From Ideonella aquatica (GTDB taxonomy: Bacteria; Pseudomonadota; Gammaproteobacteria; Burkholderiales; Burkholderiaceae_C), in assembly GCF_018069755.1 (NCBI RefSeq), contig NZ_JAGQDE010000014.1, positions 62,001 through 126,000 on the forward strand: 64,000 bases of DNA, given 5' to 3'. Under the pieces are notes generated by a model. The model ran no database searches, was not told the DNA's origin, and was given only the letters and a program-made list of their open reading frames with translations. How positions within the stretch are numbered: the stretch's first letter is position 1; each line of letters opens with the position of its first letter. Shown here in pieces: positions 1 through 64,000 of the stretch. The position numbers and the translations under genes are program-made.

Positions 1-8
1 TGGGCGTC

Positions 9-434
9 GTGGAGTTTCCAGAGATGTCTTGGTCCACCCGGCAGGACTTGGTCCTCGGCAGCGATCTCTTGATCACCGACAAGCCCGAGCTGGCCGCGCA
101 GGCCAACCAGTGCGGCATTCCAGTGATCTGGTCGGCCGACCATTCCAGCGACATGCCCTACCTTGACTGGTACACGGTCGGGTGCCATGCGCCGATGAGG
201 GCGGCTCTGTGCCAGGCGTTCCTCGCGGTGGGAGGTCGGCGCGATATCGATGACGCTGCGCAACAGTATTGGGCGCATTTCAAAGACGCACAGCGCCTGG
301 CGCAAGGCGTGGCAGAGCGGATCGCGCGGGCCCCCGAACTCGCCGACGTCGCGCTCGCCGCGCTCAATGAGAAGCCCGAGGCGGTAAGCGTCGTCGAGCA
401 TCAATTCAGCCCGACCGCGCCGATCGACCTTTGA
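9..434 (+). CDS. C-terminal part of an unrecognised protein, possibly glycosyl/glycerophosphotransferase-like
   Basis: The frame is open to the left window edge, so the GTG at 9 may be internal and this may be the 3' end of a longer gene. The visible part is about 141 residues. A segment near residues 18-40 reads SDLLITDKPELAAQA..GIPVI, which resembles the nucleotide-sugar-binding loop region of CDP-glycerol/glycosyl transferases (SDVLITDYSS..). That resemblance is weak and the rest is a helical tail without a motif I recognise. It ends 148 bp before the response regulator and could be unrelated to it. Function is not assigned. Confidence 0.45.
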   Translation: MEFPEMSWSTRQDLVLGSDLLITDKPELAAQANQCGIPVIWSADHSSDMPYLDWYTVGCHAPMRAALCQAFLAVGGRRDIDDAAQQYWAHFKDAQRLAQGVAERIARAPELADVALAALNEKPEAVSVVEHQFSPTAPIDL

Positions 435-582
435 GGCGTTCGCAGCGTCCAAAGCTTCCACCGGCAACGCAGGATGCCCCGCCTGCTCGTGCTCGGTTCA
501 AGGTCGGGCCCTGGTGTCCGATAAACCACGGGGATCACCCAGAAAGCCCGAGTGAGCAACTCCGCTCGGCTTCGACCCACGC

Positions 583-1353
583 ATGAATCAATTTCCTGTC
601 GTCAAGGTACTGATCGCGGAAGACGACCCCGACCAACGCCGTCAAATGGTGGAGGCTGTTCTGCATCTTCGGCCGCAATGGCAAGTCGTCGCAGAGGCTG
701 CTGACGCCAACGAGGTGTTGGCCGGCATTGACGCGCTGGCGCCGGATCTGCTCATCCTGGACATCCACCTTCCCGGCAGTGAGGACGGCAAATGGGTCGA
801 ACAGATTCCAGCTTCGGCGGCCGTCATTTTCGTCACCGGCGATCCTGCCTTTGCGGTCCAGGCGTTTGACAAGGATGCCATCGACTACCTCCTCAAGCCC
901 GTTTCACGCTGGCGCTTGAAGACGGCCATCGAGCGGGCCGAACGGGATCCTCGCATGCCTGTCCGCACAACTCTGGCGGTGGTCGATCATGACGATGACC
1001 GGTCCGAGCGCGCGGAGGACGCCCGCAGCCAATCGCAATGGATCACGGCGTCCAAAGGCAATGACGTCATCGTCGTCCCCGAGTGGGAGGTGATCTACCT
1101 GCAGGCCGACCTGAAGTACACACGGGTGGTCTCCACCCGCGGCGACGGGCTGGTGCGCATGGGCCTCAACGAGTTGGCCGCACGCCATGGGCGGCAGTAT
1201 TTCGTCAAGATCCATCGCAGCATCATCCTCAATCTGCGATTCGTCCAGTCCGTTCGCCGCAATGAACTGGGCTATCTGGACGTCTACCTGTTCGGCCGCA
1301 GCGAGGTGTTGAAGGTCAGCAAGACCTATCAAGGCGTCTTCAAGTCGCTCTGA
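583..1353 (+). CDS. LytTR-family response regulator
   Basis: 256-aa DNA-binding response regulator. Residues 7-115 form a receiver with the acidic pair E13/D14/D15, phospho-acceptor D60 (LLILDIH), T85 and K105, so it should be phosphorylatable. A linker of about 30 residues rich in D/E/R leads to a LytTR domain (about 150-256) containing the typical VIYLQADLKYT, KIHRSIILN and VSKTYQ segments. This architecture is the AlgR/LytR type, whose members control exopolysaccharide, pili and virulence genes. The gene is separated from its REC-GGDEF neighbour by about 180 bp. The nearby hybrid kinases (4962-9964) are plausible phosphodonors, which is inference from proximity. Confidence 0.88.
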   Translation: MNQFPVVKVLIAEDDPDQRRQMVEAVLHLRPQWQVVAEAADANEVLAGIDALAPDLLILDIHLPGSEDGKWVEQIPASAAVIFVTGDPAFAVQAFDKDAIDYLLKPVSRWRLKTAIERAERDPRMPVRTTLAVVDHDDDRSERAEDARSQSQWITASKGNDVIVVPEWEVIYLQADLKYTRVVSTRGDGLVRMGLNELAARHGRQYFVKIHRSIILNLRFVQSVRRNELGYLDVYLFGRSEVLKVSKTYQGVFKSL

Positions 1354-1532
1354 CCCGGCAACGCTGCCTTGAGCGGCGGTACGGGCGTCTGCCTGAAGTG
1401 CGCCGCGGCGTGGGGGCAACTTCCTTCCCACGCCTGCACGTCTTGTTCCGCGCTCAGCGGGCCTTGTCGCATAGCCTCCGCGAAAGGCCTCCCCCGTCCG
1501 ACACTCCGCTCAAGCAACAGCAAGGCGGCGAC

Positions 1533-2600
1533 ATGGACACTCAAGTGGATCCCACCCGGCAGGCGATGGCGGCGAATAACGTCGCCCCAGTGACTAGGTG
1601 GGCGAGTTCGCATGATCGCCGCGGCGTTCGGGTGGTGATCGCCACGGCCGACGAGGCGCTGTCCAGCCAGCTGGCCAGGTTGGTCAGCAACAGCCGTCCG
1701 CACTGGCAGCTGCAGGCAAAGGTCGCCTCGGCCCAGGAGCTGATGGTTTACCTGGGCAATCACAGCCCCGACGTCCTGCTCGTGGACGCAGATCTGGCTT
1801 TCAATGAGGATTGCGGATGGTTGTCGCTGACCGCAGGGCAGATGGCCATGGTGATGATCGCGGGGCAGGATCACCACGCCGTGCAAGCCTTTGACGCAGG
1901 GGCCCTCGACTGCCTGGCTCGGCCGGTGAGTCGCCTGCGACTTGATCTCAGTCTGGACCGCGTCGTCTCAGCCCGCCGGGCCCGCCAGTCTGAAGAAGTA
2001 GCACGGCACACGTCGACACGGGTGGCACAGCTGCAGAACCAGGTCGGTGAATTGCTCTGCGAAGTCGCCCGCCTGAAACGCCAACTTCGACTGGCACACC
2101 TGGAGAGTCGATCGGACGCGCTGACTGGTCTAGGCAACCGCAGGGAATTGGACGAGCGCCTTCAGTCGGAGATTTCCCGGGCTCGTCGCGGGCACCAGCC
2201 GCTGGCAGTGCTGATCCTGGACATCGACAATTTCAAGTCGGTCAACGACCAAGTCTCCCACGCCGCGGGTGATGAAGTCCTGCGCCGACTCGCCCACACC
2301 CTGCTGGCCTCCTGCAGGGGCCATGACGCCACCGTTCGCATGGGCGGGGACGAGTTCGCTGTCGTGTTGCCCATGACCACGGTTCAGGATGCCCGGCATG
2401 TGGCCGACAAGATCATGACACTGTTCGCGACGATCAACTGGGGCGGCCTGCTGCCTGCAGCAATGCGGCCGACGATCAGCGTGGGTGCCACCGAGCTGGT
2501 CGCGGGCGATGATGCTGGAGCGCTGCTGGGCCGTGCGGATCGGCACCTGCAGTGGGCCAAGACCGCGGGCAAGGCTCGACTGGTTTGGGAAGCGCTGTGA
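1533..2600 (+). CDS. Diguanylate cyclase with a degenerate receiver domain
   Basis: The start is placed at ATG 1533, just after AAGGCGG; an upstream in-frame start at 1398 would add 45 low-complexity residues with no domain. The 355-aa product begins with a REC-like fold. It keeps D85 (LLVDADL) but lacks the acidic pair (ATADEA), and the conserved Lys is Arg (CLARPVS), so normal phosphorylation is doubtful. A helix or coiled coil (about 150-185) links to a GGDEF domain with DALTGLGNR, an intact GGDEF at 271-275, and an RxxD inhibitory site (RGHD, 262-265) five residues before it. It should therefore make c-di-GMP and be product-inhibited. It lies in the same direction as the LytTR regulator upstream and the transposase-derived gene downstream. 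Confidence 0.85.
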   Translation: MDTQVDPTRQAMAANNVAPVTRWASSHDRRGVRVVIATADEALSSQLARLVSNSRPHWQLQAKVASAQELMVYLGNHSPDVLLVDADLAFNEDCGWLSLTAGQMAMVMIAGQDHHAVQAFDAGALDCLARPVSRLRLDLSLDRVVSARRARQSEEVARHTSTRVAQLQNQVGELLCEVARLKRQLRLAHLESRSDALTGLGNRRELDERLQSEISRARRGHQPLAVLILDIDNFKSVNDQVSHAAGDEVLRRLAHTLLASCRGHDATVRMGGDEFAVVLPMTTVQDARHVADKIMTLFATINWGGLLPAAMRPTISVGATELVAGDDAGALLGRADRHLQWAKTAGKARLVWEAL

Positions 2601-2644
2601 GGGTCCGGCACTGGGAGGCGCTCTCCACGCGTCGGAGACGGCCC

Positions 2645-3934
2645 ATGGGTCAAGTCTGGAAGCCTGATCCGGCAACCTCCCTGCGCGAGTTGGCACTGCA
2701 GTTGCGTACATCGCCAACCGTTGCTGCCGAAAAGAAGCGTACTCCTGGCCCGGACCCCAGAGATCTGGCCCTGCTCAGCATCGCCAGACACCTGCGCCCC
2801 GACCTGAGCCGTGAGGCCTGCCTTGGATGGGTCTACGACACTCTGGTGCGGTTTGCCGCTGAAGTGCCGCAACCCACAGTTTGGCGCGCCTGGCAGCGCT
2901 TGCACTCCCATCCGCAAGAGGAGCTTACGCTGCTCCAAGACGCCTCTCATCAGATGGGGGGAGCAGGACTGCTGAGCAGCGAAGACTTGCGGCAGCTTGG
3001 CAGTCGCAGCGGACGGGTGCTGCGGATCGAGACCGCTCGCGTCTCCGTGCCGCTGAGCAAAGCCAACGCAGCCTTCTTCGGGGCCTGCCAGCGCTGCGCC
3101 CTGACAGGCTCGTTTCGGCCCCAGGCACAGGCGGTGGCACTCGTCGAGGTCGGAACCGGGCGCCCTTTGGGTGCAGCGCTCGGTCGCCTCTCCGATGGCG
3201 TGGACGAGTTGCTGCTGCCACTGTTGTCCACGGCCCCGTTGGCAGGCTCGACCTTGCTGTGGGCCATGGACCATCCAATGCCGAGAGTCTGGGACCGTGT
3301 ACTCTCGCGTGGCGCTTCCGTCCATGTCCTGGCATCGCGTCATCTGTCCATTCAGATGCTTCGGGACCTTTCCCAAGGGGGCTATGCAGCCTTGGTTCCT
3401 GGCTTGTCGACCCAGGGCGTCCCGTTGGTGCACGTGGTCGAACATCGCTACAACCAGGGGGCTGCGACCGGACGGAAGCGTCAGACGGCCATCTTTTCGG
3501 CCGAGATTCGCGATCCCGACGTCCTGAGGCATCGACTGGGGCTGCTGCAGACACACCTCGCACTGCGCTGGCATCTCACCGATGTGGCGGCACGCGTCGA
3601 CACCGCGCCCCCGCTGCGAAGCACCCGCCCACACAATCTGCGCATCGAGGTACAGGCCCGGGTCTGCATCGACGCTGCCGCAGCCTGGCTGGCCTGGCAA
3701 ACCTTGTCCTCGCCTCAGCGGCAGGCCCTACTCGATGTCCAGGCCGAAAAGGCGACGGTGTTGGCGCGCCGCTGGAGCCGTGCTCCGCGATCACCTGGCC
3801 CGCCGAGTGACGCTACGCTGGCAACCGCCGCACCCAAGCCATTGTTGTACCTCCGTGGAGGACAACTCACCAGCGGACAGAGCCCTCGAGCAGACGAGCG
3901 CGCCAACACTCAGGCCGAATCGACGCAGGAATAG
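2645..3934 (+). CDS. IS4-type transposase-derived protein with lost catalytic residues
   Basis: 429 aa from ATG 2645; longer starts overlap the cyclase in another frame. Order and spacing of conserved blocks match IS4-family transposases: the VPLSKANAAFFG block (cf. VPDTPENAAAFG), ALVEVGTGRPLGAALG, LLWAMDHPMPRVWDRVLSRGA (cf. LLADRGFYS), a VHVVEHRY strand, HLALRWHLTD (cf. YxxRWxIE) and an LRSTRPHNLRIEV block. The first catalytic Asp is replaced (IET instead of IDGT), the DRG motif is AMDH, and the final Glu of the YREK-type motif is absent. I see no terminal inverted repeats around it and the frame is intact. It is therefore more likely a domesticated protein than a live insertion sequence. 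Family membership rests on my recall of the family, not an alignment. Confidence 0.55.
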   Translation: MGQVWKPDPATSLRELALQLRTSPTVAAEKKRTPGPDPRDLALLSIARHLRPDLSREACLGWVYDTLVRFAAEVPQPTVWRAWQRLHSHPQEELTLLQDASHQMGGAGLLSSEDLRQLGSRSGRVLRIETARVSVPLSKANAAFFGACQRCALTGSFRPQAQAVALVEVGTGRPLGAALGRLSDGVDELLLPLLSTAPLAGSTLLWAMDHPMPRVWDRVLSRGASVHVLASRHLSIQMLRDLSQGGYAALVPGLSTQGVPLVHVVEHRYNQGAATGRKRQTAIFSAEIRDPDVLRHRLGLLQTHLALRWHLTDVAARVDTAPPLRSTRPHNLRIEVQARVCIDAAAAWLAWQTLSSPQRQALLDVQAEKATVLARRWSRAPRSPGPPSDATLATAAPKPLLYLRGGQLTSGQSPRADERANTQAESTQE

Positions 3935-3965
3935 GGGTCTGCGAGCCGCCTTGCGGCAAGCGTCG

Positions 3966-4907
3966 TCAACGCATGCCGTTCGCCGTCTGAATTTGCCGCT
4001 GCGCCTTGTCGGCATACAGGCGTTCGTCGGCCTGCGCACAGAGGTGCTCCGCCGCTTCAGTCGCTGCTAGAGCCTGCAGGTCCAGCGTCCCCCAACCCAT
4101 GCTGAGTGTCGGGGGGGCGATTCGCCTCACCTCATCGCTCCAGTGCCATGCGCGCATGCGCTCTTCGACCAGTCTCTTCAAGGCCATCGCCCCTTCCGCG
4201 CCCGTGTCTGGCAACACCACTGCAAACTCGTCGCCGCCCAATCTGGCCACCAGGTCGTGCTGGCGCACTGCGGTGCGCAGGACCTTGGCCACCTCCTGCA
4301 GGACCTGGTCGCCCAGCAGGTGTGATCCTTGGTCGTTGATCTGCTTGAACCGGTCCAGATCGATCGCCAGCAGACTCAACGGGCGCTGGTACCGCAAGGC
4401 GCGAAGCACCTCCGCCTCCAGAAACTCGTCGTACTCGCGGCGGTTGGGCAGCCCCGTCAGGACATCCTCGCGGGCCTCGCGCGCACGTACGGCCAGTTCG
4501 GCCCGCAGGGCGCGGATGGCGCCATCCTGGCGACGCTGCGCTCGACGCGCCTCCAGTTTGCCCAGTGCGGCCTCCAAGCGCGGCCTGGTGATGGGCTTGA
4601 GCAGGTAGTCGACGGCATTGCCTTCGAACGCGTGGACAGCGAAACCCGGGTCACCTGTCATGAAGACCACGTCCCGGCCTTCGGCCAGCAGCGCTTTGAA
4701 CCAATCCTCGGGCGCATCGTCGCTGAGGTGGATATCGAGCAGCAACAACTCGGGCCGCATCTCCCGGGCGGCGCTCAGCGCCGAGGCCACGTCCTCCACG
4801 GACGCGCACACCGACCACTCGGGGCGCAGTTCACCCAGCAGTTGCTCGACATGCGCTCGGGCATGAGCATCGTCCTCGGCCACCATCACGCGCAACATCT
4901 CGGTCAT
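3966..4907 (-). CDS. REC-GGDEF diguanylate cyclase (WspR-like)
   Basis: 313 aa. The receiver (residues 5-120) is complete: E11/D12/D13, acceptor D58 (LLLLDIH), T84 and K104. The GGDEF domain (about 145-305) contains DVLTGLPNRREYDEF, GGDEF at 224-228 and an RxxD inhibitory site (RQHD, 215-218). It should synthesise c-di-GMP in a phosphorylation-dependent way. It is the last of three minus-strand genes after two hybrid kinases, 54 bp downstream of the second, so it is probably co-transcribed with them and may be their output. It is a paralogue of the plus-strand REC-GGDEF gene at 1533, but with an intact receiver. It converges with the transposase-derived gene. Confidence 0.9.
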   Translation of the reverse strand: MTEMLRVMVAEDDAHARAHVEQLLGELRPEWSVCASVEDVASALSAAREMRPELLLLDIHLSDDAPEDWFKALLAEGRDVVFMTGDPGFAVHAFEGNAVDYLLKPITRPRLEAALGKLEARRAQRRQDGAIRALRAELAVRAREAREDVLTGLPNRREYDEFLEAEVLRALRYQRPLSLLAIDLDRFKQINDQGSHLLGDQVLQEVAKVLRTAVRQHDLVARLGGDEFAVVLPDTGAEGAMALKRLVEERMRAWHWSDEVRRIAPPTLSMGWGTLDLQALAATEAAEHLCAQADERLYADKAQRQIQTANGMR

Positions 4908-4961
4908 CGCTCAGTCCCAAACTACCGGACCGCTGCGCACGGCCCATCAGGAATTCTGTCC

Positions 4962-7469
4962 TCATGCCCAAGCCTCGGCCAGCAGGCTGCGCAGGCGGGT
5001 GGGCGAGAGCGGCTTGTGCACCAGGGTGATGCGCTGCTGCTCGGCCACCTGGGCCACCTCGCTGCTGAGGTCGCCGGTGACCAGCATCGCCTTGAGCTCG
5101 GGCTTGTGCAGGGCGCCGCGCACCCGCGCCACGTTGTCCAGCCCGCTCTCGTCTTCCAGATGCAGGTCGCTGAGCACCAGGTCCACCTCGGCGCCCGCAC
5201 CGGTGAGTTGCGGCAGCAGCTCGGCAGAGGAGGGCGCATCGATCACCTTCACCCCCCACGAGCGCAGCAGCGCCGCCATGGCCCCGCGTGAGACCTCGTC
5301 GTCCTCGATCAGCGCCAGCGTGCGTCCGGTGGGCAGTGCCCGCTGCGCCGCGGAGGCCGACTGCTCGCTGGGCGCCGCCGCCGGCAGCGTGAGGCTGATG
5401 CGCGTGCCATGGCCCGGCTCCGAGCGCAGTGCCAGCGGCCAGTGCAGCAGATCCGCCGCCCGCCGCACGATCGACAACCCGATGCCCAGGCCGCTGCTCT
5501 GGCCGGCCTCATCCACCCGCACGTAGGGCCGGAAGATGTCTTCCTGCTGGTGTGGCGGGATGCCCACGCCGCTGTCCTCCACGCTGAGCTCCACGCCCTG
5601 CGCCTGCGGCTCAATCCCCACCTTCACGTGGCCCGCCGGGGTGTACTTGATGGCGTTGGACACCAGGTTGAACAGCACCCGCCGGGTCAGGTGCAGGTCG
5701 GCATGCACCCGGGCGCTCACCCCCTCGGGCAGCTCCAGGCGCAGACCCTTGCGCCGTGCCAGCTCGCCGTACTGCAACCGCACGTCCTCGACCACTTCAG
5801 CCAGATCGAAGCTGCTGAGCACCGGCTCGTAGCGTCCGCCCTCGAGCTGGCCCAAGTCCATCAGCATCGACAGCATGTCCGACAGCGTCGCGCTGCTGCG
5901 CCGGATGTTGTGCAGCCACTGCTGGCGCCGCGCCGGGTCGTCCTCGGCGGCCATCAGGTCGGCCAACATGCCCAGGGCGTGGGCGGGCTGACGCAGGTCG
6001 TGGCAGGCCGCGGCGATCATCAGCGTGCGCGACTGGTTCAGGCCGTCGAGCTCGGCGTTGCGCGCCTGCAGCGTCTGCGACAGTCGTGCCAGCTGGCGCT
6101 TCTGGCGCAGTTGCACCGCCAGCAGCAGCAGGATCACCCCCGCCACCACCAGCGCCACCACCAGCCCGATTGTCACCAGCTGCCGCCGCTCGTCCAGGCG
6201 CTTCTGCTCTTCCTTCAGCAGCGCATTCTCCTGCTCCTTCTTCTGCACATCAAAGCGCGCCTGCGCATCCTGGCGCTCCTTCTCGTTGGAACGCCTTTCG
6301 CTGGACATCCGCTGCTTCTCGGCTTCCTTCATGTCCAGGTAGGCCTGCCTGAAATCGCCCAGGGCCGCATGGACGCGCGCCGAATCGGGCAGCAGAGAAA
6401 GCAGTTGGGTATGTGAGCCCACGTCTGCCGCCGCCTGATAGGCCAGCTGCAGCTGCTCTAGTGCGCCGCGGTCGCCGCTTTCGGCCAGGGCGATCGCCCA
6501 GAGGCTGTGGAAGTCGACTTTCTCGTCTGCCGAAAGTTGAGTGATGTGCACGCCCTTGAGCATGTCGACAGCCAGGGTGAATCGCGACAGCTGCATGGCC
6601 ACATCAGCCAGAAACCGACGAATGGTGCTCTCCCAACGATCAACCTTCAGGCGCTGGGCCAAGACCAGTGCACTCTGGTAGTCCGACAATGCATCGCTGT
6701 AGGCTTGGTTGGTGTGCTTGAGCTTGCCTCGGATCGCCATGACCGTCAGCCCGAAGTAGGGGTACTCATCCGCTGGAAGGATCTGCAGTGCCTCATCCAG
6801 GTTCGCCATGTCGGCCATCTGGGTTCCGGTTCCGTTGTTGAGCCCGAATCCGGTCTGTGCCTTGAGCATCAGTAAGTCAGCGCGGAGGGCTGAGGTACCG
6901 GCCTGTGCCAAGGCACTGTTGCAGATCTCCAAGGACTTCGAGAACTGGTCGTTGAACAGGTAGTAGGCAGCCTGGAGGTACAGCAGGATCACGCGAGCGG
7001 TGGCCGAACGCTCGACCAGACCATCGGCGGCCATGGCCTGCAGGTGACGCTCTGCAACCTCCATGTCCAGTTCGGACACTGCCAGCGAAAAGGCCTTGGC
7101 CCTCAGGAGAAAATCAGCCACTGGCTGTGTCTGCGCACCAGTCCGGGCCAGCTCGGCGTCGACCAGGCCACGAACCCGCCGAACGTCTTGCGTTTCTAGG
7201 TTCTGAGCAGCCTCGGCCATCTGAACCAGGGCAAGCACCCGGGCCCGCCGCACGGGGCCGGCGCTCGCCAGTTCTCGCTCGCCTTGGGCCAATGCTGCTC
7301 TGGCATCCCTGTAAACCGCGCGAGCGTTGGCCTCGTACCACGCCGGCCAGTCTGAGGCCAGATCGGAGGTGTCCAATGATGCCGCCTGGGCCGGACATTG
7401 AGACAGCAAGCCCACCATCAGCCAGAGCGTCCAGCCCATGACCCAACGCGCCATCGACCGTTGGCTCAC
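4962..7469 (-). CDS. Hybrid histidine kinase with periplasmic TPR-like sensor (kinase B)
   Basis: 835 aa if it starts at GTG 7469, which overlaps the upstream kinase stop in a GTGA (translational coupling); ATG 7454 is the alternative. A signal peptide (MARWVMGWTLWLMVGLL.. AQA) precedes about 370 residues of helical TPR-like periplasmic sensor. A single TM segment lies near 428-451, flanked by a charged coiled coil (QARFDVQKKEQENALLKEE). The HisKA motif is CHDLRQPAHAL with H490. The HATPase has NLVSNAIKYTP, EDSGVGIP and GLGIGLSIV. The C-terminal receiver has acceptor D768 (LVLSDLHL). From residue about 398 on it is almost identical to kinase A, while the sensor halves differ. The two probably feed the same partner from different signals. 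Antisense open frames here are codon-bias shadows. Confidence 0.9.
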   Translation of the reverse strand: MSQRSMARWVMGWTLWLMVGLLSQCPAQAASLDTSDLASDWPAWYEANARAVYRDARAALAQGERELASAGPVRRARVLALVQMAEAAQNLETQDVRRVRGLVDAELARTGAQTQPVADFLLRAKAFSLAVSELDMEVAERHLQAMAADGLVERSATARVILLYLQAAYYLFNDQFSKSLEICNSALAQAGTSALRADLLMLKAQTGFGLNNGTGTQMADMANLDEALQILPADEYPYFGLTVMAIRGKLKHTNQAYSDALSDYQSALVLAQRLKVDRWESTIRRFLADVAMQLSRFTLAVDMLKGVHITQLSADEKVDFHSLWAIALAESGDRGALEQLQLAYQAAADVGSHTQLLSLLPDSARVHAALGDFRQAYLDMKEAEKQRMSSERRSNEKERQDAQARFDVQKKEQENALLKEEQKRLDERRQLVTIGLVVALVVAGVILLLLAVQLRQKRQLARLSQTLQARNAELDGLNQSRTLMIAAACHDLRQPAHALGMLADLMAAEDDPARRQQWLHNIRRSSATLSDMLSMLMDLGQLEGGRYEPVLSSFDLAEVVEDVRLQYGELARRKGLRLELPEGVSARVHADLHLTRRVLFNLVSNAIKYTPAGHVKVGIEPQAQGVELSVEDSGVGIPPHQQEDIFRPYVRVDEAGQSSGLGIGLSIVRRAADLLHWPLALRSEPGHGTRISLTLPAAAPSEQSASAAQRALPTGRTLALIEDDEVSRGAMAALLRSWGVKVIDAPSSAELLPQLTGAGAEVDLVLSDLHLEDESGLDNVARVRGALHKPELKAMLVTGDLSSEVAQVAEQQRITLVHKPLSPTRLRSLLAEAWA
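4973..6276 (-). repeat. Copy 1 of a 1.3-kb near-identical kinase-module repeat
   Basis: The stretch aligns with 7477-8780 at a constant offset of 2504 bp with only scattered substitutions. It covers the coiled coil, TM segment, HisKA, HATPase and receiver of kinase B. Similarity ends abruptly at CTGGCGC (6271-6276), where the sensor halves diverge. Confidence 0.9.
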
Positions 7470-9964
7470 GTCAAGGCCTCGGCCAGCAGGCTGCGCAGGC
7501 GGGTGGGCGAGAGCGGCTTGTGCACCAGGGTGATGCGCTGCTGCTCGGCCACCTGGGCGACCTCGCTGCTGAGGTCGCCGGTGACCAGCATCGCCTTGAG
7601 CTCGGGCTTGTGCAGGGTGCCGCGCACCCGCGCCACGTTGTCCAGCCCGCTCTCGTCTTCCAGATGCAGGTCGCTGAGCACCAGGTCCACCTCGGCGCCC
7701 GCACCGGCGAGCTGCGGCAACAGCTCGGCGGAAGAGGGCGCATCGATCACCTTCACCCCCCACGAGCGCAGCAGCGCCGCCATGGCCCCGCGTGAGACCT
7801 CGTCGTCCTCGATCAGCGCCAGCGTGCGTCCGGTGGGTAGCGCCCGTTGCGCCGCGGAGGCCGACTGCTCGCTGGGCGCCGCCGCCGGCAGCGTGAGGCT
7901 GATGCGCGTGCCCTGGCCCGGCTCCGAGCGCAGCGCCAGCGGCCAGTGCAGCAGATCCGCCGCCCGCCGCACGATCGACAACCCGATGCCCAGGCCGCTG
8001 CTCTGGCCGGCCTCATCCACCCGCACGTAGGGCCGGAAGATGTCCTCCTGCTGGTGTGGCGGGATGCCCACGCCGCTGTCCTCCACGCTGAGCTCCACGC
8101 CCTGCGCCTGCGGCTCAATCCCCACCTTCACGTGGCCCGCCGGGGTGTACTTGATGGCGTTGGACACCAGGTTGAACAGCACCCGCCGGGTCAGGTGCAG
8201 GTCGGCATGCACCCGGGCGCTCACCCCCTCGGGCAGCTCAAGGCGCAGACCCTTGCGCCGTGCCAGCTCGCCGTACTGCAACCGTACGTCCTCGACCACC
8301 TCAGCCAGATCGAAGCTGCTGAGCACCGGCTCGTAGCGTCCACCCTCGAGCTGGCCCAAGTCCATCAGCATCGACAGCATGTCCGACAGTGTCGCGCTGC
8401 TGCGCCGGATGTTGTGCAGCCACTGCTGGCGCCGCGCCGGGTCGTCCTCGGCGGCCATCAGGTCGGCCAGCATGCCCAGGGCGTGGGCGGGCTGACGCAA
8501 GTCGTGGCAGGCCGCGGCGATCATCAGCGTGCGCGACTGGTTCAGGCCGTCGAGCTCGGCGTTACGCGCCTGCAGCGTCTGCGACAGTCGTGCCAGCTGG
8601 CGCTTCTGGCGCAGTTGCACCGCCAGCAGCAGCAGGATCACCCCCGCCACCACCAGCGCCACCACCAGCCCGATTGTCACCAGCTGCCGCCGCTCGTCCA
8701 GGCGCTTCTGCTCTTCCTTCAGCAGCGCATTCTCCTGTTCCTTCTTCTGCACATCAAAGCGCGCCTGCGCATCCTGGCGCAGCTTTTCATTCGCGGCACG
8801 CTGCCGCTCGGTACGGAGCTTTTCGGTCTCCCGCATGCTCAGGTATGCCTGCTTGTCGTCACCCAAGGCGTGGTAGATCCGGGCGGCATCGGTGTGGAGG
8901 TTGAAGTTCTGTCCGACCATGTCCACCTGCTGACCCAGCTTCTGCGCCTGCTGCAGGTGCACCAGCGCAGAGCGGTCTCCCAGCTCCGCCAGCGCCACGG
9001 CCCAGGCCATATGGGTCGCCAGTTGCTCGGCAACCGAGAACTGGTTCAAGTCCATCCTTTGGACCGTGTCCACCGTCAGACGGTAGTCGCCCAACAGATT
9101 GGCATCGATGGCAATCATGGATCGCAGCACATTGGCCCAATAGGCCGACTGCTGTTGCTCCGCCAGTGCCAGCGCGCGCTGGTAATCCGCCAATGCCGCG
9201 GCGAAGGCTTGGTCCATCTGGTTGAGCTGAGCCCGCAGCATCAGACCCTGGATGCCAAAGTAGGGATAGGTGTCGGGCGGCAGCAGATTCATGGCCTCGG
9301 CAAGACTCGCGCGGTCTGCATTCCGGGCGGATGGGCCTGTCACCGTGGAGACCACGCCCGATTGAGCCTTGGCCGCCAGGACCAGCGCCCGCATGGTGTC
9401 CGACTTTGTCTGCGGCAGCACCTCGTTCAACGCTTCCACGGCCTTGCCGGCCTCACCCGCCAGCAGCATCTGACGAATGGCCTGAGAGAGCAGCAGGATG
9501 ACCCTGGGCAGGCCCGGGGTCTGGGCCAGAGGATCGGACTGCATCACCTGCAGGTGCCGATCCGCCTCGGCCACATCAGCCACCTGCATACCCATGCCCC
9601 AGGCCTCGGTCTCCAACAGAAACCTCAACAGTCCAGTGGCGCCTGCGGGCCGCGCCAGTTCTGCCTGTACCAAGGGCCGCACGGTCACGACCTCGGTGAC
9701 GCCCAAGAGCTGGGCGGCCTCGGACATGCGTATCAAGGCCTGGGCACGGGCAACCGGATCGGTGCCTTGACGGGCCGATTCCCATTCCGCCCGGGCTTGG
9801 GTGATCAGGGCCCGGGGCGCCTGCAGGGCCGCACGCTGGGCTTGTTCGTACCAGAGCGGCCAGGTGTCGCCGCCACTGCCTGGGCCGACTCCAGGAGCAG
9901 CCTGCGCCAGGGCAGCCAACAGGCAGGTCATCGCCATCAGCAGGCGTCGCGTCCATCCGTGCAT
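7466..9964 (-). CDS. Hybrid histidine kinase with periplasmic TPR-like sensor (kinase A)
   Basis: 832 aa from ATG 9964, chosen because MHGWTRRLLMAMTCLLAALAQA is a good signal peptide; ATG 9994 and 10036 are possible. The layout matches kinase B: signal peptide, about 370-residue helical TPR-like sensor domain, one TM segment, coiled coil, HisKA with H487 (CHDLRQPAHAL), HATPase, and receiver with D765. The sensor half is only distantly similar to that of kinase B, although the order of helices and the PxDxYPYFG block are shared. The cytoplasmic half is nearly identical in DNA sequence. It is the first gene of a three-gene unit: kinase A, kinase B, REC-GGDEF. The stimulus is not evident. The divergent fimbrial operon 0.6 kb away is a candidate target. 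Confidence 0.9.
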   Translation of the reverse strand: MHGWTRRLLMAMTCLLAALAQAAPGVGPGSGGDTWPLWYEQAQRAALQAPRALITQARAEWESARQGTDPVARAQALIRMSEAAQLLGVTEVVTVRPLVQAELARPAGATGLLRFLLETEAWGMGMQVADVAEADRHLQVMQSDPLAQTPGLPRVILLLSQAIRQMLLAGEAGKAVEALNEVLPQTKSDTMRALVLAAKAQSGVVSTVTGPSARNADRASLAEAMNLLPPDTYPYFGIQGLMLRAQLNQMDQAFAAALADYQRALALAEQQQSAYWANVLRSMIAIDANLLGDYRLTVDTVQRMDLNQFSVAEQLATHMAWAVALAELGDRSALVHLQQAQKLGQQVDMVGQNFNLHTDAARIYHALGDDKQAYLSMRETEKLRTERQRAANEKLRQDAQARFDVQKKEQENALLKEEQKRLDERRQLVTIGLVVALVVAGVILLLLAVQLRQKRQLARLSQTLQARNAELDGLNQSRTLMIAAACHDLRQPAHALGMLADLMAAEDDPARRQQWLHNIRRSSATLSDMLSMLMDLGQLEGGRYEPVLSSFDLAEVVEDVRLQYGELARRKGLRLELPEGVSARVHADLHLTRRVLFNLVSNAIKYTPAGHVKVGIEPQAQGVELSVEDSGVGIPPHQQEDIFRPYVRVDEAGQSSGLGIGLSIVRRAADLLHWPLALRSEPGQGTRISLTLPAAAPSEQSASAAQRALPTGRTLALIEDDEVSRGAMAALLRSWGVKVIDAPSSAELLPQLAGAGAEVDLVLSDLHLEDESGLDNVARVRGTLHKPELKAMLVTGDLSSEVAQVAEQQRITLVHKPLSPTRLRSLLAEALT
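7477..8780 (-). repeat. Copy 2 of the 1.3-kb near-identical kinase-module repeat
   Basis: Partner of 4973-6276 with the same length and orientation, encoding the output half of kinase A. The low divergence next to strongly divergent sensors indicates recent duplication or continuing gene conversion. Confidence 0.9.
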
Positions 9965-10036
9965 GGGGTATCCGATTGAGCTGGGGTGGTACATCGCTGA
10001 CGAGCCATGCCCGCGTGTGGGCGTGAACAAGCGCAC

Positions 10037-10600
10037 ACGTGGCCAGCTGGCCGGCAGTCCAGACGGTTCTCCCAGGCCTATCGACCAAGTCGCGCTGGAC
10101 TTGACTGGGCCGGAGGGGTCCTGGCCGGAACCGCGCCGCGCAGGCTACGTGCCGCCAGGTTCAACGAACCCGCATCCCGACGAGGCCGCCACCTAGAGGA
10201 ACCAAGCCGCCGAAACCAGCCACCAGACGCCGCAAATGCGCATCGACTCGCGCCCGGGAAGCACCACACCTCGGGACGGAGCGTCACCCTGGGGGAGCTT
10301 GCATGCCTACCCGGTGCCGAGGGCTCATGCCGACGGCAGGGCCGCCGGCGGTGTCTGAAGCACCGTTCTCGTCGCCTGGAGTTTGCTTGCCAGCCACGGG
10401 CGCTTCGTTCCGCGAAATCCGGCTGTTGTCCGAATTCCGGCTGACACCCCCCCGGAAACGAAACCATTCGTTCAACGCCGCGAGACACGGTGATCCTTCA
10501 CCGGCGTCCAACGCACCCGGTCTGTGGCGTTGTGGTGGAGCCGATACCTGCGCCGGAACCGCCACCCAACCCCATCCACGCGCAGCGATTGGAGATATAC
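10037..10600. promoter_or_regulatory. Intergenic region between kinase A and the fimbrial operon, with a direct repeat
   Basis: About 560 bp with no convincing gene; open frames on both strands are low-complexity shadows. It must hold the divergent promoters of the kinase unit and the pilus operon. A direct repeat TCCGGCTG occurs at 10418-10425 and 10436-10443 (18-bp period) and could be a regulator site. A Shine-Dalgarno-like GGAGAT at 10591-10596 serves the first pilin. No confident sigma-70 hexamers were identified. Confidence 0.35.
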
Positions 10601-11125
10601 ATGAAGAAGATCCTCACCCTGGTGGCACTGGCTGCCGCGGCCGCCCTCCCGATGGCGGCCCAGGCCTCCGACGGCTCCCTGACCTTCAACGGTGCGCTCA
10701 CCAGCACCACCTGCACGGTCACGGCGGGCTCGGCCAACCAGACCATCACGCTGCCCACCCTGGACATCGGCACGCTGGCCGCGACGGGCCTCACCGCCGG
10801 CGACACGGCATTCGCCATCAGCACGACGGGCGCCACCTGCACCGCCACCACGGCCACGGCCTACTTCGAGTCCAACGCCAACGTGGACACCGGCTCCGGG
10901 CGCCTGAACAGCACCGGCACCGCCGCCAACACGCAGCTGCAGCTGCTGAACAAGTCGGGCACCGTGATCGATCTGAGCAAGCCCTCCGGCAGCCAGAACG
11001 TGAACTCCGCGGCGGTCACCGGCGGCAATTCCACCTCGGACTTCATCGTCCGCTACTACGCCACCGGTGCCACCACCGCCGGCTCGGTTGCCAGCGCGAT
11101 CAGCTTCTCGATGGTCTACCAGTGA
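10601..11125 (+). CDS. Type 1-like fimbrial subunit (pilin 1)
   Basis: 174 aa. ATG 10601 follows GGAGAT by 4 bp, and the product begins with a signal peptide (MKKILTLVALAAAAALPMAAQA). The mature chain starts DGSLTFNGALTSTTCTV, the donor-strand plus first-strand pattern of chaperone-usher pilins, with a disulphide Cys pair (TCTV and ATCTA). It ends in an aromatic beta strand (FSMVYQ) used for chaperone capture and subunit polymerisation. Composition is Thr/Ala/Ser-rich as in SCPU-like pilins. It is the first gene of the operon and is followed by a strong hairpin, as expected for the most abundant subunit. Confidence 0.85.
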   Translation: MKKILTLVALAAAAALPMAAQASDGSLTFNGALTSTTCTVTAGSANQTITLPTLDIGTLAATGLTAGDTAFAISTTGATCTATTATAYFESNANVDTGSGRLNSTGTAANTQLQLLNKSGTVIDLSKPSGSQNVNSAAVTGGNSTSDFIVRYYATGATTAGSVASAISFSMVYQ

Positions 11126-11132
11126 TCCCGCC

Positions 11133-11160
11133 GGCCGGGCAGCCGCTGGGCCGCCCGGCC
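11133..11160 (+). terminator. Intercistronic hairpin after pilin 1
   Basis: A perfect 8-bp stem, GGCCGGGC (11133-11140) with GCCCGGCC (11153-11160), lies 7 bp after the pilin 1 stop codon. There is no U-tract, so it is more likely an mRNA-stabilising or partial-termination element that lifts pilin 1 dosage over downstream genes. Confidence 0.45.
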
Positions 11161-11196
11161 TGCTTCCTGATCCCCCCCTTCAATGGTTCTTTCACC

Positions 11197-11736
11197 ATGA
11201 TGCACAAGCCCCAACTCCTCAGCGCCGCCGCTCTGGCCCTGGTCCTGGCCAGCTCAGCCGCCTCCGCCGCCGATGGTACCGTCACCATCAACGGCTCCGT
11301 CTCCGCTGAAACCTGCACCATCAGCGGCAATGGTGGCGGCAGCCCCAACTTCACGCTGACCCTGCCCACCGTGGCCAAGAGCGCGCTGGCCACCGCAGGC
11401 CAGACGGCCGGCCAGACCGCCTTCACCATTGGCGTCAGCGCCTGCACCGGCACCGCCACCTCGATGAACACCTACTTCGAGCCGGGCTCGGGCAGCGTCA
11501 ATGCCAGCGGCCGGGTGGGCAATACCGGCACCGCCGCCAATGTGGACGTGCAGATCACCACCGCCGCGGGCGGCGTGGTCAACATGGCCGCCAACAACGG
11601 CAGCCAGGGCACCACGGCCACCAACCTGTCCGGCGGCGCCGCCACCCAGACCTACAACGCGCGCTACTACGCCACCGGCGTGGCCACGTCCGGCAGCTTC
11701 AGCGGCACGTTCAGCTACTCGCTGGTCTACAACTGA
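11197..11736 (+). CDS. Type 1-like fimbrial subunit (pilin 2)
   Basis: 179 aa from ATG 11197; the second codon is also ATG, so either may be used. A signal peptide ends ASSAASA, followed by mature ADGTVTINGSVSAETCTI, the donor-strand pattern of chaperone-usher pilins. The Cys pair lies in TCTI and SACTG. The C-terminal strand is FSYSLVYN. It is clearly a paralogue of pilin 1 (shared NARYYATG motif near the C terminus) and probably a second structural or adaptor subunit. A 9-bp hairpin follows directly. Confidence 0.85.
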   Translation: MMHKPQLLSAAALALVLASSAASAADGTVTINGSVSAETCTISGNGGGSPNFTLTLPTVAKSALATAGQTAGQTAFTIGVSACTGTATSMNTYFEPGSGSVNASGRVGNTGTAANVDVQITTAAGGVVNMAANNGSQGTTATNLSGGAATQTYNARYYATGVATSGSFSGTFSYSLVYN

Positions 11737-11739
11737 GTT

Positions 11740-11776
11740 GCGCCGGACGCCGGGCGGCCTCACGGCGGTCCGGCGC
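11740..11776 (+). terminator. Intercistronic hairpin after pilin 2
   Basis: A perfect 9-bp stem, GCGCCGGAC (11740-11748) with GTCCGGCGC (11768-11776), begins 4 bp after the pilin 2 stop. There is no U-tract. It lies between the structural subunits and the assembly genes, and probably protects or partly terminates the message. Confidence 0.45.
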
Positions 11777-11812
11777 CGGTGTCCCGTGCGCCCCCCCCTG
11801 TCCGAGTCTGCG

Positions 11813-12565
11813 ATGAAGTCCCTCTCCTTCCGATTCTTGCGAGCCTGCCTGGTCACGCTGTTGTCCTGGGCCTGCCTGGCACCCACCCACGCCAGCGTGG
11901 TGATCGGCGGCACCCGTGTCGTCTACCGGGCTGATGCCCGCGATGTCAGCGTGCAACTGACCAACCGCGGCGTACAGCCCGCCCTGGTGCAGGCCTGGAT
12001 CGACGCTGGCGACGCGCAGGCCGCCGTCGAGCGCCTGGAGGTGCCCTTCGTCATCTCGCCGCCGATGTTCCGTGTCGAGCCCGACAAGACCCAGTTGCTG
12101 CGGCTGGTCTACACCGGCCAACCGCTGCCCGAGAACGCCACCGAGCGTGTCTACTGGCTCAATGTCCTTGAGATCCCGCCCAAGCCCGACGCTTCGGCCA
12201 GCGAGAACACCCTGCAGTTCGCGCTGCGCACGCGCATCAAGCTGTTCCTGCGACCGGCCGCCCTGGCCGGAGACGATCCGGCCGAGTCGGTCGTCAAGCA
12301 GCTGCGCTGGCAGCACAGCGTCTCTGGCGATCAGCTGACGATCACGGTCCACAACCCCACGCCGTTCAACGCCTCGCTGGTGGACGTGGCGCCGCAGAGC
12401 ACCGCCCAGGGCCAGGCCGCTGAGCCCGTGGCCGGCATGGTCGAGCCCCGCAGCAGCCGCAGCTTTCAGTTCAAGTGGCCAGTCAACACGCCTGTGAGCG
12501 GCGTGCAGTTCAAGGCCATCAACGACTACGGCGCCTTCCTGGATCACCACGCAGCGCTGCCCTGA
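11813..12565 (+). CDS. Periplasmic pilus chaperone (PapD/FimC-like)
   Basis: 250 aa with a signal peptide (first about 28 residues, ending APTHA). It has the two Ig-like domains of the family. The G1 strand region (TQLLRLVYTG) and the cleft residues are present: Arg in TRVVYRAD near the mature N terminus and Lys in the family signature RIKLFLRP. The chaperone folds pilin subunits by donor-strand complementation and delivers them to the usher in the next gene. It lies in order pilin 1, pilin 2, chaperone, usher, adhesin. The start codon ATG 11813 gives a standard-length protein. Confidence 0.92.
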   Translation: MKSLSFRFLRACLVTLLSWACLAPTHASVVIGGTRVVYRADARDVSVQLTNRGVQPALVQAWIDAGDAQAAVERLEVPFVISPPMFRVEPDKTQLLRLVYTGQPLPENATERVYWLNVLEIPPKPDASASENTLQFALRTRIKLFLRPAALAGDDPAESVVKQLRWQHSVSGDQLTITVHNPTPFNASLVDVAPQSTAQGQAAEPVAGMVEPRSSRSFQFKWPVNTPVSGVQFKAINDYGAFLDHHAALP

Positions 12566-12599
12566 TCTGCCGCCCGCGCCTGGCCCCACCGAGACCGCC

Positions 12600-15500
12600 A
12601 TGACCGACAAGCACCACCCCTCCCGCCTGACCTGGCATTGCCGGTCGCGCGCGCCCAGCTCTGCGTTGCACCCGCTGGCCCTGGCCATGGCCGCGGCCTG
12701 GGCGGCGCTGGCCAGCCCGCTGACGGCCCGGGCCGCCGACGCTCCGGCCGGCTCGGCGGTCAAGACGGCTGCCGCCAACGCCTGGGCCGACTTCGATCGC
12801 AACCTGCTGATGGGGGCCGCCAACACGACGATCGACATGGCCCGCTTCAACCGCCCCCAGGGGGCATTGCCGGGCAACTACCGTGCCGACGTCGAGTTCA
12901 ACCAGACGTGGCTGGGCCGATTCGACCTGCGCGTGGCCTCCCCGCGGCCTGGCGACGAGCCGGTGGTGTGCATGCCCCGCGAGTTGCTGCAGCGCCTGGG
13001 CGTGGCCGACGAGCACTTGAGCCCGGAGGGCCTGGCGCTGCTGGGCCGCGGCCCTGGTGCAGCGCCCGCCTGCTTGAGCCTGGAACAGGCGGTGCCCGGC
13101 GCCACGGCGGCGTTTGCCGTGGGCGAGTTGCGACTGTCGCTCAGCGTGCCGCAGGCCTACCTCAAGCGTCAGTCCCGCGGTGAAGTGCCGCCCGAGAGTT
13201 GGGACGAAGGTGTGCCCGCCGGGCGCCTGCGCTACCAGGCCAGCCATTATGAAACCCGGGGGGGCAGCACCGACAGCACCAGCACCTACCTGGGCCTGGA
13301 CGCCGGCGCCAATGCCGCGGGCTGGCAGTTCCGCCACAACGGCGCCTACGCCACCGGCAGCGGCCAGAACGGCCATTACGGCAGCCTCAACACCTACCTG
13401 CGCCACAACCTGATCGACAGCAAGTCCGTCGTCACGCTGGGCGACAGCTACACCTCGGGCCGCCTGTTCGACAGCTTCGCGCTGCGCGGTGCCCAGTGGG
13501 TCAACGACGAGCGCATGCTGCCCGAGTCGCAGCGCGGCTTCGCGCCGGTGATCCGCGGGATGGCCAACAGCAACGCCCGTGTCGAGGTGCGCCAGCACGA
13601 CCAGCTGATCTACGAAACCACCGTGCCCCCGGGCCCGTTCGAGATCACCGACCTGTACCCCACCGGCTTCGGAGGCGACCTGACCATCACCGTCTTCGAG
13701 GCGGACGGCAGCCGCCACCAATCCACGCTGGCGTTCTCGGCGATGCCCGCTCTGCTGCGCGAGGGCCACCTCAACTACGGCCTGTATGCTGGCCAGCACC
13801 GCGCCGCCCGCGACAACATTCAGGTGGCCCAGGGCGAGTGGCAGTACGGCCTGAGCAACACCGTCACCCTCAACGCCGGCCTGCAACTGGCCACCCACTA
13901 TGCGTCGGCGCTGGTGGGCACCGGGCTCAACACCGATTGGGGTGCCTGGGGTCTGGACGTCTCGGCCTCGTCCACCACACTGCCTGGCCAGGGCCGCGAA
14001 ACCGGCTCCAGCCTGCGCGGCACCTGGTCCAAGGTGCTGAGTGGCAGTGGCACGAACCTGTCGTTCGCAGCCTACCGCTACTCCACCGAGCACTATTACG
14101 GCCTGACCGATGCGGTGGCTGCCGCCAACCTGCTCGACGCGCCTCTGGCGCCCGCCAGCCCCCTGCCGCGCGAGCGCACACGCGCACTGTTCAACGTCTC
14201 GCAAGGGCTGGGTGAGTGGGGCAATGTCTATGCCCAGGGCAGCCGGCGCAGCTTCTGGAACCTGCCCGGCGTGCTCACCACCTACCAGCTGGGCTGGTCA
14301 CGCAACCTGGGCAGCGCCATGTTCAACCTCACGCTGGCCCGCGAGTCCAGCGGCAGCGGTTTTTCGAGCAGCAACACCGTGGCGGCCAGCATCACGCTGC
14401 CACTGGACGGCTGGGGCAGCAAGCTGCCCGGCACAGCCAGCGCCGCCATCTCCCACAGCAGCCAGGGCGGCAACACCGAGCACCTGAGCTACTTCGGCAA
14501 TGCAGGTGAGGGCAACACCACCACCTACAACCTGGATGCCCTGCGCACCGCCAATGGCCAGGCGGTCTATGCCTCCGGGCAGACACGCACGCCGGTGGCC
14601 AACCTGAATGCATCGATCGGACGGGCCCAGGGGGCCAGCCAGTTCGGCGCCAGCGTGACCGGTGGCCTGGTGCTGCACCCGCAGGGCCTGACCATGGCCG
14701 CCGAGCTGGGCGACACCGTGGGCGTGGTGCAGGTGGAGGGGGCGCAAGAAGGCATCCGCCTGGGCGACAACCTCGCTGCCGCGCCCGATCGCCAGGGTTA
14801 CACCATCCTGCCGTACCTGGTGCCGTACCAACGCAACGACCTGCGCCTGGACATGTCCGAGGCGCCTTTGGATGTTCACATGCAGGACACCCAGCAGAGT
14901 GTGGCCCCCACCGCCGGTGCGGTGGTGATGTTGCGCTTCCAGCGCGACCCTGGCCGCAGCGTGCTGATCGATACCCGTCGCGAGGACGGCAGCGCCTTGC
15001 CCTTCGGGGCCAGCGTGCTCGACGCCCAGGGCGCCACCGTGGGGGCCGTGGGCCAGGCCAGCCGTCTGCAGGTGCACCTCAGCCAGACCCATGGTCAGCT
15101 GCAGGTGCGCTGGGGCAACGCGCCGCAGGAGGTGTGCGCCATCGACTACACCTTGCCCGAGCGCACCGAGCAGAAGGGCTTTGTGACGCTGACGCTGCCT
15201 TGCCGCGCCGGCGGATCGCCTGCGCCATCTACCCCTCCGGCCGCCGCCCCGCAGCGTGCTGCCGAGGCGCCGCTAACTCGGGTCAAGGTCAGCCTGCGAG
15301 ATGCCCAGGGCCAGCCGCTGCCCAAGGGCGCGATGGTGCAGGTGGAGGGCCAGCCCGACTGGCAAGCCGTGGTAGGCGAGGGGGGCGCGGCCTACCTGCG
15401 GCTGTCGCCAACCGGTCAGGGCGATCAACGCCTTGTGGCCGAGTGGACTGATTCCCAGGGCAATTCCCTGCGCTGCGCGACGCCGGTGGCTGACTCCACC

Positions 15501-15605
15501 CGTGACGAGCAAGTCCAGTGCAGCATCAAATGGGATACCGATGCAAAGGTCGAACCCTCTTTGGCTCACCGACTTTTGCTGGGCCACCTTCTGCCAGCGC
15601 GGTAA
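12600..15605 (+). CDS. Outer-membrane usher (FimD/PapC-like)
   Basis: 1001 aa, longer than the usual 800-880. A long N-terminal leader (about 46 residues, ending LTARA) precedes the N-terminal chaperone-subunit-binding domain (about 60-190; FNRPQGALPGNYRADVEFN). The beta-barrel with plug domain follows (PESQRGFAPVIRGMA.., YETTVPPGPFEITDLYP). The two C-terminal domains come next (GASVLDAQGATVGAVG.., then a Cys-containing TLPCRA segment). A Pro/Ala-rich linker near residue 880 leads to an additional beta-domain of about 100 residues (VKVSLRDAQGQPLPKGAMV) that accounts for the extra length. The usher forms the secretion pore and ordering platform for the pilus. Confidence 0.93.
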   Translation: MTDKHHPSRLTWHCRSRAPSSALHPLALAMAAAWAALASPLTARAADAPAGSAVKTAAANAWADFDRNLLMGAANTTIDMARFNRPQGALPGNYRADVEFNQTWLGRFDLRVASPRPGDEPVVCMPRELLQRLGVADEHLSPEGLALLGRGPGAAPACLSLEQAVPGATAAFAVGELRLSLSVPQAYLKRQSRGEVPPESWDEGVPAGRLRYQASHYETRGGSTDSTSTYLGLDAGANAAGWQFRHNGAYATGSGQNGHYGSLNTYLRHNLIDSKSVVTLGDSYTSGRLFDSFALRGAQWVNDERMLPESQRGFAPVIRGMANSNARVEVRQHDQLIYETTVPPGPFEITDLYPTGFGGDLTITVFEADGSRHQSTLAFSAMPALLREGHLNYGLYAGQHRAARDNIQVAQGEWQYGLSNTVTLNAGLQLATHYASALVGTGLNTDWGAWGLDVSASSTTLPGQGRETGSSLRGTWSKVLSGSGTNLSFAAYRYSTEHYYGLTDAVAAANLLDAPLAPASPLPRERTRALFNVSQGLGEWGNVYAQGSRRSFWNLPGVLTTYQLGWSRNLGSAMFNLTLARESSGSGFSSSNTVAASITLPLDGWGSKLPGTASAAISHSSQGGNTEHLSYFGNAGEGNTTTYNLDALRTANGQAVYASGQTRTPVANLNASIGRAQGASQFGASVTGGLVLHPQGLTMAAELGDTVGVVQVEGAQEGIRLGDNLAAAPDRQGYTILPYLVPYQRNDLRLDMSEAPLDVHMQDTQQSVAPTAGAVVMLRFQRDPGRSVLIDTRREDGSALPFGASVLDAQGATVGAVGQASRLQVHLSQTHGQLQVRWGNAPQEVCAIDYTLPERTEQKGFVTLTLPCRAGGSPAPSTPPAAAPQRAAEAPLTRVKVSLRDAQGQPLPKGAMVQVEGQPDWQAVVGEGGAAYLRLSPTGQGDQRLVAEWTDSQGNSLRCATPVADSTRDEQVQCSIKWDTDAKVEPSLAHRLLLGHLLPAR

Positions 15606-15699
15606 AGCTGGTTCACCCGATCAGTCACGCACCCTTAGTTTTTCGGCACCCGCTAAGTTGGGCGTGCAAGTGTTGCTGGGTTACCCACGAGGATTAGAA

Positions 15700-16782
15700 A
15701 TGAATACCCGAACTCAAGGCTGGCGCTTCGGTGCGTTTACTCTTCAATTGGGCAACGCGCTGTGGTTGGCCGTGCAATCGGCACGAATCGCTTGCATCGC
15801 GCTGGCCCTCAGTACGCTCACATGCTCCCCTGCCTTCGCCAACTGCGCGGCAGGCTCGATAACCATCACCGCCAGCCCCTCACTGGCGACGATTGGCGTG
15901 CCGCCAACTGCCACCGTGGGAACGGTGTTGTGGTCTGGCACCTTGACCGTCGTGTCGAGCTGCCCAACTGCAGGTAATGTCGCCAGGAACATCATGGTCT
16001 ATGCGGGCACGCCCGGGTACTCCGATATCTGGGTGAATCAGCCGAACTTGGAATTGATCGCGACGGGAGCACCAAGCTACGTTATTGACACGCCAACGAC
16101 TTGCAGCTTCAACTACGCAACTACAACTCCTTATCACTACTTAACGAACTTCACCTACACTGTAACAAATGGGACGTGCAGGATCACACTGAGCCAGCCA
16201 GTATCGATTCGTGTGAAGGCGTTGCCGGTGCCGACCTCCGGATCGCTCGGAAGTCAGATGAAGTACCCCCCAGCCTACAATACTGTGCCGGGTTGGGTTC
16301 AGCATTCTGACTACTTCTCTCCGATTTATGCGGCTCCAACAGGCGGCGTGCTGGTGCCGACCGGCGTCTGCACCCTGTCGCCCGGCGACGCCAATCAAAC
16401 GGTGACCTTACCGGCCACCAGTCCTGGCGTGCTCAATGTCGCAGGGGCAACAGCAGGTGCGACGCCGTTCAGCCTGAACCTCACCGGTTGTACCAGGCCT
16501 GGCGGCACCTACAACGTCAATGCCTACTGGTCCTTCACCCAAGGCCTTGCGGCGGACCAGATCGCGAACTCCGCCTCCAGCGGCGCGGCCAGCAACGTCG
16601 TGCTTCAGATCCTGGACGGCTCGAACACGCCCGTCAGCAACGGTAGCTACAGCTCACTGGGCACCGTCACGAGCGCAGGCCAGAACCTCAACAATACCTA
16701 CAGCGCCCGCTACTACGCCACTGGGGCAGCTACCGCCGGCGCGGTACAGGGTGTGGCCACCTTCAACCTGGTCTACAACTGA
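15700..16782 (+). CDS. Two-domain fimbrial tip adhesin
   Basis: 360 aa from ATG 15700, preceded by AGGATTAG. The signal peptide is long (about 47 residues, ending SPAFA). Residues 48 to about 225 form a unique N-terminal domain with several Cys and many Thr/Pro/Tyr, as in receptor-binding domains. The C-terminal half is a pilin domain (CTLSPGDANQTVTLP.., NNTYSARYYATG, FNLVYN), the layout of FimH-like tip adhesins. The DNA of the N-terminal domain is visibly more AT-rich than its neighbours, which suggests a separately acquired binding domain. It lies directly after the usher. The ligand is unknown. Confidence 0.75.
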   Translation: MNTRTQGWRFGAFTLQLGNALWLAVQSARIACIALALSTLTCSPAFANCAAGSITITASPSLATIGVPPTATVGTVLWSGTLTVVSSCPTAGNVARNIMVYAGTPGYSDIWVNQPNLELIATGAPSYVIDTPTTCSFNYATTTPYHYLTNFTYTVTNGTCRITLSQPVSIRVKALPVPTSGSLGSQMKYPPAYNTVPGWVQHSDYFSPIYAAPTGGVLVPTGVCTLSPGDANQTVTLPATSPGVLNVAGATAGATPFSLNLTGCTRPGGTYNVNAYWSFTQGLAADQIANSASSGAASNVVLQILDGSNTPVSNGSYSSLGTVTSAGQNLNNTYSARYYATGAATAGAVQGVATFNLVYN

Positions 16783-16799
16783 CGCGCGGGGCTCGTGAC

Positions 16800-17674
16800 A
16801 TGGCATGGCCGGCCCGGCGCCGGTGGCGCCTGCCCTGGGCGCTTGGGTTGGCCGGCACCGCCAGCCTGGGCGCCCAGGCCGCCTGCACCGGCGCCACCCT
16901 GGTGGCCAGCCCGGCGCTGACGCGCCTGGGCGTGCCCGATGGCGCCGTGGTCGGCACCGTGCTGTGGACTGGCACACTCACGGTCAGCGCCACCTGCAGC
17001 AGCGCCGCCGGCGGCGTGGCCAGCCTGTGGACACACGCGGCCATGGGTGGTGGGCCCAACGACTACTTCGTCAACCAGCCCAACCTGCAGTTGCAGGCGC
17101 TGACCAGCCCCACCGCCAACGTCGACAACCCGGCCTGGTGCAGCGTGAACGGCCTGACGAGCAATGGCTACCACGTGGTGCGCTTTGGCATCGCGGCTGC
17201 CGGCAGCTGCCTGCTGACGGTCACCCAGCCGGCACGCATCGTGGTGTGCGCCACGCCAGCCCCCAATAGTGGCACCCTGGGCAATTCGGTGAGGACCTCG
17301 GTCGGCGGTCCCTACGCGGGCTGGGGCGCCGCTCAATTGGGCGGCACGAGCTGGCTCAACCCCGGCACGGTCCGCATCCGCCGCACCGGCAGCTGCACGC
17401 TCACGGCCAGCAGCTTCACCGTCAACCTGCCACCGACGGCGCAGCCAACCTCATCCGCAACACGGCCACCGGCATGCCGGCCGGTCAGGTGGCCCCGCAG
17501 ATCCTGGACGGCAGCAACACGCCGGTGAGCAACGGCGCGCACAGCCCCCTGGGCGTCGTGACCACGCCGGGGCAGAACCTGAGCAACACCTACCAGGTGC
17601 GCTACATCGCCACCGGCGCCGCCACCGCAGGCGCAGTGCAGGGCTTGGCCACGTTCAACCTGGTCTACAACTGA
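16800..17674 (+). pseudogene. Decayed second two-domain adhesin
   Basis: The first 200 residues from ATG 16800 are an intact signal peptide and adhesin domain paralogous to the previous gene (shared SPALTRLGVP..VVGTVLW and FVNQPNLQL blocks). Around 17410-17450 the pilin domain breaks. The frame in use runs on to a stop at 17528 with unrelated residues, while the correct pilin sequence continues in another frame from about 17430 to 17674 (QILDGSNTPVSN.., ending FNLVYN). About 35-40 residues present in the intact paralogue are missing at the join. A small deletion with frameshift therefore separates the binding domain from its pilin anchor. A sequencing error could explain the frame but not the missing block. 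Confidence 0.7.
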
Positions 17675-17699
17675 GGCGGCTGGCCGCTGGGCGGCCTCA
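17672..17699. terminator. Candidate bidirectional terminator between convergent genes
   Basis: TGAGGC (17672-17677) pairs with GCCTCA (17694-17699), with an inner GC-rich part. The hairpin covers the stop codon of the decayed adhesin on the plus strand and of the small pilin-like gene on the minus strand. No U-tract is seen. Confidence 0.35.
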
Positions 17700-18050
17700 C
17701 TCGTACTGAGAGGCGTAGGTGAGCAGGCCGCCATCGAGCGCGCCCAACGGCGCCTGCACGCTGCCGGCGCCGCGCTGAACGCCCAGCGACTGCAGCGGCA
17801 GGCTGGCCAGCGTCTCGGTGTCCAGCCGCTCCTGGCGGGCTTGGCTGTGGGCGGTGCCCGCGTGGCAGCGGGCCAGCTCCAGCCGGTCATGGCCGTGCTC
17901 GCGCTGCACCGAGGCCAGGCAGGTGGGGTTCACCAGTGCGCCGACGAAATGCAGCGTGCCGGAGTTGGCCGCCCTGGCGGGGCCGGCAGCCAGCGCAGCG
18001 GCCATGGCAACAAGAGCGGCACAGGTGGCAAAGCGGGGGGTGCGGTGCAT
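17697..18050 (-). CDS. Small secreted pilin-like protein
   Basis: 117 aa from ATG 18050, chosen because GGAGAA precedes it and the product opens with a signal peptide (ending AAGPARA). The mature N terminus NSGTLHFVGALVNPTC is typical of a chaperone-usher subunit donor strand and first Cys strand. The rest is short, contains a second Cys (ELARCHAG) and ends TYASQYE. It is shorter than normal pilins (about 150 mature residues), so it could be a minor subunit, an assembly terminator or a reduced relic. It converges on the pilus operon and has its own promoter region. Confidence 0.6.
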   Translation of the reverse strand: MHRTPRFATCAALVAMAAALAAGPARAANSGTLHFVGALVNPTCLASVQREHGHDRLELARCHAGTAHSQARQERLDTETLASLPLQSLGVQRGAGSVQAPLGALDGGLLTYASQYE

Positions 18051-18392
18051 CAGAGTTCTCCCTGGAGGCTGCGCGGCGCGCAGATGGCCGACAACGCCTG
18101 CGCGGTCTGCCCGACCGATGCGCAACACGACGGGGCCCCGGGCCATGGCGGGGGATCCACCCTCGTTGTCGGCAGTTGGTGGGCACGGTGAAGCCATCCC
18201 GCGGCAGGCCGCGTGACCAATGCCACAGGCGTCCCGCCCTCAGGCGGAGACCGGATGGAGCCGGTCCGGAGTCTGGTACCGCGTCACGGGAGCCTGGATG
18301 CCAGCGCCCGCCGCCTTGTCGCATGGCTGTCTGGCGAGCCGGTGGGGACTGGACCATCACGGCAATGCACTGGTCCTTGGGAGCCCGCCGCC

Positions 18393-19724
18393 ATGATCGA
18401 CACCCACACCGCCCCCCCACCCGGCCACCTGGCACTTGCCACACATTCGGCAAGAGCGCGCCTGCACCAAGCACGGGAGACCCGCGCCCAGGATCGGCTC
18501 CTGCTCCTGAACAGCAGTGCCGAGCAGAGCCGCCTGCTGGCCGCCCAGCATCGCCTGGTGCAGGCCTGGCGCGGCCATGCGCTGGACGAGGCGACCGGCC
18601 TGCACAGCATGGGCTGGCTGCTTGGGCCTGCGGCCACTGAACTGAGGCGCTGCCACAGCGTGGACGACGGCCCCAGCGCCCTCGTGGGCCTGGCGCTGTT
18701 GCCCCCGGCCGAGCTACCCGCCATCGAGGCCCGTCAGACGGCCGCACAGGCACTTCAGTTCATCGCCGCCCAGGCTCGTCTGGAGCGCGACGCCCATGGC
18801 GAACCCATGGTGGCCGCCATCGGTCAGGGCATGCTGGCCACCGTGGTGCCCTCCACGCCATTCCTGCGCCATGCCGCCGTGGACTTGCTCTCGACGGCCC
18901 GCTCGGTGGTGCCGTCAATTGCCAAAGGCTGGTCCGCCGCAGTGGTCGCCGTGCCCTTGGGGCCCTACGATTGGGCGCTGGAGCGCATGGCCCGGCTGCA
19001 CCAATTGTTCGGTAAGCTGCACGATGCCGAGTTGCCGGCAGTCACCATCGACAAGCCCAGCGAGTTGGCCGATGCACTGTCCAACTACTGCCGGCGTTGG
19101 CCGACCAAGGTCCGTCCCGGCGCGCACGAGGAGCCGATGGTCGACCTGGACGGTCAGATGGTGGCCTGGCTCTGCGAGCCGGATCCCGCCCTGCGACGCG
19201 CGATGGCCGACATGGCACTGCCAGAGCGCTGCGCCACCTGGGTGGCACTGGCTGCCGAGGGGACCCGCCAGGATGATCAGCCCCGCGCGGTGCGCCTGCC
19301 CGGCCAAGTCCTGCATCAGCCCCATGCCCGCCGTCGGATCCTGGAAGCCCTGAGGGCCTTGCAACCCCCGCGGGGCCTGCTGGGCCTGAGCGTGCCCGCC
19401 AGCGATGCGTTGGCCTGCGCCGATGGCTACACCCAGCTGGCCCACCTGGCCCGTGCCTGCCATTGCCGCATCGGCGTGCACGAGCTGGGGCGCACCGAAG
19501 AGGACTTGCAGGCGCTCCACTGCCGGCCCATGGACGAAGCGCTGCTGGATCGCAGCGTCACCGAGGGCTTGCACCGCGAGGACCCTGCACAGCTGACGCT
19601 GCTGGCAGCTCTCAATGTGGTCGCCCGTCAGACCGCGCAGCCCCGCATCGGGATGGTGATGGACGATCCACGGGACCGCGCTGCGCTGAACCCGCCACGG
19701 ACCACCGAGGTGGCACACCCTTGA
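18393..19724 (+). CDS. Degenerate GGDEF-EAL-like protein (copy 1)
   Basis: 443 aa from ATG 18393, preceded by GGGAG; an in-frame start at 18213 would add 60 residues. After a coiled-coil N terminus, DEATGLHSMGWLLG resembles the D-LTGL-NR entry of GGDEF domains but no GGDEF signature is present. The C-terminal part has the rhythm of the last half of an EAL domain (GLLGLSVPASDALA.., LAHLARACHCRIGVHELG) without catalytic residues. It shares this layout with the minus-strand gene at 19758. It may bind c-di-GMP or act as a protein partner, but no activity can be claimed. A weak AGCCCC/GGGGCT hairpin follows the gene (19724-19744). Confidence 0.6.
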   Translation: MIDTHTAPPPGHLALATHSARARLHQARETRAQDRLLLLNSSAEQSRLLAAQHRLVQAWRGHALDEATGLHSMGWLLGPAATELRRCHSVDDGPSALVGLALLPPAELPAIEARQTAAQALQFIAAQARLERDAHGEPMVAAIGQGMLATVVPSTPFLRHAAVDLLSTARSVVPSIAKGWSAAVVAVPLGPYDWALERMARLHQLFGKLHDAELPAVTIDKPSELADALSNYCRRWPTKVRPGAHEEPMVDLDGQMVAWLCEPDPALRRAMADMALPERCATWVALAAEGTRQDDQPRAVRLPGQVLHQPHARRRILEALRALQPPRGLLGLSVPASDALACADGYTQLAHLARACHCRIGVHELGRTEEDLQALHCRPMDEALLDRSVTEGLHREDPAQLTLLAALNVVARQTAQPRIGMVMDDPRDRAALNPPRTTEVAHP

Positions 19725-19757
19725 GCCCCAGTCGTGAAGGGGCTGCCAGCCGCAGCC

Positions 19758-21017
19758 TCAGGGCGCAACGCTCCCCGGGCACAGCACCAGGGCTTCCGGG
19801 TGGTGTTGCCACAGCGACAGGGCCTGGGAAGGGGTTTCCACGGTGTGCATCACCGCGGCCACGCCGCTGCGACGTGCCCACGCCTCGATCGCCAGGCCTT
19901 GTGAAGGCTCCTCTGCCCAGGGCAGTGTGGACACTGCCGGCATGGGACTGAGGATCACAAAATCCGGGCGCAATTTCGGCAACTGCCGCAGCGCACCGAA
20001 CAGCACCCCGACGCCGCTGAGGCCAACGGCCATGCCCTGCTGACGAGCGGCGTGGGCGAGTTGACGCCAGCCCTGGCTGCGGTGGCTCGCGGCCTGCGCA
20101 TCCACCACCACGCGCACGCCTGGCCCACCCACGCGCCACCGCGCCAGAGCGCGGCTCCAGATCGCCCGGTGCTGCGGCAATTCCAGAAGCAAAGGATCGA
20201 GCCGCACAAGACGGGGGAGACCGTCACATGCCTGATCCCTGGCAGCCCTGGCCAGCGACTCGGCGGTAGTGCGGATGAGGGTCTCCGACAATTGGTGCCA
20301 GGAGGCCGGGCGGAGAGGCGTGCCCGCCGCAGCAGGCGAATCGGCGAACCGAGTGGATGCATGCCAACGCCGATCCACGATGGCCGGGCCCAGCGCGGCT
20401 GGGCCGAACCCGACACCAGATGGGCAGACGCGCCCGAACGCGTCGCCGGATTCGGGTCTTTCATCCAGCAGGCGCCGTAGGCGGTCCATCAGCGCCGCCG
20501 GCACCACGTCGGGCCGCCACTCGATCGCCGCGCAGCGGTGGGCGTCCAGGCGCCAGCGGGAATGGAGCATCAACTCGTCCACCACGGCGCAGAGCTGCGA
20601 TGGCTGCGCGTCTGACCGCAACAGCAGCACCAAGTCCCCCTGAGCCGACAAACCCAAGACCGGCACGCTGGCCTCGTGCGTGAAAGCAGACAGGGCGTCA
20701 AAGGCGGCGTCCAGCAGGGTCTCTGACAGCCCCGCCGGCTCAGCCGGAACGGGCAGCAGGCGCAGACCCAACGACTTGAAGGCGGGCCCTACCGACGTCT
20801 GGTGGCGCTGCTGGTTGGCCAACGCGGCCCGGAACCCCGCAGCATTGAGGATGTTCAGCGAAGGCTGCCACAGACGGCGGCGCCACAGCGCCTCCAGCGC
20901 AGGCAATTCACGGTGGACCTGAAGGCGCGCAGCACGGCTGGGGTCCTCCGGAGTCAACGGCCGCCAGGGGGCGCGACCAAGCAAGGTGCCACCAAGGCGC
21001 TTGCACCGCCGGCCCAT
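19758..21017 (-). CDS. Degenerate GGDEF-EAL-like protein (copy 2)
   Basis: 419 aa from ATG 21017; TTG 21029 is an alternative. No GGDEF or EAL signature is present. The middle (SLNILNAAGFRAAL.., LGLRLLPVP.., LVLLLRSDA) follows a GGDEF-like strand order. The C-terminal part (VRVVVDAQAASHR, LAHAARQQGMAVGLSGVGVLFGALRQLPKLRPDFVIL) follows the EAL pattern in which a subdomain ends G-valddfG-l-Lkpd. It is a divergent paralogue of the convergent gene at 18393. It lies 13 bp downstream of a secreted-protein gene and is probably co-transcribed with it. Catalytic activity is unlikely. Confidence 0.6.
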   Translation of the reverse strand: MGRRCKRLGGTLLGRAPWRPLTPEDPSRAARLQVHRELPALEALWRRRLWQPSLNILNAAGFRAALANQQRHQTSVGPAFKSLGLRLLPVPAEPAGLSETLLDAAFDALSAFTHEASVPVLGLSAQGDLVLLLRSDAQPSQLCAVVDELMLHSRWRLDAHRCAAIEWRPDVVPAALMDRLRRLLDERPESGDAFGRVCPSGVGFGPAALGPAIVDRRWHASTRFADSPAAAGTPLRPASWHQLSETLIRTTAESLARAARDQACDGLPRLVRLDPLLLELPQHRAIWSRALARWRVGGPGVRVVVDAQAASHRSQGWRQLAHAARQQGMAVGLSGVGVLFGALRQLPKLRPDFVILSPMPAVSTLPWAEEPSQGLAIEAWARRSGVAAVMHTVETPSQALSLWQHHPEALVLCPGSVAP

Positions 21018-21030
21018 GGAGAGGCCCAAC

Positions 21031-21708
21031 TCATGACGCGCCTTCGTCTGCCAAGCGCTGCGCGACGGGCAGCCATCCCAGACAGTCCACGCCCCTGCGG
21101 GCGCTGCTGAGCACGACGATGTAGCCATGCGCATCGGAAGCAGCGTGGTAACGACGCACACCGGCCTCGCGGGCATCGATCGGGCATACCCCCCCGAGCC
21201 GGGGATTGATCACCTGGTCCACCGCGATGAACCCGGCGCGCCGATGAGCAGGGTACTCACGCATCGCGACCTGGTCCAGCGAGGCCAGAGGCAAAGGGGA
21301 GGGCGGGCGACGCACCAGCAGGCCCGAGGCCTGGGCCTCGGAGCCGTCAGGGCTGCGGACACTGAAGGCCCAGATCTGGCGGCCCAGAGCCACCAGCCGA
21401 ACCTGTGTGCCGTTCGCGTACGAGAGGGTGTGGCGACACAGATCGTCCGGTCCGTCCATCTGACCATGCTGGCCATCCTGGTCGGTCACCGTTCGGGCAC
21501 TGACGTCGAGCGCGTGCAGCAAGGTCAGGCCTCCGCCGTGAACCGACACGTAGATGCCGGATGCCAGTGGGGAACATGCCGCGGACGATGGCTGCGCCAA
21601 GGCTTGCTGCGCAGCGGGCCCGCTGAGCACCTGGTCGGGTCGGGCTTGGCCACTCGCCTCGAGCGACAGTGCCAAGAGGGCGGCAAGAAGTTGAGACGTT
21701 GTGTTCAC
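21031..21708 (-). CDS. Secreted protein of unknown function
   Basis: 225 aa from GTG 21708, which gives a clean signal peptide (NTTSQLLAALLALSLEASGQA); GTG 21744 is possible. The mature protein has four Cys (SAACSP, DDLCRH, GVCPID, GVDCLG) that could form two disulphides. A Ser/Gly-rich strand SGIYVSVHGGGLTLLHALD and a C-terminal domain ending in GVDCLGWLPVAQRL are visible. I do not recognise a family. It is transcribed just ahead of the degenerate EAL-like gene (13 bp), so an envelope role tied to that signalling protein is possible. Confidence 0.6.
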   Translation of the reverse strand: MNTTSQLLAALLALSLEASGQARPDQVLSGPAAQQALAQPSSAACSPLASGIYVSVHGGGLTLLHALDVSARTVTDQDGQHGQMDGPDDLCRHTLSYANGTQVRLVALGRQIWAFSVRSPDGSEAQASGLLVRRPPSPLPLASLDQVAMREYPAHRRAGFIAVDQVINPRLGGVCPIDAREAGVRRYHAASDAHGYIVVLSSARRGVDCLGWLPVAQRLADEGAS

Positions 21709-22066
21709 GTTGATTCGGTGGCTGTCAGGGCCTCCAATCTGCACGTCGAACCAGCGTCGGCATCCGGTTTGCGACGACCGTCAGGCCGGAGGGCACGAGG
21801 CGCCTGCAGCACCCCCTCAAAAGGCGCGGCCGCGGTTCGATGTGTGAAAGAAAAGAAGCAGCGACTACCGAGGTGATCGCTGCCAACAAGAGGGCCTGAA
21901 CCGGAGCAACAGGCACGGGAGATGTCCCGTCACGCGCCTCTAGGTTTGAAGGCCACACCGTTCACGTCGCGCGTTGCACGGGTGCACCGCGATGGCTTCA
22001 TGGCGTCGTTTGGCGGCTTCGTCTCACTTGTGCCAATCGCAGCGTCAGGTGCCGAGACTGCCTGGC

Positions 22067-22342
22067 ATGAGAGAGGGCTATATCACTTGCCCGCACTGCC
22101 GCGCGGCCGTCCTGGTGGGCGACGCGCTCTTGCGGGATGAACTGGATTCCTGCATCTGCGGGGCATGCCACCGGATCGTGGCCTGCCCGCCGTTACCGCA
22201 GTGCGCGGCGCCAGCGCGGCCCGAGGGCGACTTGCGGCCCAGACCAGTGGTCGGTGAGGCGTCGCGGCTGGCGCACTTGCTCAGCGATGCGACGGAACTG
22301 CCGTCTGGAACAGCGTCTTCTCTGCCCGCAGCTTGCCCTTAG
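22067..22342 (+). CDS. Small putative zinc-ribbon protein
   Basis: 91 aa from ATG 22067, preceded by weak ribosome-binding sequence. The first half has CPHC (residues about 9-12) and CICGAC (about 31-36) in zinc-ribbon spacing. The rest is Pro/Ala-rich and overlaps the end of the opposite-strand gene at 22281 by about 60 bp. This overlap and the lack of a known family keep confidence low. Confidence 0.35.
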   Translation: MREGYITCPHCRAAVLVGDALLRDELDSCICGACHRIVACPPLPQCAAPARPEGDLRPRPVVGEASRLAHLLSDATELPSGTASSLPAACP

Positions 22343-22718
22343 GATAGCCCTCGGTCCAGGTGCCGACATAGCCGATACCGCCCAACTCGACCACGGCATA
22401 CTCGAGCGTATGGTCGGCGTTGACGTACATGGCGAAGGTGTAACCCCAGTCGGCGTAGGAGGCTTCGGTGAAGGAAACGGCGCGGCCAGCGACGCCGGCA
22501 ACGGCCTTGGCCGGCACACCGCCCAGGATTGTCGAGTTGTACGACTGAGGGCAATCGCTGTAGTCGTGCGTGGCCGTGACCCAACCGGTGTCCGACACCG
22601 TGATGTTGATGAGGCCATCGCAGACGCCGTCAAAGGCCAGCGACTTGGGAAGAACCTTGGCCGAGACCGACAGGCTGGCCACGCTCAGAATGAGCGCGAG
22701 GGCATGGCGCGTAATCAT
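22281..22718 (-). CDS. Small secreted protein of unknown function
   Basis: 145 aa with a signal peptide (MITRHALALILSVASLSVSA) and AGGAAA-like ribosome-binding sequence (AGGAAAC) just before ATG 22718. The mature part is beta-rich, with two Cys (GVCDG, SDCPQ) likely to form a disulphide, and a YVGTWTEGYPKGKLRAEK C-terminal strand reminiscent of lipid- or carbohydrate-binding folds. No family is recognised. It is monocistronic and shares its style with the small secreted gene at 27315. Confidence 0.65.
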   Translation of the reverse strand: MITRHALALILSVASLSVSAKVLPKSLAFDGVCDGLINITVSDTGWVTATHDYSDCPQSYNSTILGGVPAKAVAGVAGRAVSFTEASYADWGYTFAMYVNADHTLEYAVVELGGIGYVGTWTEGYPKGKLRAEKTLFQTAVPSHR

Positions 22719-22926
22719 GAAGTTTCCTGGTGTGAGGGAGGTACAGCCCTACAACGGGACGATCAGGCTCCGCCGCGGACAAGGTTGGCGCCCACCGGTT
22801 GAGTGGGCGCAACCGAAGTCTGTCGAGACGCGCTCACCCGGTACCCGGGTTCGGACGAAGCCGCCATGGATGGCGACGAAGCCACCGGACGTGCCGCGCC
22901 ATTGATGGCCTGTGGCGCCCGTCCTG

Positions 22927-24111
22927 TCACCAGCGCGGACTGAGCCAACCCGCGACGTTGTGGTAGTTGTGTTCCACCCGTGCAGCCGGAGTGCCGTCCG
23001 GCGACGGAGGGTTGACCCAGTTCTGGTCGAGGGATTGGAAGCGGTTGATGTCCGCCTCGATGACGATCGCCACGTGGCCCGGATCGGGGCTGCTCCAGAA
23101 GATGATGTCGCCGGGCTCGGGCACGGCGCTGGGCGTGTTGATCACCTTCTGGAATGTGACAGTGCCGTAGATCGACGACTCCCGGGTGCTGCTGTCGGGG
23201 GCATTCTGGAAGATGCTGTAGGCGTCGCCGGTGAACCCGTGCGGGTAAGCGATGCCGAGGGCGCTGTCGATGTAGTGGTGCATCAGATCCACGCACTGGG
23301 CGCCGTATTGGCCATCCATGTTGTGCCGCAGCCCGACGTTGGCGTCGGCGTAGCCGGTGACCGGGCTGAAGCGGAGGATGGGTGAGCCCTGGTCCCAGTT
23401 GAACAGGGCCACCTGACCGCTGCCATCGACGTCGACCCAGTTGTACTTTCCGTTGAGCTCAGCGAAGCGTTTGACCAAGGGCGCCGTCGGCGGCGCGTAC
23501 TGAGGGTCGGGGATGATGTACCAGTAACCGTTGGGCGCCTGAAAGAAGTACCACTTGGCACGAACCGAATCGCCCTGGAGCAGTTGGCGGTCGCGGTGGA
23601 TGCTGGCATCACTCAGCCAGAGGTGGCGACCGATGTCGTAGAAACTGTCGGAGGGATCGGTGTCCAGATTGCCGCGCACCGTGATCTGAGCACCGTTCTG
23701 GCTGAGGGTGATGGCGTCAGAAGACACCGTCCACCAACTGGCTTCGCCCTGGACGATGGGCCCCAGCGAATAGGCCCCGACCTGCGTGTTGCCCTGGTGC
23801 AGCGGGCTGATGTACCAGCGGAAATCATCGACCACGGTGGTGTCCTGGGTGTAGTAGACCCAGGTCGGGGTTTGGCGTGACAGCAGGACGCTCTGGCGCT
23901 CGTTGCCGACATCCAGGGCTCGGCGGCGCAGACCTGGGGTCAGCGATCGGCCGCCGTCCAGGCGGGGCGGCTGGAGCTCGGTCGGCTCGCGCTGGCTGAG
24001 GTCCTCCTGGCCCCCGCCGCAGCCCGCCAAGGCCAGCAGTGTCGACCCACCGGCGACGATCAGGCTCTGGCGACGAAGCAAATCGGGGGGCACGGACAAA
24101 GGCTGTTGCAT
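22927..24111 (-). CDS. CHAP-domain lipoprotein (putative cell-wall amidase/endopeptidase)
   Basis: 394 aa from ATG 24111; the long upstream frame extension overlaps the previous gene and is rejected. The lipoprotein signal ends LLALAGC. About 200 residues of beta-rich sequence with many aromatic residues (WVYYTQDTTVVDDFRWYIS.., WYFFQAPNGYWYIIP) precede a C-terminal CHAP domain. That domain has the catalytic pair C273 (QCVDLMHHYID) and H346 (PGHVAIVIEAD) and a polar third position in SLDQNW. CHAP enzymes cleave peptidoglycan amide bonds or act on glutathionyl-type conjugates. It lies 53 bp downstream of a PKD-repeat lipoprotein and is probably co-expressed with it. The N-terminal region may be a binding module. 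Confidence 0.75.
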   Translation of the reverse strand: MQQPLSVPPDLLRRQSLIVAGGSTLLALAGCGGGQEDLSQREPTELQPPRLDGGRSLTPGLRRRALDVGNERQSVLLSRQTPTWVYYTQDTTVVDDFRWYISPLHQGNTQVGAYSLGPIVQGEASWWTVSSDAITLSQNGAQITVRGNLDTDPSDSFYDIGRHLWLSDASIHRDRQLLQGDSVRAKWYFFQAPNGYWYIIPDPQYAPPTAPLVKRFAELNGKYNWVDVDGSGQVALFNWDQGSPILRFSPVTGYADANVGLRHNMDGQYGAQCVDLMHHYIDSALGIAYPHGFTGDAYSIFQNAPDSSTRESSIYGTVTFQKVINTPSAVPEPGDIIFWSSPDPGHVAIVIEADINRFQSLDQNWVNPPSPDGTPAARVEHNYHNVAGWLSPRW

Positions 24112-24164
24112 GGCGTTCTCCAAGGTGTGGATGGGGCGGGAGATCAAGTCGGCGGCGGTCACGA

Positions 24165-25964
24165 TCACTGGGGTTTCGGCGCCGGCGGAGCGTAGTTGGC
24201 GCGGCAGTTGGCATCGGCATGCCCTTCGCCGCTGCCTGTGCAAGACCAGGTCCAAGGCCCGCTGCCGGCCAGGGCGCTGGGCGTGCCGGAGACACACAGA
24301 TCGTTGGTGGGGGCCGTCGAGAGCACCTTGCCATCGGAGCTTCCGCAGATGCCGTTGATGGTGTCGCCACCGATGGGGCCCTGGTCGCTGGAGATGTTCA
24401 CCAGGTAGGCCTGGCCGGCGAGGTAACGCGTGTTGCCGTCGAAGAGAAAGGACACGGCATAGGTGCCATAGGGCAGGGGGGGGCACTGGTAAGTCCAGTC
24501 ACGGTCGGCCACCTTCGGGCACAGTGCTTCGTTGAGCTTGATGGCCGAGTACAGCTGCGGGTAGTTGATGTCGCCATAGTTGCCGCTGAGGGCATTGGGG
24601 ATCATCTGCACCATGACGCCCCGCATCGCAGGATCGGACAACACGTAGGCTGCCAAGCGCTCGACATAGAGCTCGCCGTTGTAGTTGCGCCAGTAAGCCC
24701 TGCTGGAGGTGTAGATCGGGCCCGACTGCCATCCCTGCGGTGTATCGGTGCTGGTCACGCTGAGGTAGTCGAACCGGTCGGTCCCCGAGTCGACGTGGGG
24801 TGCCTGACAGCTGAACACGGCCAGCGTGCTGTTGGAGCGTGCGTAGTCCTTGCTGCACCCGCGACCGGACAGCGCCACGCTGTTCACGTTCGGTGCGCGC
24901 TGACCGAAGAAGGCGACATCGACAGGCACGTCTTCGACGGTCTGCCAAACGCCAGCCAGCCCTAGCGTGCCCAGGTTGTAGCGCTCTGCCTTCACTGAGG
25001 CGGTGGCCGGGGCGCTGCTGCGGGTGCCGTCGTTGACCACGAGACTCACCACATAGGTGCCCTCGACATCGACGATCAACTTGGCCAGGCTTCCGGAGGC
25101 GTTCAGTTGCGCCGCACTGGTGGCCGGGCGCGCGGTCAGCGTCCAGGCATAGGACAGCGTCAAACCCGGCGCCGAGGTACTGCCGGACCCGTCGAAGGCG
25201 ACCTCGCGCCCGACCTCGGCCGTGTTGGCGGTGACCACATTGGCCAAGGGGACCACTTGGGCCACCTGCAGAGTGATCCGGACCGAGGCGGCGACACTCG
25301 CGTTGCCTCGGCTGTCCGTGACCACCAGCGCCAGGACGTAGGTACCGGGCGCGCTGCCAAAGAACCCAGGGCGCACCGCCGCCGGGGACGAGAAGGCAGC
25401 AGAAGCCCCTGGCGGCGCACTCTGCACCGACCAAACGTAGGTGATCGGGTCGCCGTCGGGATCGTAGCTGGCAGAGCCGTCCAGGAAAACGGGGGCCCCA
25501 GAGGGCACCTCCTGATCCGATCCCGCCTGGGCCACCGGCGCGGCATTGCCCAAGGGGGCCACGGTCACATCGCGAGTGACCTCGTCGCTGGACACAGCGG
25601 CCTCTTCCACCCGGAGGGCGACCTGGTAAGTGCCCGGCTGATCGGCCATGAAGCTGGGCCGTGCGTCGGCAGGCCGATCCAGAACCGCTTTGCTGCCAGC
25701 TGGACCGACCAGCCGCCAGTGAAACGTCAAGGTGCCTCCATTCATCGCCCGTGAGCCGGTGCCGTCGGCCGTGATGGTGGACCCGGCAGTGGCACTGCTC
25801 GGCATGTTGATGCTGGCGACCGGTCGGGCCACCGGTCCCGGGTCCGGGTTGGACGCGCCATCGCCGCCGCCGCACCCGGCAATCACCATGAGCAGACAGG
25901 CCAAGGTCCAGCCCAGCATCCGGTGCCAGCGTTTGGCATGTCGCACTTGCCCCTGTTCGACCAC
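24165..25964 (-). CDS. PKD-repeat lipoprotein with a C-terminal Cys-rich surface domain
   Basis: 599 aa from GTG 25964, chosen because GAGGGG lies 7 bp upstream; ATG 25919 is the alternative. A basic leader ends in lipobox LLMVIAGC. Residues 45-330 contain three PKD-like repeats (VFLDGSASYDPDGDPITYVWS; VAFDGSGSTSAPGLTLSYAW). The next about 200 residues are unique, with several Cys. The C terminus is the bacterial surface module GICGSSDGK..CVSGTPSALAGSGPWTWSC.. with conserved Cys. PKD domains mediate carbohydrate or protein contacts on exported enzymes. It is the first gene of a probable two-gene unit with the CHAP lipoprotein. Confidence 0.8.
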   Translation of the reverse strand: MVEQGQVRHAKRWHRMLGWTLACLLMVIAGCGGGDGASNPDPGPVARPVASINMPSSATAGSTITADGTGSRAMNGGTLTFHWRLVGPAGSKAVLDRPADARPSFMADQPGTYQVALRVEEAAVSSDEVTRDVTVAPLGNAAPVAQAGSDQEVPSGAPVFLDGSASYDPDGDPITYVWSVQSAPPGASAAFSSPAAVRPGFFGSAPGTYVLALVVTDSRGNASVAASVRITLQVAQVVPLANVVTANTAEVGREVAFDGSGSTSAPGLTLSYAWTLTARPATSAAQLNASGSLAKLIVDVEGTYVVSLVVNDGTRSSAPATASVKAERYNLGTLGLAGVWQTVEDVPVDVAFFGQRAPNVNSVALSGRGCSKDYARSNSTLAVFSCQAPHVDSGTDRFDYLSVTSTDTPQGWQSGPIYTSSRAYWRNYNGELYVERLAAYVLSDPAMRGVMVQMIPNALSGNYGDINYPQLYSAIKLNEALCPKVADRDWTYQCPPLPYGTYAVSFLFDGNTRYLAGQAYLVNISSDQGPIGGDTINGICGSSDGKVLSTAPTNDLCVSGTPSALAGSGPWTWSCTGSGEGHADANCRANYAPPAPKPQ

Positions 25965-26217
25965 GGTGTTCCCCTCGCGTCTGCAACGGGATCCATGGCC
26001 GACGCGAAGGTGCCGGCTCGCGCTGAATCACCGCCGATCAGCAGTGAACCTGAAACGGGGCGCTGGCAGGGTCTCGTGCGACGAATCTCATGCGGCAGGG
26101 AACGAAGTTACGGACGTGCCCGTGTGCATGGCCGTGTTTATGCCGGTTGAGCGTGCTGACTGCGCTGTTCTCACCGGTCGATGGCGGTTGCGAAATTGGA
26201 GACCGAGCGGCCATCCG
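25965..26217. other. Intergenic region upstream of the lipoprotein pair
   Basis: About 250 bp between the lipoprotein operon and the left inverted repeat of the IS1595-type element. It contains the ribosome-binding site of the minus-strand lipoprotein. I see no gene or clear promoter hexamers. Confidence 0.5.
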
Positions 26218-27297
26218 AAAGGCTCTTTGCCTGGTAGGTCGTGACGGGCGCACGCCATGAGCCAGTGACCCGGCAATGCGACAGGCATACGGCGTCAAGC
26301 CGGGTTTGCTGGAGACCGCGATACTGGAGCAAGACTGGAAGCGGTGGCTGGAGCGTCTGGGTGAGTCCAGTCCCAGGCAGCGCCAGGCGCTGATGGCGCA
26401 GTTGCATGCGCCGGACGAGCACGAGCAGGTGCTCGCCCAGATTGATCAGACGGGCACGGCCAAGCCCGGTTGCCCTCACTGCGGCGCCGAGCGGGTGGTG
26501 CGCAATGGGCAGGCTGACGGACTGCCGCGCTACAAGTGCCGAGGCTGCGGCAAGACCTTCAATGCCTTGACCGCCACGCTACGTGCCCGGCTGCGCCAGC
26601 GCCACAAGTGGCTGGCGCAGGCACGGGTGCAAGATGAAGGCTTGAGCGTGCACCTAGCGGCCGAGCGCCTGCAGGTGTCGCCGAGCACCGCTTTCCGTTG
26701 GCGTCATCGCTTCCTCAGCTTGGCCCAGCAGGCCAAATCGGCGCGGCTCAGCGGCATCGCCGAGGCCCGTCGAGACCTTCATCCTGCGCTCGGCCAAGGG
26801 GCAGCGCCTGAGCGGGCGTGCGCCCCGTCGCCGTGGTGGTCACGCCAGCACCCGGGGCACCAGCGACGACCATGTGCCCGTACTGGTGGCCAGGGACCGC
26901 TCGGGGGGGCTGCACCGACTTCATCCTCGGGCGCGCATCCAAGCGCAAGATCCTGGCCTCGCTCGCCGCGGTGCTCGCCCCGGATGCGGTGCTGTGCACC
27001 GACGGCAGTTCGGCCATGGCCACTGCGGCGAGCGCCATGGGCATCGAGCATCAGGCCCTGAACATGACGACCGGCCCACGCGTTCGCGGCGCCTGGCATA
27101 TCCAGAACGTCAAACCACTCGCGCCTCAAGGGCTGGCTGCGACGCTTCCGCGGCGTAGCCACCTCCTACCAGCACCACTACCTGGGCTGGTTCCGAGTGC
27201 TCGATCGCTGCGCCCCGAGCCATCTGCCCGCCCAGCAGTTCCTCGACCTCTCCCTTGGCCGACTCGCCCATCCATAGGTAACGGGCAAGGAGCCTTT
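26218..27297 (+). mobile_element. Degenerate IS1595-family insertion sequence
   Basis: About 1.08 kb bounded by imperfect terminal inverted repeats: AAAGGCTCTTTGCC at 26218-26231 and, read on the other strand from 27297, AAAGGCTCCTTGCC. It encloses a broken transposase. No flanking 8-bp duplication is visible, in line with an old insertion or later rearrangement. Confidence 0.7.
26276..27277 (+). pseudogene. IS1595-type transposase, multiply frameshifted
   Basis: From ATG 26276 the product starts with a helical leader and a zinc ribbon (CPHCGAERVVRNG.. YKCRGCGKTF), then a helix-turn-helix (LSVHLAAERLQVSPSTAFRWRHRF), as in the ISPna2-like IS1595 group. Near 26764 one inserted base breaks the frame where the first catalytic acidic residue should be. 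A second shift lies at the run of seven G near 26899. A 5-bp deletion near 27109 gives a third. The last frame ends at the TAG at 27275-27277 with the expected YLGWFRVLDRCAPSHLP tail. The transposase cannot be functional. Confidence 0.8.
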
Positions 27298-27314
27298 ATC
27301 AAAGCCGGAGTGCT

Positions 27315-27728
27315 TCAATTTGCTGGCGACGGAAATGCCGGGGCGCACTTCTTCTCGGACAGGCTCACGCGATTCCATTCGGCCACATAGAAGTCGGTAT
27401 AGGTGTCGTCCGGCATCCACTGCTGCAGGAATCCCTTCATCGCCAAGGGCCCCTGTTTCTTGAGTGCATGAGCTTCAGCCATGCCGATGTCGCTGTGCAT
27501 GCCATTGATCAGCACATTCGAGCCAGATAGCGTCCAACGTCCGCTGCCGGGGTAGGAGGTGGCATACCAAGTTCCGTCGGCCTTGAGACAGAATTGATGG
27601 AAGTACTCGACTCCGTTGACAATGGAACGGAAGTGGTTGTTCCATTGACCCTCCGGAAAGGCGGCGTGAGCCGAAAGGGAAAACATCGCGACCATTACCG
27701 TGGTGATCATTGCCTTCAGGGTTCTCAT
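27315..27728 (-). CDS. Small secreted protein of unknown function
   Basis: 137 aa from ATG 27728, with GGAG 7 bp upstream. A signal peptide (ending MFSLSAHA) precedes a mature chain beginning AAFPEGQWNNHFRSIVNG. The region KADGTWYATSYPGSGRWTLSGSNVLINGM looks like an antiparallel beta sheet as in small lipocalin-like or avidin-like proteins. Two Cys (QFCLK and KKCAP) could pair. Its 3' end lies 17 bp from the IS1595 right end. DNA here is lower in GC than the surroundings. Confidence 0.65.
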   Translation of the reverse strand: MRTLKAMITTVMVAMFSLSAHAAFPEGQWNNHFRSIVNGVEYFHQFCLKADGTWYATSYPGSGRWTLSGSNVLINGMHSDIGMAEAHALKKQGPLAMKGFLQQWMPDDTYTDFYVAEWNRVSLSEKKCAPAFPSPAN

Positions 27729-28149
27729 CGTCTGCTCCAAATTGATTGATGGTCCAAAGGTGAACCGACACCCGTTGATGCCTGCGCACCGACATGGGTA
27801 CTTTGATAGCAGCGTGAAACATGTTGGCTGTCATGTGACAAAACCGGCGCCTACCGGATCAAAGCTGGATTGCTCTGGATCGTCTAATGGAACGCGCTAG
27901 CCGCTTCGTTCCCGCTGGACGAGTTGCTCGCATCGCTGGAGAGCGTCGTCATCCCTGGTGCGCGATTGACCAGGCTTGATGTTTCGACAAGCGACGGCAC
28001 GGCCACTGCGGAGCTCGAATTGCACGCGTTGGCAGCCCTGAACGTATTGACCAGCCAGCTCAACGCTGGGCTCGACTCACCGCGCGTGGAGCGTCAGTCA
28101 GGTCATGACAGTGAACAACTCACTGAATTGCCCCGGGGCGATTCAGACC
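27729..28149. other. No convincing gene
   Basis: About 420 bp between the small secreted gene and the IS5-type remnant. One 76-residue open frame (27924-28154) has no recognisable features and probably is not a gene. The minus-strand promoter of the gene at 27315 should lie in the first 100 bp, which are AT-richer. Confidence 0.4.
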
Positions 28150-28300
28150 GCTAAGGACCTGCTGTGCGCCAAGGGCGTGATGCTCAAGAGCGGTACGGTC
28201 GTGGACGCCACCCTGATTGCAGCGCTCAGCTCGACCAAGAACAGCAGCGGTGAGCGCGACCCGAAGATGAAGCAAAGCCGCAAGGGCCAGCAGTGGTGTG
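28150..28300 (+). pseudogene. IS5-family transposase fragment
   Basis: About 50 residues (LLCAKGVMLKSGTVVDATLI.. SSTKNSSGERDPKMKQ.. KGQQW) match a conserved internal segment of IS5-type DDE transposases, including the Asp in VVDATLI. The reading frame is lost after QQW and there is no N or C terminus. It is a remnant and carries no terminal repeats. Confidence 0.7.
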
Positions 28301-28426
28301 TGTGTCACGAACACAGGCGGCAGACCTGTGGTGCAGTACTGAAGATGGGAGTTGGCCTCCCGAAGCCAGCTGGCAGGAGCAGGCTTCAAACCACCTGGTG
28401 CTGCTGCGTTCAATGGGCGTGGTGGT

Positions 28427-28430
28427 GAGC
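28427..28430. repeat. Target-site duplication, left (GAGC)
   Basis: GAGC immediately before the left end of the IS3-family element; the same four bases follow its right end at 29687-29690. Confidence 0.8.
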
Positions 28431-29686
28431 TGACCTGCCCCCCACCCTCCGTACCAATCAGAAGTAGCAAGGGGTCCGCCTTTCAGGAGAATCGCGGACA
28501 TGAGGAAGAGCAAGTTCACTGAGGAACAGATCATCGGGTTCCTCAAGCAGGCCGAGGCCGGCATGGCGGTGGCGGAGATCTGCCGCAAGGGCGGCTTCTC
28601 GGACGCCACGTTCTACAAGTGGCGCGCCAAATTCGGCGGCATGGATGTGTCGGAGGCGCGGCGGCTGCGCGAGCTGGAGGCGGAGAACGCCAAGCTCAAG
28701 CACCTGCTGGCCGAGGCACACCTGGACCTGCATGCGCTCAAGAGCGTGCTCGGGGTAAAAAGGTAGCCCCACAGGCCAGGCGCGAGATGATTGCGCGGCT
28801 GGTGCAGGAGCACCAGTTGTCCGAGCGTCGCGCGTGCAGGCTTGTGGGGCTAAGCCGAGACAGCTACCGGCACCCACCGGTGCCCAGCGTGCAAACGCAG
28901 GCGCTGAAGGACAAGATCGTCGAGATCGCGCACGTCCGGCGGCGCTTTGGCTACCGGCGCGTGCACGACCTGCTACGGGGTGAGTTCCCGGGCGTCAACC
29001 ACAAGCGGGTGTACCGGCTCTACAGCGCGGCCAACCTGGCGGTGCGCGAACGCAAGAAGGTCAAGCGACCGGCGATGGAGCGCACGCCGCTGAACATCGC
29101 CCAGCATATCAACGAGGTGTGGAGCATGGACTTCGTCAGCGACAGCCTGACCAACGGGCGGCGCATCAAGTGTCTGACCGTGGCCGATGACTTCAGCCAC
29201 GAGTGCGTGGTAATCGCGGTGGACTACGGCATCAGCGGCCTGTACGTGACGCGGCTGCTGGATCAAGCAGCGCGCTTCAGGGGCTATCCGGCCGCCGTCA
29301 GAACCGACAACGGCCCGGAGTTCACCAGCCGCGCCTTCATCGCCTGGACCCAGGAGCACCACATCCGGCACATCCTGATCGAGCCCGGCTGGCCCATGCA
29401 GAACGGCTACATCGAGAGCTTCAACGGCAAGTTCCGCGACGAGTGCTTGAACGAGCACTGGTTTCAGACCCTGCACCAGGCAAGAACCGAGATCGCCAAC
29501 TGGCAGCGCGACTACAACGAGGTAAGGCCCCATAGCAGCATAGGGCGGATACCACCAGCGCGCTTCGCCGAGCAGCGTCGCCGGCATGCCGGCGACGCTG
29601 CTCGGCACCTGACTCCCACGGAAATCCATTAACCTTCAACCCAGGACCCCTACCGAATCACTGGTACGGCCGTAGGGGGCAGGTCA
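28431..29686 (+). mobile_element. Intact IS3-family insertion sequence (IS407-like), 1256 bp
   Basis: Terminal inverted repeats begin TGACCTGCCCCC at 28431 and, on the other strand, at 29686. They stay similar for about 26 bp, sharing CGTACCA. A 4-bp direct duplication GAGC flanks the element, as is usual for the IS407 group. Inside lie the two overlapping transposase frames. The element looks complete and potentially active. It has inserted between an IS5-type remnant and group II intron sequence. Confidence 0.88.
28500..29632 (+). CDS. IS3-family transposase OrfAB (programmed -1 frameshift)
   Basis: OrfA (28500-28766, 88 aa) has the helix-turn-helix MRKSKFTEEQIIGFLKQAE.. and a leucine-zipper-like coiled coil. 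OrfB continues in the -1 frame to 29632. The shift should occur at the run GTAAAAAGG (28755-28763), just before the OrfA stop, giving ..GVK joined to KVAPQARR. OrfB has the integrase-core residues D (WSMDFVSD), D (RTDNGPEFTS) and E (NGYIESFNGKFRDECL) in D,D(35)E spacing, and an HTH_21-type N terminus (RRFGYRRVHDLL). All catalytic residues are present, so the transposase is probably functional. Confidence 0.9.
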
Positions 29687-30601
29687 GAGCGACCGGACGA
29701 ACGTCATCCCATCCGGGGTGTCCGGTACGTACTGAGAAGATGAGCGAAAGCAAACAGTCCGACGACGCATCGTTATGCCCAAAGCGCTGTCAAAACTGAG
29801 GTGGACCATTTGCTTCAGGACGAGTCGGGGCGATACCTGCCTACGGACCCGATGGCAGCCGGTGTATAGGCGGCATGATCTCAGTACAGGCTTCGGTACG
29901 GAACGTGAGAACCTCTCTCCAGATGCCAAGGGAAATGACAAGTGGCAAACACCACGAGGAAGAACACCGATGCTGGTGCAGAGGGGCGGAGCCTCCCGTA
30001 GTAGCGATGAGGCCTCTGTAATGGGGGCGGAGCGAAGGGGCGGCGTCATCCTTCCGACGAAGATCGCCAACCTCCGGGGATGAGCGACGTGACCTCGGCG
30101 AAAACTTACGGCATAGCGAAGCGCACGGTATGGGAGGCATACCAGCAGGTCAAGGCTAACTGCGGTGCCGCAGGTGTTGACGATGTAACCCTCGCCGACT
30201 TCGGGCGGCACCTGCCCAAGAATCTGTACAAGCTGTGGAACCGGATGTCGTCGGGAGCGTACTTCCCGCCTCCGGTCAAGCAGGTTGAGACTCCCAAGGC
30301 ATCCGGCGGCACGTGCAAGCTGGGCGTGCCTACGGTCTCCGATCGTGTAGCGCAAACCGTCGTCAAGCCTCTCATCGAACCAGCGTTGAATTCGATCTTC
30401 AATCCAGACCAATACGGGTACCGGCTGGGAAGATCGGCCAGGCAAGCCGTGGCGATCACTCGTGAGCGCTGTTGGCGATATGACTGGGTGGTGGAGTTTG
30501 ATATCAAGGCAGCCTTCGATCAGATCGATCATGCGCTGCTGATGAAGGCGGTGCACACCCACATCAAGGAAGACTGGATTCTTCTGTACAACGAGTGGTG
30601 A
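29687..30601 (+). mobile_element. Truncated group II intron
   Basis: About 390 bp of GC-rich, structured, non-coding leader precede a reverse-transcriptase gene, as in bacterial group II introns. With the IS3 element and one GAGC removed, the junction reads GTGAGCGACCGG, which could be the intron 5' end. The RT gene and the 3' ribozyme domains are cut off at about 30600. No domain V is recognised. Confidence 0.6.
30080..30601 (+). pseudogene. Group II intron reverse transcriptase/maturase, N-terminal fragment
   Basis: 173 aa from ATG 30080. RT blocks 0-3 are present (GVDDVTLADFGRHLPKNLYKLWNRM.., GVPTVSDRVAQTVVKPLIEPALNSIFNPDQYGYR.., VVEFDIKAAFDQIDH with the first catalytic Asp). The frame stops after LLYNEW at 30601, where a full-length protein would continue with the YADD active site, maturase X and endonuclease domains. 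The 3' part is deleted, so neither reverse transcription nor splicing help is possible from this copy. Confidence 0.8.
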
Positions 30602-30678
30602 CTGGGATAGGCGTCGCCGATGGGTGCGCTCAGCAACCGGCCTGAAGCCCGGTTCGCATGCGAAAACGCCCATCAAAG

Positions 30679-30720
30679 TTGACATAATTAAGATTGTCGC
30701 CACTTATTGCGTTCGGCGAC
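30679..30720 (+). promoter_or_regulatory. Candidate promoter/operator of the TA cassette
   Basis: TTGACA (30679-30684), a 17-bp spacer and ACTTAT (30702-30707) make a plausible sigma-70 promoter reading toward the genes at 30840. An inverted repeat TGTCGCC (30695-30701) / GGCGACA (30715-30721) spans the -10 position and could be the binding site of the antitoxin-like product. Confidence 0.4.
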
Positions 30721-30839
30721 ATTGACGTCAGGGCGGCGGCCAGAGGCGGTGACTTTTTTCTTGTCCATGTCGCCGGTATGACGTTGCATGTGTTCTGTCA
30801 AACGTGCACAATTCTTTTGTCTTCTATGCGACCACTCCT

Positions 30840-31307
30840 ATGTACAGCATGACCCTGGAGCAACTGCGCGCCACCGCGGCGGCCGGTGGTGTTGCCGGCG
30901 TCACCCTCAAGGGTCAGGGCGGCGGCTTCATGTTGCGCATTGCCACCCGCAGCGGCCAGGATGCGGTACTGGCCAAGGCGCGCAGCACCGAGCCGCGTCG
31001 TTTCGGCAACCCTGCCTCCGCGATGATCCTGCTGCGCGAGGTCGGTATCGCAGTAGCGCAGCTCGACGCCACCGACTGGGATCCGAGCGAGAAGGACATG
31101 AGCCGAAGCCGATCCAGCCAGGCAGAGGCGATGCGGGTCGCCCACCAGGCGGTGGCCCACAACCGGTGGTTGGCCGCCGAGATCCAGGCGTCTCTGGACG
31201 ATGCGCAGCCGAGCACGCCGCACGACGAGGTCATGGCAGCCATGGACGCCGAGATCGACGCCATCGGGAGGGGGCGCGCCAGGCCCGTGCGTCGAGCGCG
31301 TGCATGA
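30840..31307 (+). CDS. Antitoxin-like protein of a three-gene cassette
   Basis: 155 aa from ATG 30840 (ATG 30849 and GTG 30804 are alternatives). MTLEQLRATAAAGGVAGVTLKG.. resembles the N-terminal fold of Phd/StbD-type antitoxins, and the long charged helical C terminus (MRVAHQAVAHNRWLAAEIQASLDD..) would be the toxin-binding part. The stop overlaps the next start in ATGA (31304-31307). It lies two genes before a ParE-type toxin, so it is the best candidate antitoxin and autorepressor of the unit. Assignment is by context and weak similarity. Confidence 0.65.
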   Translation: MYSMTLEQLRATAAAGGVAGVTLKGQGGGFMLRIATRSGQDAVLAKARSTEPRRFGNPASAMILLREVGIAVAQLDATDWDPSEKDMSRSRSSQAEAMRVAHQAVAHNRWLAAEIQASLDDAQPSTPHDEVMAAMDAEIDAIGRGRARPVRRARA

Positions 31308-31669
31308 ACAGGCCACCACGGCAACCAGAGGCCCTGATCGCCCAGGCGATGCTGGCCGCGGCGCACGAGGCGCGGCCCAGTCTCATCACCGCCGACGAAG
31401 CAGCCGCGTTGGAACGTCTGTTGGCCCACGCACAGCGCGATTCTGGGCAGAGCAGGCGGGTCGCAGACTTCCTTCTGGCCTGGTGGAACAGTGGCAGTTG
31501 TGGCGCCTTCGATCTGACCGCGCTGTGGTCGCTGGACACTGCCATCGTCGCCGACATGACCGTGGTCTTTGGCTTAATCGGCCGCGTCCATCGATACCCA
31601 GACAGCCTGGGCTATGAGGCGGAGTTCAAGTCGCCCGTTCAGGCATGGCTGCCGCAGCTCGGTGATTGA
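31304..31669 (+). CDS. Middle gene of the TA-like cassette, unknown function
   Basis: 121 aa, mostly helical (EALIAQAMLAAAHEARPSLI.. ADFLLAWWNSGSCGAFDLTALWSLD). It overlaps the antitoxin-like gene by 4 bp upstream, and its stop TGA overlaps the toxin start in TGATG. Both couplings imply one translation unit. Similar small proteins occur on ICEs and plasmids of Proteobacteria, as far as I recall, without known function. It may act as a third TA component or as a separate element gene. Confidence 0.65.
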   Translation: MNRPPRQPEALIAQAMLAAAHEARPSLITADEAAALERLLAHAQRDSGQSRRVADFLLAWWNSGSCGAFDLTALWSLDTAIVADMTVVFGLIGRVHRYPDSLGYEAEFKSPVQAWLPQLGD

Positions 31670-31971
31670 TGTCGGCGGACGAGTACGACATCGTGTGGCG
31701 CCCCAAGGCATCTGCGGACCTTCTGAGCATCGTTCGCTACATTGCCCAGGACAGCCCCACACGGGCGCGGGCGTTCGGCAAGCGACTGCGCGACAAAGTG
31801 CAAGCGCTGGCGCAGCAGCCGCGCCTTGGCCGTGAGGGGCGCCCTGGCCTGCCAGCTGGGATTCGTGAGCTTGTCCTGCACCCGCACTACATCGCCTTCT
31901 ACCGCGTGCTCGATCAGTCGCGCACCGTCGAGATTGTTCGCGTCAAGCACACTTCACAGCAGACGCCTTGA
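31669..31971 (+). CDS. ParE/RelE-family toxin
   Basis: 100 aa. The fold signature is clear: YDIVWRPKASADLLSIVRYIAQDSPTRARAFGKRL (two N-terminal helices), PRLGREGRPGLPAGIRELVLHPHYIAFYRVLD (central sheet) and a final VEIVRVKH strand. ParE toxins poison DNA gyrase; RelE toxins cleave mRNA at the ribosome. The PxLGR and HxxYIxFYRV motifs favour the ParE side. It is the last gene of the overlapping three-gene unit. An addiction cassette at this site would help retain the conjugative element. Confidence 0.85.
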   Translation: MSADEYDIVWRPKASADLLSIVRYIAQDSPTRARAFGKRLRDKVQALAQQPRLGREGRPGLPAGIRELVLHPHYIAFYRVLDQSRTVEIVRVKHTSQQTP

Positions 31972-32049
31972 GCCAAGTGTTGCGCAGGGCCGTGCAGTGA
32001 CTTGGTGCTTTGCGTTGGCGTCCACTTCAGCATTCAGCTCCATGTCGTC

Positions 32050-33003
32050 ATGAGCTCTCCCAAGTCGCCCCCTGGCCAGAACCCTTCCGACAAGGACCTG
32101 CAAGCCCTGCTGCAACGCCTGCGGTGCCCAACTCCCTTGCATGCACTGCGCACGCTGGTGCTGGGCCACATCAGCAGCCCGCAGCCGTCCGTCTCACCAT
32201 TGGCTGCACTGGCTCAGGCTTGGGGTGGCGAGTTGCCCGAGTTCGCCTCCGCTGACGAGGCCGAGGAGGTGATGCAGGTTCTCGTGCGCGGTCTGTGGAA
32301 CCGCCTGTCTGAGCACCAGAGCTCGCGCAACCCGTTTCGGCTGACGCGCTACGAAGTGGCGCCCAGCCGACAGGCCCTGCTTGATCTCGCTCGCGTGCGC
32401 GCACAGGAGCTGAAGGGGTTTGTGGACGGGCTGTTCGGCACCGAAGACGAGATGCTGCTTCCGCAGAAGGCGGACGTGTCCATGGGGGCCCTGTCTGAAC
32501 TGCACGCGATGTTCGATGGTGCCGCCGGCGTTCTCGCTGACGACACGACGCCGGCGTCAGAGCCGGAACTGAAGGCGCTGCTGCGCAACCTGCAGCACAT
32601 GACCATCGCGGCCGACGAGTACATCAACAAGGTCGTGCAGTCCTGCAAGCGCGCCCGTGGCCAGCACCAGGCGTCCATGGCCATGGTGATGTCCAGGAAG
32701 ACCATGACTGATGGCGACGATGACGACGATGGCGATGTGGCCCATGCCGACGACAGTGTGCCCGACATCATCGAGTCGCCACTCAGCCAGCAGGTGACGC
32801 GCCACGGCGTCACTGTTCGGATTGAGATCTACGGCGACTCCCACGACCGTTGGATTCTTGAGGTCGTGGATGCCGAAAACGCCTCGCATGTATGGGAAGA
32901 GCATTTCGAGACCGACCAGCAGGCCCTGGACGAAGCCCTGCGTGCGCTTGACGAGGAGCCGCTGGAGTTTTTTGGTCGGATCACTCAGCAGCCGTTGAAT
33001 TGA
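32050..33003 (+). CDS. UPF0149/YecA-like protein with acidic linker
   Basis: 317 aa from ATG 32050. The N-terminal 120 residues (PLHALRTLVLGHISSPQ.., WGGELPEFASADEAEEVMQVLVRGLWNRLSEH) resemble the all-helical UPF0149/YecA fold. A middle helical part follows, then an acidic stretch (DGDDDDDGDVAHADD, about 233-247). The C-terminal beta-alpha segment reads VTVRIEIYGDSHDRWILEVVDAEN.. EEHFETDQQALDEALRAL. YecA-like proteins often occur with SecA-type zinc motifs, which are absent here. The function is unknown. It lies alone between the TA cassette and the WGR mini-protein. Confidence 0.55.
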   Translation: MSSPKSPPGQNPSDKDLQALLQRLRCPTPLHALRTLVLGHISSPQPSVSPLAALAQAWGGELPEFASADEAEEVMQVLVRGLWNRLSEHQSSRNPFRLTRYEVAPSRQALLDLARVRAQELKGFVDGLFGTEDEMLLPQKADVSMGALSELHAMFDGAAGVLADDTTPASEPELKALLRNLQHMTIAADEYINKVVQSCKRARGQHQASMAMVMSRKTMTDGDDDDDGDVAHADDSVPDIIESPLSQQVTRHGVTVRIEIYGDSHDRWILEVVDAENASHVWEEHFETDQQALDEALRALDEEPLEFFGRITQQPLN

Positions 33004-33069
33004 GCGGACGCGCCGCCTTGGTGGCGCTCCTCCTATACGGGTCGTGTGCCAGTCTGCCAGTCGGTGGAT

Positions 33070-33309
33070 TCAGGTCTGACGGACGTACCCGCGGCGCGCC
33101 CGACGCGCATCCTCGCGGTTCAGGCGATCCCTGCCTGCTTCCAACGAGCTGAGCGGCTCCGCCTTGTGGCCGCCGCGCCGGCTGCCGCGTCCACCCCACG
33201 CGCGAAAGAACTCCAGATCCCCGAAGAGGTTGCGCCGGACTTGCGCGGTGTAGTACCTCGTCGGGGAATTCCAGGCCAGCGCGGGAAGGGTGAAGAAATC
33301 GGAATCCAT
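33070..33309 (-). CDS. WGR-domain mini-protein
   Basis: 79 aa from ATG 33309 (ATG 33315 is possible). Almost the whole chain is one WGR domain: RYYTAQVRRNLFGDLEFFRAWGGRGSRRGGHKAEPLSS.. followed by a basic tail (RRARRGYVRQT). WGR domains bind nucleic acids and protein partners in PARPs and in some bacterial regulators. A free-standing WGR could be a DNA-binding adaptor. It is read opposite to its neighbours. Confidence 0.7.
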   Translation of the reverse strand: MDSDFFTLPALAWNSPTRYYTAQVRRNLFGDLEFFRAWGGRGSRRGGHKAEPLSSLEAGRDRLNREDARRARRGYVRQT

Positions 33310-33536
33310 GGGCATGGTGACCAATGTAGCGTTACTGTGGCTCATGGGATGAGCCAGCGCAAGCAACTAGACCGCCAAGGGCTTGGCAACCGCTTTTTCA
33401 GTGATCTACACTTGGACACAACCAGCGGCAAAAAGTAAATGACACGCTGGCGAGAGATCAGAAGCGAGCAGTACCAAGGGGGGTGCCACCGAGCAGTACA
33501 TCGGCGCCAAAAAATAAGTCAATCAATGACTGCGCC

Positions 33537-34229
33537 ATGTCCGCGAGAAACTTCGACCGTGTCGGCGATGAAGATGAACTCTTCGCTGCCGTGCTTCAGT
33601 GTGCCAACGCCCTGGACTTCAGGTTCGCCACACTGTCCTTCTCAGTTCACCGCGGCACCTCGGCCGAATACTATGAACTGAACAACCTGCCGCCGGCGTT
33701 CGTCCTCGCGCAGAAACCCGACTCATGGCAGCGCGACCCCGTGCTGCGCCACATGAAGCGCTCGTCGCTTCCCCTGCTGTGGGGGCGCAAGACCTATGAG
33801 CAGGCGGGAGCGATTGATCTCTATGAGGAACAGGAGCCCTGGGGCATCGCCGGGGGCGCTGCACTTGCGCTGCACCTGCCCAAGCGACGGCGTCTGTTCG
33901 TGGGCTTTGATGGCTCTGAGCGGGCCTGGCGCAGCCAGCCGGGACGGGTGTGCGCCGAACTCGTGTCCGTTGCCAACGCCTGTTTCCCTCACGTCCTCCG
34001 GCTGGCGCCGGCCAGGATGCGCAGCAGGCTCAATGAGCGTGAGCGCACGGTCATGGAAAGACTGTCCGCCGGTCTCTCGCTGCAGGACACGGCGGCAGCC
34101 CTCGGACTCTCACGTCGGACCGTTCTGGCTCATGTCAAGGCGGTCTCCGCGCGGCTCGGGCTGTCAACCGCGCAGACCATTCACGACGCGCAGCGCATCC
34201 TGGTAGACGAGGAGGGGGTCTTGTCATGA
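33537..34229 (+). CDS. LuxR-family regulator with autoinducer-binding-like domain (1)
   Basis: 230 aa from ATG 33537. Residues 15-155 follow the autoinducer-binding fold, with the pocket residues still visible: DP in SWQRDPVLRHM, W in LPLLWG, and the G-ALALHLP strand. The C terminus is a LuxR helix-turn-helix (LNERERTVMERLSAGLSLQDTAAALGLSRRTVLAHVKAVSARLGL). No luxI-type synthase is present in the window, so it is a LuxR solo. It overlaps the second regulator by ATGA. LuxR/TraR-type proteins control transfer of several conjugative elements, which fits its location next to the partition and replication genes. Confidence 0.8.
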   Translation: MSARNFDRVGDEDELFAAVLQCANALDFRFATLSFSVHRGTSAEYYELNNLPPAFVLAQKPDSWQRDPVLRHMKRSSLPLLWGRKTYEQAGAIDLYEEQEPWGIAGGAALALHLPKRRRLFVGFDGSERAWRSQPGRVCAELVSVANACFPHVLRLAPARMRSRLNERERTVMERLSAGLSLQDTAAALGLSRRTVLAHVKAVSARLGLSTAQTIHDAQRILVDEEGVLS

Positions 34230-35026
34230 GTGCGGAGCAGGCAGGACAGGCCGCGGCTGAGCTTGAACCCATTGCTTGCCAACGGTATGGCCCGATCTTC
34301 GATGACGCTGTGGATGCCCGCTCTGTGCCGGCTCTGGAGAGCGCGTGCCACGCCTTTGCGGAGCGCTATGGCATCAGTTCGTTCATCTTGACGCTGGCGC
34401 GCCCCCGGGGGGGAACGGCCTCGCGCATTCACCGGGCGCATTGGGAGCTCGACTCCATTCATTCGGGGCCGGCTGGCTGGAGCGCGGCCTTGTCCGACAG
34501 CATGGCTTCGTGCCCGGTGCTTCAGACCTTCCTAGACGGGCGCGTTGAGCCGCTGCGTTGGGGTCACGAGCTTTTCGTACTGGCGGGCGCGTCATCACGT
34601 TGGCGCGCTTACGAGCAGGCTGGGCTGACCCGTGGTTTGGCCTTTGTGTCACCGCTGGGCGACAGGGGGCTGGTGATCCTCGACCTGGGCTTGTCCGCGC
34701 ATCGGCCAAGCGTCGATTTGTCCCAGGTCTTGATGTGGGGGCAGCTGTTCACGACCCTGGCCAGTGAAGCCACGCACCGGCTGCTGTCCAAGCGGGCTGC
34801 GCCGGGTGCCGATCGCGACGCGGCGCCTGCGCTCTCCCAGCGCGAAATGCTCACCTTGCAATATGCCGCCAACGGACTGAGCTTGACCGAGATCGCCAAG
34901 GAGCAGTTTGTCTCCCGCTCTGTCGTGGAGCGCGCACTCGTGGCGGCACGAGACAAACTGGGCTGCGCGACGACCGTAGCGGCCGCCTGCCGAGCCGTGT
35001 CACTGGGTGTGATCGACGCACCCTGA
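34226..35026 (+). CDS. LuxR-family regulator with divergent sensor domain (2)
   Basis: 266 aa, translationally coupled to the preceding regulator (ATGA at 34226-34229). The N-terminal 180 residues follow the same fold as the first regulator, but the conserved Asp-Pro of the acyl-homoserine-lactone pocket is SCP in SMASCPVLQTF, so ligand binding may be lost or changed. The C-terminal helix-turn-helix is intact (LSQREMLTLQYAANGLSLTEIAKEQFVSRSVVERALVAARDKLG). It could form heterodimers with, or antagonise, its partner. Confidence 0.78.
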   Translation: MSAEQAGQAAAELEPIACQRYGPIFDDAVDARSVPALESACHAFAERYGISSFILTLARPRGGTASRIHRAHWELDSIHSGPAGWSAALSDSMASCPVLQTFLDGRVEPLRWGHELFVLAGASSRWRAYEQAGLTRGLAFVSPLGDRGLVILDLGLSAHRPSVDLSQVLMWGQLFTTLASEATHRLLSKRAAPGADRDAAPALSQREMLTLQYAANGLSLTEIAKEQFVSRSVVERALVAARDKLGCATTVAAACRAVSLGVIDAP

Positions 35027-35163
35027 CGTCAAGACGGTCAGGCCGCCAGGTGCCCCGGCGGGTGCTAGAAAGAAGAAATTCCTTCCTACTCGACAGGCAG
35101 GGTGCTGCGGTCGAATCGACCCTGTTGCAACGACAGGAGTCAGCGTTTGTTGGTTCGATCTCT

Positions 35164-35436
35164 TCAGTTTGTCTCGGGCCGATCGCCCCAGTCACCGAGC
35201 TCGACCTCGAAGTGCTGGGCGCCGATGTCTCGGAGGTAGCCCGCGAGGGTGTCCAGCTTCTTGAAGTAGCGCACGTTACCGCGCCGGGCCTCCAGCGTCA
35301 GCTCCTGATCCCCATCGCGCAATAGCAGGACGAAGCCCGAGGCCGTTCCACGGGCCACGAGCCGACCAGCCTTGCCTGTGGCAACCAAAATACGTAATAT
35401 TGGCTCGCCAAGACATACACTTTTGGACGACGACAT
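35164..35436 (-). CDS. ParC-like partition-associated protein (divergent copy)
   Basis: Up to 90 aa. Its C-terminal part (RRGNVRYFKKLDTLAGYLRDIGAQHFEVEL) is clearly similar to that of the plus-strand neighbour (RGAPREWASLDSVAAYMRRLGATEVTVAM), so the two are divergent paralogues. The ATG at 35436 overlaps the neighbour's ATG. An internal TTG at 35388 would avoid this and leave a promoter between them. Similar small proteins accompany parA on ICEs of this type. The product may be a DNA-binding partner or regulator. Confidence 0.6.
   Translation of the reverse strand: MSSSKSVCLGEPILRILVATGKAGRLVARGTASGFVLLLRDGDQELTLEARRGNVRYFKKLDTLAGYLRDIGAQHFEVELGDWGDRPETN
35386..35434. promoter_or_regulatory. 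Divergent control region with palindrome
   Basis: An AT-rich segment (AAAATACGTAATATT, 35387-35401) abuts the palindrome TTGGC-TC-GCCAA (35400-35411). It lies between the two ParC-like genes and is the likely operator/promoter for the partition operon. Confidence 0.4.
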
Positions 35437-35803
35437 GACTTATTCTGGCGATCAGGGCGGAGGGCCGCCGGGTACTTCGGCCGCCATGGTACGCGCTCAC
35501 GCGACCGAGCCGCGTGGGCGCGCCCGCGAGCGCCAGGAGGGTATGCCGCCCATCAAGACGCCCGAGCTGCGTCACCTGGTGGCCGCCAAGGGTGTCAAGG
35601 TCTTCACCGCCAGTGAGATCGAGCCCGGTCGCTATCGGCTGGTCGTGCAGTTCGCCCAGCGCAACCATTTGCTGACCGGCGCGCGTGGCGCGCCGCGCGA
35701 ATGGGCCAGCCTCGACAGCGTGGCCGCCTACATGCGCCGCCTTGGCGCGACGGAGGTCACGGTCGCGATGCTGTGGCCGCAGCCGCCGGCAGCCCGTGCT
35801 TGA
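35435..35803 (+). CDS. ParC-like partition-associated protein
   Basis: 122 aa from ATG 35435. The N-terminal 45 residues are polar and probably disordered. The rest forms a beta-rich domain (LRHLVAAKGVKVFTASEIEPGRYRLVVQFAQRNHLL) plus a helix (LDSVAAYMRRLGATEV) shared with the divergent paralogue. It lies 23 bp upstream of parA and is probably the first gene of the partition operon. The assignment as ParC-like is based on context on PFGI-1-type elements. Confidence 0.65.
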   Translation: MTYSGDQGGGPPGTSAAMVRAHATEPRGRARERQEGMPPIKTPELRHLVAAKGVKVFTASEIEPGRYRLVVQFAQRNHLLTGARGAPREWASLDSVAAYMRRLGATEVTVAMLWPQPPAARA

Positions 35804-35826
35804 CCACCCACTTGGAATACCCGCGC

Positions 35827-36714
35827 ATGACTCAGACCATCGCCGCGCTGAACTCCAAAGGGGGCGTCGGCAAGACCACCTTTCTGGCGAACCTGGGCGG
35901 TCTGCTGGCCGACATGGGTGCGCGCATCCTGTTGGTGGACGCCGACCCGCAACCCAGTCTCACCAAGTACTTCGCTTTGGCCGATGAGGCGCCGCAGGGT
36001 CTGGTCGAGGTGGTCACCCAGGGCACGGTCACGCCGGGCTGCATTTCGCGAACCTCGGTGCCTGGGCTGGACCTGGTGCGCTCCAACGATGGCGAAGCTC
36101 ACCTGCAGCACTGGCTGCACGGACGGCCGGACGCCCGCATCCGGCTGGCCCGCGCATTGCGCAACCCCTACGTGCAGGAGCACTACGACTTCATCCTGAT
36201 CGACACCCAGGGCGCGATCGGGCCGCTGCAGACCGCTGCTGCTTTTGCCGCAGACACCCTGGTATCACCGCTTCCCCCGGACACCCCGTCGGTGCGGGAG
36301 TTCCGCTCAGGGACCTTGCGCGTGCTCCAGCGGCTGGAGCAGGACCCCAACGAGCCGCAGGCCGCGCTGGCTCCCATCCAAGCCGTCATCTGCCGTCACG
36401 AGTACACCCGAAACGCCCGCCAGCTGCTCGGTGAGCTGCGCGCCGAGTTCGACGTTGGCGACCGGGTCACCATCCTGGACACGGTGATTCCCAGCGCCGT
36501 CGCCTACAAGGACGCGTTCACCGCCCGGCGGCCAGTGCATCAGCTCAACCGCCAGGGCGGCACCCGGTGTCCGTCGGGCTATGAAGTGATGCACCGGATC
36601 GTCTGGGAGCTTCAGCCGCAGCTCTACGGGCACTTTGCAGGCCGCCTGCGCGGCGACCCACGTGAGGTCTTCGGACCCTCGCAGACCGCCCACGCCGCTG
36701 CAAGGGCCGCATGA
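35827..36714 (+). CDS. parA: ParA-family partition ATPase
   Basis: 295 aa. Deviant Walker A motif KGGVGKTT at residues 11-18, Walker A' LLVDADPQPSLTKY, and Walker B FILIDTQGAIG identify a ParA/MinD ATPase. On ICEs these proteins, with ParB, stabilise the excised circular form and regulate element genes. There is no N-terminal helix-turn-helix, so it is the short type. The stop overlaps the parB start (ATGA, 36711-36714). Confidence 0.92.
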   Translation: MTQTIAALNSKGGVGKTTFLANLGGLLADMGARILLVDADPQPSLTKYFALADEAPQGLVEVVTQGTVTPGCISRTSVPGLDLVRSNDGEAHLQHWLHGRPDARIRLARALRNPYVQEHYDFILIDTQGAIGPLQTAAAFAADTLVSPLPPDTPSVREFRSGTLRVLQRLEQDPNEPQAALAPIQAVICRHEYTRNARQLLGELRAEFDVGDRVTILDTVIPSAVAYKDAFTARRPVHQLNRQGGTRCPSGYEVMHRIVWELQPQLYGHFAGRLRGDPREVFGPSQTAHAAARAA

Positions 36715-38678
36715 ACACCTCCAGGAAGCGCCAGGGCTTCAACCCGCTCACCGACGGGCTGCCGCTGACCATCCCCGTCGGGCAGGCCATCGAGAACCTG
36801 GCCGCCGCCACCGCCCGCGCCGCTGCGCGCAGGAACCGACCCAACACTGCCATGCTTCGCCCGCACGACTCGACCATGCCGACGCCCTTTGGCGCCGCCA
36901 GCCCAGACAGCCTCGGTCCTCCTGGCAAGACCCCCAGCAGAGCGCAGCGTGACGAGGCCGAGTTCAAGGCCAGCTACGCCGTGGGCGACACCGCGCCGTC
37001 CAAGATCGACCTGCGCCGGGACTTGCCGGGCCCCATGCTGCTCAAGTCGGTCGACATCGTCCGCTACGACCACAACCCACGGCTCTATGCCAACGAGAAG
37101 CGAGAGGACATCCGCCACAGCCTGAAGGCCAATGGCTATCAGGGCACGCTGCAGGTGACGCGCAGGCACGCTGGCGAGCCGTACATGCTGGCGGCGGGCT
37201 CCAACACGACGCTCGAGCTCTTGCAGGAGCTCTATGCCCAGACCGGCGACGAGCGCTTCCTGTGGGTCAACTGCATCTACCAGCCCTACCAGGGCGAGAC
37301 CACGCTGCTGTCTCAGCACCTCGGCGAGAACCTGAACCGTGGCGACATGAAGTTCTGGGAAGTCGCCGTGGGCATGTGTGAGCTGCTTGGGCTGATCGAG
37401 GAAGAGCGACGCCAACACGATCCAGGCGCCAAGCCCATGGCCGTTCGCGAGGCCAGCGAGGCACTGGCCGCCCGTGGCCTGAAGGCAGACAAGTCGCTGG
37501 TGACCATCTGGCGTTTTGCCACCAGCCGGCTGGCGCCGCTGGGGAGCGCCAGCGCCCATCTGACCCACCGTGGGGTGCAGGGCATCCTGCAGCCCCGGCT
37601 GAACGCTCTGCTGGCGCTGGCCACGCGCCTGGGCATGGACGAAGCCGCGTTTTGGGACGACCTGGTCGCCAAGGAGCTGCGGCTGTACGCCACCTCGGCG
37701 CACGACGTGCAGGCCTTCGACCCCCATGAGGTCGCGGATCAGGTCGAAGCAGCCCTGGCCGAGCGTGCCTCGGAGTCGATCGAGTCCGTGCGCCACATGC
37801 TCTCGCTGCTCAAACTGAATCCGAAGCTCACGATGGCTGAGCTGCGGCAGCCCTCCCCCAACCTGGTTGCTGCACCAACGGCGTCCTCCGCCAGTGGGCC
37901 CCTGCAGGACAGCGCCAGCACAGGACAGCCAGTCCGGCACCCTGTCGAGCATCCTGTAGCGCAGCCTGTCGAGCCGCCGCCCAGCCAACAGCGGCCGCTC
38001 AACCTCACCACGGTGATCCAGGGGCCGCCGCCTGGGGCGGGCACTGGCGCGCTGATCCCGTCCGCCCGCTCAGGCCTTGTCGAGCCCCAGGGGGATGCGG
38101 CCCGGCCAGCGACCGGCGCAACCGGGACGCCGCGCGCCTCGGTCGGTCCGCTGTTCAGCGCGGGCGTGGCGGACCGGGCCGATCCTCTGGGTGCGCTGCA
38201 CTCCGCCGTCGATGAGCTGCTGGCCACCGCCGGACTGAGCGACGTTCTGCGCTGGCGCGACGAGATGCCGCTGGGCTTCTACCTGGACCTGCCCGATCGG
38301 CAGGCCCACAGACGCCAGACGGTGCAGATCGGCAGCCCGCAAGACCAGACCCGAACGATGAAGACCATCGTCTGGTGGTCGCTGACGACGATCTCCGGCC
38401 AGTGGCTCGAAGGGGCCGTCGACTGCATCGACCACACCAGCACCTTCTACCGGAGCTTCTCCGTCGAGCGGGAGGAGTCGCCCCTCGAAGGCACGGACAT
38501 CGAGCCCGTGCAGCCCGAGCCCGTCGAGCTGCTGATGGCCCGTGTCACCCCGGGCCTCATCCGGCCCGCCATGACCCAGCTGCGGGCGGTCGAGGAGCTG
38601 GCCGCGACCGTCATGGAGCAATTGCCCGAGCGCTGGATGCTGCTGCAGAAGCTGCTGCTGTCCGGCAACCCGTACTGA
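36711..38678 (+). CDS. parB: ParB-family partition protein of the ICE type
   Basis: 655 aa, much longer than plasmid ParB. An N-terminal extension of about 100 residues precedes the ParB/sulfiredoxin-like domain (SVDIVRYDHNPRLYANEKREDIRHSLKANGYQGTLQVTRR.., about 105-175; LAAGSNTTLELLQEL). A helix-turn-helix and helical region follows (about 185-370). A long Pro/Ser/Ala-rich linker (about 380-490) leads to a C-terminal domain (LDLPDRQAHRRQTVQIG.., WWSLTTISGQWLEGAVD). This long form is characteristic of PFGI-1-type ICEs. It binds parS-like sites; none was identified here. Confidence 0.88.
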   Translation: MNTSRKRQGFNPLTDGLPLTIPVGQAIENLAAATARAAARRNRPNTAMLRPHDSTMPTPFGAASPDSLGPPGKTPSRAQRDEAEFKASYAVGDTAPSKIDLRRDLPGPMLLKSVDIVRYDHNPRLYANEKREDIRHSLKANGYQGTLQVTRRHAGEPYMLAAGSNTTLELLQELYAQTGDERFLWVNCIYQPYQGETTLLSQHLGENLNRGDMKFWEVAVGMCELLGLIEEERRQHDPGAKPMAVREASEALAARGLKADKSLVTIWRFATSRLAPLGSASAHLTHRGVQGILQPRLNALLALATRLGMDEAAFWDDLVAKELRLYATSAHDVQAFDPHEVADQVEAALAERASESIESVRHMLSLLKLNPKLTMAELRQPSPNLVAAPTASSASGPLQDSASTGQPVRHPVEHPVAQPVEPPPSQQRPLNLTTVIQGPPPGAGTGALIPSARSGLVEPQGDAARPATGATGTPRASVGPLFSAGVADRADPLGALHSAVDELLATAGLSDVLRWRDEMPLGFYLDLPDRQAHRRQTVQIGSPQDQTRTMKTIVWWSLTTISGQWLEGAVDCIDHTSTFYRSFSVEREESPLEGTDIEPVQPEPVELLMARVTPGLIRPAMTQLRAVEELAATVMEQLPERWMLLQKLLLSGNPY

Positions 38679-38695
38679 CCAAGGATCGCCCCGAC

Positions 38696-39328
38696 ATGCA
38701 CCAACGAGGAACTGTGCCCGGCCACCCTGGCGAGGCCCACCGGAGCCCGTCGACCGTGACACTGCGGGATCCCGCTGTCCAGATGTTCGCCCTCACCCGG
38801 CTGATCGCAGCCATGGAGGACGCCGATCCCCAGGTGCTGCACCAGATGCTCGGCGCCGGCATGACGCCAGAGCTGCTGGACCGGCTGCGCTCCATGCCAC
38901 TGAACGAGGCCTTGCGCTTCGCCGTGGGTCAGTGCGGCCTGGCGATCGCCGTCGATACAGCGGCCATGCGTGCGCAGCTGCAGCGCATCGACCGCGCCAA
39001 GGCGGACCGCGAAGCCCTGGAATACCTGGTGCGCCATGGCGCGTCGCCGCGGCTGCTGACGCAGCTGTTCACGCTGTCGCAGTCCGACGCGCGGCGCCTG
39101 CGGCGCGTGCTGGCGCCCGATGTGGCCACCGGTGGGCGCCCCAGACTGCCCCCAGACGAGATGCGCGACGAGATCGAGCGCGTCTGGGCCGAGCTCGCGG
39201 CCGAGCCGTGCCCCAGGGCGCGCATCCGCCGCTTGCACGAACGCTTCGCGACCCAGGTGATTGCGTCGCTGGAGCTGGTGATCCTGCCCCAGGTTACCGG
39301 CGCCTGGCGCAGCGGCCCTCAGGCCTGA
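38696..39328 (+). CDS. DUF2857-type ICE protein
   Basis: 210 aa from ATG 38696, 17 bp after parB. It is all-helical with two blocks typical of the DUF2857/STY4526 family: QMFALTRLIAAMEDADPQVLHQMLGAGMTPELLDRLRSMPLNEALRFA and an HTH-like QLFTLSQSDARRLRRVLAP. The same gene sits between parB and the STY4528-type gene in SPI-7/PFGI-1-like elements. It is probably a DNA-binding regulator (FlhC-like), though function is not proven. Confidence 0.75.
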   Translation: MHQRGTVPGHPGEAHRSPSTVTLRDPAVQMFALTRLIAAMEDADPQVLHQMLGAGMTPELLDRLRSMPLNEALRFAVGQCGLAIAVDTAAMRAQLQRIDRAKADREALEYLVRHGASPRLLTQLFTLSQSDARRLRRVLAPDVATGGRPRLPPDEMRDEIERVWAELAAEPCPRARIRRLHERFATQVIASLELVILPQVTGAWRSGPQA

Positions 39329-39424
39329 TGAACGCTCTTCGTCGCCCCACTGGGCGACCACTTCCTCGGCCAGCACAGGGCGATCCCCTGTGAGGCCGCC
39401 CGACACCGTGACGAGGCACCTGCC

Positions 39425-40036
39425 ATGAGCCAGACGACCCCTCACAAGCCCCCCTGCCCTATTCCTGAGCCGGCGCTACGCACCACGGCGCTTGCCGCCT
39501 CCGCGGCCACGCCTGGCGTCAACGCACGCCGCTCAACCGCGCCCGCCCAGGGCGGCGCCGTCCTCACCGATCTGGCCGCTGTGCGGCGGGCCAAGCAGAA
39601 AGAACGCGCCCGTGTGGCCCAGGCGGTGGACTGGTACATGGACCGTGCCGAGCAAGTGTGCCTCGCGGTGCCGATGATCTACATCTACATCGCCCACTCG
39701 ATCGCGGCGGCGGTGGCGCTCTACCAGATCGAGGCCCGCAGCGAGGGGCAGTACCTGGAGCGCGGTGACCCCTGGGTCCACCTGGACCAAAGCGCGTGGC
39801 TGTACCTGACCAAGCTCGATGAAGCGCAGTGGGTCCAGGCCCGTGGTGAGTTGCGAGCGCTGGATCTGATCGAGGAGCGGCGCCGCTATGACCTGGATCG
39901 CAGCGAGATCATCACCCAGATCCAGTTCCTGCCAGATGCCTTCTCACGGGCCAAGGGTCAGGTCCGCGATGACATCCGCCGTCAGCTCAAGGGCGGTGTT
40001 GACGCGGGTGGTTCGTTGCCCGGCTATCCCTGCTGA
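39425..40036 (+). CDS. Winged-helix protein related to the following replication-type gene
   Basis: 203 aa. The core (VALYQIEARSEGQYLERGDPWVHLDQSAWLYLTKLDEAQWVQARGELRALDLIEERRRYDL) has the same pattern as the winged-helix segment of the next gene (SQLIYWTRRGRD..GWIHKSAREWEIETGL..LDSGLLEER). That suggests both derive from one replication-initiator-like fold. The N terminus is Ala/Pro-rich. It ends 11 bp before the next start, so the two are likely co-expressed. I do not know a specific name for it. Confidence 0.7.
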   Translation: MSQTTPHKPPCPIPEPALRTTALAASAATPGVNARRSTAPAQGGAVLTDLAAVRRAKQKERARVAQAVDWYMDRAEQVCLAVPMIYIYIAHSIAAAVALYQIEARSEGQYLERGDPWVHLDQSAWLYLTKLDEAQWVQARGELRALDLIEERRRYDLDRSEIITQIQFLPDAFSRAKGQVRDDIRRQLKGGVDAGGSLPGYPC

Positions 40037-40047
40037 GGAGCCATCCG

Positions 40048-41757
40048 GTGGCCTTGTTCCTGCCCAGATCCCCGAAGGCCTCTGCCAGGGTGGGCACCCC
40101 GCTGGCGACGCTCGCGGTGGAGGCAGGGCGTGCCGAGACATTGGCGCAGCCCGCCAGGCGCACCGTCGTGTTGCTGGGAAGTCTTGCCGGGCCCTTGGCC
40201 CACCCAGCGCAGGACGCACCGCAGCCGTCGCCTGAGCCGGCCCGGCACTTCGCGTCCGACCTGACCGAGACGCCGCGGGTGCCCCGCCTCGCGTCGCGGG
40301 ACCGGACCGTGTTGCCACCCGGTACCGCGCGAAGCCAACTGTCGTGTTCGATCGCTGTGGCCAGCCGCGTCGTCGAGTTGGTGGACGACACCTGCTCGGC
40401 GGTGCTGTTGTCGCAGCTGATCTACTGGACCCGACGCGGCCGCGATGTGGTCGCGCGAGACGGCTGGATCCACAAGTCCGCCAGAGAGTGGGAGATCGAG
40501 ACCGGCCTGAGCTGGAAGATGCAGCGTCGCGCGCGCAAGATCCTGCTCGACAGTGGCCTGTTGGAGGAGCGGCTTCAGGCCATGCCCGCGAGCCTGGCCT
40601 TCCGTCTCAATCTCCGTGCGTTCGTGCCGCTGATGGCCGAGCGCAGCGAGATCGAGATGCCCGCGATCGACCTGTCCTGGTTCGTCGATCGTGACAGTCC
40701 GATCCTGGGTCGGCTGCTGGGGCGCTCGTTTCTGTTCCACACGGCCCTGACGGCCCACATGTCGGTGCCGGCGGCGATGATGGCCTCGCGCCTGCTCTCG
40801 GCACAGGGCGACCTGCGCGCGCGGCCGGCCCGGCTCAAGTACGTGCAGCTCTCCCGGGAGGCCTGGCGACGCGAAACCGGCCTGACCCGCCACCAGTGGC
40901 AGACCGCCCGCCGCGATCTCCAGGCGCTGGGGCTGTTGCTGGAGCGTCGGCACAACTTCCCGCGCCGCGTCGACCTCAGCATCGATCCGGTGGCCACCGC
41001 GTCCTTGCTGGCTTGTGCGATGACCGCGCCGATGGCCTCTGGGCTCGGCGCCCTGGGTCCCCAATCTGAGGCTGGGTCGGTTTGGGCGAAACAGACCGGT
41101 GGCAACGCACACCCACCAAAGCGACCTGCTGCGTTGACCGAACCGGCCGACAGGTGTCGACCGAACCGACCCACAGCGATCGACCAATCCGGCCTTTATC
41201 TCCAGGAATCACTACAGGTTCAACCACAACCACCACTACCGCCACAGCCTGGGCCGAGCACACGAGGCGGATGGGTCGACCCGTCCACGCCCGACTGGGG
41301 TGGGGGTGGGTGGCCTGCGCAGTGGCCCGGCCAGGCCGGCAGCGGCAGGCACTCGACATCCTGCGTTGGTGATGTGGCGCTCGTGGAGACCGGGCTGGTG
41401 TGGCCGGCTCCCTTGGGCGCCCAAGAGGGGGACCGCGAGGCCGCGGCCAGGCACCTGGCGGGCCTGGATCGGGTCATGCAACAGACCCTCCTGGACGAGG
41501 TCGCCTGGCGGGCCTCGCAAGGGACTGTGCGCTCGCCGGTGGGTCTGCTGCGCACGCTGTGCCGCAAGGCGGCTGCGGGGGAGTTCGCTGCGGACGGTGC
41601 GCACCGCATTGCCAGTGCCCGGCGCCAGCGCGATCAGGCTGCGCTCGCAGCGGCGGCATCTCCCGAGGCAGCCGCGAGCTGCGCGCCATCGGCTGAGGTA
41701 CGCGCCAAGTTCGATGCTCTGCGCCAGGAAGTGAAGAGGCGGCGGTGGCCAGCATGA
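40048..41757 (+). CDS. STY4528-family ICE replication-type protein
   Basis: 569 aa from GTG 40048, supported by GAGGAG 7 bp upstream. After a variable 110-residue N terminus, two winged-helix segments follow: SRVVELVDDTCSAVLLSQLIYWTRRGRD.. and LLSAQGDLRARPARLKYVQLSREAWRRETGLTRHQWQTARRDLQALGLL. This tandem is typical of replication initiator-like proteins on SPI-7/PFGI-1 elements. A Pro/Gly-rich linker (about 340-440) leads to a C-terminal helical domain (LLDEVAWRASQGTVRSPVGLLRTLCRKAAAGEF) also seen in helper replication proteins. Probably involved in replication of the excised element. Confidence 0.78.
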   Translation: MALFLPRSPKASARVGTPLATLAVEAGRAETLAQPARRTVVLLGSLAGPLAHPAQDAPQPSPEPARHFASDLTETPRVPRLASRDRTVLPPGTARSQLSCSIAVASRVVELVDDTCSAVLLSQLIYWTRRGRDVVARDGWIHKSAREWEIETGLSWKMQRRARKILLDSGLLEERLQAMPASLAFRLNLRAFVPLMAERSEIEMPAIDLSWFVDRDSPILGRLLGRSFLFHTALTAHMSVPAAMMASRLLSAQGDLRARPARLKYVQLSREAWRRETGLTRHQWQTARRDLQALGLLLERRHNFPRRVDLSIDPVATASLLACAMTAPMASGLGALGPQSEAGSVWAKQTGGNAHPPKRPAALTEPADRCRPNRPTAIDQSGLYLQESLQVQPQPPLPPQPGPSTRGGWVDPSTPDWGGGGWPAQWPGQAGSGRHSTSCVGDVALVETGLVWPAPLGAQEGDREAAARHLAGLDRVMQQTLLDEVAWRASQGTVRSPVGLLRTLCRKAAAGEFAADGAHRIASARRQRDQAALAAAASPEAAASCAPSAEVRAKFDALRQEVKRRRWPA

Positions 41758-41992
41758 GGCGCTGTCACAGCCAAAGCCCGAGTGAACTTGTCTGTCTTGC
41801 TGCAAGACAGACGGACCCGACTGGGCCGTCAGGGTGCGGCGGCTGCCAAAGCGGGCGCTGGGGCAGCGGCGCCACCTCGCCGGGACGCGGCCCGCGCAGG
41901 GCGGACCGAGGGCCGGCCATGCGGCGCCGCCGCAGCGCCGCTTCGCCCGCAGACACCTCGATCAACCACAACCATCAATGAGGAGGATTTCC

Positions 41993-43096
41993 ATGGCTCC
42001 CGGTGACTCCCATGATTCCTATGGCGCCCATGACGCCAGTCGACGCGGTCCCCGCCATCCCCGGCATGCACCTCCGTTTCCGGTGTCCAGGTCCTCCCCG
42101 TTTCCGGACGGCTATGACATCGTGGCCGAGCGCCATGCCTTGAAGGACCTGGTCGAGGCCGATGACCTGGACATGGCGGATCCGAGGTTCCAGCGCTATG
42201 CCGAGCTCGAGCGGCGAGAAGCGCTGCTGCGCAACATGCAGTCCGAGCATCACGCGACGGGCGGTGCGCAAAGGGATGTCGTGCCCTACCGTGAGGCCGT
42301 CGCGGTCAAGAACGACCTGGGTCGCCTGACCGACGAGGCCGACGACTCGATGACGATCCATACCCGAGAGGCATCAAGGCTCTTCATCGGCCGGGCGATG
42401 CTGCCGGGGGAGACCGGCGTCGGTCAGTCGGGGGGCAAGAAGGTCGGCGCTGCGATGCGGGCCATCTGGTACCTCTCGGGCAACGACAACCCGTATGCGG
42501 ACTTTGCGCTGATCGAGACCTGGACCTCGATGGAGAACGTGATCGCTGAGCTGGAGCGGCGCATCGACGGCATGGACCGCCGCCTGCACAGGATGCAGCG
42601 CCGCGGTCTGTCCTTCTCGATTGTTCGGGCGGATCCGCCCGTCAGCGTCGAGCTGGGATTTCGCAGTCCCTACGGCTACTCGGTGGTTCGTTTGATCTCG
42701 ACCTTCGACTACTTCGTCCGGATGGTCAAGACGCTGGTGCGCAAGGACCTGTTGTCCGACAAGGAGGGGTACGAGGACATCTACACGATGACCCGTCACA
42801 GCCGCAGGATCTTTGAGCGGGTGGTCTGGCTCCAGCGCTACCTGTTGAGAGACGAGCTGCGCCCGCTCTCGCGCAGGGACTGGCTGGCCAGTGCGGACGA
42901 GCTGGCGAAAAAGCGGGTTCAGGCGGCGGTGGCCTTGTTTGGCGAGCTGCCGCGGGGCGTCTTCAACGGCGATGTGCGGCCGCGTCACACGCGACGGCAT
43001 CTGGACGTTTCCGCGGAAGAGCTGCGCCTGCTCAACGAGGTGCCCTTGGCGGGCGATGACGCTCAGCTGGTGGCGGCCACCGAGGGGCTGCAGTGA
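41993..43096 (+). CDS. TIGR03761-family (PFL_4669) ICE protein
   Basis: 367 aa from ATG 41993, which follows a strong AGGAGG (41981-41986). Family blocks are TIHTREASRLFIGRAMLPGETG.., IWYLSGNDNPYADFALIETWTSM and FDYFVRMVKTLVRKDLLSDKEGYEDIYTMTRHSRRIFE. The gene is a marker of PFGI-1-type integrative elements, always between the STY4528-type gene and ssb. Its molecular role is unknown. The first 40 residues are His/Pro/Ser-rich and poorly conserved. Confidence 0.85.
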   Translation: MAPGDSHDSYGAHDASRRGPRHPRHAPPFPVSRSSPFPDGYDIVAERHALKDLVEADDLDMADPRFQRYAELERREALLRNMQSEHHATGGAQRDVVPYREAVAVKNDLGRLTDEADDSMTIHTREASRLFIGRAMLPGETGVGQSGGKKVGAAMRAIWYLSGNDNPYADFALIETWTSMENVIAELERRIDGMDRRLHRMQRRGLSFSIVRADPPVSVELGFRSPYGYSVVRLISTFDYFVRMVKTLVRKDLLSDKEGYEDIYTMTRHSRRIFERVVWLQRYLLRDELRPLSRRDWLASADELAKKRVQAAVALFGELPRGVFNGDVRPRHTRRHLDVSAEELRLLNEVPLAGDDAQLVAATEGLQ

Positions 43097-43154
43097 GGGC
43101 CCGCCGTGGTGGCCTGCGCTGCGCCAGTGGTGGCGCGGCCATGCTGCCCGGGGC

Positions 43155-43748
43155 ATGGGGCGGCAAGGGCTGCGCCTGCGGCGGGGATGGCGAGCGCAAA
43201 GGGCTGTGACAGTGGTGGATCCCGTGGGTGATGGGGCTGTGGCAGCGGCGGAGCCCGAGGCCAAAGGCCGATCCAGTGGCGGGGGTTTGTGGATGGAAAC
43301 GCTGATGGATGTGCCGGCGGGGCAGATGGGGGTCACACAGGGGGTGGACCGCAAAGGGCCTTTAAAGGGTAAGGGCGGAGCCCTGGCGCAGTGGCACCGG
43401 CAGGCCGCACACAAGCTCGCGACAGTGCATGAGGCCATGCAGGTGCTGGCGCAGGCCACACGGGAGGTGCAGGGTCGGCGCTGGAGCCTGCAGGTGCACA
43501 GGCTGCGGGACACGGCGTGGCAGTTGCGCTGGCGAGAGGCCTCGCCGCCTCGGTCCCACACGGTGTGGGAGTGCATCGAGCCGGAGCTGTCGCAGCTGGC
43601 CCCGGGCCTGGCGCAGTGGTTGCGGGAAACGCAGGACTCGGCCGTGCTGCTCAACCACCAGGAGCAGGTGGCGCGCTATGAGCTCAAGACCATTGCCAGG
43701 TTGCTCGGCAGCCGGGCGCCGCACGGCGGCGAACACGGCGCCGGGTGA
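43155..43748 (+). CDS. DUF3158-family ICE protein
   Basis: 197 aa from ATG 43155; ATG 43293 would give 151 aa and may be the real start, since the conserved part begins near there. The conserved domain reads KGPLKGKGGALAQWHRQAAHKLATVHEAMQVLAQATREVQGRRWSLQVHRL.., ending with LLNHQEQVARYELKTIARLL, as in DUF3158 proteins that sit between TIGR03761 and ssb genes. It is mostly helical and its function is unknown. Confidence 0.65.
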   Translation: MGRQGLRLRRGWRAQRAVTVVDPVGDGAVAAAEPEAKGRSSGGGLWMETLMDVPAGQMGVTQGVDRKGPLKGKGGALAQWHRQAAHKLATVHEAMQVLAQATREVQGRRWSLQVHRLRDTAWQLRWREASPPRSHTVWECIEPELSQLAPGLAQWLRETQDSAVLLNHQEQVARYELKTIARLLGSRAPHGGEHGAG

Positions 43749-43798
43749 CAGTGACCTGGCGCGTCGCTAGTATTCCAATGCATCGCCCTGGAGGGCCC

Positions 43799-44071
43799 AT
43801 GAACATGTTCGACACCGTTGCTGCCCAACCCCAGCTGGTCCTTGCGGCTGTCGCGTTGGCCCTCGGTTGTGGCTACCTGCTGTGGCAGGTGCTCTTCAGG
43901 CGGCTGCCGATCCATCACTTCGGGACCCATCAGGTGATCGAGGCGCTTCGGTGGGAGCCGCTGGCGCAGCAGCATCGCCTGGCCGCGCAGGGCTCGCTGA
44001 CCCGTCTGCAGTGGTTCCTGCTGCGAAGACGTCATCTAATCCGGCTGCGAACCGAGCTGCGCATCCGGTAG
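43799..44071 (+). CDS. Small single-pass membrane protein
   Basis: 90 aa from ATG 43799, preceded by GGAGGG. One membrane segment (QLVLAAVALALGCGYLLWQVLF) near residues 9-30 is followed by a basic cytoplasmic tail (LRRRHLIRLRTELRIR). No family is recognised. It sits between the DUF3158 gene and ssb. Confidence 0.55.
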   Translation: MNMFDTVAAQPQLVLAAVALALGCGYLLWQVLFRRLPIHHFGTHQVIEALRWEPLAQQHRLAAQGSLTRLQWFLLRRRHLIRLRTELRIR

Positions 44072-44179
44072 CGGAAGGCGCTGGGCATCCAGCGCATCGA
44101 CACAGACAACACCAGCAGCCGCAAAGGCGCTTTTCCCCGGACACACCCCAAGAGGAAGCTGATCGACAAAGGGGACACC

Positions 44180-44590
44180 ATGTCCATTGAATCCATCGTC
44201 CGCGGTAATCTGACCAAGGATCCCGAAGCCCGCGAAGTCAAGGTGAATGGCGAAAGCCGGCGCGTGGTCGACATTCGCATCTTCAGCGACGAGTACCGGC
44301 GCGAAGGTGAACAACTCATCCAGGACGATGACCGCTGCGTGGGCGTCGACGTCACGCTCTGGTCCGAGCGACTGGGTGAGCAGGTGATGGCCCACCTGCG
44401 CAAGGGCAGCCGCGTGGAGGCCAAGGGGGCGATGTACTTGCACCGCTACAAGGACCGTGAGACCGGTGAGCCGCGTGCCGGCCTGCAGATGAACGCCGAC
44501 AGCGTGACGCTGGTGCTGGCGCGCATCGAGTCGATCGCCTTCGCGCCCTCGCGCCGCACGCAGGAGGCCGAGGAGGCCGCGGCGGGCTGA
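44180..44590 (+). CDS. ssb: Single-stranded DNA-binding protein, ICE type
   Basis: 136 aa. The OB fold is clear: MSIESIVRGNLTKDPEAREV.., RRVVDIRIFSDEYRREG, VGVDVTLWSERLGEQVMAHLRKGSRVEAKGAMYLHRYKD. The acidic tip (DDDIPF) of chromosomal SSB is absent and the C terminus ends EEAEEAAAG, as is common in ICE-encoded SSB. It should coat single-stranded DNA during transfer or replication. It starts a small run of genes leading to the helicase. Confidence 0.85.
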   Translation: MSIESIVRGNLTKDPEAREVKVNGESRRVVDIRIFSDEYRREGEQLIQDDDRCVGVDVTLWSERLGEQVMAHLRKGSRVEAKGAMYLHRYKDRETGEPRAGLQMNADSVTLVLARIESIAFAPSRRTQEAEEAAAG

Positions 44591-44673
44591 GACGGGCACG
44601 GCCGGCTGGGTCGGTTGGCCGTCTGACAGCGCGCGCGGCCTAGCCGCCGGACAGCACACGACAGGAGCAATGC

Positions 44674-44937
44674 ATGCATCACAGAACGCCCCCGGATCTG
44701 GCCGAGTCTGCCTGGCGCGCGGTGCGCGCCTGCGCCTTCGATGTCGTGCACCTGGCGGCGCGCTCCGGGCGCGCCAGCCTGAGGGTGCAAGGCGTGCAGC
44801 TGCTGGCTCAGCGGATCGGCACCTCTCGGGCCAGTGCGCCCTGGGCCTTCATTCGGCTCAGCATGCGCCGCGGCGCAGCGCCGGCCGAGGTCACCTTCGT
44901 GTCTTCGCTGCCAGAGGAACGGGATCATGGCGGCTGA
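44674..44937 (+). CDS. Small ICE protein of unknown function
   Basis: 87 aa from ATG 44674, with a GGAGCA ribosome-binding sequence. The chain is an Ala/Arg-rich amphipathic sequence without a recognised family. Its end overlaps the next gene by 11 bp, which suggests both are real and coupled. Confidence 0.45.
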   Translation: MHHRTPPDLAESAWRAVRACAFDVVHLAARSGRASLRVQGVQLLAQRIGTSRASAPWAFIRLSMRRGAAPAEVTFVSSLPEERDHGG

Positions 44938-45427
44938 GTCGGGTGTGCAACGCGCTGCGGTGGTCACCGCGCAGGTTTGGTACGGCCGCTTCGGTGACAT
45001 GCTGATCGAGACCTGTGTCGACGGCACGGTGTGGATCAATGGAGAGCCGGTGGCGGGCAAGCGGTCCCAGCCAGCGGCAGTGACGACGCCTTCGCCGCCG
45101 ACGTCAGCGCAGGCAGAGGACGAGGCCGGTGCCCGCCCGGACGCAGCAGCGCAGGACCAGCCCTACGACTGCGATGCGCTCATCCAGGCCGCTGAGGACA
45201 AGGCCTTTGCGGGCTGTGGCCTGTCGGATTGGCTCTGGGAGCAGCGGGTGCAGGCCTACTACGCAGGCATCCTGGCCAGGGCCCCGGCGCAGCACCGCCA
45301 GCGCACCGTACAGGCCTTGCTGGCGCGAGGCTACGAGCCGGGCTATGTCTCACCCGATCTGGGGCCCGGCTACTGCAGCCGAACCGGCATTGACGAACAC
45401 TACTGCACGTGCGGCTATCACCTCTGA
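44927..45427 (+). CDS. ICE protein of unknown function with Cys-rich C terminus
   Basis: 166 aa from ATG 44927. It begins with a beta hairpin (AQVWYGRFGDMLIETCVDGTVWINGEPV), has an Ala/Pro linker, and a C-terminal helical part ending PGYCSRTGIDEHYCTCGYHL. That tail has a possible CxCxxC-like metal site. It is coupled to the small gene upstream and 64 bp before the helicase start. Confidence 0.55.
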   Translation: MAAESGVQRAAVVTAQVWYGRFGDMLIETCVDGTVWINGEPVAGKRSQPAAVTTPSPPTSAQAEDEAGARPDAAAQDQPYDCDALIQAAEDKAFAGCGLSDWLWEQRVQAYYAGILARAPAQHRQRTVQALLARGYEPGYVSPDLGPGYCSRTGIDEHYCTCGYHL

Positions 45428-45491
45428 GGCGATCGCGGTCGTGCGGCCGAGCCTGGCCAGCTCGTCAGGCACTGCCCAGGTGACCGGTGCC

Positions 45492-47444
45492 ATGTCCACC
45501 GATGTCACCGAGCGGCCTTCCTTCGCGCCGGTCGCGCCCGCCTTGCGACCGTTTGTCCAGCGCGCCGCTTGCGACGGTCGGCGCATGGGCCTGGCCACGC
45601 CGTTCGGGGACGAGGTGAGCGCGCTGATGCGCTCCCTGGGTGCCAGCTGGACGCCCTACCGCCGCATGTGGCTGTGCGAGGTCGACGGCCTGCGCGAACT
45701 GCTGGACGGTCTGCAGCGCGCGGCCGCTCGTCTGCCGGCCTTCTCGTTCGACGATGCGCGGGCGCTGGCAGTGGCGGCCTGGCAGAACCCTCAGACCGAC
45801 TACTTCACCTCGCTGCTCGATGTGCAAGTGATGCCCTTGGCCAAGGGCGGCTACGCGGTGTCATCGGCCTTCGATCCGCTGGTGGTGCGGGCGCTGAAGC
45901 GGCTGGGGGGACGATTCCACAAGCCCGCGCGGGCCTGGGAGGTCAGGCGCGATCGGCAGGAGATCCTTCGTGTGCTGCACGAGGTGGCCGGGGTCGACGA
46001 GACCGTCGTGTTCGTGCACGAAGGAGCGCTGCTGCTGGAAGACCTGGTGGCCGCTGCCAGGAGCGAGGTGCCGATCGCTGTGCCTGGCGCCGCTCCGCCG
46101 GCGACAGGTGGCGGTGAACAGGCGGAGACAGCCATGCCCTTGGGCGCCGGTTTTGTGTCTGCGCTGGGCACGCCGCTGGTGCGCTTGGCCGTGGACGAGA
46201 AGGCGCTGGCCAGGGCCGCGCGCGAATGCGGCCTGCGTGACTACCAGGTGGCCGGCGTGAGGCATCTGCTGGGCCTCTCCAGTGGCCTGTTGGCGGATGA
46301 CATGGGTCTGGGCAAGACCAGGCAGGCCGTCGTGGCCGGTCGGCTCGCTGCCGGTGCTGACCAGGTGCTGGTCGCCTGCCCTGCCAGCCTGGCGCTGAAT
46401 TGGGAGCGTGAGATCCGCGCGGTATACCCGAACGCCCGCATCGCGCTGGTGGGTCAGCACCCGATGGTGCAGGTCCGCGCAGCGGACTGGATCATCGCGA
46501 ACTACGAGCGCCTGGGTGGCCTGGTGCGCGAGGCCAGCCTGCGACTGGCGGTCATGTTGGTGGACGAGGCTCACTACCTCAAGGAGCACCAGGCCGGACG
46601 CACCCGCAATGCGTTCTTGCTGGCTGAGCGTGTACCGCGGCGGTTTTTGCTGACCGGCACACCTGTGCTCAACCGCGAGATCGAGGTCCACACCCTGCTG
46701 CGACTCTCGGGGCATCCCTTGGGCCGGATGCCGCTGGTGGAGTTCCGCAAACAATTCGCCGGCGACGCTGGCAAGCGCGCCCAGCTCGCCGAGCGCGTCA
46801 GCGAGTGGATGCTGCGCCGGGGCAAGGACGTGCTCAAGGATCTGGGAGACAAGCTGCACCAGACCAGAGTCCTGCAGGCGCCGGACAAGCTGGCGGTGTA
46901 CCGCAGCATCCTGGCCGATCCCAGCCTGCAGACGATGCCCAAGCTCACCAAGCTGCGTCAGCATCTGGAGGCCTCCAAGGTCGACTTCCTGATCGACTCG
47001 GTCCGATGCCTGCCCCAGAACGGCAAGGCGCTGATCTTCTGCGAGTACATGGACACCGTGGACCAGCTCAAGGAGGCCCTGGCCAGCGACGGCGTGCGCT
47101 GTGTCAGCCTGGTGGGCTCAGACCCACCCAAGAAGCGCATGGCGGCGGTGGACGCGTTTCAGCGGGACCCTGCGGTGCAGGTCTTCATCGGCACCACGAT
47201 GGCGGCCGGGGTGGGCATCACGCTCACTGCGGCCAACTACGTCTTCTTCGCATCGCTGCCTTGGACGCCGGCGCTCAAGCGTCAGGCGGAGGACAGGGCC
47301 TACCGCAGCGGCAACACCCGCGATGTGTTCGTCATCACACCCCTGGTGGCCGGAACGATCGACGAGCAGATCTATGCCTTGCTCGAGGCCAAGCGCGACA
47401 TCGAAATGTCGATCGTTGAGGCGAATCGGGTGGGGGTGGGTTGA
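45492..47444 (+). CDS. SNF2-family helicase, SMARCAL1-like
   Basis: 650 aa from ATG 45492. The first about 210 residues contain two short domains that read like HARP repeats: GDEVSALMRSLGASWTPYRRMWLCEVDGLRELLDGL, and SAFDPLVVRALKRLGGRFHKPARAWEV. The SNF2 motor follows: Walker A DDMGLGKT with K275, DEAH at 358-361 (VDEAHYLKE), TGTPVLN, and helicase C terminus with QVFIGTTMAAGVGITLTAAN and QAEDRAYRSGN. HARP-containing SNF2 enzymes anneal ssDNA bubbles and remodel forks. Downstream of ssb on an ICE this suggests a role in transfer or replication of the element. Confidence 0.85.
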   Translation: MSTDVTERPSFAPVAPALRPFVQRAACDGRRMGLATPFGDEVSALMRSLGASWTPYRRMWLCEVDGLRELLDGLQRAAARLPAFSFDDARALAVAAWQNPQTDYFTSLLDVQVMPLAKGGYAVSSAFDPLVVRALKRLGGRFHKPARAWEVRRDRQEILRVLHEVAGVDETVVFVHEGALLLEDLVAAARSEVPIAVPGAAPPATGGGEQAETAMPLGAGFVSALGTPLVRLAVDEKALARAARECGLRDYQVAGVRHLLGLSSGLLADDMGLGKTRQAVVAGRLAAGADQVLVACPASLALNWEREIRAVYPNARIALVGQHPMVQVRAADWIIANYERLGGLVREASLRLAVMLVDEAHYLKEHQAGRTRNAFLLAERVPRRFLLTGTPVLNREIEVHTLLRLSGHPLGRMPLVEFRKQFAGDAGKRAQLAERVSEWMLRRGKDVLKDLGDKLHQTRVLQAPDKLAVYRSILADPSLQTMPKLTKLRQHLEASKVDFLIDSVRCLPQNGKALIFCEYMDTVDQLKEALASDGVRCVSLVGSDPPKKRMAAVDAFQRDPAVQVFIGTTMAAGVGITLTAANYVFFASLPWTPALKRQAEDRAYRSGNTRDVFVITPLVAGTIDEQIYALLEAKRDIEMSIVEANRVGVG

Positions 47445-47515
47445 GTGGTTCGGGCTCGCGCATGAGGGAGTAAGCAGCGGGCTCAGCTGGGGTTTCGCAG
47501 TGACAAGCAGCTAGG

Positions 47516-47535
47516 GCGGTGCGCCAGCGCACCGC
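47516..47535. terminator. Bidirectional hairpin between convergent genes
   Basis: A perfect 8-bp stem GCGGTGCG / CGCACCGC with loop CCAG lies between the helicase stop (47444) and the stop of the minus-strand H-NS-like gene (47543). It is placed to stop transcription from both sides, though no U-tract is seen. Confidence 0.5.
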
Positions 47536-47542
47536 GGCCCGT

Positions 47543-47848
47543 TCAGATCGCGAAGTCGATGAGCGCCCGACCTGCCGCAAGCTGCGTCTGCAGCCACTTC
47601 GGCTTCAGCCCGCGGCCCGACCAGGTCTGGCCGGATGCTGGGTCTCGGTACTTGGCGGCCACCTTGGTGCCAGCGGCCTTCTTGACGCCGTCGCCGGCGC
47701 GATGTGCCAGATCAGCTGCGGTGAGGCCGTACTCGGCCATCAGGGCTTTGACCTTGCTGATGGCGTCGGCGCGGGCGGTGCGTTGCATCTCGGCTATCTG
47801 CCGATCAAGGGCGTCCTTCTGGGCGATTAGGTCTTGGAGTGTGGACAT
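47543..47848 (-). CDS. H-NS-family DNA-binding protein
   Basis: 101 aa from ATG 47848. An N-terminal oligomerisation helix (TLQDLIAQKDALDRQIAEMQRTARADAISKVKALMAEYGL) and a C-terminal AT-hook-like DNA-binding domain (KYRDPASGQTWSGRGLKPKWL) define the short Burkholderiales type. H-NS proteins silence AT-rich horizontally acquired DNA. The copy lies at the junction of ICE backbone and cargo and could silence the AT-richer SIR2-like gene or moderate the element. Confidence 0.85.
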   Translation of the reverse strand: MSTLQDLIAQKDALDRQIAEMQRTARADAISKVKALMAEYGLTAADLAHRAGDGVKKAAGTKVAAKYRDPASGQTWSGRGLKPKWLQTQLAAGRALIDFAI

Positions 47849-48198
47849 TGCAAGGGTGAATGCTCTAGGAGGCGTCATGGTAGCGCCGCCACCCGACGAT
47901 TCAAGACCAATCTGGGGACGCGCTTCACGCAATCGTCTATGGGCGGTTGGTAGAGTGAGGCGGCGGGCGGCCGCTCAATACCCTCTACTGATCGTGTACA
48001 CCTTCAGCGCCGATGGGCGGAACACGCCGCGGGCTGTCATCAGGCACGACAAGAAAGGCATCACCATCCCCGAGGAGGAAATGATCTCGCTTGAGCGCGA
48101 GGTTCGAGAAGATGCAGGCCACTTGCTCAGCATAGCCGCCCGCATGGGTTGCGATTTCTAGCTCATGCCCTGAGCCACTGGCGCGCCACCATCGCCGG
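47849..48198. other. Cargo junction, mostly non-coding
   Basis: About 350 bp. It includes the H-NS-like gene's promoter region. A possible 55-residue frame from GTG 47994 to 48161 (VYTFSADGRNTPRAVIRHD.. EEEMISLEREV) looks protein-like, but it lacks a clear ribosome site and is not called as a gene. Confidence 0.4.
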
Positions 48199-48447
48199 AT
48201 GGACACAGCCCACATCCGTCCCACTCTTCAGGCGCCCGACCGCCCCTGCTGGCACTGCTCAGCCTGGGGAGGTTGGGCATGGGGCGGGCCCGCCGGCCGG
48301 TGCACCCGCCCGAACCACTCCGCGGTGCGGGCGATGCCTGAGCGAGGGTGCGCTGGCTGGCAGCGCGATCCCGGCGCCGACGATGAGCCAGGGCCCCCCA
48401 CAGTCGTGCAAAATTATTACTGTTTGCAAGTAGGGGTCCTATCTTGA
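48199..48447 (+). CDS. Small Cys-rich protein coupled to the SIR2-like gene
   Basis: 82 aa from ATG 48199. It has RPCWHC (two Cys), GRCTRPN and ERGCAGWQRDPGADDEPGPP. The CxxC plus two further Cys could bind zinc. I recall similar small proteins on other betaproteobacterial elements, with unknown function. The stop overlaps the TTG start of the next gene (48444-48447), so expression of the two is coupled. Confidence 0.55.
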   Translation: MDTAHIRPTLQAPDRPCWHCSAWGGWAWGGPAGRCTRPNHSAVRAMPERGCAGWQRDPGADDEPGPPTVVQNYYCLQVGVLS

Positions 48448-49376
48448 TTACCAGGAAAACTGTCCTGATCCTAGGTGCAGGAGCGAGCATTCCGTATGGC
48501 TTTCCGAGCGGTTTAGATTTGACCAAGCTCATCAGGGCCATGAAGGCATCTGAACTCGAAATGGTTCCTATAAGCGAGGATTCCCGTGCAAGGAATAACA
48601 GAGCTGACGAATTCCTTTTTTCGTTCAACCGCTCGCAAGCGAAAAGCATAGACGCCTTCTTGGCTCGTAGAAGTGAGTTCTCCGACCTGGGAAAACTCGC
48701 GATAGCGATCCAAATACTTAAGCTGGAACAACCGGGGGTTATTTACGAAGGTCTGGCGCCGGGACGCTGGTTTTCAGACCTTTTGCACGCAATGGACGCT
48801 CCATGGGATCAGATGAACCAGAACAGAATATCTTTTGTCACGTTCAACTACGATAGGTCGCTTGAATTTGCCTTGTCGACGGCCCTGCAATATCGCCACG
48901 GAAAGACTCCAAACGAGGTGGAGGTGCTGATGAAGGAGTTTCCCATCGTGCACGCCTACGGGCAACTAGGCTCGCTAAACCCTGACGACCCTTCCTTTGT
49001 TCAATACGGTGCGCACAGCAACCCAATGGACACGCGTTTCCTCTTTCGTGCAATGCAGGGGATTCAGGTAATCCCTGAAGGACGTGACGGCAGCGATACG
49101 TTCTCCGAAGCACAGGCGCTCATTTCCCGTGCAGATGCCATTTGCTTTCTGGGGTTCGGGTTCGATGAAACGAACGTACGACGCCTCGGAGGAGAATCAA
49201 TCTTGGGATCAGGTGGGGAGACGCATTTTGCCGCCTCGGCTTTTCACTTAACAAAGGCCGAGACAGAAAAGGCCCTCAGGTCGATCTGCCATAACAAGTG
49301 GACGAGTTACTACCGGGACAGAATGTTCAATTCAGACTGCGCTAATACACTGAGGGAATCGTTGATTTTAGGGTAG
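48444..49376 (+). CDS. SIR2-like domain protein (putative defence NAD-binding/NADase protein)
   Basis: 310 aa from TTG 48444, with AGGGG upstream. The N terminus has the Rossmann-type NAD motif LILGAGASIPYGFPSGLDL. FVTFNYDRSLE, the catalytic-type His region IVHAYGQLGSLN and the late ICFLGFGFDETNVRRLG match SIR2-like domains found in anti-phage proteins, which deplete NAD+. No second domain is seen, so the protein is the minimal form and may need a partner. The gene is visibly AT-richer than its neighbours, a sign of recent acquisition. It is coupled to a small Cys-rich gene upstream. Confidence 0.7.
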   Translation: MITRKTVLILGAGASIPYGFPSGLDLTKLIRAMKASELEMVPISEDSRARNNRADEFLFSFNRSQAKSIDAFLARRSEFSDLGKLAIAIQILKLEQPGVIYEGLAPGRWFSDLLHAMDAPWDQMNQNRISFVTFNYDRSLEFALSTALQYRHGKTPNEVEVLMKEFPIVHAYGQLGSLNPDDPSFVQYGAHSNPMDTRFLFRAMQGIQVIPEGRDGSDTFSEAQALISRADAICFLGFGFDETNVRRLGGESILGSGGETHFAASAFHLTKAETEKALRSICHNKWTSYYRDRMFNSDCANTLRESLILG

Positions 49377-49448
49377 GCATACATATAGAACTACATCCCC
49401 CCCTTCAGGGGGATTCACACCGCCGTGCCGCCGCGCGACGCTCGCGCG

Positions 49449-49718
49449 ATGCCCTACGTCTTCACCCCGCCGGCTGCCTTCGAGTGGCCCGACATCTGGC
49501 TGCGCCAGGACATGCGCGGGCGCTTCTACTTCCTGATGGAGCCCATCCGAGCCGCGGCTGAGGCCTGCGGCATCCCCGAGGAGGATCTCGACCGGCAGAC
49601 CGCCACGACGATCGCGGCAGAGTGGTACCGGCACCACCTGCGGCACGGCGGCCGGCACTTCCCGCTGGCTGATCGGTGGCTGGCTGACCTTGAAGCTCAG
49701 TCGGACCGTACGCACTGA
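49449..49718 (+). CDS. Small protein of unknown function
   Basis: 89 aa from ATG 49449. It is compact and polar with several Trp/His residues (AAFEWPDIWLRQDMRGRFYFLMEPIRAAAEACGI, TIAAEWYRHHLRHGGRHFPLADRWL). No family is recognised. GC content returns to the ICE average here. Confidence 0.5.
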   Translation: MPYVFTPPAAFEWPDIWLRQDMRGRFYFLMEPIRAAAEACGIPEEDLDRQTATTIAAEWYRHHLRHGGRHFPLADRWLADLEAQSDRTH

Positions 49719-49780
49719 CCTCGGCGATCATTGACTCCCGCGACCGCGGTTCTCAGTCCATCAAGCAATCGGAGGAGAAG

Positions 49781-49957
49781 TTGAACAAGCGCATACTCAC
49801 CACAGGGACAGTTGGCATCGAAAGAAGGAGTTGGAACCCGCCAGCGCCTCCACCGCCGAGCCCGCCACCGCCACCGCCGCCACCGCCACCGCCGCCACCG
49901 CCACCGCCACCGCCACCGCCACCGCCACCGCCACCGCCACCGCCACCCTCGACGTGA
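49781..49957 (+). CDS. Polyproline small ORF with TTG start
   Basis: 58 aa from TTG 49781, preceded by GGAGGAG (49771-49777). MNKRILTTGTVGIERRSW is followed by a Pro-rich run of more than 30 prolines encoded by CCGCCA repeats, ending ST. It ends 16 bp before the start of the two-TM gene. Long proline runs stall ribosomes unless EF-P helps, so the ORF could be a regulatory leader or a short structural peptide. The reading frame fits the repeat exactly, but coding is not proven. Confidence 0.4.
   Translation: MNKRILTTGTVGIERRSWNPPAPPPPSPPPPPPPPPPPPPPPPPPPPPPPPPPPPPST
49860..49948. repeat. CCGCCA microsatellite-like repeat
   Basis: About 90 bp of near-perfect CCACCG units with a few CCGCCG interruptions. 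It can expand or contract in multiples of 6 bp, which keeps the polyproline frame open. Confidence 0.9.
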
Positions 49958-49973
49958 CAGAAAGTAGCGCTCG

Positions 49974-50453
49974 ATGCCCACCACCTCCGCCACCCGAGAG
50001 CTTGGCGCCGCCGTTTCTGATGTGCGTTACGCTGTGATCTACGGTGAGCTGAATGAGCGCTTCTGGACCCGAATCGACACGGCGTTGAGCCTCGTCAGTG
50101 CCATCGGTGGCTCAGCGGCGGTGGCGACATTCCTGGCGCAGTCCAACTTGGCCAATGCAGTAGCCGGAGCCGTTCTCGCGCTCGCTGGCGTATTGGGCTT
50201 GGTGTTGCGGCCCGGCCAAAAAGCGTCGCAGTTCCGTGAAGCGCGTATCGGCTACTTGAACCTGCTGGGGCGCGCTTGGTCGATGCAGGTTGGTGAGGTC
50301 GACGCAGAGCGCGCGCGCTTGGAGGCTGCCGCCCCTATTGGGCTGGACGGCTTGGGTCCGGTTGCGTGGAATCGTCTCGTGATACAGCTTGGGGACGAAG
50401 ACCGCGCGCAGGGGTTGACCACTTGGCAGTCTGTGCTGGCTTGGATCGCGTAG
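49974..50453 (+). CDS. Two-TM protein with SLATT-like layout
   Basis: 159 aa from ATG 49974. Two adjacent membrane segments (ALSLVSAIGGSAAVATFLA and AVAGAVLALAGVLGLVL, about 37-80) sit after an N-terminal amphipathic helix and before a cytoplasmic helical tail (KASQFREARIGYLNLLGRAWSM..). This order is that of SLATT effectors in nucleotide-activated immunity, which are thought to perforate membranes. The family call is by topology and residue pattern only. No nucleotide cyclase gene is adjacent. Confidence 0.5.
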   Translation: MPTTSATRELGAAVSDVRYAVIYGELNERFWTRIDTALSLVSAIGGSAAVATFLAQSNLANAVAGAVLALAGVLGLVLRPGQKASQFREARIGYLNLLGRAWSMQVGEVDAERARLEAAAPIGLDGLGPVAWNRLVIQLGDEDRAQGLTTWQSVLAWIA

Positions 50454-50795
50454 CACCCAGATCCAGCAAGGCCCCGCTGACACAGGCCGAGGCGGCAGAC
50501 AACATGGCGGACGGCCCGCAGGACAGCCCTTCGACACCGGTTGGCCCGCACAGTTTGGCGGACTCGATCATTCGTATCGCGCTCGTGCGCAAGTCCTCTT
50601 GGCTGAAATTCCAGCAGAGGCTATCCCGGTCCAGCTGTCGACACGCTCAGATCGGCGATGCCAAGCTTGCGAAAAGCGCGTATGGGCCACGAACGGTCGC
50701 GGCGCGTTCAGCTACGCTTGAAAGCCGCCTTGCCTCGACTTGTGTTCTTCTTGCCAGGCGGTGACTCGGGCGCCCTGGCGTGACAACGGTCTATG
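50454..50795. other. Spacer at the 3' end of the defence operon
   Basis: About 340 bp between the two-TM gene and the stop codon of the PLD-helicase gene. One open frame crosses it but overlaps the two-TM gene in another frame and shows no protein-like features. No terminator hairpin with a U-tract was seen. Confidence 0.4.
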
Positions 50796-53543
50796 TCAGC
50801 TCCAGGCAGCTGTCATCAATTGGGCGAAGTCGCGCCGCGACAGAACGGCCGTGCAATCGCGCCAGTCCTTTTCTGGCGGCGCCATCGTGGCGGTGTAGCG
50901 AAGGTCGAAGCCGGTGGCCTCGCGCTGGACGTTGATGTACTCGTCCATCTTCAGGCCCAGTGCCTCGATGTCGTCGATCCACTCGTCCTTGATCGTGTCC
51001 GGGACGGACCCGAACAGGTCGTAGCGGTCGCGCATGCGGTCCGAGAGGCGGTCGTAGATCTTCTCGTCGACGGTCTGCTCGTTGACCAGGTTGAGCATGT
51101 CCACGGTGTCACGCTTCTGGCCGAAGCGCTTGATGCGGCCGATACGCTGCTCCAGCCGCGTCGGGTTCCAGGGCAGGTCGACGTTCACCAGCGTGCCCAG
51201 GGTCTGAAGGTTGAGGCCTTCGCAGGCCGCATCCGTGGCCACCATGATCCGGATCTGGTGCTCGGCCACCATCTTCTTCAGCGTCTCGCGTTCGCACGAC
51301 ACACTGTCGCCACGTTGGTAGAGCCGGCTGCGGCCCGCACCGGCGTAAAGGCCGATCGCTTCATCGGGGTAGCGCTGTGCGAGTTGTTCCGCCACCCAGC
51401 GCGCGGTGTCGTAGTACTGGCTGAAGATGATCACGCCCAGCTCCAGCCACTTCTCGCGGTCCAGGTAGTACAGAAGTGCCGCCAGCTTGGGGTCGGACGC
51501 GATCCGCTCCAGCCGGTTCAGCAGCCGCTCCAGGGCCTCGCGTTCGTCGGTGTTTTCAACGGCCAGCTCCGCGTCGCCCTCGTCTTCCTCGTCGCGCAGT
51601 GTCTGGCCCTGAAGCAGCGCTCGCACCGTGTTCAGGCCCGCGTGGATGGACGAGCAGATGCGCTGCTCGACCAGGTTCTTCATGAACCCGCCGCCACCCG
51701 CGCGACCCTGGCCACGCGCGCTCAAGGCCTTGCCGAAGGCGCGTGCCTCACGGTAGGCCTCCCGAAAGTCTTCGCTGGTGCGCAGGGCCTTGGCCTCGAA
51801 CAAGGCATCGAAGCCGTGGGGCTCTCGGATCAGCTGGCGATCAGGGTGAACGTCCACGCCCACCCGGGCCAGCAGGCCGGCGTCCTCCAGGCTGACGCGC
51901 TTGCGCAGCACCACGTGGCGCACCAAGGGGTTCTCGCGTTGGAAGAAGGTGGCGCCGGACACCTGACGGTGCAGTTCGTCTTCCAGGATCTCGCGCGTGT
52001 CCTCGCTCAGGTCGGCCAACGACCGGGCGGTCTGGGTCTCGCCGTTCACCAGCCCCAGGTCCTGGCGGATTGCACTGAACAGCCGCCTTGCGCGCGGCTC
52101 GCGCGTGGAGTCCACCAGCGGCAGCGGGGACCGCAGCAGCTCCCACGCATGCTCGGCGGAAGTCACCTCCTGCCGGCCGGACAGAATCTCCAGCACCTCG
52201 CCGGCCCGGTGCCAGGCCGCAAAGTCGTTGCCCAACACAAAGTTGCCGCGCCCCTGGTGCAGGATGCCGATCAGGTCCCACAGGTCCTGCGGCTGCGTCT
52301 GGATGGGCGTCGCCGTGCCCAGCAGCACATGCTCCGACCGGGCCGCGATCTCGCGCATGAAGGCCAGCAGCTCGTTCGGCGTGCCCGCGTCGGCACCGAA
52401 GCCCTGCCGCGTGCGGGCCTTGTGTGCCTCGTCCAGGATCACCAGGCCGAAACGCAGGCCCAGCAGGTGCTGCTTCTCGGCCGATTGCCGCATCATCAGC
52501 CCGGTCGAGACGATGCCGATGCGCAGTGGGCAACGGGCGATGTGCTCACGGCCCGCGGGCGAGATGGCCCGCTCCTGATCATCGAGCCACACCTTGCGCA
52601 CCGTGTCCCAGCGCGCGCACGGAATGCCCAGCTTGTCCAGCATCTCGGTCTGCCATTGCTCGCACAGCGTGGCCGGCGCAAAGATCACCACCGGCCGCCG
52701 GGCTTGCTGCTCACGGTCGGCCAGCAGGCACAGCGTCAGCGCTGCGGTGCCGAGTGACAGCGTCTTGCCCAGGCCCACCTCATCGGCCAGCAGCAGGCGC
52801 ACCACCTTGTGCATCTGGTGGTGGCGCAGACACTCGGTTACGAAGCCTTGCTGCCATGGCTGCAGGGCCAGGCCTTCGCGGTACAGCGGCGACTCGATCA
52901 GCGCGGCCGGCGCCACGTCGCCTTCGTCGTCGATCTCGTCGAACACCACCTCGCGGCGGTAGCCCCGCCGGTGCACCTCGCGGATCACCGCTTCGGGCAG
53001 AGGGCGCGAGGCGTTCCACAGGAAGTCGAATTCGCTCTCGATCCAGGCCACACCCTCGGGAGACTCGTCTTCCCACAGGATCTCGTAGTGGCGCTGCCAG
53101 CCGCTGCGGGTTTCGTTCATCGAGCCGATGAAGCCCAGCTTGCGCCCATCGGCCAGCTCGATGACGCCGGCCTTGCCGTGCACGAAGCCGCACACGCTGT
53201 CGGGCGCCACGCGCACCGCCTGGCCGTGCCGCTGCAGGAAGGCATCCAGTCGGCGGTAGCGGTCGCGGTTAAGCAGTGCCTCGGCCTCGATGGCCTTCTC
53301 GTTCCAGCGGCCCATCATGCGGGCCTCGCGCAGCTGAGCCACCTTCAGGTCGTCGGGGTGGATGTCGACGTTGCAGACGATGCGGACGTGAGGAATGCCC
53401 TCCAGCAGCTCGTGCGCCACCTCGAACAGCGAGCTGGTGAAGTAGCCCGCGATGCGCCGGTAGCTGTGCGCTCCTTTCAGGTGCTCCAGCAGAAAGCTGG
53501 CGTCCAGCCGGTGCGTGCGTGACGAGAACCGCCGGATGGACAT
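50796..53543 (-). CDS. PLD-domain SNF2-type helicase of a defence operon
   Basis: 915 aa. The N terminus holds a phospholipase D-like domain with one HxK motif (H122-G-K124 in GFVHGKAGV) followed by GSMNETRSG. The SNF2/DEAD-type motor follows: Walker A DEVGLGKT with K260, DEAH 371-374 (ILDEAHKAR), GTATPIQTQ, and a helicase C domain with MVATDAACEGLNLQ and QRIGRIKRFGQ. This pairing is the helicase subunit in the DUF499/DUF1156/DUF3780 loci annotated as anti-phage. It probably translocates on DNA and may cut it through the PLD domain. It is the last gene of the operon, 13 bp after the methyltransferase. Confidence 0.88.
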   Translation of the reverse strand: MSIRRFSSRTHRLDASFLLEHLKGAHSYRRIAGYFTSSLFEVAHELLEGIPHVRIVCNVDIHPDDLKVAQLREARMMGRWNEKAIEAEALLNRDRYRRLDAFLQRHGQAVRVAPDSVCGFVHGKAGVIELADGRKLGFIGSMNETRSGWQRHYEILWEDESPEGVAWIESEFDFLWNASRPLPEAVIREVHRRGYRREVVFDEIDDEGDVAPAALIESPLYREGLALQPWQQGFVTECLRHHQMHKVVRLLLADEVGLGKTLSLGTAALTLCLLADREQQARRPVVIFAPATLCEQWQTEMLDKLGIPCARWDTVRKVWLDDQERAISPAGREHIARCPLRIGIVSTGLMMRQSAEKQHLLGLRFGLVILDEAHKARTRQGFGADAGTPNELLAFMREIAARSEHVLLGTATPIQTQPQDLWDLIGILHQGRGNFVLGNDFAAWHRAGEVLEILSGRQEVTSAEHAWELLRSPLPLVDSTREPRARRLFSAIRQDLGLVNGETQTARSLADLSEDTREILEDELHRQVSGATFFQRENPLVRHVVLRKRVSLEDAGLLARVGVDVHPDRQLIREPHGFDALFEAKALRTSEDFREAYREARAFGKALSARGQGRAGGGGFMKNLVEQRICSSIHAGLNTVRALLQGQTLRDEEDEGDAELAVENTDEREALERLLNRLERIASDPKLAALLYYLDREKWLELGVIIFSQYYDTARWVAEQLAQRYPDEAIGLYAGAGRSRLYQRGDSVSCERETLKKMVAEHQIRIMVATDAACEGLNLQTLGTLVNVDLPWNPTRLEQRIGRIKRFGQKRDTVDMLNLVNEQTVDEKIYDRLSDRMRDRYDLFGSVPDTIKDEWIDDIEALGLKMDEYINVQREATGFDLRYTATMAPPEKDWRDCTAVLSRRDFAQLMTAAWS

Positions 53544-53556
53544 GACGTTGTCGCCC

Positions 53557-56500
53557 TCAGATCCCGAAGCGCTGGTTCTTCAGCCGGGCGCCCAGCACCT
53601 CAGCTGCCGTGCGCACATCGACCTCGGAAGCGTTGCGCTCCACGAAGGCCAGCAGGTCCACCAGCAGCGGGCGGGCTTCCAGGAAGTCGGGCATCTCGGC
53701 CTGCAGCTGGCTGATGATGGTCTGCGGCTCCAGGTCGGCGCGCATCTGCTGCAGCGCAATCACCAGCCGGCCCAGGCGCGTGGCGCCGAGCTCGGTGCTG
53801 TCGGTTAGGTCGCGCGAGGCGAACTCGGTCACTTGCTTCAGCCTTGCCTCGTTGGGCGCCATGCTGGCCATCACGCGGGCGTAGTCCTGCACGCGGAAGG
53901 CCTTGGCGAAGTTCTGGTAGTTGTCCAGCTTGCGGGCGCCCGTGGTCTCCATGTCCATCATGCGCAGCAGGAAGCGCTCTATGCCGGACAGCTTGCCCCA
54001 GGTGTCTGCCGCCAAGCCCTCGGGTACCAGCAGGTTGCTGGCCGCTTCGGCGGCCTGTTGAACGATCTCGTCCACCACCGTGAACTCGCCCTTCACCCGC
54101 GGGCGCAGCGCGAAGCTGGTCACGTCTTCGCCTCCGATATGGGTGTAGCCGGTCAGCACCTTCAGTGCCGCGGCGTAGCCGGCCATCTGCAGGTCGGAGT
54201 CGTTGAACACAGGCTCGCCGTGGTGGGCCTTCACCGCGGTGTTCAGGTGCATCATGGTCCGGATCTGCCGATCCACCTCCTGCCGCACGGCGGGCAGAAG
54301 GCGCTGCTTGAAGGCAGGCCGGTCACCGGCCGGGCGCTTGCGCAGCATCAGCGTCACCGTGCCTTGCACGTAGCCGCCCTTCTTCAGTTCGGACGTGGTC
54401 TCGGTGGCGATGTACCAGGCTGCCACCACCTGCAGCCCCGCGGCCCAGAAGATGCCAACGAGATCACTCCAGACACCGGTGTCCTGGTGCGTGAACATCA
54501 CGCACTGCATGCCGTTGTCGGGCATGTGTGTCGCCATCGCGGTGTAGGCCGCCACCATGTTGCGGCGGAAGTCTTCGCCAGAGCCTTGTATGGCCAGCGC
54601 GCGCCTGGAGTCCCACACCCAGGAGTCGAACGGAGCCGGTGGGTTGCGACGCAGCCAAGCGATGAAGAACTCGGTGATCTCGTGGTAGTTGACAGCGTCC
54701 GCGTAGGGTGGATCGGTGATCCAGAGGTCGCAGGCCTCGGAGACCTCGTGTGCGGGGTGGTTCCGCAGCGTGTGGGTGACGCCCGCGGGGATGGGCGCAT
54801 GGGCGTTCTCGCCGTCCAGTGGGTCAAGTAGGCAACTCGAAGCCCGGCACCCGTAGTTGTAGAGAACGTTCAGCGCCTGGTTGTCGAACACCTGCTTGGT
54901 GCCGCCGCTGCGGCCGTCTCCGTCGCCAGTGGACCAGCGGGTGAGGCGGGCGCTGGTGTTGATCATCTGGCATGCCTTGAGACAGAGCTCTGCTGTCGCG
55001 TGCCTGCGCAGCTCGGCGTACAGGAGCAGCTGCCGTGCGTTGAAGAGGTGATGCCAGTGAGTCCAACCGCGTTCCCTTCCAAGCCTGGCGGTCTCGTCTC
55101 CAGCCTCAATCACCATGTCGGGCACGATCCCTTCGGCTTGCCACGCCGCCAGGTTGCGCGCAACGATTCGCTGCACTTCAGCTTCGCGCTCCAGGTCCTC
55201 GTCCGTTGGCGCCGCGAAGTAGGTGCGGGGGCGTGGGTCTGAGACGGTCGTGCCGTCGATCCACTGGATCGCGTACACCCGCTCTTGAAGCGTGTCGCCC
55301 GGGAGCGGGCCGAAGTCTTCACGTCCCCATCGGCGCAGCTTGTTCTGGGTGGTGCCATCGGCGTCGCGATAGTCGCCCCGCAACGTACGGATGGGAATGC
55401 GGTAGGTCTTGCCGTTCAGCTCGTAGACCAGGGCCCCGTCCCTCACGGTGCCGTTTGCAGCGGCCTTCATCTCTGCTGCTGATGCACCGTTGACGACTCG
55501 GATGTCGAAGCGCTGCTCCGCCTCGTTCGGAACGAGCTTAGCGATGACGTTACCGTTCTTGGAGATGACCAGTGACGGCAGGAGGGGTACGAGCCAGCCA
55601 CTCTCGGGGCAGCGTGTCTCCAAGCAGTACAGATAGACCTTGGCTTGGTTGCCAGATGAGTCGCGCTCGATGCCCAGCTTGCGAACGGACTCCTTGACCG
55701 CCTTGGCAACTGCCCTTTGCTGGCGCTCGAGTTCGGCGTGCCTGGCTGCGTCTGTGCCGACGATGTTCAAGGCACCCCAGGTGAGCATGCAGGCGATGGG
55801 ATTCAGGTCCGACGCGAACGCATCGCAACCGATCCTGGCTGCTTCAAAAGGGATGGAGCCACCACCGGCGAAGGTGTCCCCCACGCGCGCACGTCGGCCG
55901 TAGCGGAGCTGGCCCAGCTGCCCTACGAGTTCGGGGATGCTGCGGGCGTCGATCCCAAGGTGCGCGTAGTGCCGGTTCACATCGGCCCAGATCGGCTCGA
56001 ACAGCCATTCGTCGTCGACCTCCTCCGGCCGCTTGCCCAGATCCGAGCGTTGCTCGTACGAATCTAGCGTTGCGATGTAGCGGCGATACAGCTCCAACTT
56101 CTGTTCAGGTTCGATGTCGCGCCGCCAGCGCAGCGTGATGCCTCTCTCATCGCAATCGAGCGGGAAGGTCCAGTACGCCAGCTGCCCCTCCTCTGGCTCC
56201 TCGCCCTTCACCTTTGCAGTGAAGAAGGCCCATGGATTAGCCAAAGAGATGCGCTTGGCCATATCGTGTGGCTTCACGCCGTCAGCGACAAACGCCCGGC
56301 GAGCCAAGCCCTCTGGGTCAAAGCCCATCAGCTTCTCGAAAACGTCAAGGTCCCGCTCGGCGTCGTCGGTCTGCGGTAGCAGCACACCGAGCACGATGGC
56401 CCTTACAAGGATCAACGGCTTGCGTCCCTTCCAGTAGGACCCCAGGCCGGTCAGCGTTTGGTAGAGGTTGGCCTTCCGCTCGCGTTGAGCTTCATGCGAG

Positions 56501-56583
56501 ACCTTCTGCACCGGGAACACCGATTCGATCAGTGCCGGTGTGTCGCGCAGTGCGCCGGGGGTGAGGTTGGGGCGGTTGGTCAT
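53557..56583 (-). CDS. DUF1156 DNA methyltransferase of a defence operon
   Basis: 1008 aa. The N terminus is a DUF1156 domain (IESVFPVQKVSHEAQRERK..). SAM-binding motif I is near residues 233-245 (GDTFAGGGSIPFEAARIG). The catalytic motif DPPY is at 624-627 (LWITDPPYADAVNYHE), indicating an amino-methyltransferase (N6A or N4C). A helical C terminus of about 200 residues completes it. In the operon it would mark self DNA or act as a sensor of unmodified DNA. The motif order (I before DPPY) is the beta/gamma-type arrangement, unlike many restriction systems, with a long insert between. Start ATG 56583 follows the AlbA-type gene by 9 bp. Confidence 0.88.
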   Translation of the reverse strand: MTNRPNLTPGALRDTPALIESVFPVQKVSHEAQRERKANLYQTLTGLGSYWKGRKPLILVRAIVLGVLLPQTDDAERDLDVFEKLMGFDPEGLARRAFVADGVKPHDMAKRISLANPWAFFTAKVKGEEPEEGQLAYWTFPLDCDERGITLRWRRDIEPEQKLELYRRYIATLDSYEQRSDLGKRPEEVDDEWLFEPIWADVNRHYAHLGIDARSIPELVGQLGQLRYGRRARVGDTFAGGGSIPFEAARIGCDAFASDLNPIACMLTWGALNIVGTDAARHAELERQQRAVAKAVKESVRKLGIERDSSGNQAKVYLYCLETRCPESGWLVPLLPSLVISKNGNVIAKLVPNEAEQRFDIRVVNGASAAEMKAAANGTVRDGALVYELNGKTYRIPIRTLRGDYRDADGTTQNKLRRWGREDFGPLPGDTLQERVYAIQWIDGTTVSDPRPRTYFAAPTDEDLEREAEVQRIVARNLAAWQAEGIVPDMVIEAGDETARLGRERGWTHWHHLFNARQLLLYAELRRHATAELCLKACQMINTSARLTRWSTGDGDGRSGGTKQVFDNQALNVLYNYGCRASSCLLDPLDGENAHAPIPAGVTHTLRNHPAHEVSEACDLWITDPPYADAVNYHEITEFFIAWLRRNPPAPFDSWVWDSRRALAIQGSGEDFRRNMVAAYTAMATHMPDNGMQCVMFTHQDTGVWSDLVGIFWAAGLQVVAAWYIATETTSELKKGGYVQGTVTLMLRKRPAGDRPAFKQRLLPAVRQEVDRQIRTMMHLNTAVKAHHGEPVFNDSDLQMAGYAAALKVLTGYTHIGGEDVTSFALRPRVKGEFTVVDEIVQQAAEAASNLLVPEGLAADTWGKLSGIERFLLRMMDMETTGARKLDNYQNFAKAFRVQDYARVMASMAPNEARLKQVTEFASRDLTDSTELGATRLGRLVIALQQMRADLEPQTIISQLQAEMPDFLEARPLLVDLLAFVERNASEVDVRTAAEVLGARLKNQRFGI

Positions 56584-56592
56584 GCGGCGGCT

Positions 56593-58548
56593 TCAGGCAC
56601 GGTAGGCCTGGTCCGGGTCATTGGGTTTGTCGGGCCGGGTCATAGCGATCCGGCCGGCGCGCAGCAGCGGGCGCAGGTAGTTCTGGCGCACGGTCTCAGC
56701 GTTGCGGCCCAGCAGGGCCGCGATCTCCTCGGCCCGCCAGGGGCGCAGTTCGCAGAGCGCTACCACCAGGTCTTGCACCTCCTGCGGCGGGCGGCGCTGG
56801 CCGATGGCGCCCACCCGGGCGGCCAGGCCGCCGGGCAGCTCGTTCAGCAAGGCCTGGCGGCGCGGGTCGGCCAGCGGGTCATCCCGAGGTTCGGGTTGTC
56901 GAGGGTTACTGTCCTGGGAGCTGAGGTTGCTAGACAAGGCGCCGGGGTTACTAGATAAGCCGAGGGGGTTACTAGACAAGCCGGTCCTGCCCGAGCCTTG
57001 GGCAGCAAGTTCTCCGGCATTCTGGGCCGCGCCGTCCTGGCCGCCATCATGGTCATTGCGGCCGAGCATCCGGGCGGTGGGCTGGTACCAGGTGGCCGAT
57101 CCGCGGTCCTTCTGGGTGAAGAGGCCGGCGTCGCGCAGCCGGCGCAGCGCCTTGCTCGCGGCCAGGGTGTCCACCTTGTTGATCTCGCGGTAGGTCTGGT
57201 TGTCCATGGCCCCGGCCTCGCGGGCCACCACCAGCGCGCGCGCCTCGGCCTCGGAGAGCTGCAGCTCCTTGAACCGCGCCAGCCAGGCCAGGTCGTCCGG
57301 CCCCAGGAAGTGGTGGAAGAAGAGGCGCAGCGTGAACTGGTCCTGCCCGCGGTCAGACTCGAAGAGCGGCGGCGCCAGGCCGGCGCGCTCGCACATCTCT
57401 CGCATCACCCGCACGCCGCTGCCCTTGGTCTCGGCAAAGCGGGTGTCGTACAGCGCGGCGGCCACCTTGGGGTTGCGCGGTACCGAGCCGGGTTCGCCCA
57501 GGTGATCGGGCGACTTGAGCGAGAAGCCCGGGTTGCGGATCTCCAGCCGGTTGCTGTAGCGAATGATCTGCACCGGCGCCTGCAGCCGGTAGCTGCGGTG
57601 CATCAGCGCGTTGACGACGGCTTCGCGGATCACTCGCTGGGGGACGAGTGGGCTGTCCTGCCGCTGCAGTTCGCCCTCGGCCAGGCCGAAGGCTTTGGGC
57701 AGGTCGTCAAGGATGGCGGCCTGTGCGCGGCGGATCAGGCGGAACAAGGGGTCGCGCAGCTCGACGGTGTCGAAGCGGCGGTCCGGGTCGGGCACCCAGT
57801 CGCGGCCGGGCACGCGGATGTAGTCCACGCGCGTCATCGGGAAGCAACGGCGCAGCGCCACGGGCTTGCCCAGCAGCACCAGGCCGGCCACTGTGGGCTG
57901 CCAGGCCCCCTGCGCGTTGCGGCGCACGGCACCCAAGGCCTGCAGCAGCTCTTCGTCGGACCAGCGCAACTCTTCGGCGTCGGGGTTGGCCTCGCGGCGG
58001 GCGACGCGGTAGTCGGCGATGGCTTCGGGGGACAGGTCGTCGAGCGTGGTGTCGGGCACCAGGCCGGAGTCGAAGCTCTCCACCTGGCGGGCCTGGTACA
58101 GCGCGATCAGGTCGTCCTCGGTGCAGCGCTGGTCGGTGCTGCAGATGCGGCGGAAGGCTCCGCGCGGCAGGCCCTGGGCCTTCAGGTAGACCGGTTTGTC
58201 CTGCGGTGCCGCCTCGGGCACGAACACCACGAGCACCACTTTGCCTTCGAGCTGCTCGGTACGCACTTCCAGCCGCACGGGCTGGTTGAACATGCTGGCC
58301 GCCTGGGTGGCGAGGTCGGTGCCCACGCGCTCGGGCTGCTCCACGCCCTCCACCGAGTAGCCGGGAAAGAGCGCCATCTCCTCGCGCACTACGCCCAGCA
58401 GCAGCCAGCCGCCGCCCATGCCGGGTTCGTTGGCGAAGGCACAGACGGTTTCCATGACCGACTTGCCCACGTCGGAGCCCGCCTTGGCTTCGATACGCTC
58501 GGTTTCGTCGAGCAGCTGCAGGCGTTCGAGCAGCTCCTGAGCGGTCAT
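56593..58548 (-). CDS. AlbA/Schlafen-type ATP-binding protein of the defence operon
   Basis: 651 aa. Residues 1-150 form an AlbA_2/Schlafen-like domain (ERIEAKAGSDVGKSVMETVCAFANEPGMGGGWLLLGV). Residues 300-420 form a GHKL-type ATPase C-terminal module (VIREAVVNALMHRSYRLQAPVQI.., GSVPRNPKVAAALYDT, KGSGVRVMREMCE). Winged helices follow at about 440-510 and about 590-640. Between them is a flexible linker with a repeated LSSNP unit (GLSSNPLGLSSNPGALSSN). This type of protein occurs in regulators and nuclease-like effectors of several defence systems. It overlaps the DUF3780 gene by 4 bp (ATGA). Confidence 0.85.
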   Translation of the reverse strand: MTAQELLERLQLLDETERIEAKAGSDVGKSVMETVCAFANEPGMGGGWLLLGVVREEMALFPGYSVEGVEQPERVGTDLATQAASMFNQPVRLEVRTEQLEGKVVLVVFVPEAAPQDKPVYLKAQGLPRGAFRRICSTDQRCTEDDLIALYQARQVESFDSGLVPDTTLDDLSPEAIADYRVARREANPDAEELRWSDEELLQALGAVRRNAQGAWQPTVAGLVLLGKPVALRRCFPMTRVDYIRVPGRDWVPDPDRRFDTVELRDPLFRLIRRAQAAILDDLPKAFGLAEGELQRQDSPLVPQRVIREAVVNALMHRSYRLQAPVQIIRYSNRLEIRNPGFSLKSPDHLGEPGSVPRNPKVAAALYDTRFAETKGSGVRVMREMCERAGLAPPLFESDRGQDQFTLRLFFHHFLGPDDLAWLARFKELQLSEAEARALVVAREAGAMDNQTYREINKVDTLAASKALRRLRDAGLFTQKDRGSATWYQPTARMLGRNDHDGGQDGAAQNAGELAAQGSGRTGLSSNPLGLSSNPGALSSNLSSQDSNPRQPEPRDDPLADPRRQALLNELPGGLAARVGAIGQRRPPQEVQDLVVALCELRPWRAEEIAALLGRNAETVRQNYLRPLLRAGRIAMTRPDKPNDPDQAYRA

Positions 58549-59225
58549 TCCGTACCGTCGCTGAAAAGGTCGAGCGTCAGCCGCTGGCCCACGACACCGC
58601 TGTCACGGGTGACAAGCGCGCGGCGCGCGCGCGGTGACAGCAGCTCGCTCTGCGCCACGTCGCCCAGCGCATGGCGCAGGGCCAACCGCCAACCCTTGTC
58701 ACCGTCTCCGATGCCGCCGGTGCTCATCGCGGTCATGCCGAAAAGCCACCAACGTTCTTCGGGGCGCAGCGCGAGCCAGTTGCGCACAGCGACGGGGATC
58801 TTCTCCATCTCCATGTGCTCAACCGCCCAGACCAACACGCACAGCTCCTTGCCCAGCAGCCGATCGACTGGGTTGTCGCCAGCCTTCCAGGCGCTGGGCT
58901 TAAGGTGGTGCGCTCCGAGACGGGCATTGAAGGCGCGTTGCGCTTCGGCGCGAATGGCGGTCCAGCGCGCCCGGTCGAGCACCGCCCGATCAATCACAGA
59001 GTGCTCGTTGCTCAGGGCCTGCAGGCCGAGGTACTCGCTCAGCTGCACGGGAGCGGTGTTGCTACGCGGGACAAACACCTTGAAGTGATGCGGGTCCGAG
59101 GTAGCTGGCACTCCGAAGCCCAGTGTCGGCCGTACATCAGCGAATGCTCCGCTCGAGGTGGTTGCGGACGCCGTGACGTTGGCATTGAGCGCTGCGGCAG
59201 TGCGGGTGGGCCTGGGTTTTGCCAT
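58545..59225 (-). CDS. DUF3780 protein of the defence operon
   Basis: 226 aa from ATG 59225, strongly supported by AGGAGG 9 bp upstream. After a disordered N terminus, the conserved part reads TLGFGVPATSDPHHFKVFVPRS.., WTAIRAEAQRAFNARLGAHHL.., LLGKELCVLVWAVEHMEMEKIPVAVRNWLALRPEERWWLFGMTA. DUF3780 genes are known to me only from DUF499/DUF1156 anti-phage loci. It may be an adaptor between the ATPase and methyltransferase. It starts 4 bp after the DUF499 stop. Confidence 0.85.
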   Translation of the reverse strand: MAKPRPTRTAAALNANVTASATTSSGAFADVRPTLGFGVPATSDPHHFKVFVPRSNTAPVQLSEYLGLQALSNEHSVIDRAVLDRARWTAIRAEAQRAFNARLGAHHLKPSAWKAGDNPVDRLLGKELCVLVWAVEHMEMEKIPVAVRNWLALRPEERWWLFGMTAMSTGGIGDGDKGWRLALRHALGDVAQSELLSPRARRALVTRDSGVVGQRLTLDLFSDGTE

Positions 59226-59229
59226 CGAT

Positions 59230-62200
59230 TCAGTCCTCCTGGACAACGTCACCGGGCCTCAGCTCCAGTCCCACCAGCTTCGCAAACTCCTTGGCTGCGA
59301 AGCCGGTGTCGAAGTGGGCGCCGTCGCTGACGTTCACGACCACTGGCGCTTGGTCTTCGGCCAGCAGCCGGCGCAGGCTGTTGATCACGCCCTCAATCAC
59401 GCTGGCAGTGACCTCGCGCTCCTGGAAGCGCACGGTCACAGTATTCTCTCCCTCACCGATCTCGATGCGCACGCCCTTGAAAAGAGTTCCAGGTAGATCT
59501 CGGAAACGGTTGATGACACCAAACACGCGGTCGGTGGTGTCCAGGCTGATGCGCTTGGGTTGCAGTTTGACGGGTTTGGTGTCGTTGATTTGGACGGTCT
59601 TGTCGCCGCTGGCCGGAATGTGGAAGTCTGCCGTCTTGATAGCCTCGCCGGCGCGGGCATGAACGAGCAGTCGGGCTGCGGTGGCGCCAATCTCGAACGG
59701 CCCTTCGTAGGCCAAGCCGTCGCGCGGGTTGGAGCCGTCCAACGTGTAGGTCAGCGTGGCCTTGGGCGCGCACGCCAACGTGACGCGGCGCTTGTCGGCG
59801 GCGGGCTCCACCTGGTGGCGGATCTTCAGCTCGGCGGTCCAGCGAACGGGCGTGCCGGTCTCATAGTGGCCCGTGGTGTCTCGGGCGAGGAAGTACAGCG
59901 TGCCTTCCGTCGTGGTGAAACTGTCGAGGTCCTCGACTGACTGCCCGTTCACCAGCCCCTCGGGGCGGGTGGCGTACACCACCACCGGGCTTTCGCCCGC
60001 GTGGCGCGGCGTGAGACTCAGGATGGTGGCGCCCGTGTCAGGCTGGGTGCCAATGACCGACACGTTGACCGTAGTCTTGTCCTTTGGGAACGGCCCCTTC
60101 TCGATGTACCCGTCTTCACCCAGGCGCCAGCGGCCTTGCTTCAGGGCCTCGGTCTTCAGCGTGTCCATGCCACCTGAGCCAGGCATCCAGGGCCAGTCGG
60201 GGTTGCTCTTGGCACGCGCGACCACGTCTTTCCACGGCGTGCGGCGGTTGTCCTTGCCCGAAGGCCACAGAACTTCTTCCGCCATGGCGAAGTATTCGCC
60301 GAAGCTGTCTGTCAGGTTGGCGGCCAGCTTGTAGTTGGCGCGCGGGCTGGCCAGCAGCGTCTCGATCTGAGCCTCGGCGGACTGCTCGCCCTTGCCGAGC
60401 TTGAGGCCGTTGTCGATGGTGACGTTGGCCAGGAAGTGCCGGCCGTCGATGGGATCGGAGCTCGGGAAGTAGACCCGGTTGTAGGCAGCGGAGAGCGCCT
60501 TGGCAAAGCGGCCTTCCGCTTCTTCGAGCCGGTCACGCGCCTCCTCGAACAGGGTGTCGCCAGCCTTCAGGCGCTTGTGGATTTGCTCGATGGCGTAGAG
60601 CTCACGCAGGCGGTCTTCCACAGCGTCGGCCAAGTGACTGTCTTGCCCCGTCAGCACCAGCAGATTGTTCTTCTCCTGTTGGTAGTCGAAGAAGTTCTGC
60701 AACTCGCTGGGCGGGACCTTGCCGTCCGGCTTGATGACGATGAGGGTGCGTGGGCCGCTCAGGCGGATCTCGTCGAGGCGGGGCAGCACCTGCACGTCTT
60801 GGTAGGCCTGTCGCCTGTCCGGCTGGAGGATGCCGGTGAGCCGGTTAATAAGCGCCTGGTCGATCTTGGGCTGTGGCACCTCTTTGGCGTTGCGCTCGAT
60901 CTGGCGCGAGAGGTTCTCGGTCTCCTTGACGAAGAGACGCTGGTCCTCGCGGTGCAGATACCAGGCTTGCTCGCGCAGCCTCTGCAGGACCTGCAGGAAC
61001 TCGTCGGGCTTGCGGCCAGGTGCGGCGAGAAACTCAATGACCTCGCTCTCTGAAAGTCCGATGCGACCGCCCACTGCGCGGGACAGCGACGACGCCAGCA
61101 GCAGCGTCATCACCTGGCGGGATGCGTCGGTATCGAGCTCGGCGTCGATGGTCTCGGCGATTGCGTTGCCTTTGTCAGCGATGTCCCGCGTGACTGCCGG
61201 CAGCAGCTTGGGGGCGATGCGCTCGATCTCGTCGCGTACCTGGTCATCGTTGAGGGCGAGATGCTGGGCGCCAATGAGGTGGACATCATCGTCTTCGCGC
61301 TGCGCCACGCTCTTGAGCAGCCGCGCGGTGAACTGCATCAGCCCGCGGGTCTGTCGGAAACCTTCGTTCTCCTTGAACAGGGCGACGAGGTGCTTGAAAG
61401 ATGGATGGAAAGGGTAGGTCTCCCGGACCTGTTCGGCAATCTGCTCGATGCTGGCCGCGACGATGTAGCCTGCGTCCTCGGCCTTCTTGACCTGTTGTGC
61501 GTACTCCTCGGCCACGTCGGAGATGACGCGCTCGCTGGGCATCTCGTCGATGAGACGTGTCTTCAAGATCTCGTAGATCTCGTTGCCGGCCAGCTGTACC
61601 GGAGTGATCGTCATCGCTTGACGGCGCGTCTCCTGCTGAAGGTTCGAGATAGCGTCGGTCAACGCCTTGGTCTGCGCCTGGTAGCTGCCAGACAGGTTGG
61701 CGACGACGATGCAGCAATTGGGCAGTTCCAGCGCCGCACTCATCAGGGTGGCCAGCGAGAACACCACCATGTTCGCCAGGGTGCCTTGCCCGAAGACCTG
61801 GGTGCTAGCGTTGTCCAGGTAGGGCGGCAACTCGTCAAGAAGGATCAGGGTCGGCTTGTCGCCGATGATCTCTTTCCACTTCGCCTGGTCGACGGACTTC
61901 GGGCCGTTGGCCCAGTAGGGCTTGATCGCTTCGGGCTCGCCCAGCTGCGTGGCGATATCCCCCCAGATGTAGTTGTCGGGCGTGTTGCGGCCATTGAAGG
62001 CTGCGATGCGTGCCTGGCCGAAGTCGATACGGTCCTTCAGGTCGGCCGGCAGTACTTCCTGCCGCAGGTTCGGGTGGCGCGCCAGCAGTCCCAGCGCGAT
62101 CATCATGTGCGTCTTGCCGCCGCCCATCGCCTGGGTCAATTCGAATACCGCTTGATCCGACTTTCCAGACAGTCGCAGAAGGCCCTCGCGGAACAACTGC

Positions 62201-62352
62201 GCCATGCCGTGGGTGACGAAGTTGCGCGAAAAGAACTCGCGCCCATCCCCGGCGTCGTGAATGAGGTCGGCCAGGTTCTCGATACCCTGGCTCATCCGGT
62301 AGTCGTAGATGGCCGCGCTGAAGCGGCAGGCCTGCTTGACGGTCTTGATCAC
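59230..62352 (-). CDS. DUF499 ATPase of the defence operon
   Basis: 1040 aa from GTG 62352, chosen because its GTGA overlaps the stop of the RHH gene (62349) and GGGAG precedes it; longer starts run through the RHH gene in another frame. The ATPase core is near the N terminus: Walker A AMGGGKTHMM with K80 and Walker B LILLDELPPYL with D173/E174. The long C terminus has beta-rich repeats (TLACAPKATLTYTLDGSNPRDG.., Fn3/CHB-like) and a final EVTASVIEGVINSLRRLL segment. DUF499 proteins occur in several anti-phage loci and are large STAND- or AAA-like ATPases. It is the first of the five large genes. Confidence 0.88.
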   Translation of the reverse strand: MIKTVKQACRFSAAIYDYRMSQGIENLADLIHDAGDGREFFSRNFVTHGMAQLFREGLLRLSGKSDQAVFELTQAMGGGKTHMMIALGLLARHPNLRQEVLPADLKDRIDFGQARIAAFNGRNTPDNYIWGDIATQLGEPEAIKPYWANGPKSVDQAKWKEIIGDKPTLILLDELPPYLDNASTQVFGQGTLANMVVFSLATLMSAALELPNCCIVVANLSGSYQAQTKALTDAISNLQQETRRQAMTITPVQLAGNEIYEILKTRLIDEMPSERVISDVAEEYAQQVKKAEDAGYIVAASIEQIAEQVRETYPFHPSFKHLVALFKENEGFRQTRGLMQFTARLLKSVAQREDDDVHLIGAQHLALNDDQVRDEIERIAPKLLPAVTRDIADKGNAIAETIDAELDTDASRQVMTLLLASSLSRAVGGRIGLSESEVIEFLAAPGRKPDEFLQVLQRLREQAWYLHREDQRLFVKETENLSRQIERNAKEVPQPKIDQALINRLTGILQPDRRQAYQDVQVLPRLDEIRLSGPRTLIVIKPDGKVPPSELQNFFDYQQEKNNLLVLTGQDSHLADAVEDRLRELYAIEQIHKRLKAGDTLFEEARDRLEEAEGRFAKALSAAYNRVYFPSSDPIDGRHFLANVTIDNGLKLGKGEQSAEAQIETLLASPRANYKLAANLTDSFGEYFAMAEEVLWPSGKDNRRTPWKDVVARAKSNPDWPWMPGSGGMDTLKTEALKQGRWRLGEDGYIEKGPFPKDKTTVNVSVIGTQPDTGATILSLTPRHAGESPVVVYATRPEGLVNGQSVEDLDSFTTTEGTLYFLARDTTGHYETGTPVRWTAELKIRHQVEPAADKRRVTLACAPKATLTYTLDGSNPRDGLAYEGPFEIGATAARLLVHARAGEAIKTADFHIPASGDKTVQINDTKPVKLQPKRISLDTTDRVFGVINRFRDLPGTLFKGVRIEIGEGENTVTVRFQEREVTASVIEGVINSLRRLLAEDQAPVVVNVSDGAHFDTGFAAKEFAKLVGLELRPGDVVQED

Positions 62353-62549
62353 GAAGAGGCTCCCTTGGCCGCGCGCTTGTTGCTGGTGGACGCATCTGTG
62401 GCGATGCCCTTGACCCTGCAATGCTCGCGGATCATCACCTCGACCATGTTGGCGATGGAGCGGTGTTCCAACTCGGCAGCCCGCTGCAGCGCTTCCTTGA
62501 TCTCTGGTCCGATGCGAAGCGTTAGAGTGGCGGTCTTGCTGGCAGCCAT
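62349..62549 (-). CDS. Ribbon-helix-helix protein coupled to the defence operon
   Basis: 66 aa from ATG 62549, with AGAGGA upstream. TATLTLRIGPEIKEALQRAAELEHRSIANMVEVMIREHC is a complete ribbon-helix-helix domain. A basic tail follows (SNKRAAKGASS). RHH proteins are repressors or antitoxins. Its stop overlaps the DUF499 start (GTGA), so it should be made in step with the ATPase and probably represses the operon promoter. Confidence 0.82.
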   Translation of the reverse strand: MAASKTATLTLRIGPEIKEALQRAAELEHRSIANMVEVMIREHCRVKGIATDASTSNKRAAKGASS

Positions 62550-62566
62550 GGCGTCCTCTTGTCGGG

Positions 62567-62582
62567 ACTGCAAATGTACTGC
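62567..62582. promoter_or_regulatory. Direct repeat ACTGC upstream of the RHH gene
   Basis: ACTGC at 62567-62571 and 62578-62582 is spaced by 11 bp, one helical turn, and lies 18-33 bp upstream of the RHH start. This is the spacing RHH dimers favour, so it is a candidate autoregulatory operator. Confidence 0.3.
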
Positions 62583-62681
62583 ATCAAGCAGCCACAGACT
62601 GCGAGTAGGCCAGCTTGGTACTTGCGTGCTCGCCGTATCTGCCAAACACCCAGCGGACGATTCGCCGAGAGCGTTTCCCAG

Positions 62682-63008
62682 TCACTTCATGCGTTCGCCG
62701 TCGGAAGCTACGGATGCGTCCGCGGCGGTAGTGCCCCAGGGTGAGCGCGCCTTCAGGGTGCGGCGCAGGCAGTCATTGGGCGCGAGCGGCTGGTCGAGCA
62801 TGGCCTGAAGGGCAGCAAAGCCCTTGGCATCAAGCGCGAAGAAGGTTTGGTCCAGCAACACTTCTTCGGCCCGCCGGCAAGCCGATTCAAGTACGAAGTC
62901 CGAACGGGTGCAGCCTAAACGGTCGGCCGCTTGGCTGATCAGGTTTCGCTGCCACGCTTTGCAGCGGATACTGATCTTGACCAGTTCCTTTGATCTAGTT
63001 TGGCCCAT
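62682..63008 (-). CDS. DUF1778-type antitoxin-like protein without toxin partner
   Basis: 108 aa from ATG 63008. It has the TacA/DUF1778 fold: ELVKISIRCKAWQRNLISQAADRLGCTRSDFVLESACRRAEEVLLDQTFFAL followed by the toxin-binding tail DAKGFAALQAMLDQP. Such antitoxins are normally followed by a GNAT acetyltransferase toxin. Here the next gene is the RHH gene, 133 bp on, and no GNAT gene is in sight. It may therefore have been recruited as a regulator of the defence operon. Confidence 0.8.
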   Translation of the reverse strand: MGQTRSKELVKISIRCKAWQRNLISQAADRLGCTRSDFVLESACRRAEEVLLDQTFFALDAKGFAALQAMLDQPLAPNDCLRRTLKARSPWGTTAADASVASDGERMK

Positions 63009-63036
63009 GAAGCGCCCTTCTTCTGCTGAATCCGCA

Positions 63037-63055
63037 ATGTCAGAGTCGGATGTCA
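63037..63055. promoter_or_regulatory. Direct repeat ATGTCA upstream of the DUF1778-type gene
   Basis: ATGTCA at 63037-63042 and 63050-63055, 13 bp apart and 29-47 bp upstream of the start. A candidate operator for the RHH-fold DUF1778 product at the head of the defence operon. Confidence 0.3.
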
Positions 63056-63236
63056 CACCATCCTATTTTGTAGTCAGGGCCCAGTGGCCGGCTCGGGAAG
63101 GGCCCGATCCCGGCGGGCCACGCCCTCATCTGTGTCGCGGTTGGGCTCACACTTGGTTGGGCAATATGGCCGGTTGACGTTGGCCCGCCAGCAGGCTCAC
63201 AATCCATCTGCTTGCTGGCTGCCCTGCAGCCCGGTA

Positions 63237-63404
63237 GTGGCACGAAACGCCACGCCCTCAACATCGTCAGGCTCCTGCAATAGCGATGGGGTCCAGCCGT
63301 CAGGCCCGGACTCGGGAGTTGAATCTCCTCTTGCCGAGTGGCATTGCCCCCGAGCGCACCCGCCGTGTGTGTCCTCGGGGGGCAATGTCGCCCGCGCACA
63401 CAGG
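63237..63404 (+). ncRNA. Candidate structured RNA, copy 1
   Basis: It precedes the 61-aa gene at 63412. Hairpin I is GTGGC..GCCAC (63237-63253). A shared block AGGCTCCTG..AGCGATGG follows. Hairpin II pairs GTCC/GGAC and GCC/GGC (63291-63311). Hairpin III pairs GGAG/CTCC (63315-63328). Hairpin IV is a 13-bp stem CATTGCCCCCGAG (63342-63354) with CTCGGGGGGCAATG (63374-63387, one bulge). Copy 2 at 63705 keeps the order with different bases in the stems. Confidence 0.5.
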
Positions 63405-63411
63405 AGCCCCC

Positions 63412-63597
63412 ATGGCACACGCTGCCGTCCTCCCTGGCCACGATGAGGCCACGCCCGAACGCATGGCATCCGCCGGCGTCCCCTTTGAGACCGCGTGGTG
63501 GTATCACCTCATCGGTCGCAGACTGACGCGCTTTTCGGAGCGTGACATCGATCGCATCATGGAAGTGCGTCGTCTCGTTGCCGAGGCGAGTCTGTGA
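63412..63597 (+). CDS. 61-aa ICE protein of unknown function
   Basis: ATG 63412 follows CAGGAGCCCCC. The product contains a short helical region (AGVPFETAWWYHLIGRRLTRFSERDIDRIMEVRRLVAEA) and no recognised domain. It sits just after the first structured-RNA copy, in the same relation as the DUF3577 gene to the second copy. Confidence 0.5.
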   Translation: MAHAAVLPGHDEATPERMASAGVPFETAWWYHLIGRRLTRFSERDIDRIMEVRRLVAEASL

Positions 63598-63610
63598 CTT
63601 CCTGTGGACC

Positions 63611-63668
63611 CCGGCTTGAGGCCGGGTTCTTCAAGCGCTTGAGTACTGCACCGGGCGCTTGAAGAACC
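63611..63668 (+). terminator. Double hairpin after the 61-aa gene
   Basis: CCGGC-TTGAG-GCCGG (63611-63625) is followed by a perfect 14-bp inverted repeat GGTTCTTCAAGCGC (63625-63638) / GCGCTTGAAGAACC (63655-63668) with a 16-nt loop. It may terminate transcription from the 61-aa gene or act as a protein or processing site. Confidence 0.4.
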
Positions 63669-63704
63669 AGGTTTCCCTGCCTGACCGACTCAATCGGTCC
63701 GACC

Positions 63705-63833
63705 GTGGCACGTTACGCCACGCCCAGACACCGAAAGGCTCCTGAAAGAGCGGTGGACCTGCCGGCCCTCAAGCCGGCAGCCTGGAGTTCAGTTCCATCA
63801 ACCCCCTGGGGATGTCATCCATCCCCGGCGGGG
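63705..63833 (+). ncRNA. Candidate structured RNA, copy 2
   Basis: It lies upstream of the DUF3577 gene. Hairpin I is GTGGC..GCCAC (63705-63721). The shared AGGCTCCTG (63736-63744) and AGCGGTGG follow. Hairpin II is CTGCCGGC/GCCGGCAG (63759-63780). Hairpin III pairs TGGA/TCCA (63783-63797). Hairpin IV pairs GGGGATG/CATCCCC (63808-63826) extended by CCCC/GGGG. I recall that a structured RNA motif upstream of DUF3577 genes has been reported; this may be it, unverified. Confidence 0.55.
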
Positions 63834-63870
63834 CTGGGTGCGTCCCCTTTCTTGTCACTGGAGATGCACC

Positions 63871-64000
63871 ATGCCTGAAGCACAAGCCCAAACCGTCTCG
63901 ATGTTCAACCTGATCGTCGAGGGTGTCGGCTACCTCAACCGGGTTCGTTCCGTCACGCCGAAGAAGGGGCCCGCCTACCTGGCGTGCACCATCAACGCGA
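63871..64000 (+). CDS. DUF3577/STY4534-family ICE protein, partial
   Basis: The gene runs off the right window edge. ATG 63871 follows TGGAGA. The visible 43 residues (MPEAQAQTVSMFNLIVEGVG.., RVRSVTPKKGPAYLACTINA) match the start of DUF3577 proteins, OB-like ssDNA-associated proteins of SPI-7/PFGI-1 elements. Its presence shows that the conjugative element backbone resumes here. Confidence 0.8.
   Translation, partial: MPEAQAQTVSMFNLIVEGVGYLNRVRSVTPKKGPAYLACTINA

Follow-up and report, generated by a model that had tools for sequence, protein, structure and literature searches.

The elements E1 and E2 are probably 5′ leader elements of ICE mRNAs. As read from their sequences, they would control translation through a pseudoknotted module and a hairpin over the start site (hairpin V); they appear to have the layout of radC RNA and to form a new sequence class. 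The window is the whole 64,000-nucleotide stretch that was analyzed (contig C5, positions 62001-126000, in a genome of 5.17 Mb), and locus L005 extends the reading past the window end. The host element is an ICE of the STY4534 family that carries DUF3577, DUF3275, DUF6094, RadC, and a helicase.

Leader elements of the window ICE

An earlier note on this DNA described two copies of a structured RNA-like element, each before a gene start. The segments at 63237 and 63705 lie where they had been placed, and the common blocks are exact: GTGGCACG..ACGCCACGCC at 63237 and 63705, and AGGCTCCTG at 63269 and 63736. The gene after E2 is certainly DUF3577. The 61-aa gene after E1 is less certain because, among the loci compared, this ORF was matched in a near-identical Ideonella alba locus alone. 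The parts of both leaders are listed in Table 1.

Table 1. Features of the E1 and E2 leaders and of the genes that follow them (window positions).
Feature	Sequence	Position	Strand	Remark
E1 upstream hairpin P0	GCCAGCAGG..CTTGCTGGC	63187-63219	+	Pairing read from sequence; element membership uncertain
E1 hairpin I	GTGGC/GCCAC, then GCCC	63237-63253	+	
E1 hairpin II	CATCG/CGATG	63262-63288	+	Conserved loop GGCTCCTGCAA at 63270-63280
E1 pseudoknot 5′ strand	GGCTCC	63270-63275	+	Putative; within hairpin-II loop
E1 hairpin III	GTCC/GGAC	63291-63311	+	
E1 pseudoknot 3′ strand	GGAGTT	63315-63320	+	Putative; in linker
E1 long GC-rich hairpin	GCATTGCCCCCGAG/CTCGGGGGGCAATGT	63341-63388	+	Between element and start codon
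ORF 3′ of E1		63412-63597	+	61 aa; no Pfam/NCBIfam match
Long perfect hairpin 5′ of E2	GGTTCTTCAAGCGC/GCGCTTGAAGAACC	63625-63668	+	
E2 hairpin 0	GACCG/CGGTC	63683-63699	+	
E2 hairpin I	GTGGC/GCCAC, loop ACGTTAC, then GCCC	63705-63721	+	
E2 hairpin II	CACCG/CGGTG	63729-63755	+	Loop with GGCTCCTGAAAG
E2 pseudoknot 5′ strand	GGCTCC	63737-63742	+	Putative
E2 hairpin III	CTGCCGGC/GCCGGCAG	63759-63780	+	
E2 pseudoknot 3′ strand	GGAGTT	63784-63789	+	Putative; in linker
E2 hairpin IV	CCCCCTGGGGAT..ATCCCCGGCGGGG	63802-63833	+	
E2 hairpin V	GGGTGCGTCCCC paired with GGAGATGCACC	63836-63870	+	Masks Shine-Dalgarno GGAG (63860-63863), directly 5′ of DUF3577 start codon
DUF3577	STY4534-family ICE replication protein	63871-64000, continues to C5 126344	+	157 aa

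The full E2 leader folds as hairpins 0, I, II, III, IV, and V with z = -4.24, and 1 of 200 dinucleotide shuffles was as good. The full E1 leader gave z = -4.13, with 0 of 200 shuffles as good, and shorter cuts of the two leaders gave z = -3.52 and just -1.80. The stem of hairpin 0 also precedes E4, E5, and the Rubrivivax and G430 copies. A long hairpin with arms TTCTTCAAG/CTTGAAGAA stands upstream of E2 (63625-63668), and a similar one is found upstream of E5 in L005.

The two copies of the earlier note are both real, but they are part of a larger set. The window ICE holds six leaders, namely E1, E2, and, beyond the window end, E3, E4, E5, and E7. E3 is upstream of DUF3275, E4 and E5 are upstream of proteins without a Pfam match, and no such leader element was visible at the radC gene of this ICE. 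A covariance model (R1) was built on hairpins I and II only, from six copies including E1 and E2. R1 recovered five of the six leaders, all in L005, with scores of 79.9 bits for E1 and 89.8 bits for E2; E7 was missed by R1 and recognized by eye. The same model found two copies on contig C11, five in Ideonella alba, two in Rubrivivax rivuli, and four in genome G430. The I. alba DUF3577 is 96% identical to that of the window ICE, and one of the four G430 copies is upstream of the G430 DUF3577. The contig C11 pair is near-identical and about 26 kb apart (L006:7791-7878 and L007:7839-7926, both on the minus strand), and each member is upstream of a similar small membrane-like ORF.

Wider searches returned few copies. 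R1 gave matches at E ≤ 0.1 in 8 of 299 genomes of the family, and the element is genuine in the source genome and G430 only; the other six matches (E = 0.017-0.099) resemble coding DNA when inspected by eye. Over 300 genomes of the order, R1 matched the source genome alone. The window type is rare, as these 299 family and 300 order genomes hold no other believable R1 match. When 150 family genomes were searched for the literal motif, four matched, and each of the three besides the source had a single match with one mismatch. Distant blastn searches of plasmid and phage collections gave no copy. A pattern match in a viral contig scored 11.6 bits and resembles coding DNA, and the matches of a broad regular expression for the hairpin-II loop were mostly due to chance. 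A permissive search for promoters picked out two promoter-like sites, 5′ of E1 and of E5.

Conserved hairpins and the loop-linker pairing

Window-type leaders were aligned (A8; 13 copies, 12 distinct) and scored for pairing and for two-sided changes. Hairpins I and II had 100% paired cells, with two-sided change at 9 of 10 pairs in the 12 distinct copies (5/5 in hairpin I and 4/5 in hairpin II), and RNAalifold likewise predicted these two hairpins. With the pseudoknot included, the structure had 96.9% paired cells and two-sided change at 10 of 16 pairs. Its covariation score was reached by 0 of 500 shuffles, and slid controls were 34-46% paired. Counts of further pair types were not clearly above shuffles in the window type (241/500) or in the class C alignments A6 (19/500) and A10 (40/500) described below. 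The covariation across homologues on which the earlier note hinged is present in the 12 distinct copies, and its picture of a structured, covarying element repeated before ICE genes agrees with the two-sided changes, the shuffles, and the R1 scores.

The hairpins of that note needed some reassignment. Its second hairpin, GTCC/GGAC in E1 and CTGCCGGC/GCCGGCAG in E2, is correct and is renamed hairpin III here; it is present in the window type but too variable for alignment. Its third hairpin, GGAG/CTCC in one copy and TGGA/TCCA in the other, falls away as a conserved helix since the registers differ between E1 and E2. The GGAG in question is part of the conserved GGAGTT, whose complement GGCTCC lies in the hairpin-II loop. 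The single-strand MFE of both E1 and E2 nonetheless includes a local hairpin at GGAGTT. The earlier note did not mention the likeness to radC RNA, the pseudoknot, a hairpin over the Shine-Dalgarno site, or the additional copies.

The hairpin-II loop is almost invariant in the window type, GGC(T/C)CC(T/C)GNAA, and is complementary to the linker GGAGTT or GGAGTG. Of the six putative pseudoknot pairs, one shows two-sided change, with C-G in place of T-A in each contig-11 copy, and 6 of the 12 copies lack the outermost pair. Swapped loop and linker partners did as well as the true ones in 7269 of 20,000 trials (n = 11). The window-type and class C elements of the swap tests were picked after a pairing-based scan, which makes the counts for both lean towards a pseudoknot. 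Because swapping partners changes nothing in the window type, the case for its pseudoknot rests on its relatives.

These relatives are class C leaders and radC RNA. Thirteen class C sequences (alignment A6) had two-sided change at three of six pseudoknot pairs and zero broken cells, and with own partners compared to swapped ones, 0 of 20,000 swaps were as good (n = 21). A larger class C alignment (A10; 30 sequences from 16 loci) was 98.7% paired, with two-sided change at 14 of 19 pairs. Its pseudoknot was 98.3% paired with two-sided change at five of six pairs; A10 is cleaner on this point as the pseudoknot is absent from the search model, yet its 16 loci are a selection out of the 89 that were searched, and the alignment was fitted to hairpins I and II. 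No shuffle of 500 reached the A10 covariation score, and slid controls were 29-49% paired. For radC RNA, 0 of 20,000 swaps were as good (n = 24, including one copy, L054 at 4195, that was parsed with the wrong hairpin II and kept), and loops such as GATC, GGTC, CGGTC, and GCAACC meet their complements in the linker. These comparisons indicate that the hairpin-II loop and the linker form a covarying pseudoknot in class C and radC RNA. A MAFFT alignment of all types (A4) misaligns hairpin I and was left out of the counts. Of 49 non-redundant DUF3577 leaders, 29 fit a sequence-blind descriptor of the layout, and 20 shuffled sets gave a mean of 2.5 and a maximum of 5.

Comparison with radC RNA and class C leaders

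The element suits the earlier description of a little-known regulatory RNA candidate because it is absent from Rfam 15; neither E1 nor E2 was matched at the gathering score or at E ≤ 10. Motifs named after DUF3577 reportedly appear in one published study, and the earlier note mentioned such a name. Within Rfam, the name was not borne out when all 4227 families were run over DUF3577 loci, where radC RNA was the only family near DUF3577. The accessible publications that mention DUF3577 include none on an RNA, judged by title. Searches of the accessible literature on DUF3577, on radC as a motif or an RNA, and on leaders in ICEs gave no report of the element; few subscription papers are covered, so this does not prove its novelty.

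radC RNA was catalogued in 2010 as a probable cis-regulatory RNA and has had no assigned function since. It resembles the window type in the order of its parts (hairpin I, GCCC, hairpin II with a large conserved loop, hairpin III, and linker), in the loop-linker pseudoknot layout, in the occurrence of several copies per ICE, and in its place before ICE genes, among them DUF3577 and the E4-gene homologue. The conserved loop of radC RNA is CUUCAA (CTTCAA), whereas the window type has GGCTCCTGNAA (CTGNAA), and the stem sequences differ too. The E2 leader shows no counterpart of GCAUCC..GgAuGC, the 3′ hairpin of radC RNA, and has hairpin V instead. E7 and the contig-11 copies, unlike radC RNA, lack GCCC after hairpin I. 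A 2020 study (PMC7657543) states that some covarying pairs of radC RNA are missing from its database structures.

Relatives were collected with an alignment of DUF3577 proteins from 11 ICEs (A2), and 80 named loci were fetched, the best 80 of 239. Twelve loci were scanned for radC RNA, ten of them picked as radC-like and two of window type, so the following counts are not a census. radC RNA was found in 10 of the 12 and in neither window-type locus. The 24 radC RNAs of these ten loci precede DUF3577 (10), the E4-gene homologue (4), the ORF h homologue (1), and genes unmatched in the window ICE (9). Six of these nine genes belong to one recurring family of about 260 aa (MD..R.QMPTLV.GHVPRN; L099:3926, L035:2339, L063:4591, L054:4195, L061:4178, and L073:4141), which has no homologue among the window-ICE proteins tested. 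radC RNA also precedes DUF3577 in L019, L128, L108, and L041 (229 nt 5′ of the DUF3577 match in L041), whereas the two are separated by a hypothetical gene in L129. The copy at L128:2772-2917 (+) is upstream of a STY4534-family gene in a plasmid record named for VIM-2. The contig of one DUF3577 ICE locus, from a Gemmatimonadetes MAG, holds a Cobalamin riboswitch (L043:8038-8256, +, 116.5 bits).

Class C leaders (e.g., L085, L096, and L104) share with the window type hairpin I, hairpin II, the pseudoknot, hairpin IV, and a Shine-Dalgarno hairpin before DUF3577. They differ in having their own sequence, with GGTCACTGCGG..CAGTGAC in hairpin I and the loop GGRYCGTGCAA, and neither R1 nor the class C model (R2) detects the other type. 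R2 gave 67 matches at E ≤ 0.1 over 89 sources, 30 of them within 260 nt 5′ of DUF3577, and in 20 loci a match near DUF3577 was accompanied by a further one. Among 31 copies tested away from DUF3577, four precede homologues of DUF3275, the DUF6094 methyltransferase, or RadC, 15 have no ORF by the rule used, and 12 have ORFs without a match in the window ICE. Rfam 15 gave no match to class C in 13 loci scanned, nine of them class C-bearing. L033 and L034 are intermediate, with the hairpin-I loop CCGTTAC, GCCC, and the hairpin-II loop CAGATCTCCTGAGA.

The covariance models of the window type, class C, and radC RNA do not detect one another; the common descent of the three leader types is therefore argued only from layout and gene position. 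All three occur before DUF3577, the window type and class C before DUF3275, and the window type and radC RNA before the E4 gene or its homologue; the three types thus stand at equivalent genes of one ICE kind. The STAXI motif, a pseudoknot found in mobile elements close to DNA-binding protein genes, was also considered. It is described as two or three tandem repeats (Weinberg 2010, PMC2864571). The window leaders likewise carry a putative pseudoknot near such genes, but they consist of a single module per gene, in which three hairpins are combined with one over the Shine-Dalgarno site, rather than tandem pseudoknots.

The window-type leaders might simply be diverged radC RNA that lies beyond a narrow Rfam model and functions no differently, a credible account that we do not favor. 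The hairpin order, the GCCC after hairpin I, the pseudoknot layout, and the gene positions are all alike and speak for it. Against it, the radC RNA model (RF01754, 40-bit threshold) matched neither E1 nor E2 at E ≤ 10 and none of E3-E7 at E ≤ 5, and the loop and the 3′ hairpin set the types apart. radC RNA was absent from the Ideonella and Rubrivivax loci. The best reading is that the window-type leader is a variant of the radC-RNA kind outside RF01754 membership. Since radC RNA layout, a covarying pseudoknot, and gene positions are shared by leaders that are otherwise unlike, a single motif would become a family, and one tied to a single event, the moment when mobile elements of this large class are transferred.

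Proposed translational control and competing explanations

The DUF3577 leaders examined end in a GC-rich hairpin IV followed by an inverted repeat that spans the Shine-Dalgarno site. Hairpin V formed with its own partners at -15.9 kcal/mol versus -12.8 kcal/mol with swapped partners, and 0 of 20,000 swaps were as good. This analysis covered 51 non-redundant sequences of 78 DUF3577 starts, after 4 of 82 leaders without a start codon plus ribosome site were dropped. The hairpin predicted to mask the Shine-Dalgarno site covaries in DUF3577 leaders, where compensating changes preserve its fold. The 3′ arrangement of E2 recurs in E5 and in G430, and no clear hairpin V is seen before E1, E3, or E7.

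The leader probably controls when gene-transfer proteins are made. It would be transcribed together with its gene, and hairpin V would hold translation low. The pseudoknotted module may sense a signal, which could be an ICE or host protein or RNA, or the kinetics of transcription or translation, and its refolding would open or lock the start site. The outcome would be joint production of the ICE DNA-processing genes at the right step of transfer. A broader and distinctly speculative extension is that STY4534/ICEclc-kind elements run a post-transcriptional regulon, in which radC RNA, class C, the window type, and probably other leaders go back to one ancient pseudoknotted leader, stand before many of the DNA-processing genes, and let one trans signal switch the translation of these genes jointly during transfer. 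ICEclc control as published concerns transcription factors, in the part of that literature available (PMC7423338). If it holds, a leader-based layer of control would be new for such ICEs.

The main rival to translational control is transcription attenuation, which is unlikely. In this account the terminator (GGGG..GTCCCC, then a U-rich stretch) would arise when the 3′ arm of hairpin IV pairs with the 5′ arm of hairpin V, and hairpin IV or V would be the anti-terminator. Terminator-like sites lie within the E2, E4, and E5 leaders (7 in 4.25 kb versus 2.7 in shuffles), and terminator-like hairpins occur in 6 of 7 window-type leaders. The non-redundant DUF3577 leaders are enriched for them as well, with 18 of 54 compared with a mean of 5.3 and a maximum of 11 after shuffling, and control may be transcriptional for this reason. 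The other 36 of the 54 have no terminator-like hairpin, however, and the covariation of Shine-Dalgarno masking across the DUF3577 leader set argues for translational control instead.

It is improbable that the copies act at the DNA level, as ICE-activator sites, single-strand promoters used on ssDNA entry, replication or nicking sites, or recombination repeats. Single-strand promoters do precede leading-region genes of conjugative plasmids, and the leaders occur in many copies per mobile element upstream of DNA-processing genes. The stem sequences, however, vary freely with their pairing intact, which differs from a protein-binding site on double-stranded DNA, and hairpin V covaries around the Shine-Dalgarno site. 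The wobble cells (30 G-U versus 2 A-C in A6 and A8) fit the sense strand of an RNA, and they would fit the sense strand of ssDNA too.

A direct switch, in which the hairpin-II loop CUCCU pairs with either the linker GGAG (on) or the Shine-Dalgarno GGAG (off), is very doubtful: the E1 loop GGCTCCTG (63270-63277) is a perfect 8-base complement of its Shine-Dalgarno region CAGGAGCC (63402-63409), and the two are paired in the single-strand MFE of E1, but the contig-11 loop is GGCCCC and the linker follows it (GGGGTT) while the Shine-Dalgarno stays AAGGAG, and the loops of class C and radC RNA do not have an anti-Shine-Dalgarno sequence.

Other features were recorded in the window. The sole Rfam match at the gathering score is part of a group II intron (RF01999; 28347-28473, +, 68.1 bits). 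The ICE core has neighboring cargo at 53557-62421 (-) that encodes DUF1156, Schlafen/RecG-C, DUF3780, and DUF499 proteins, a make-up that we take to be defense-like. A direct repeat of 300 nt, 96% identical, is present at 4961-5260 and 7465-7764 with a spacing of 2504 nt, and further short identical strings with the same 2504-nt spacing reach to about position 8521.
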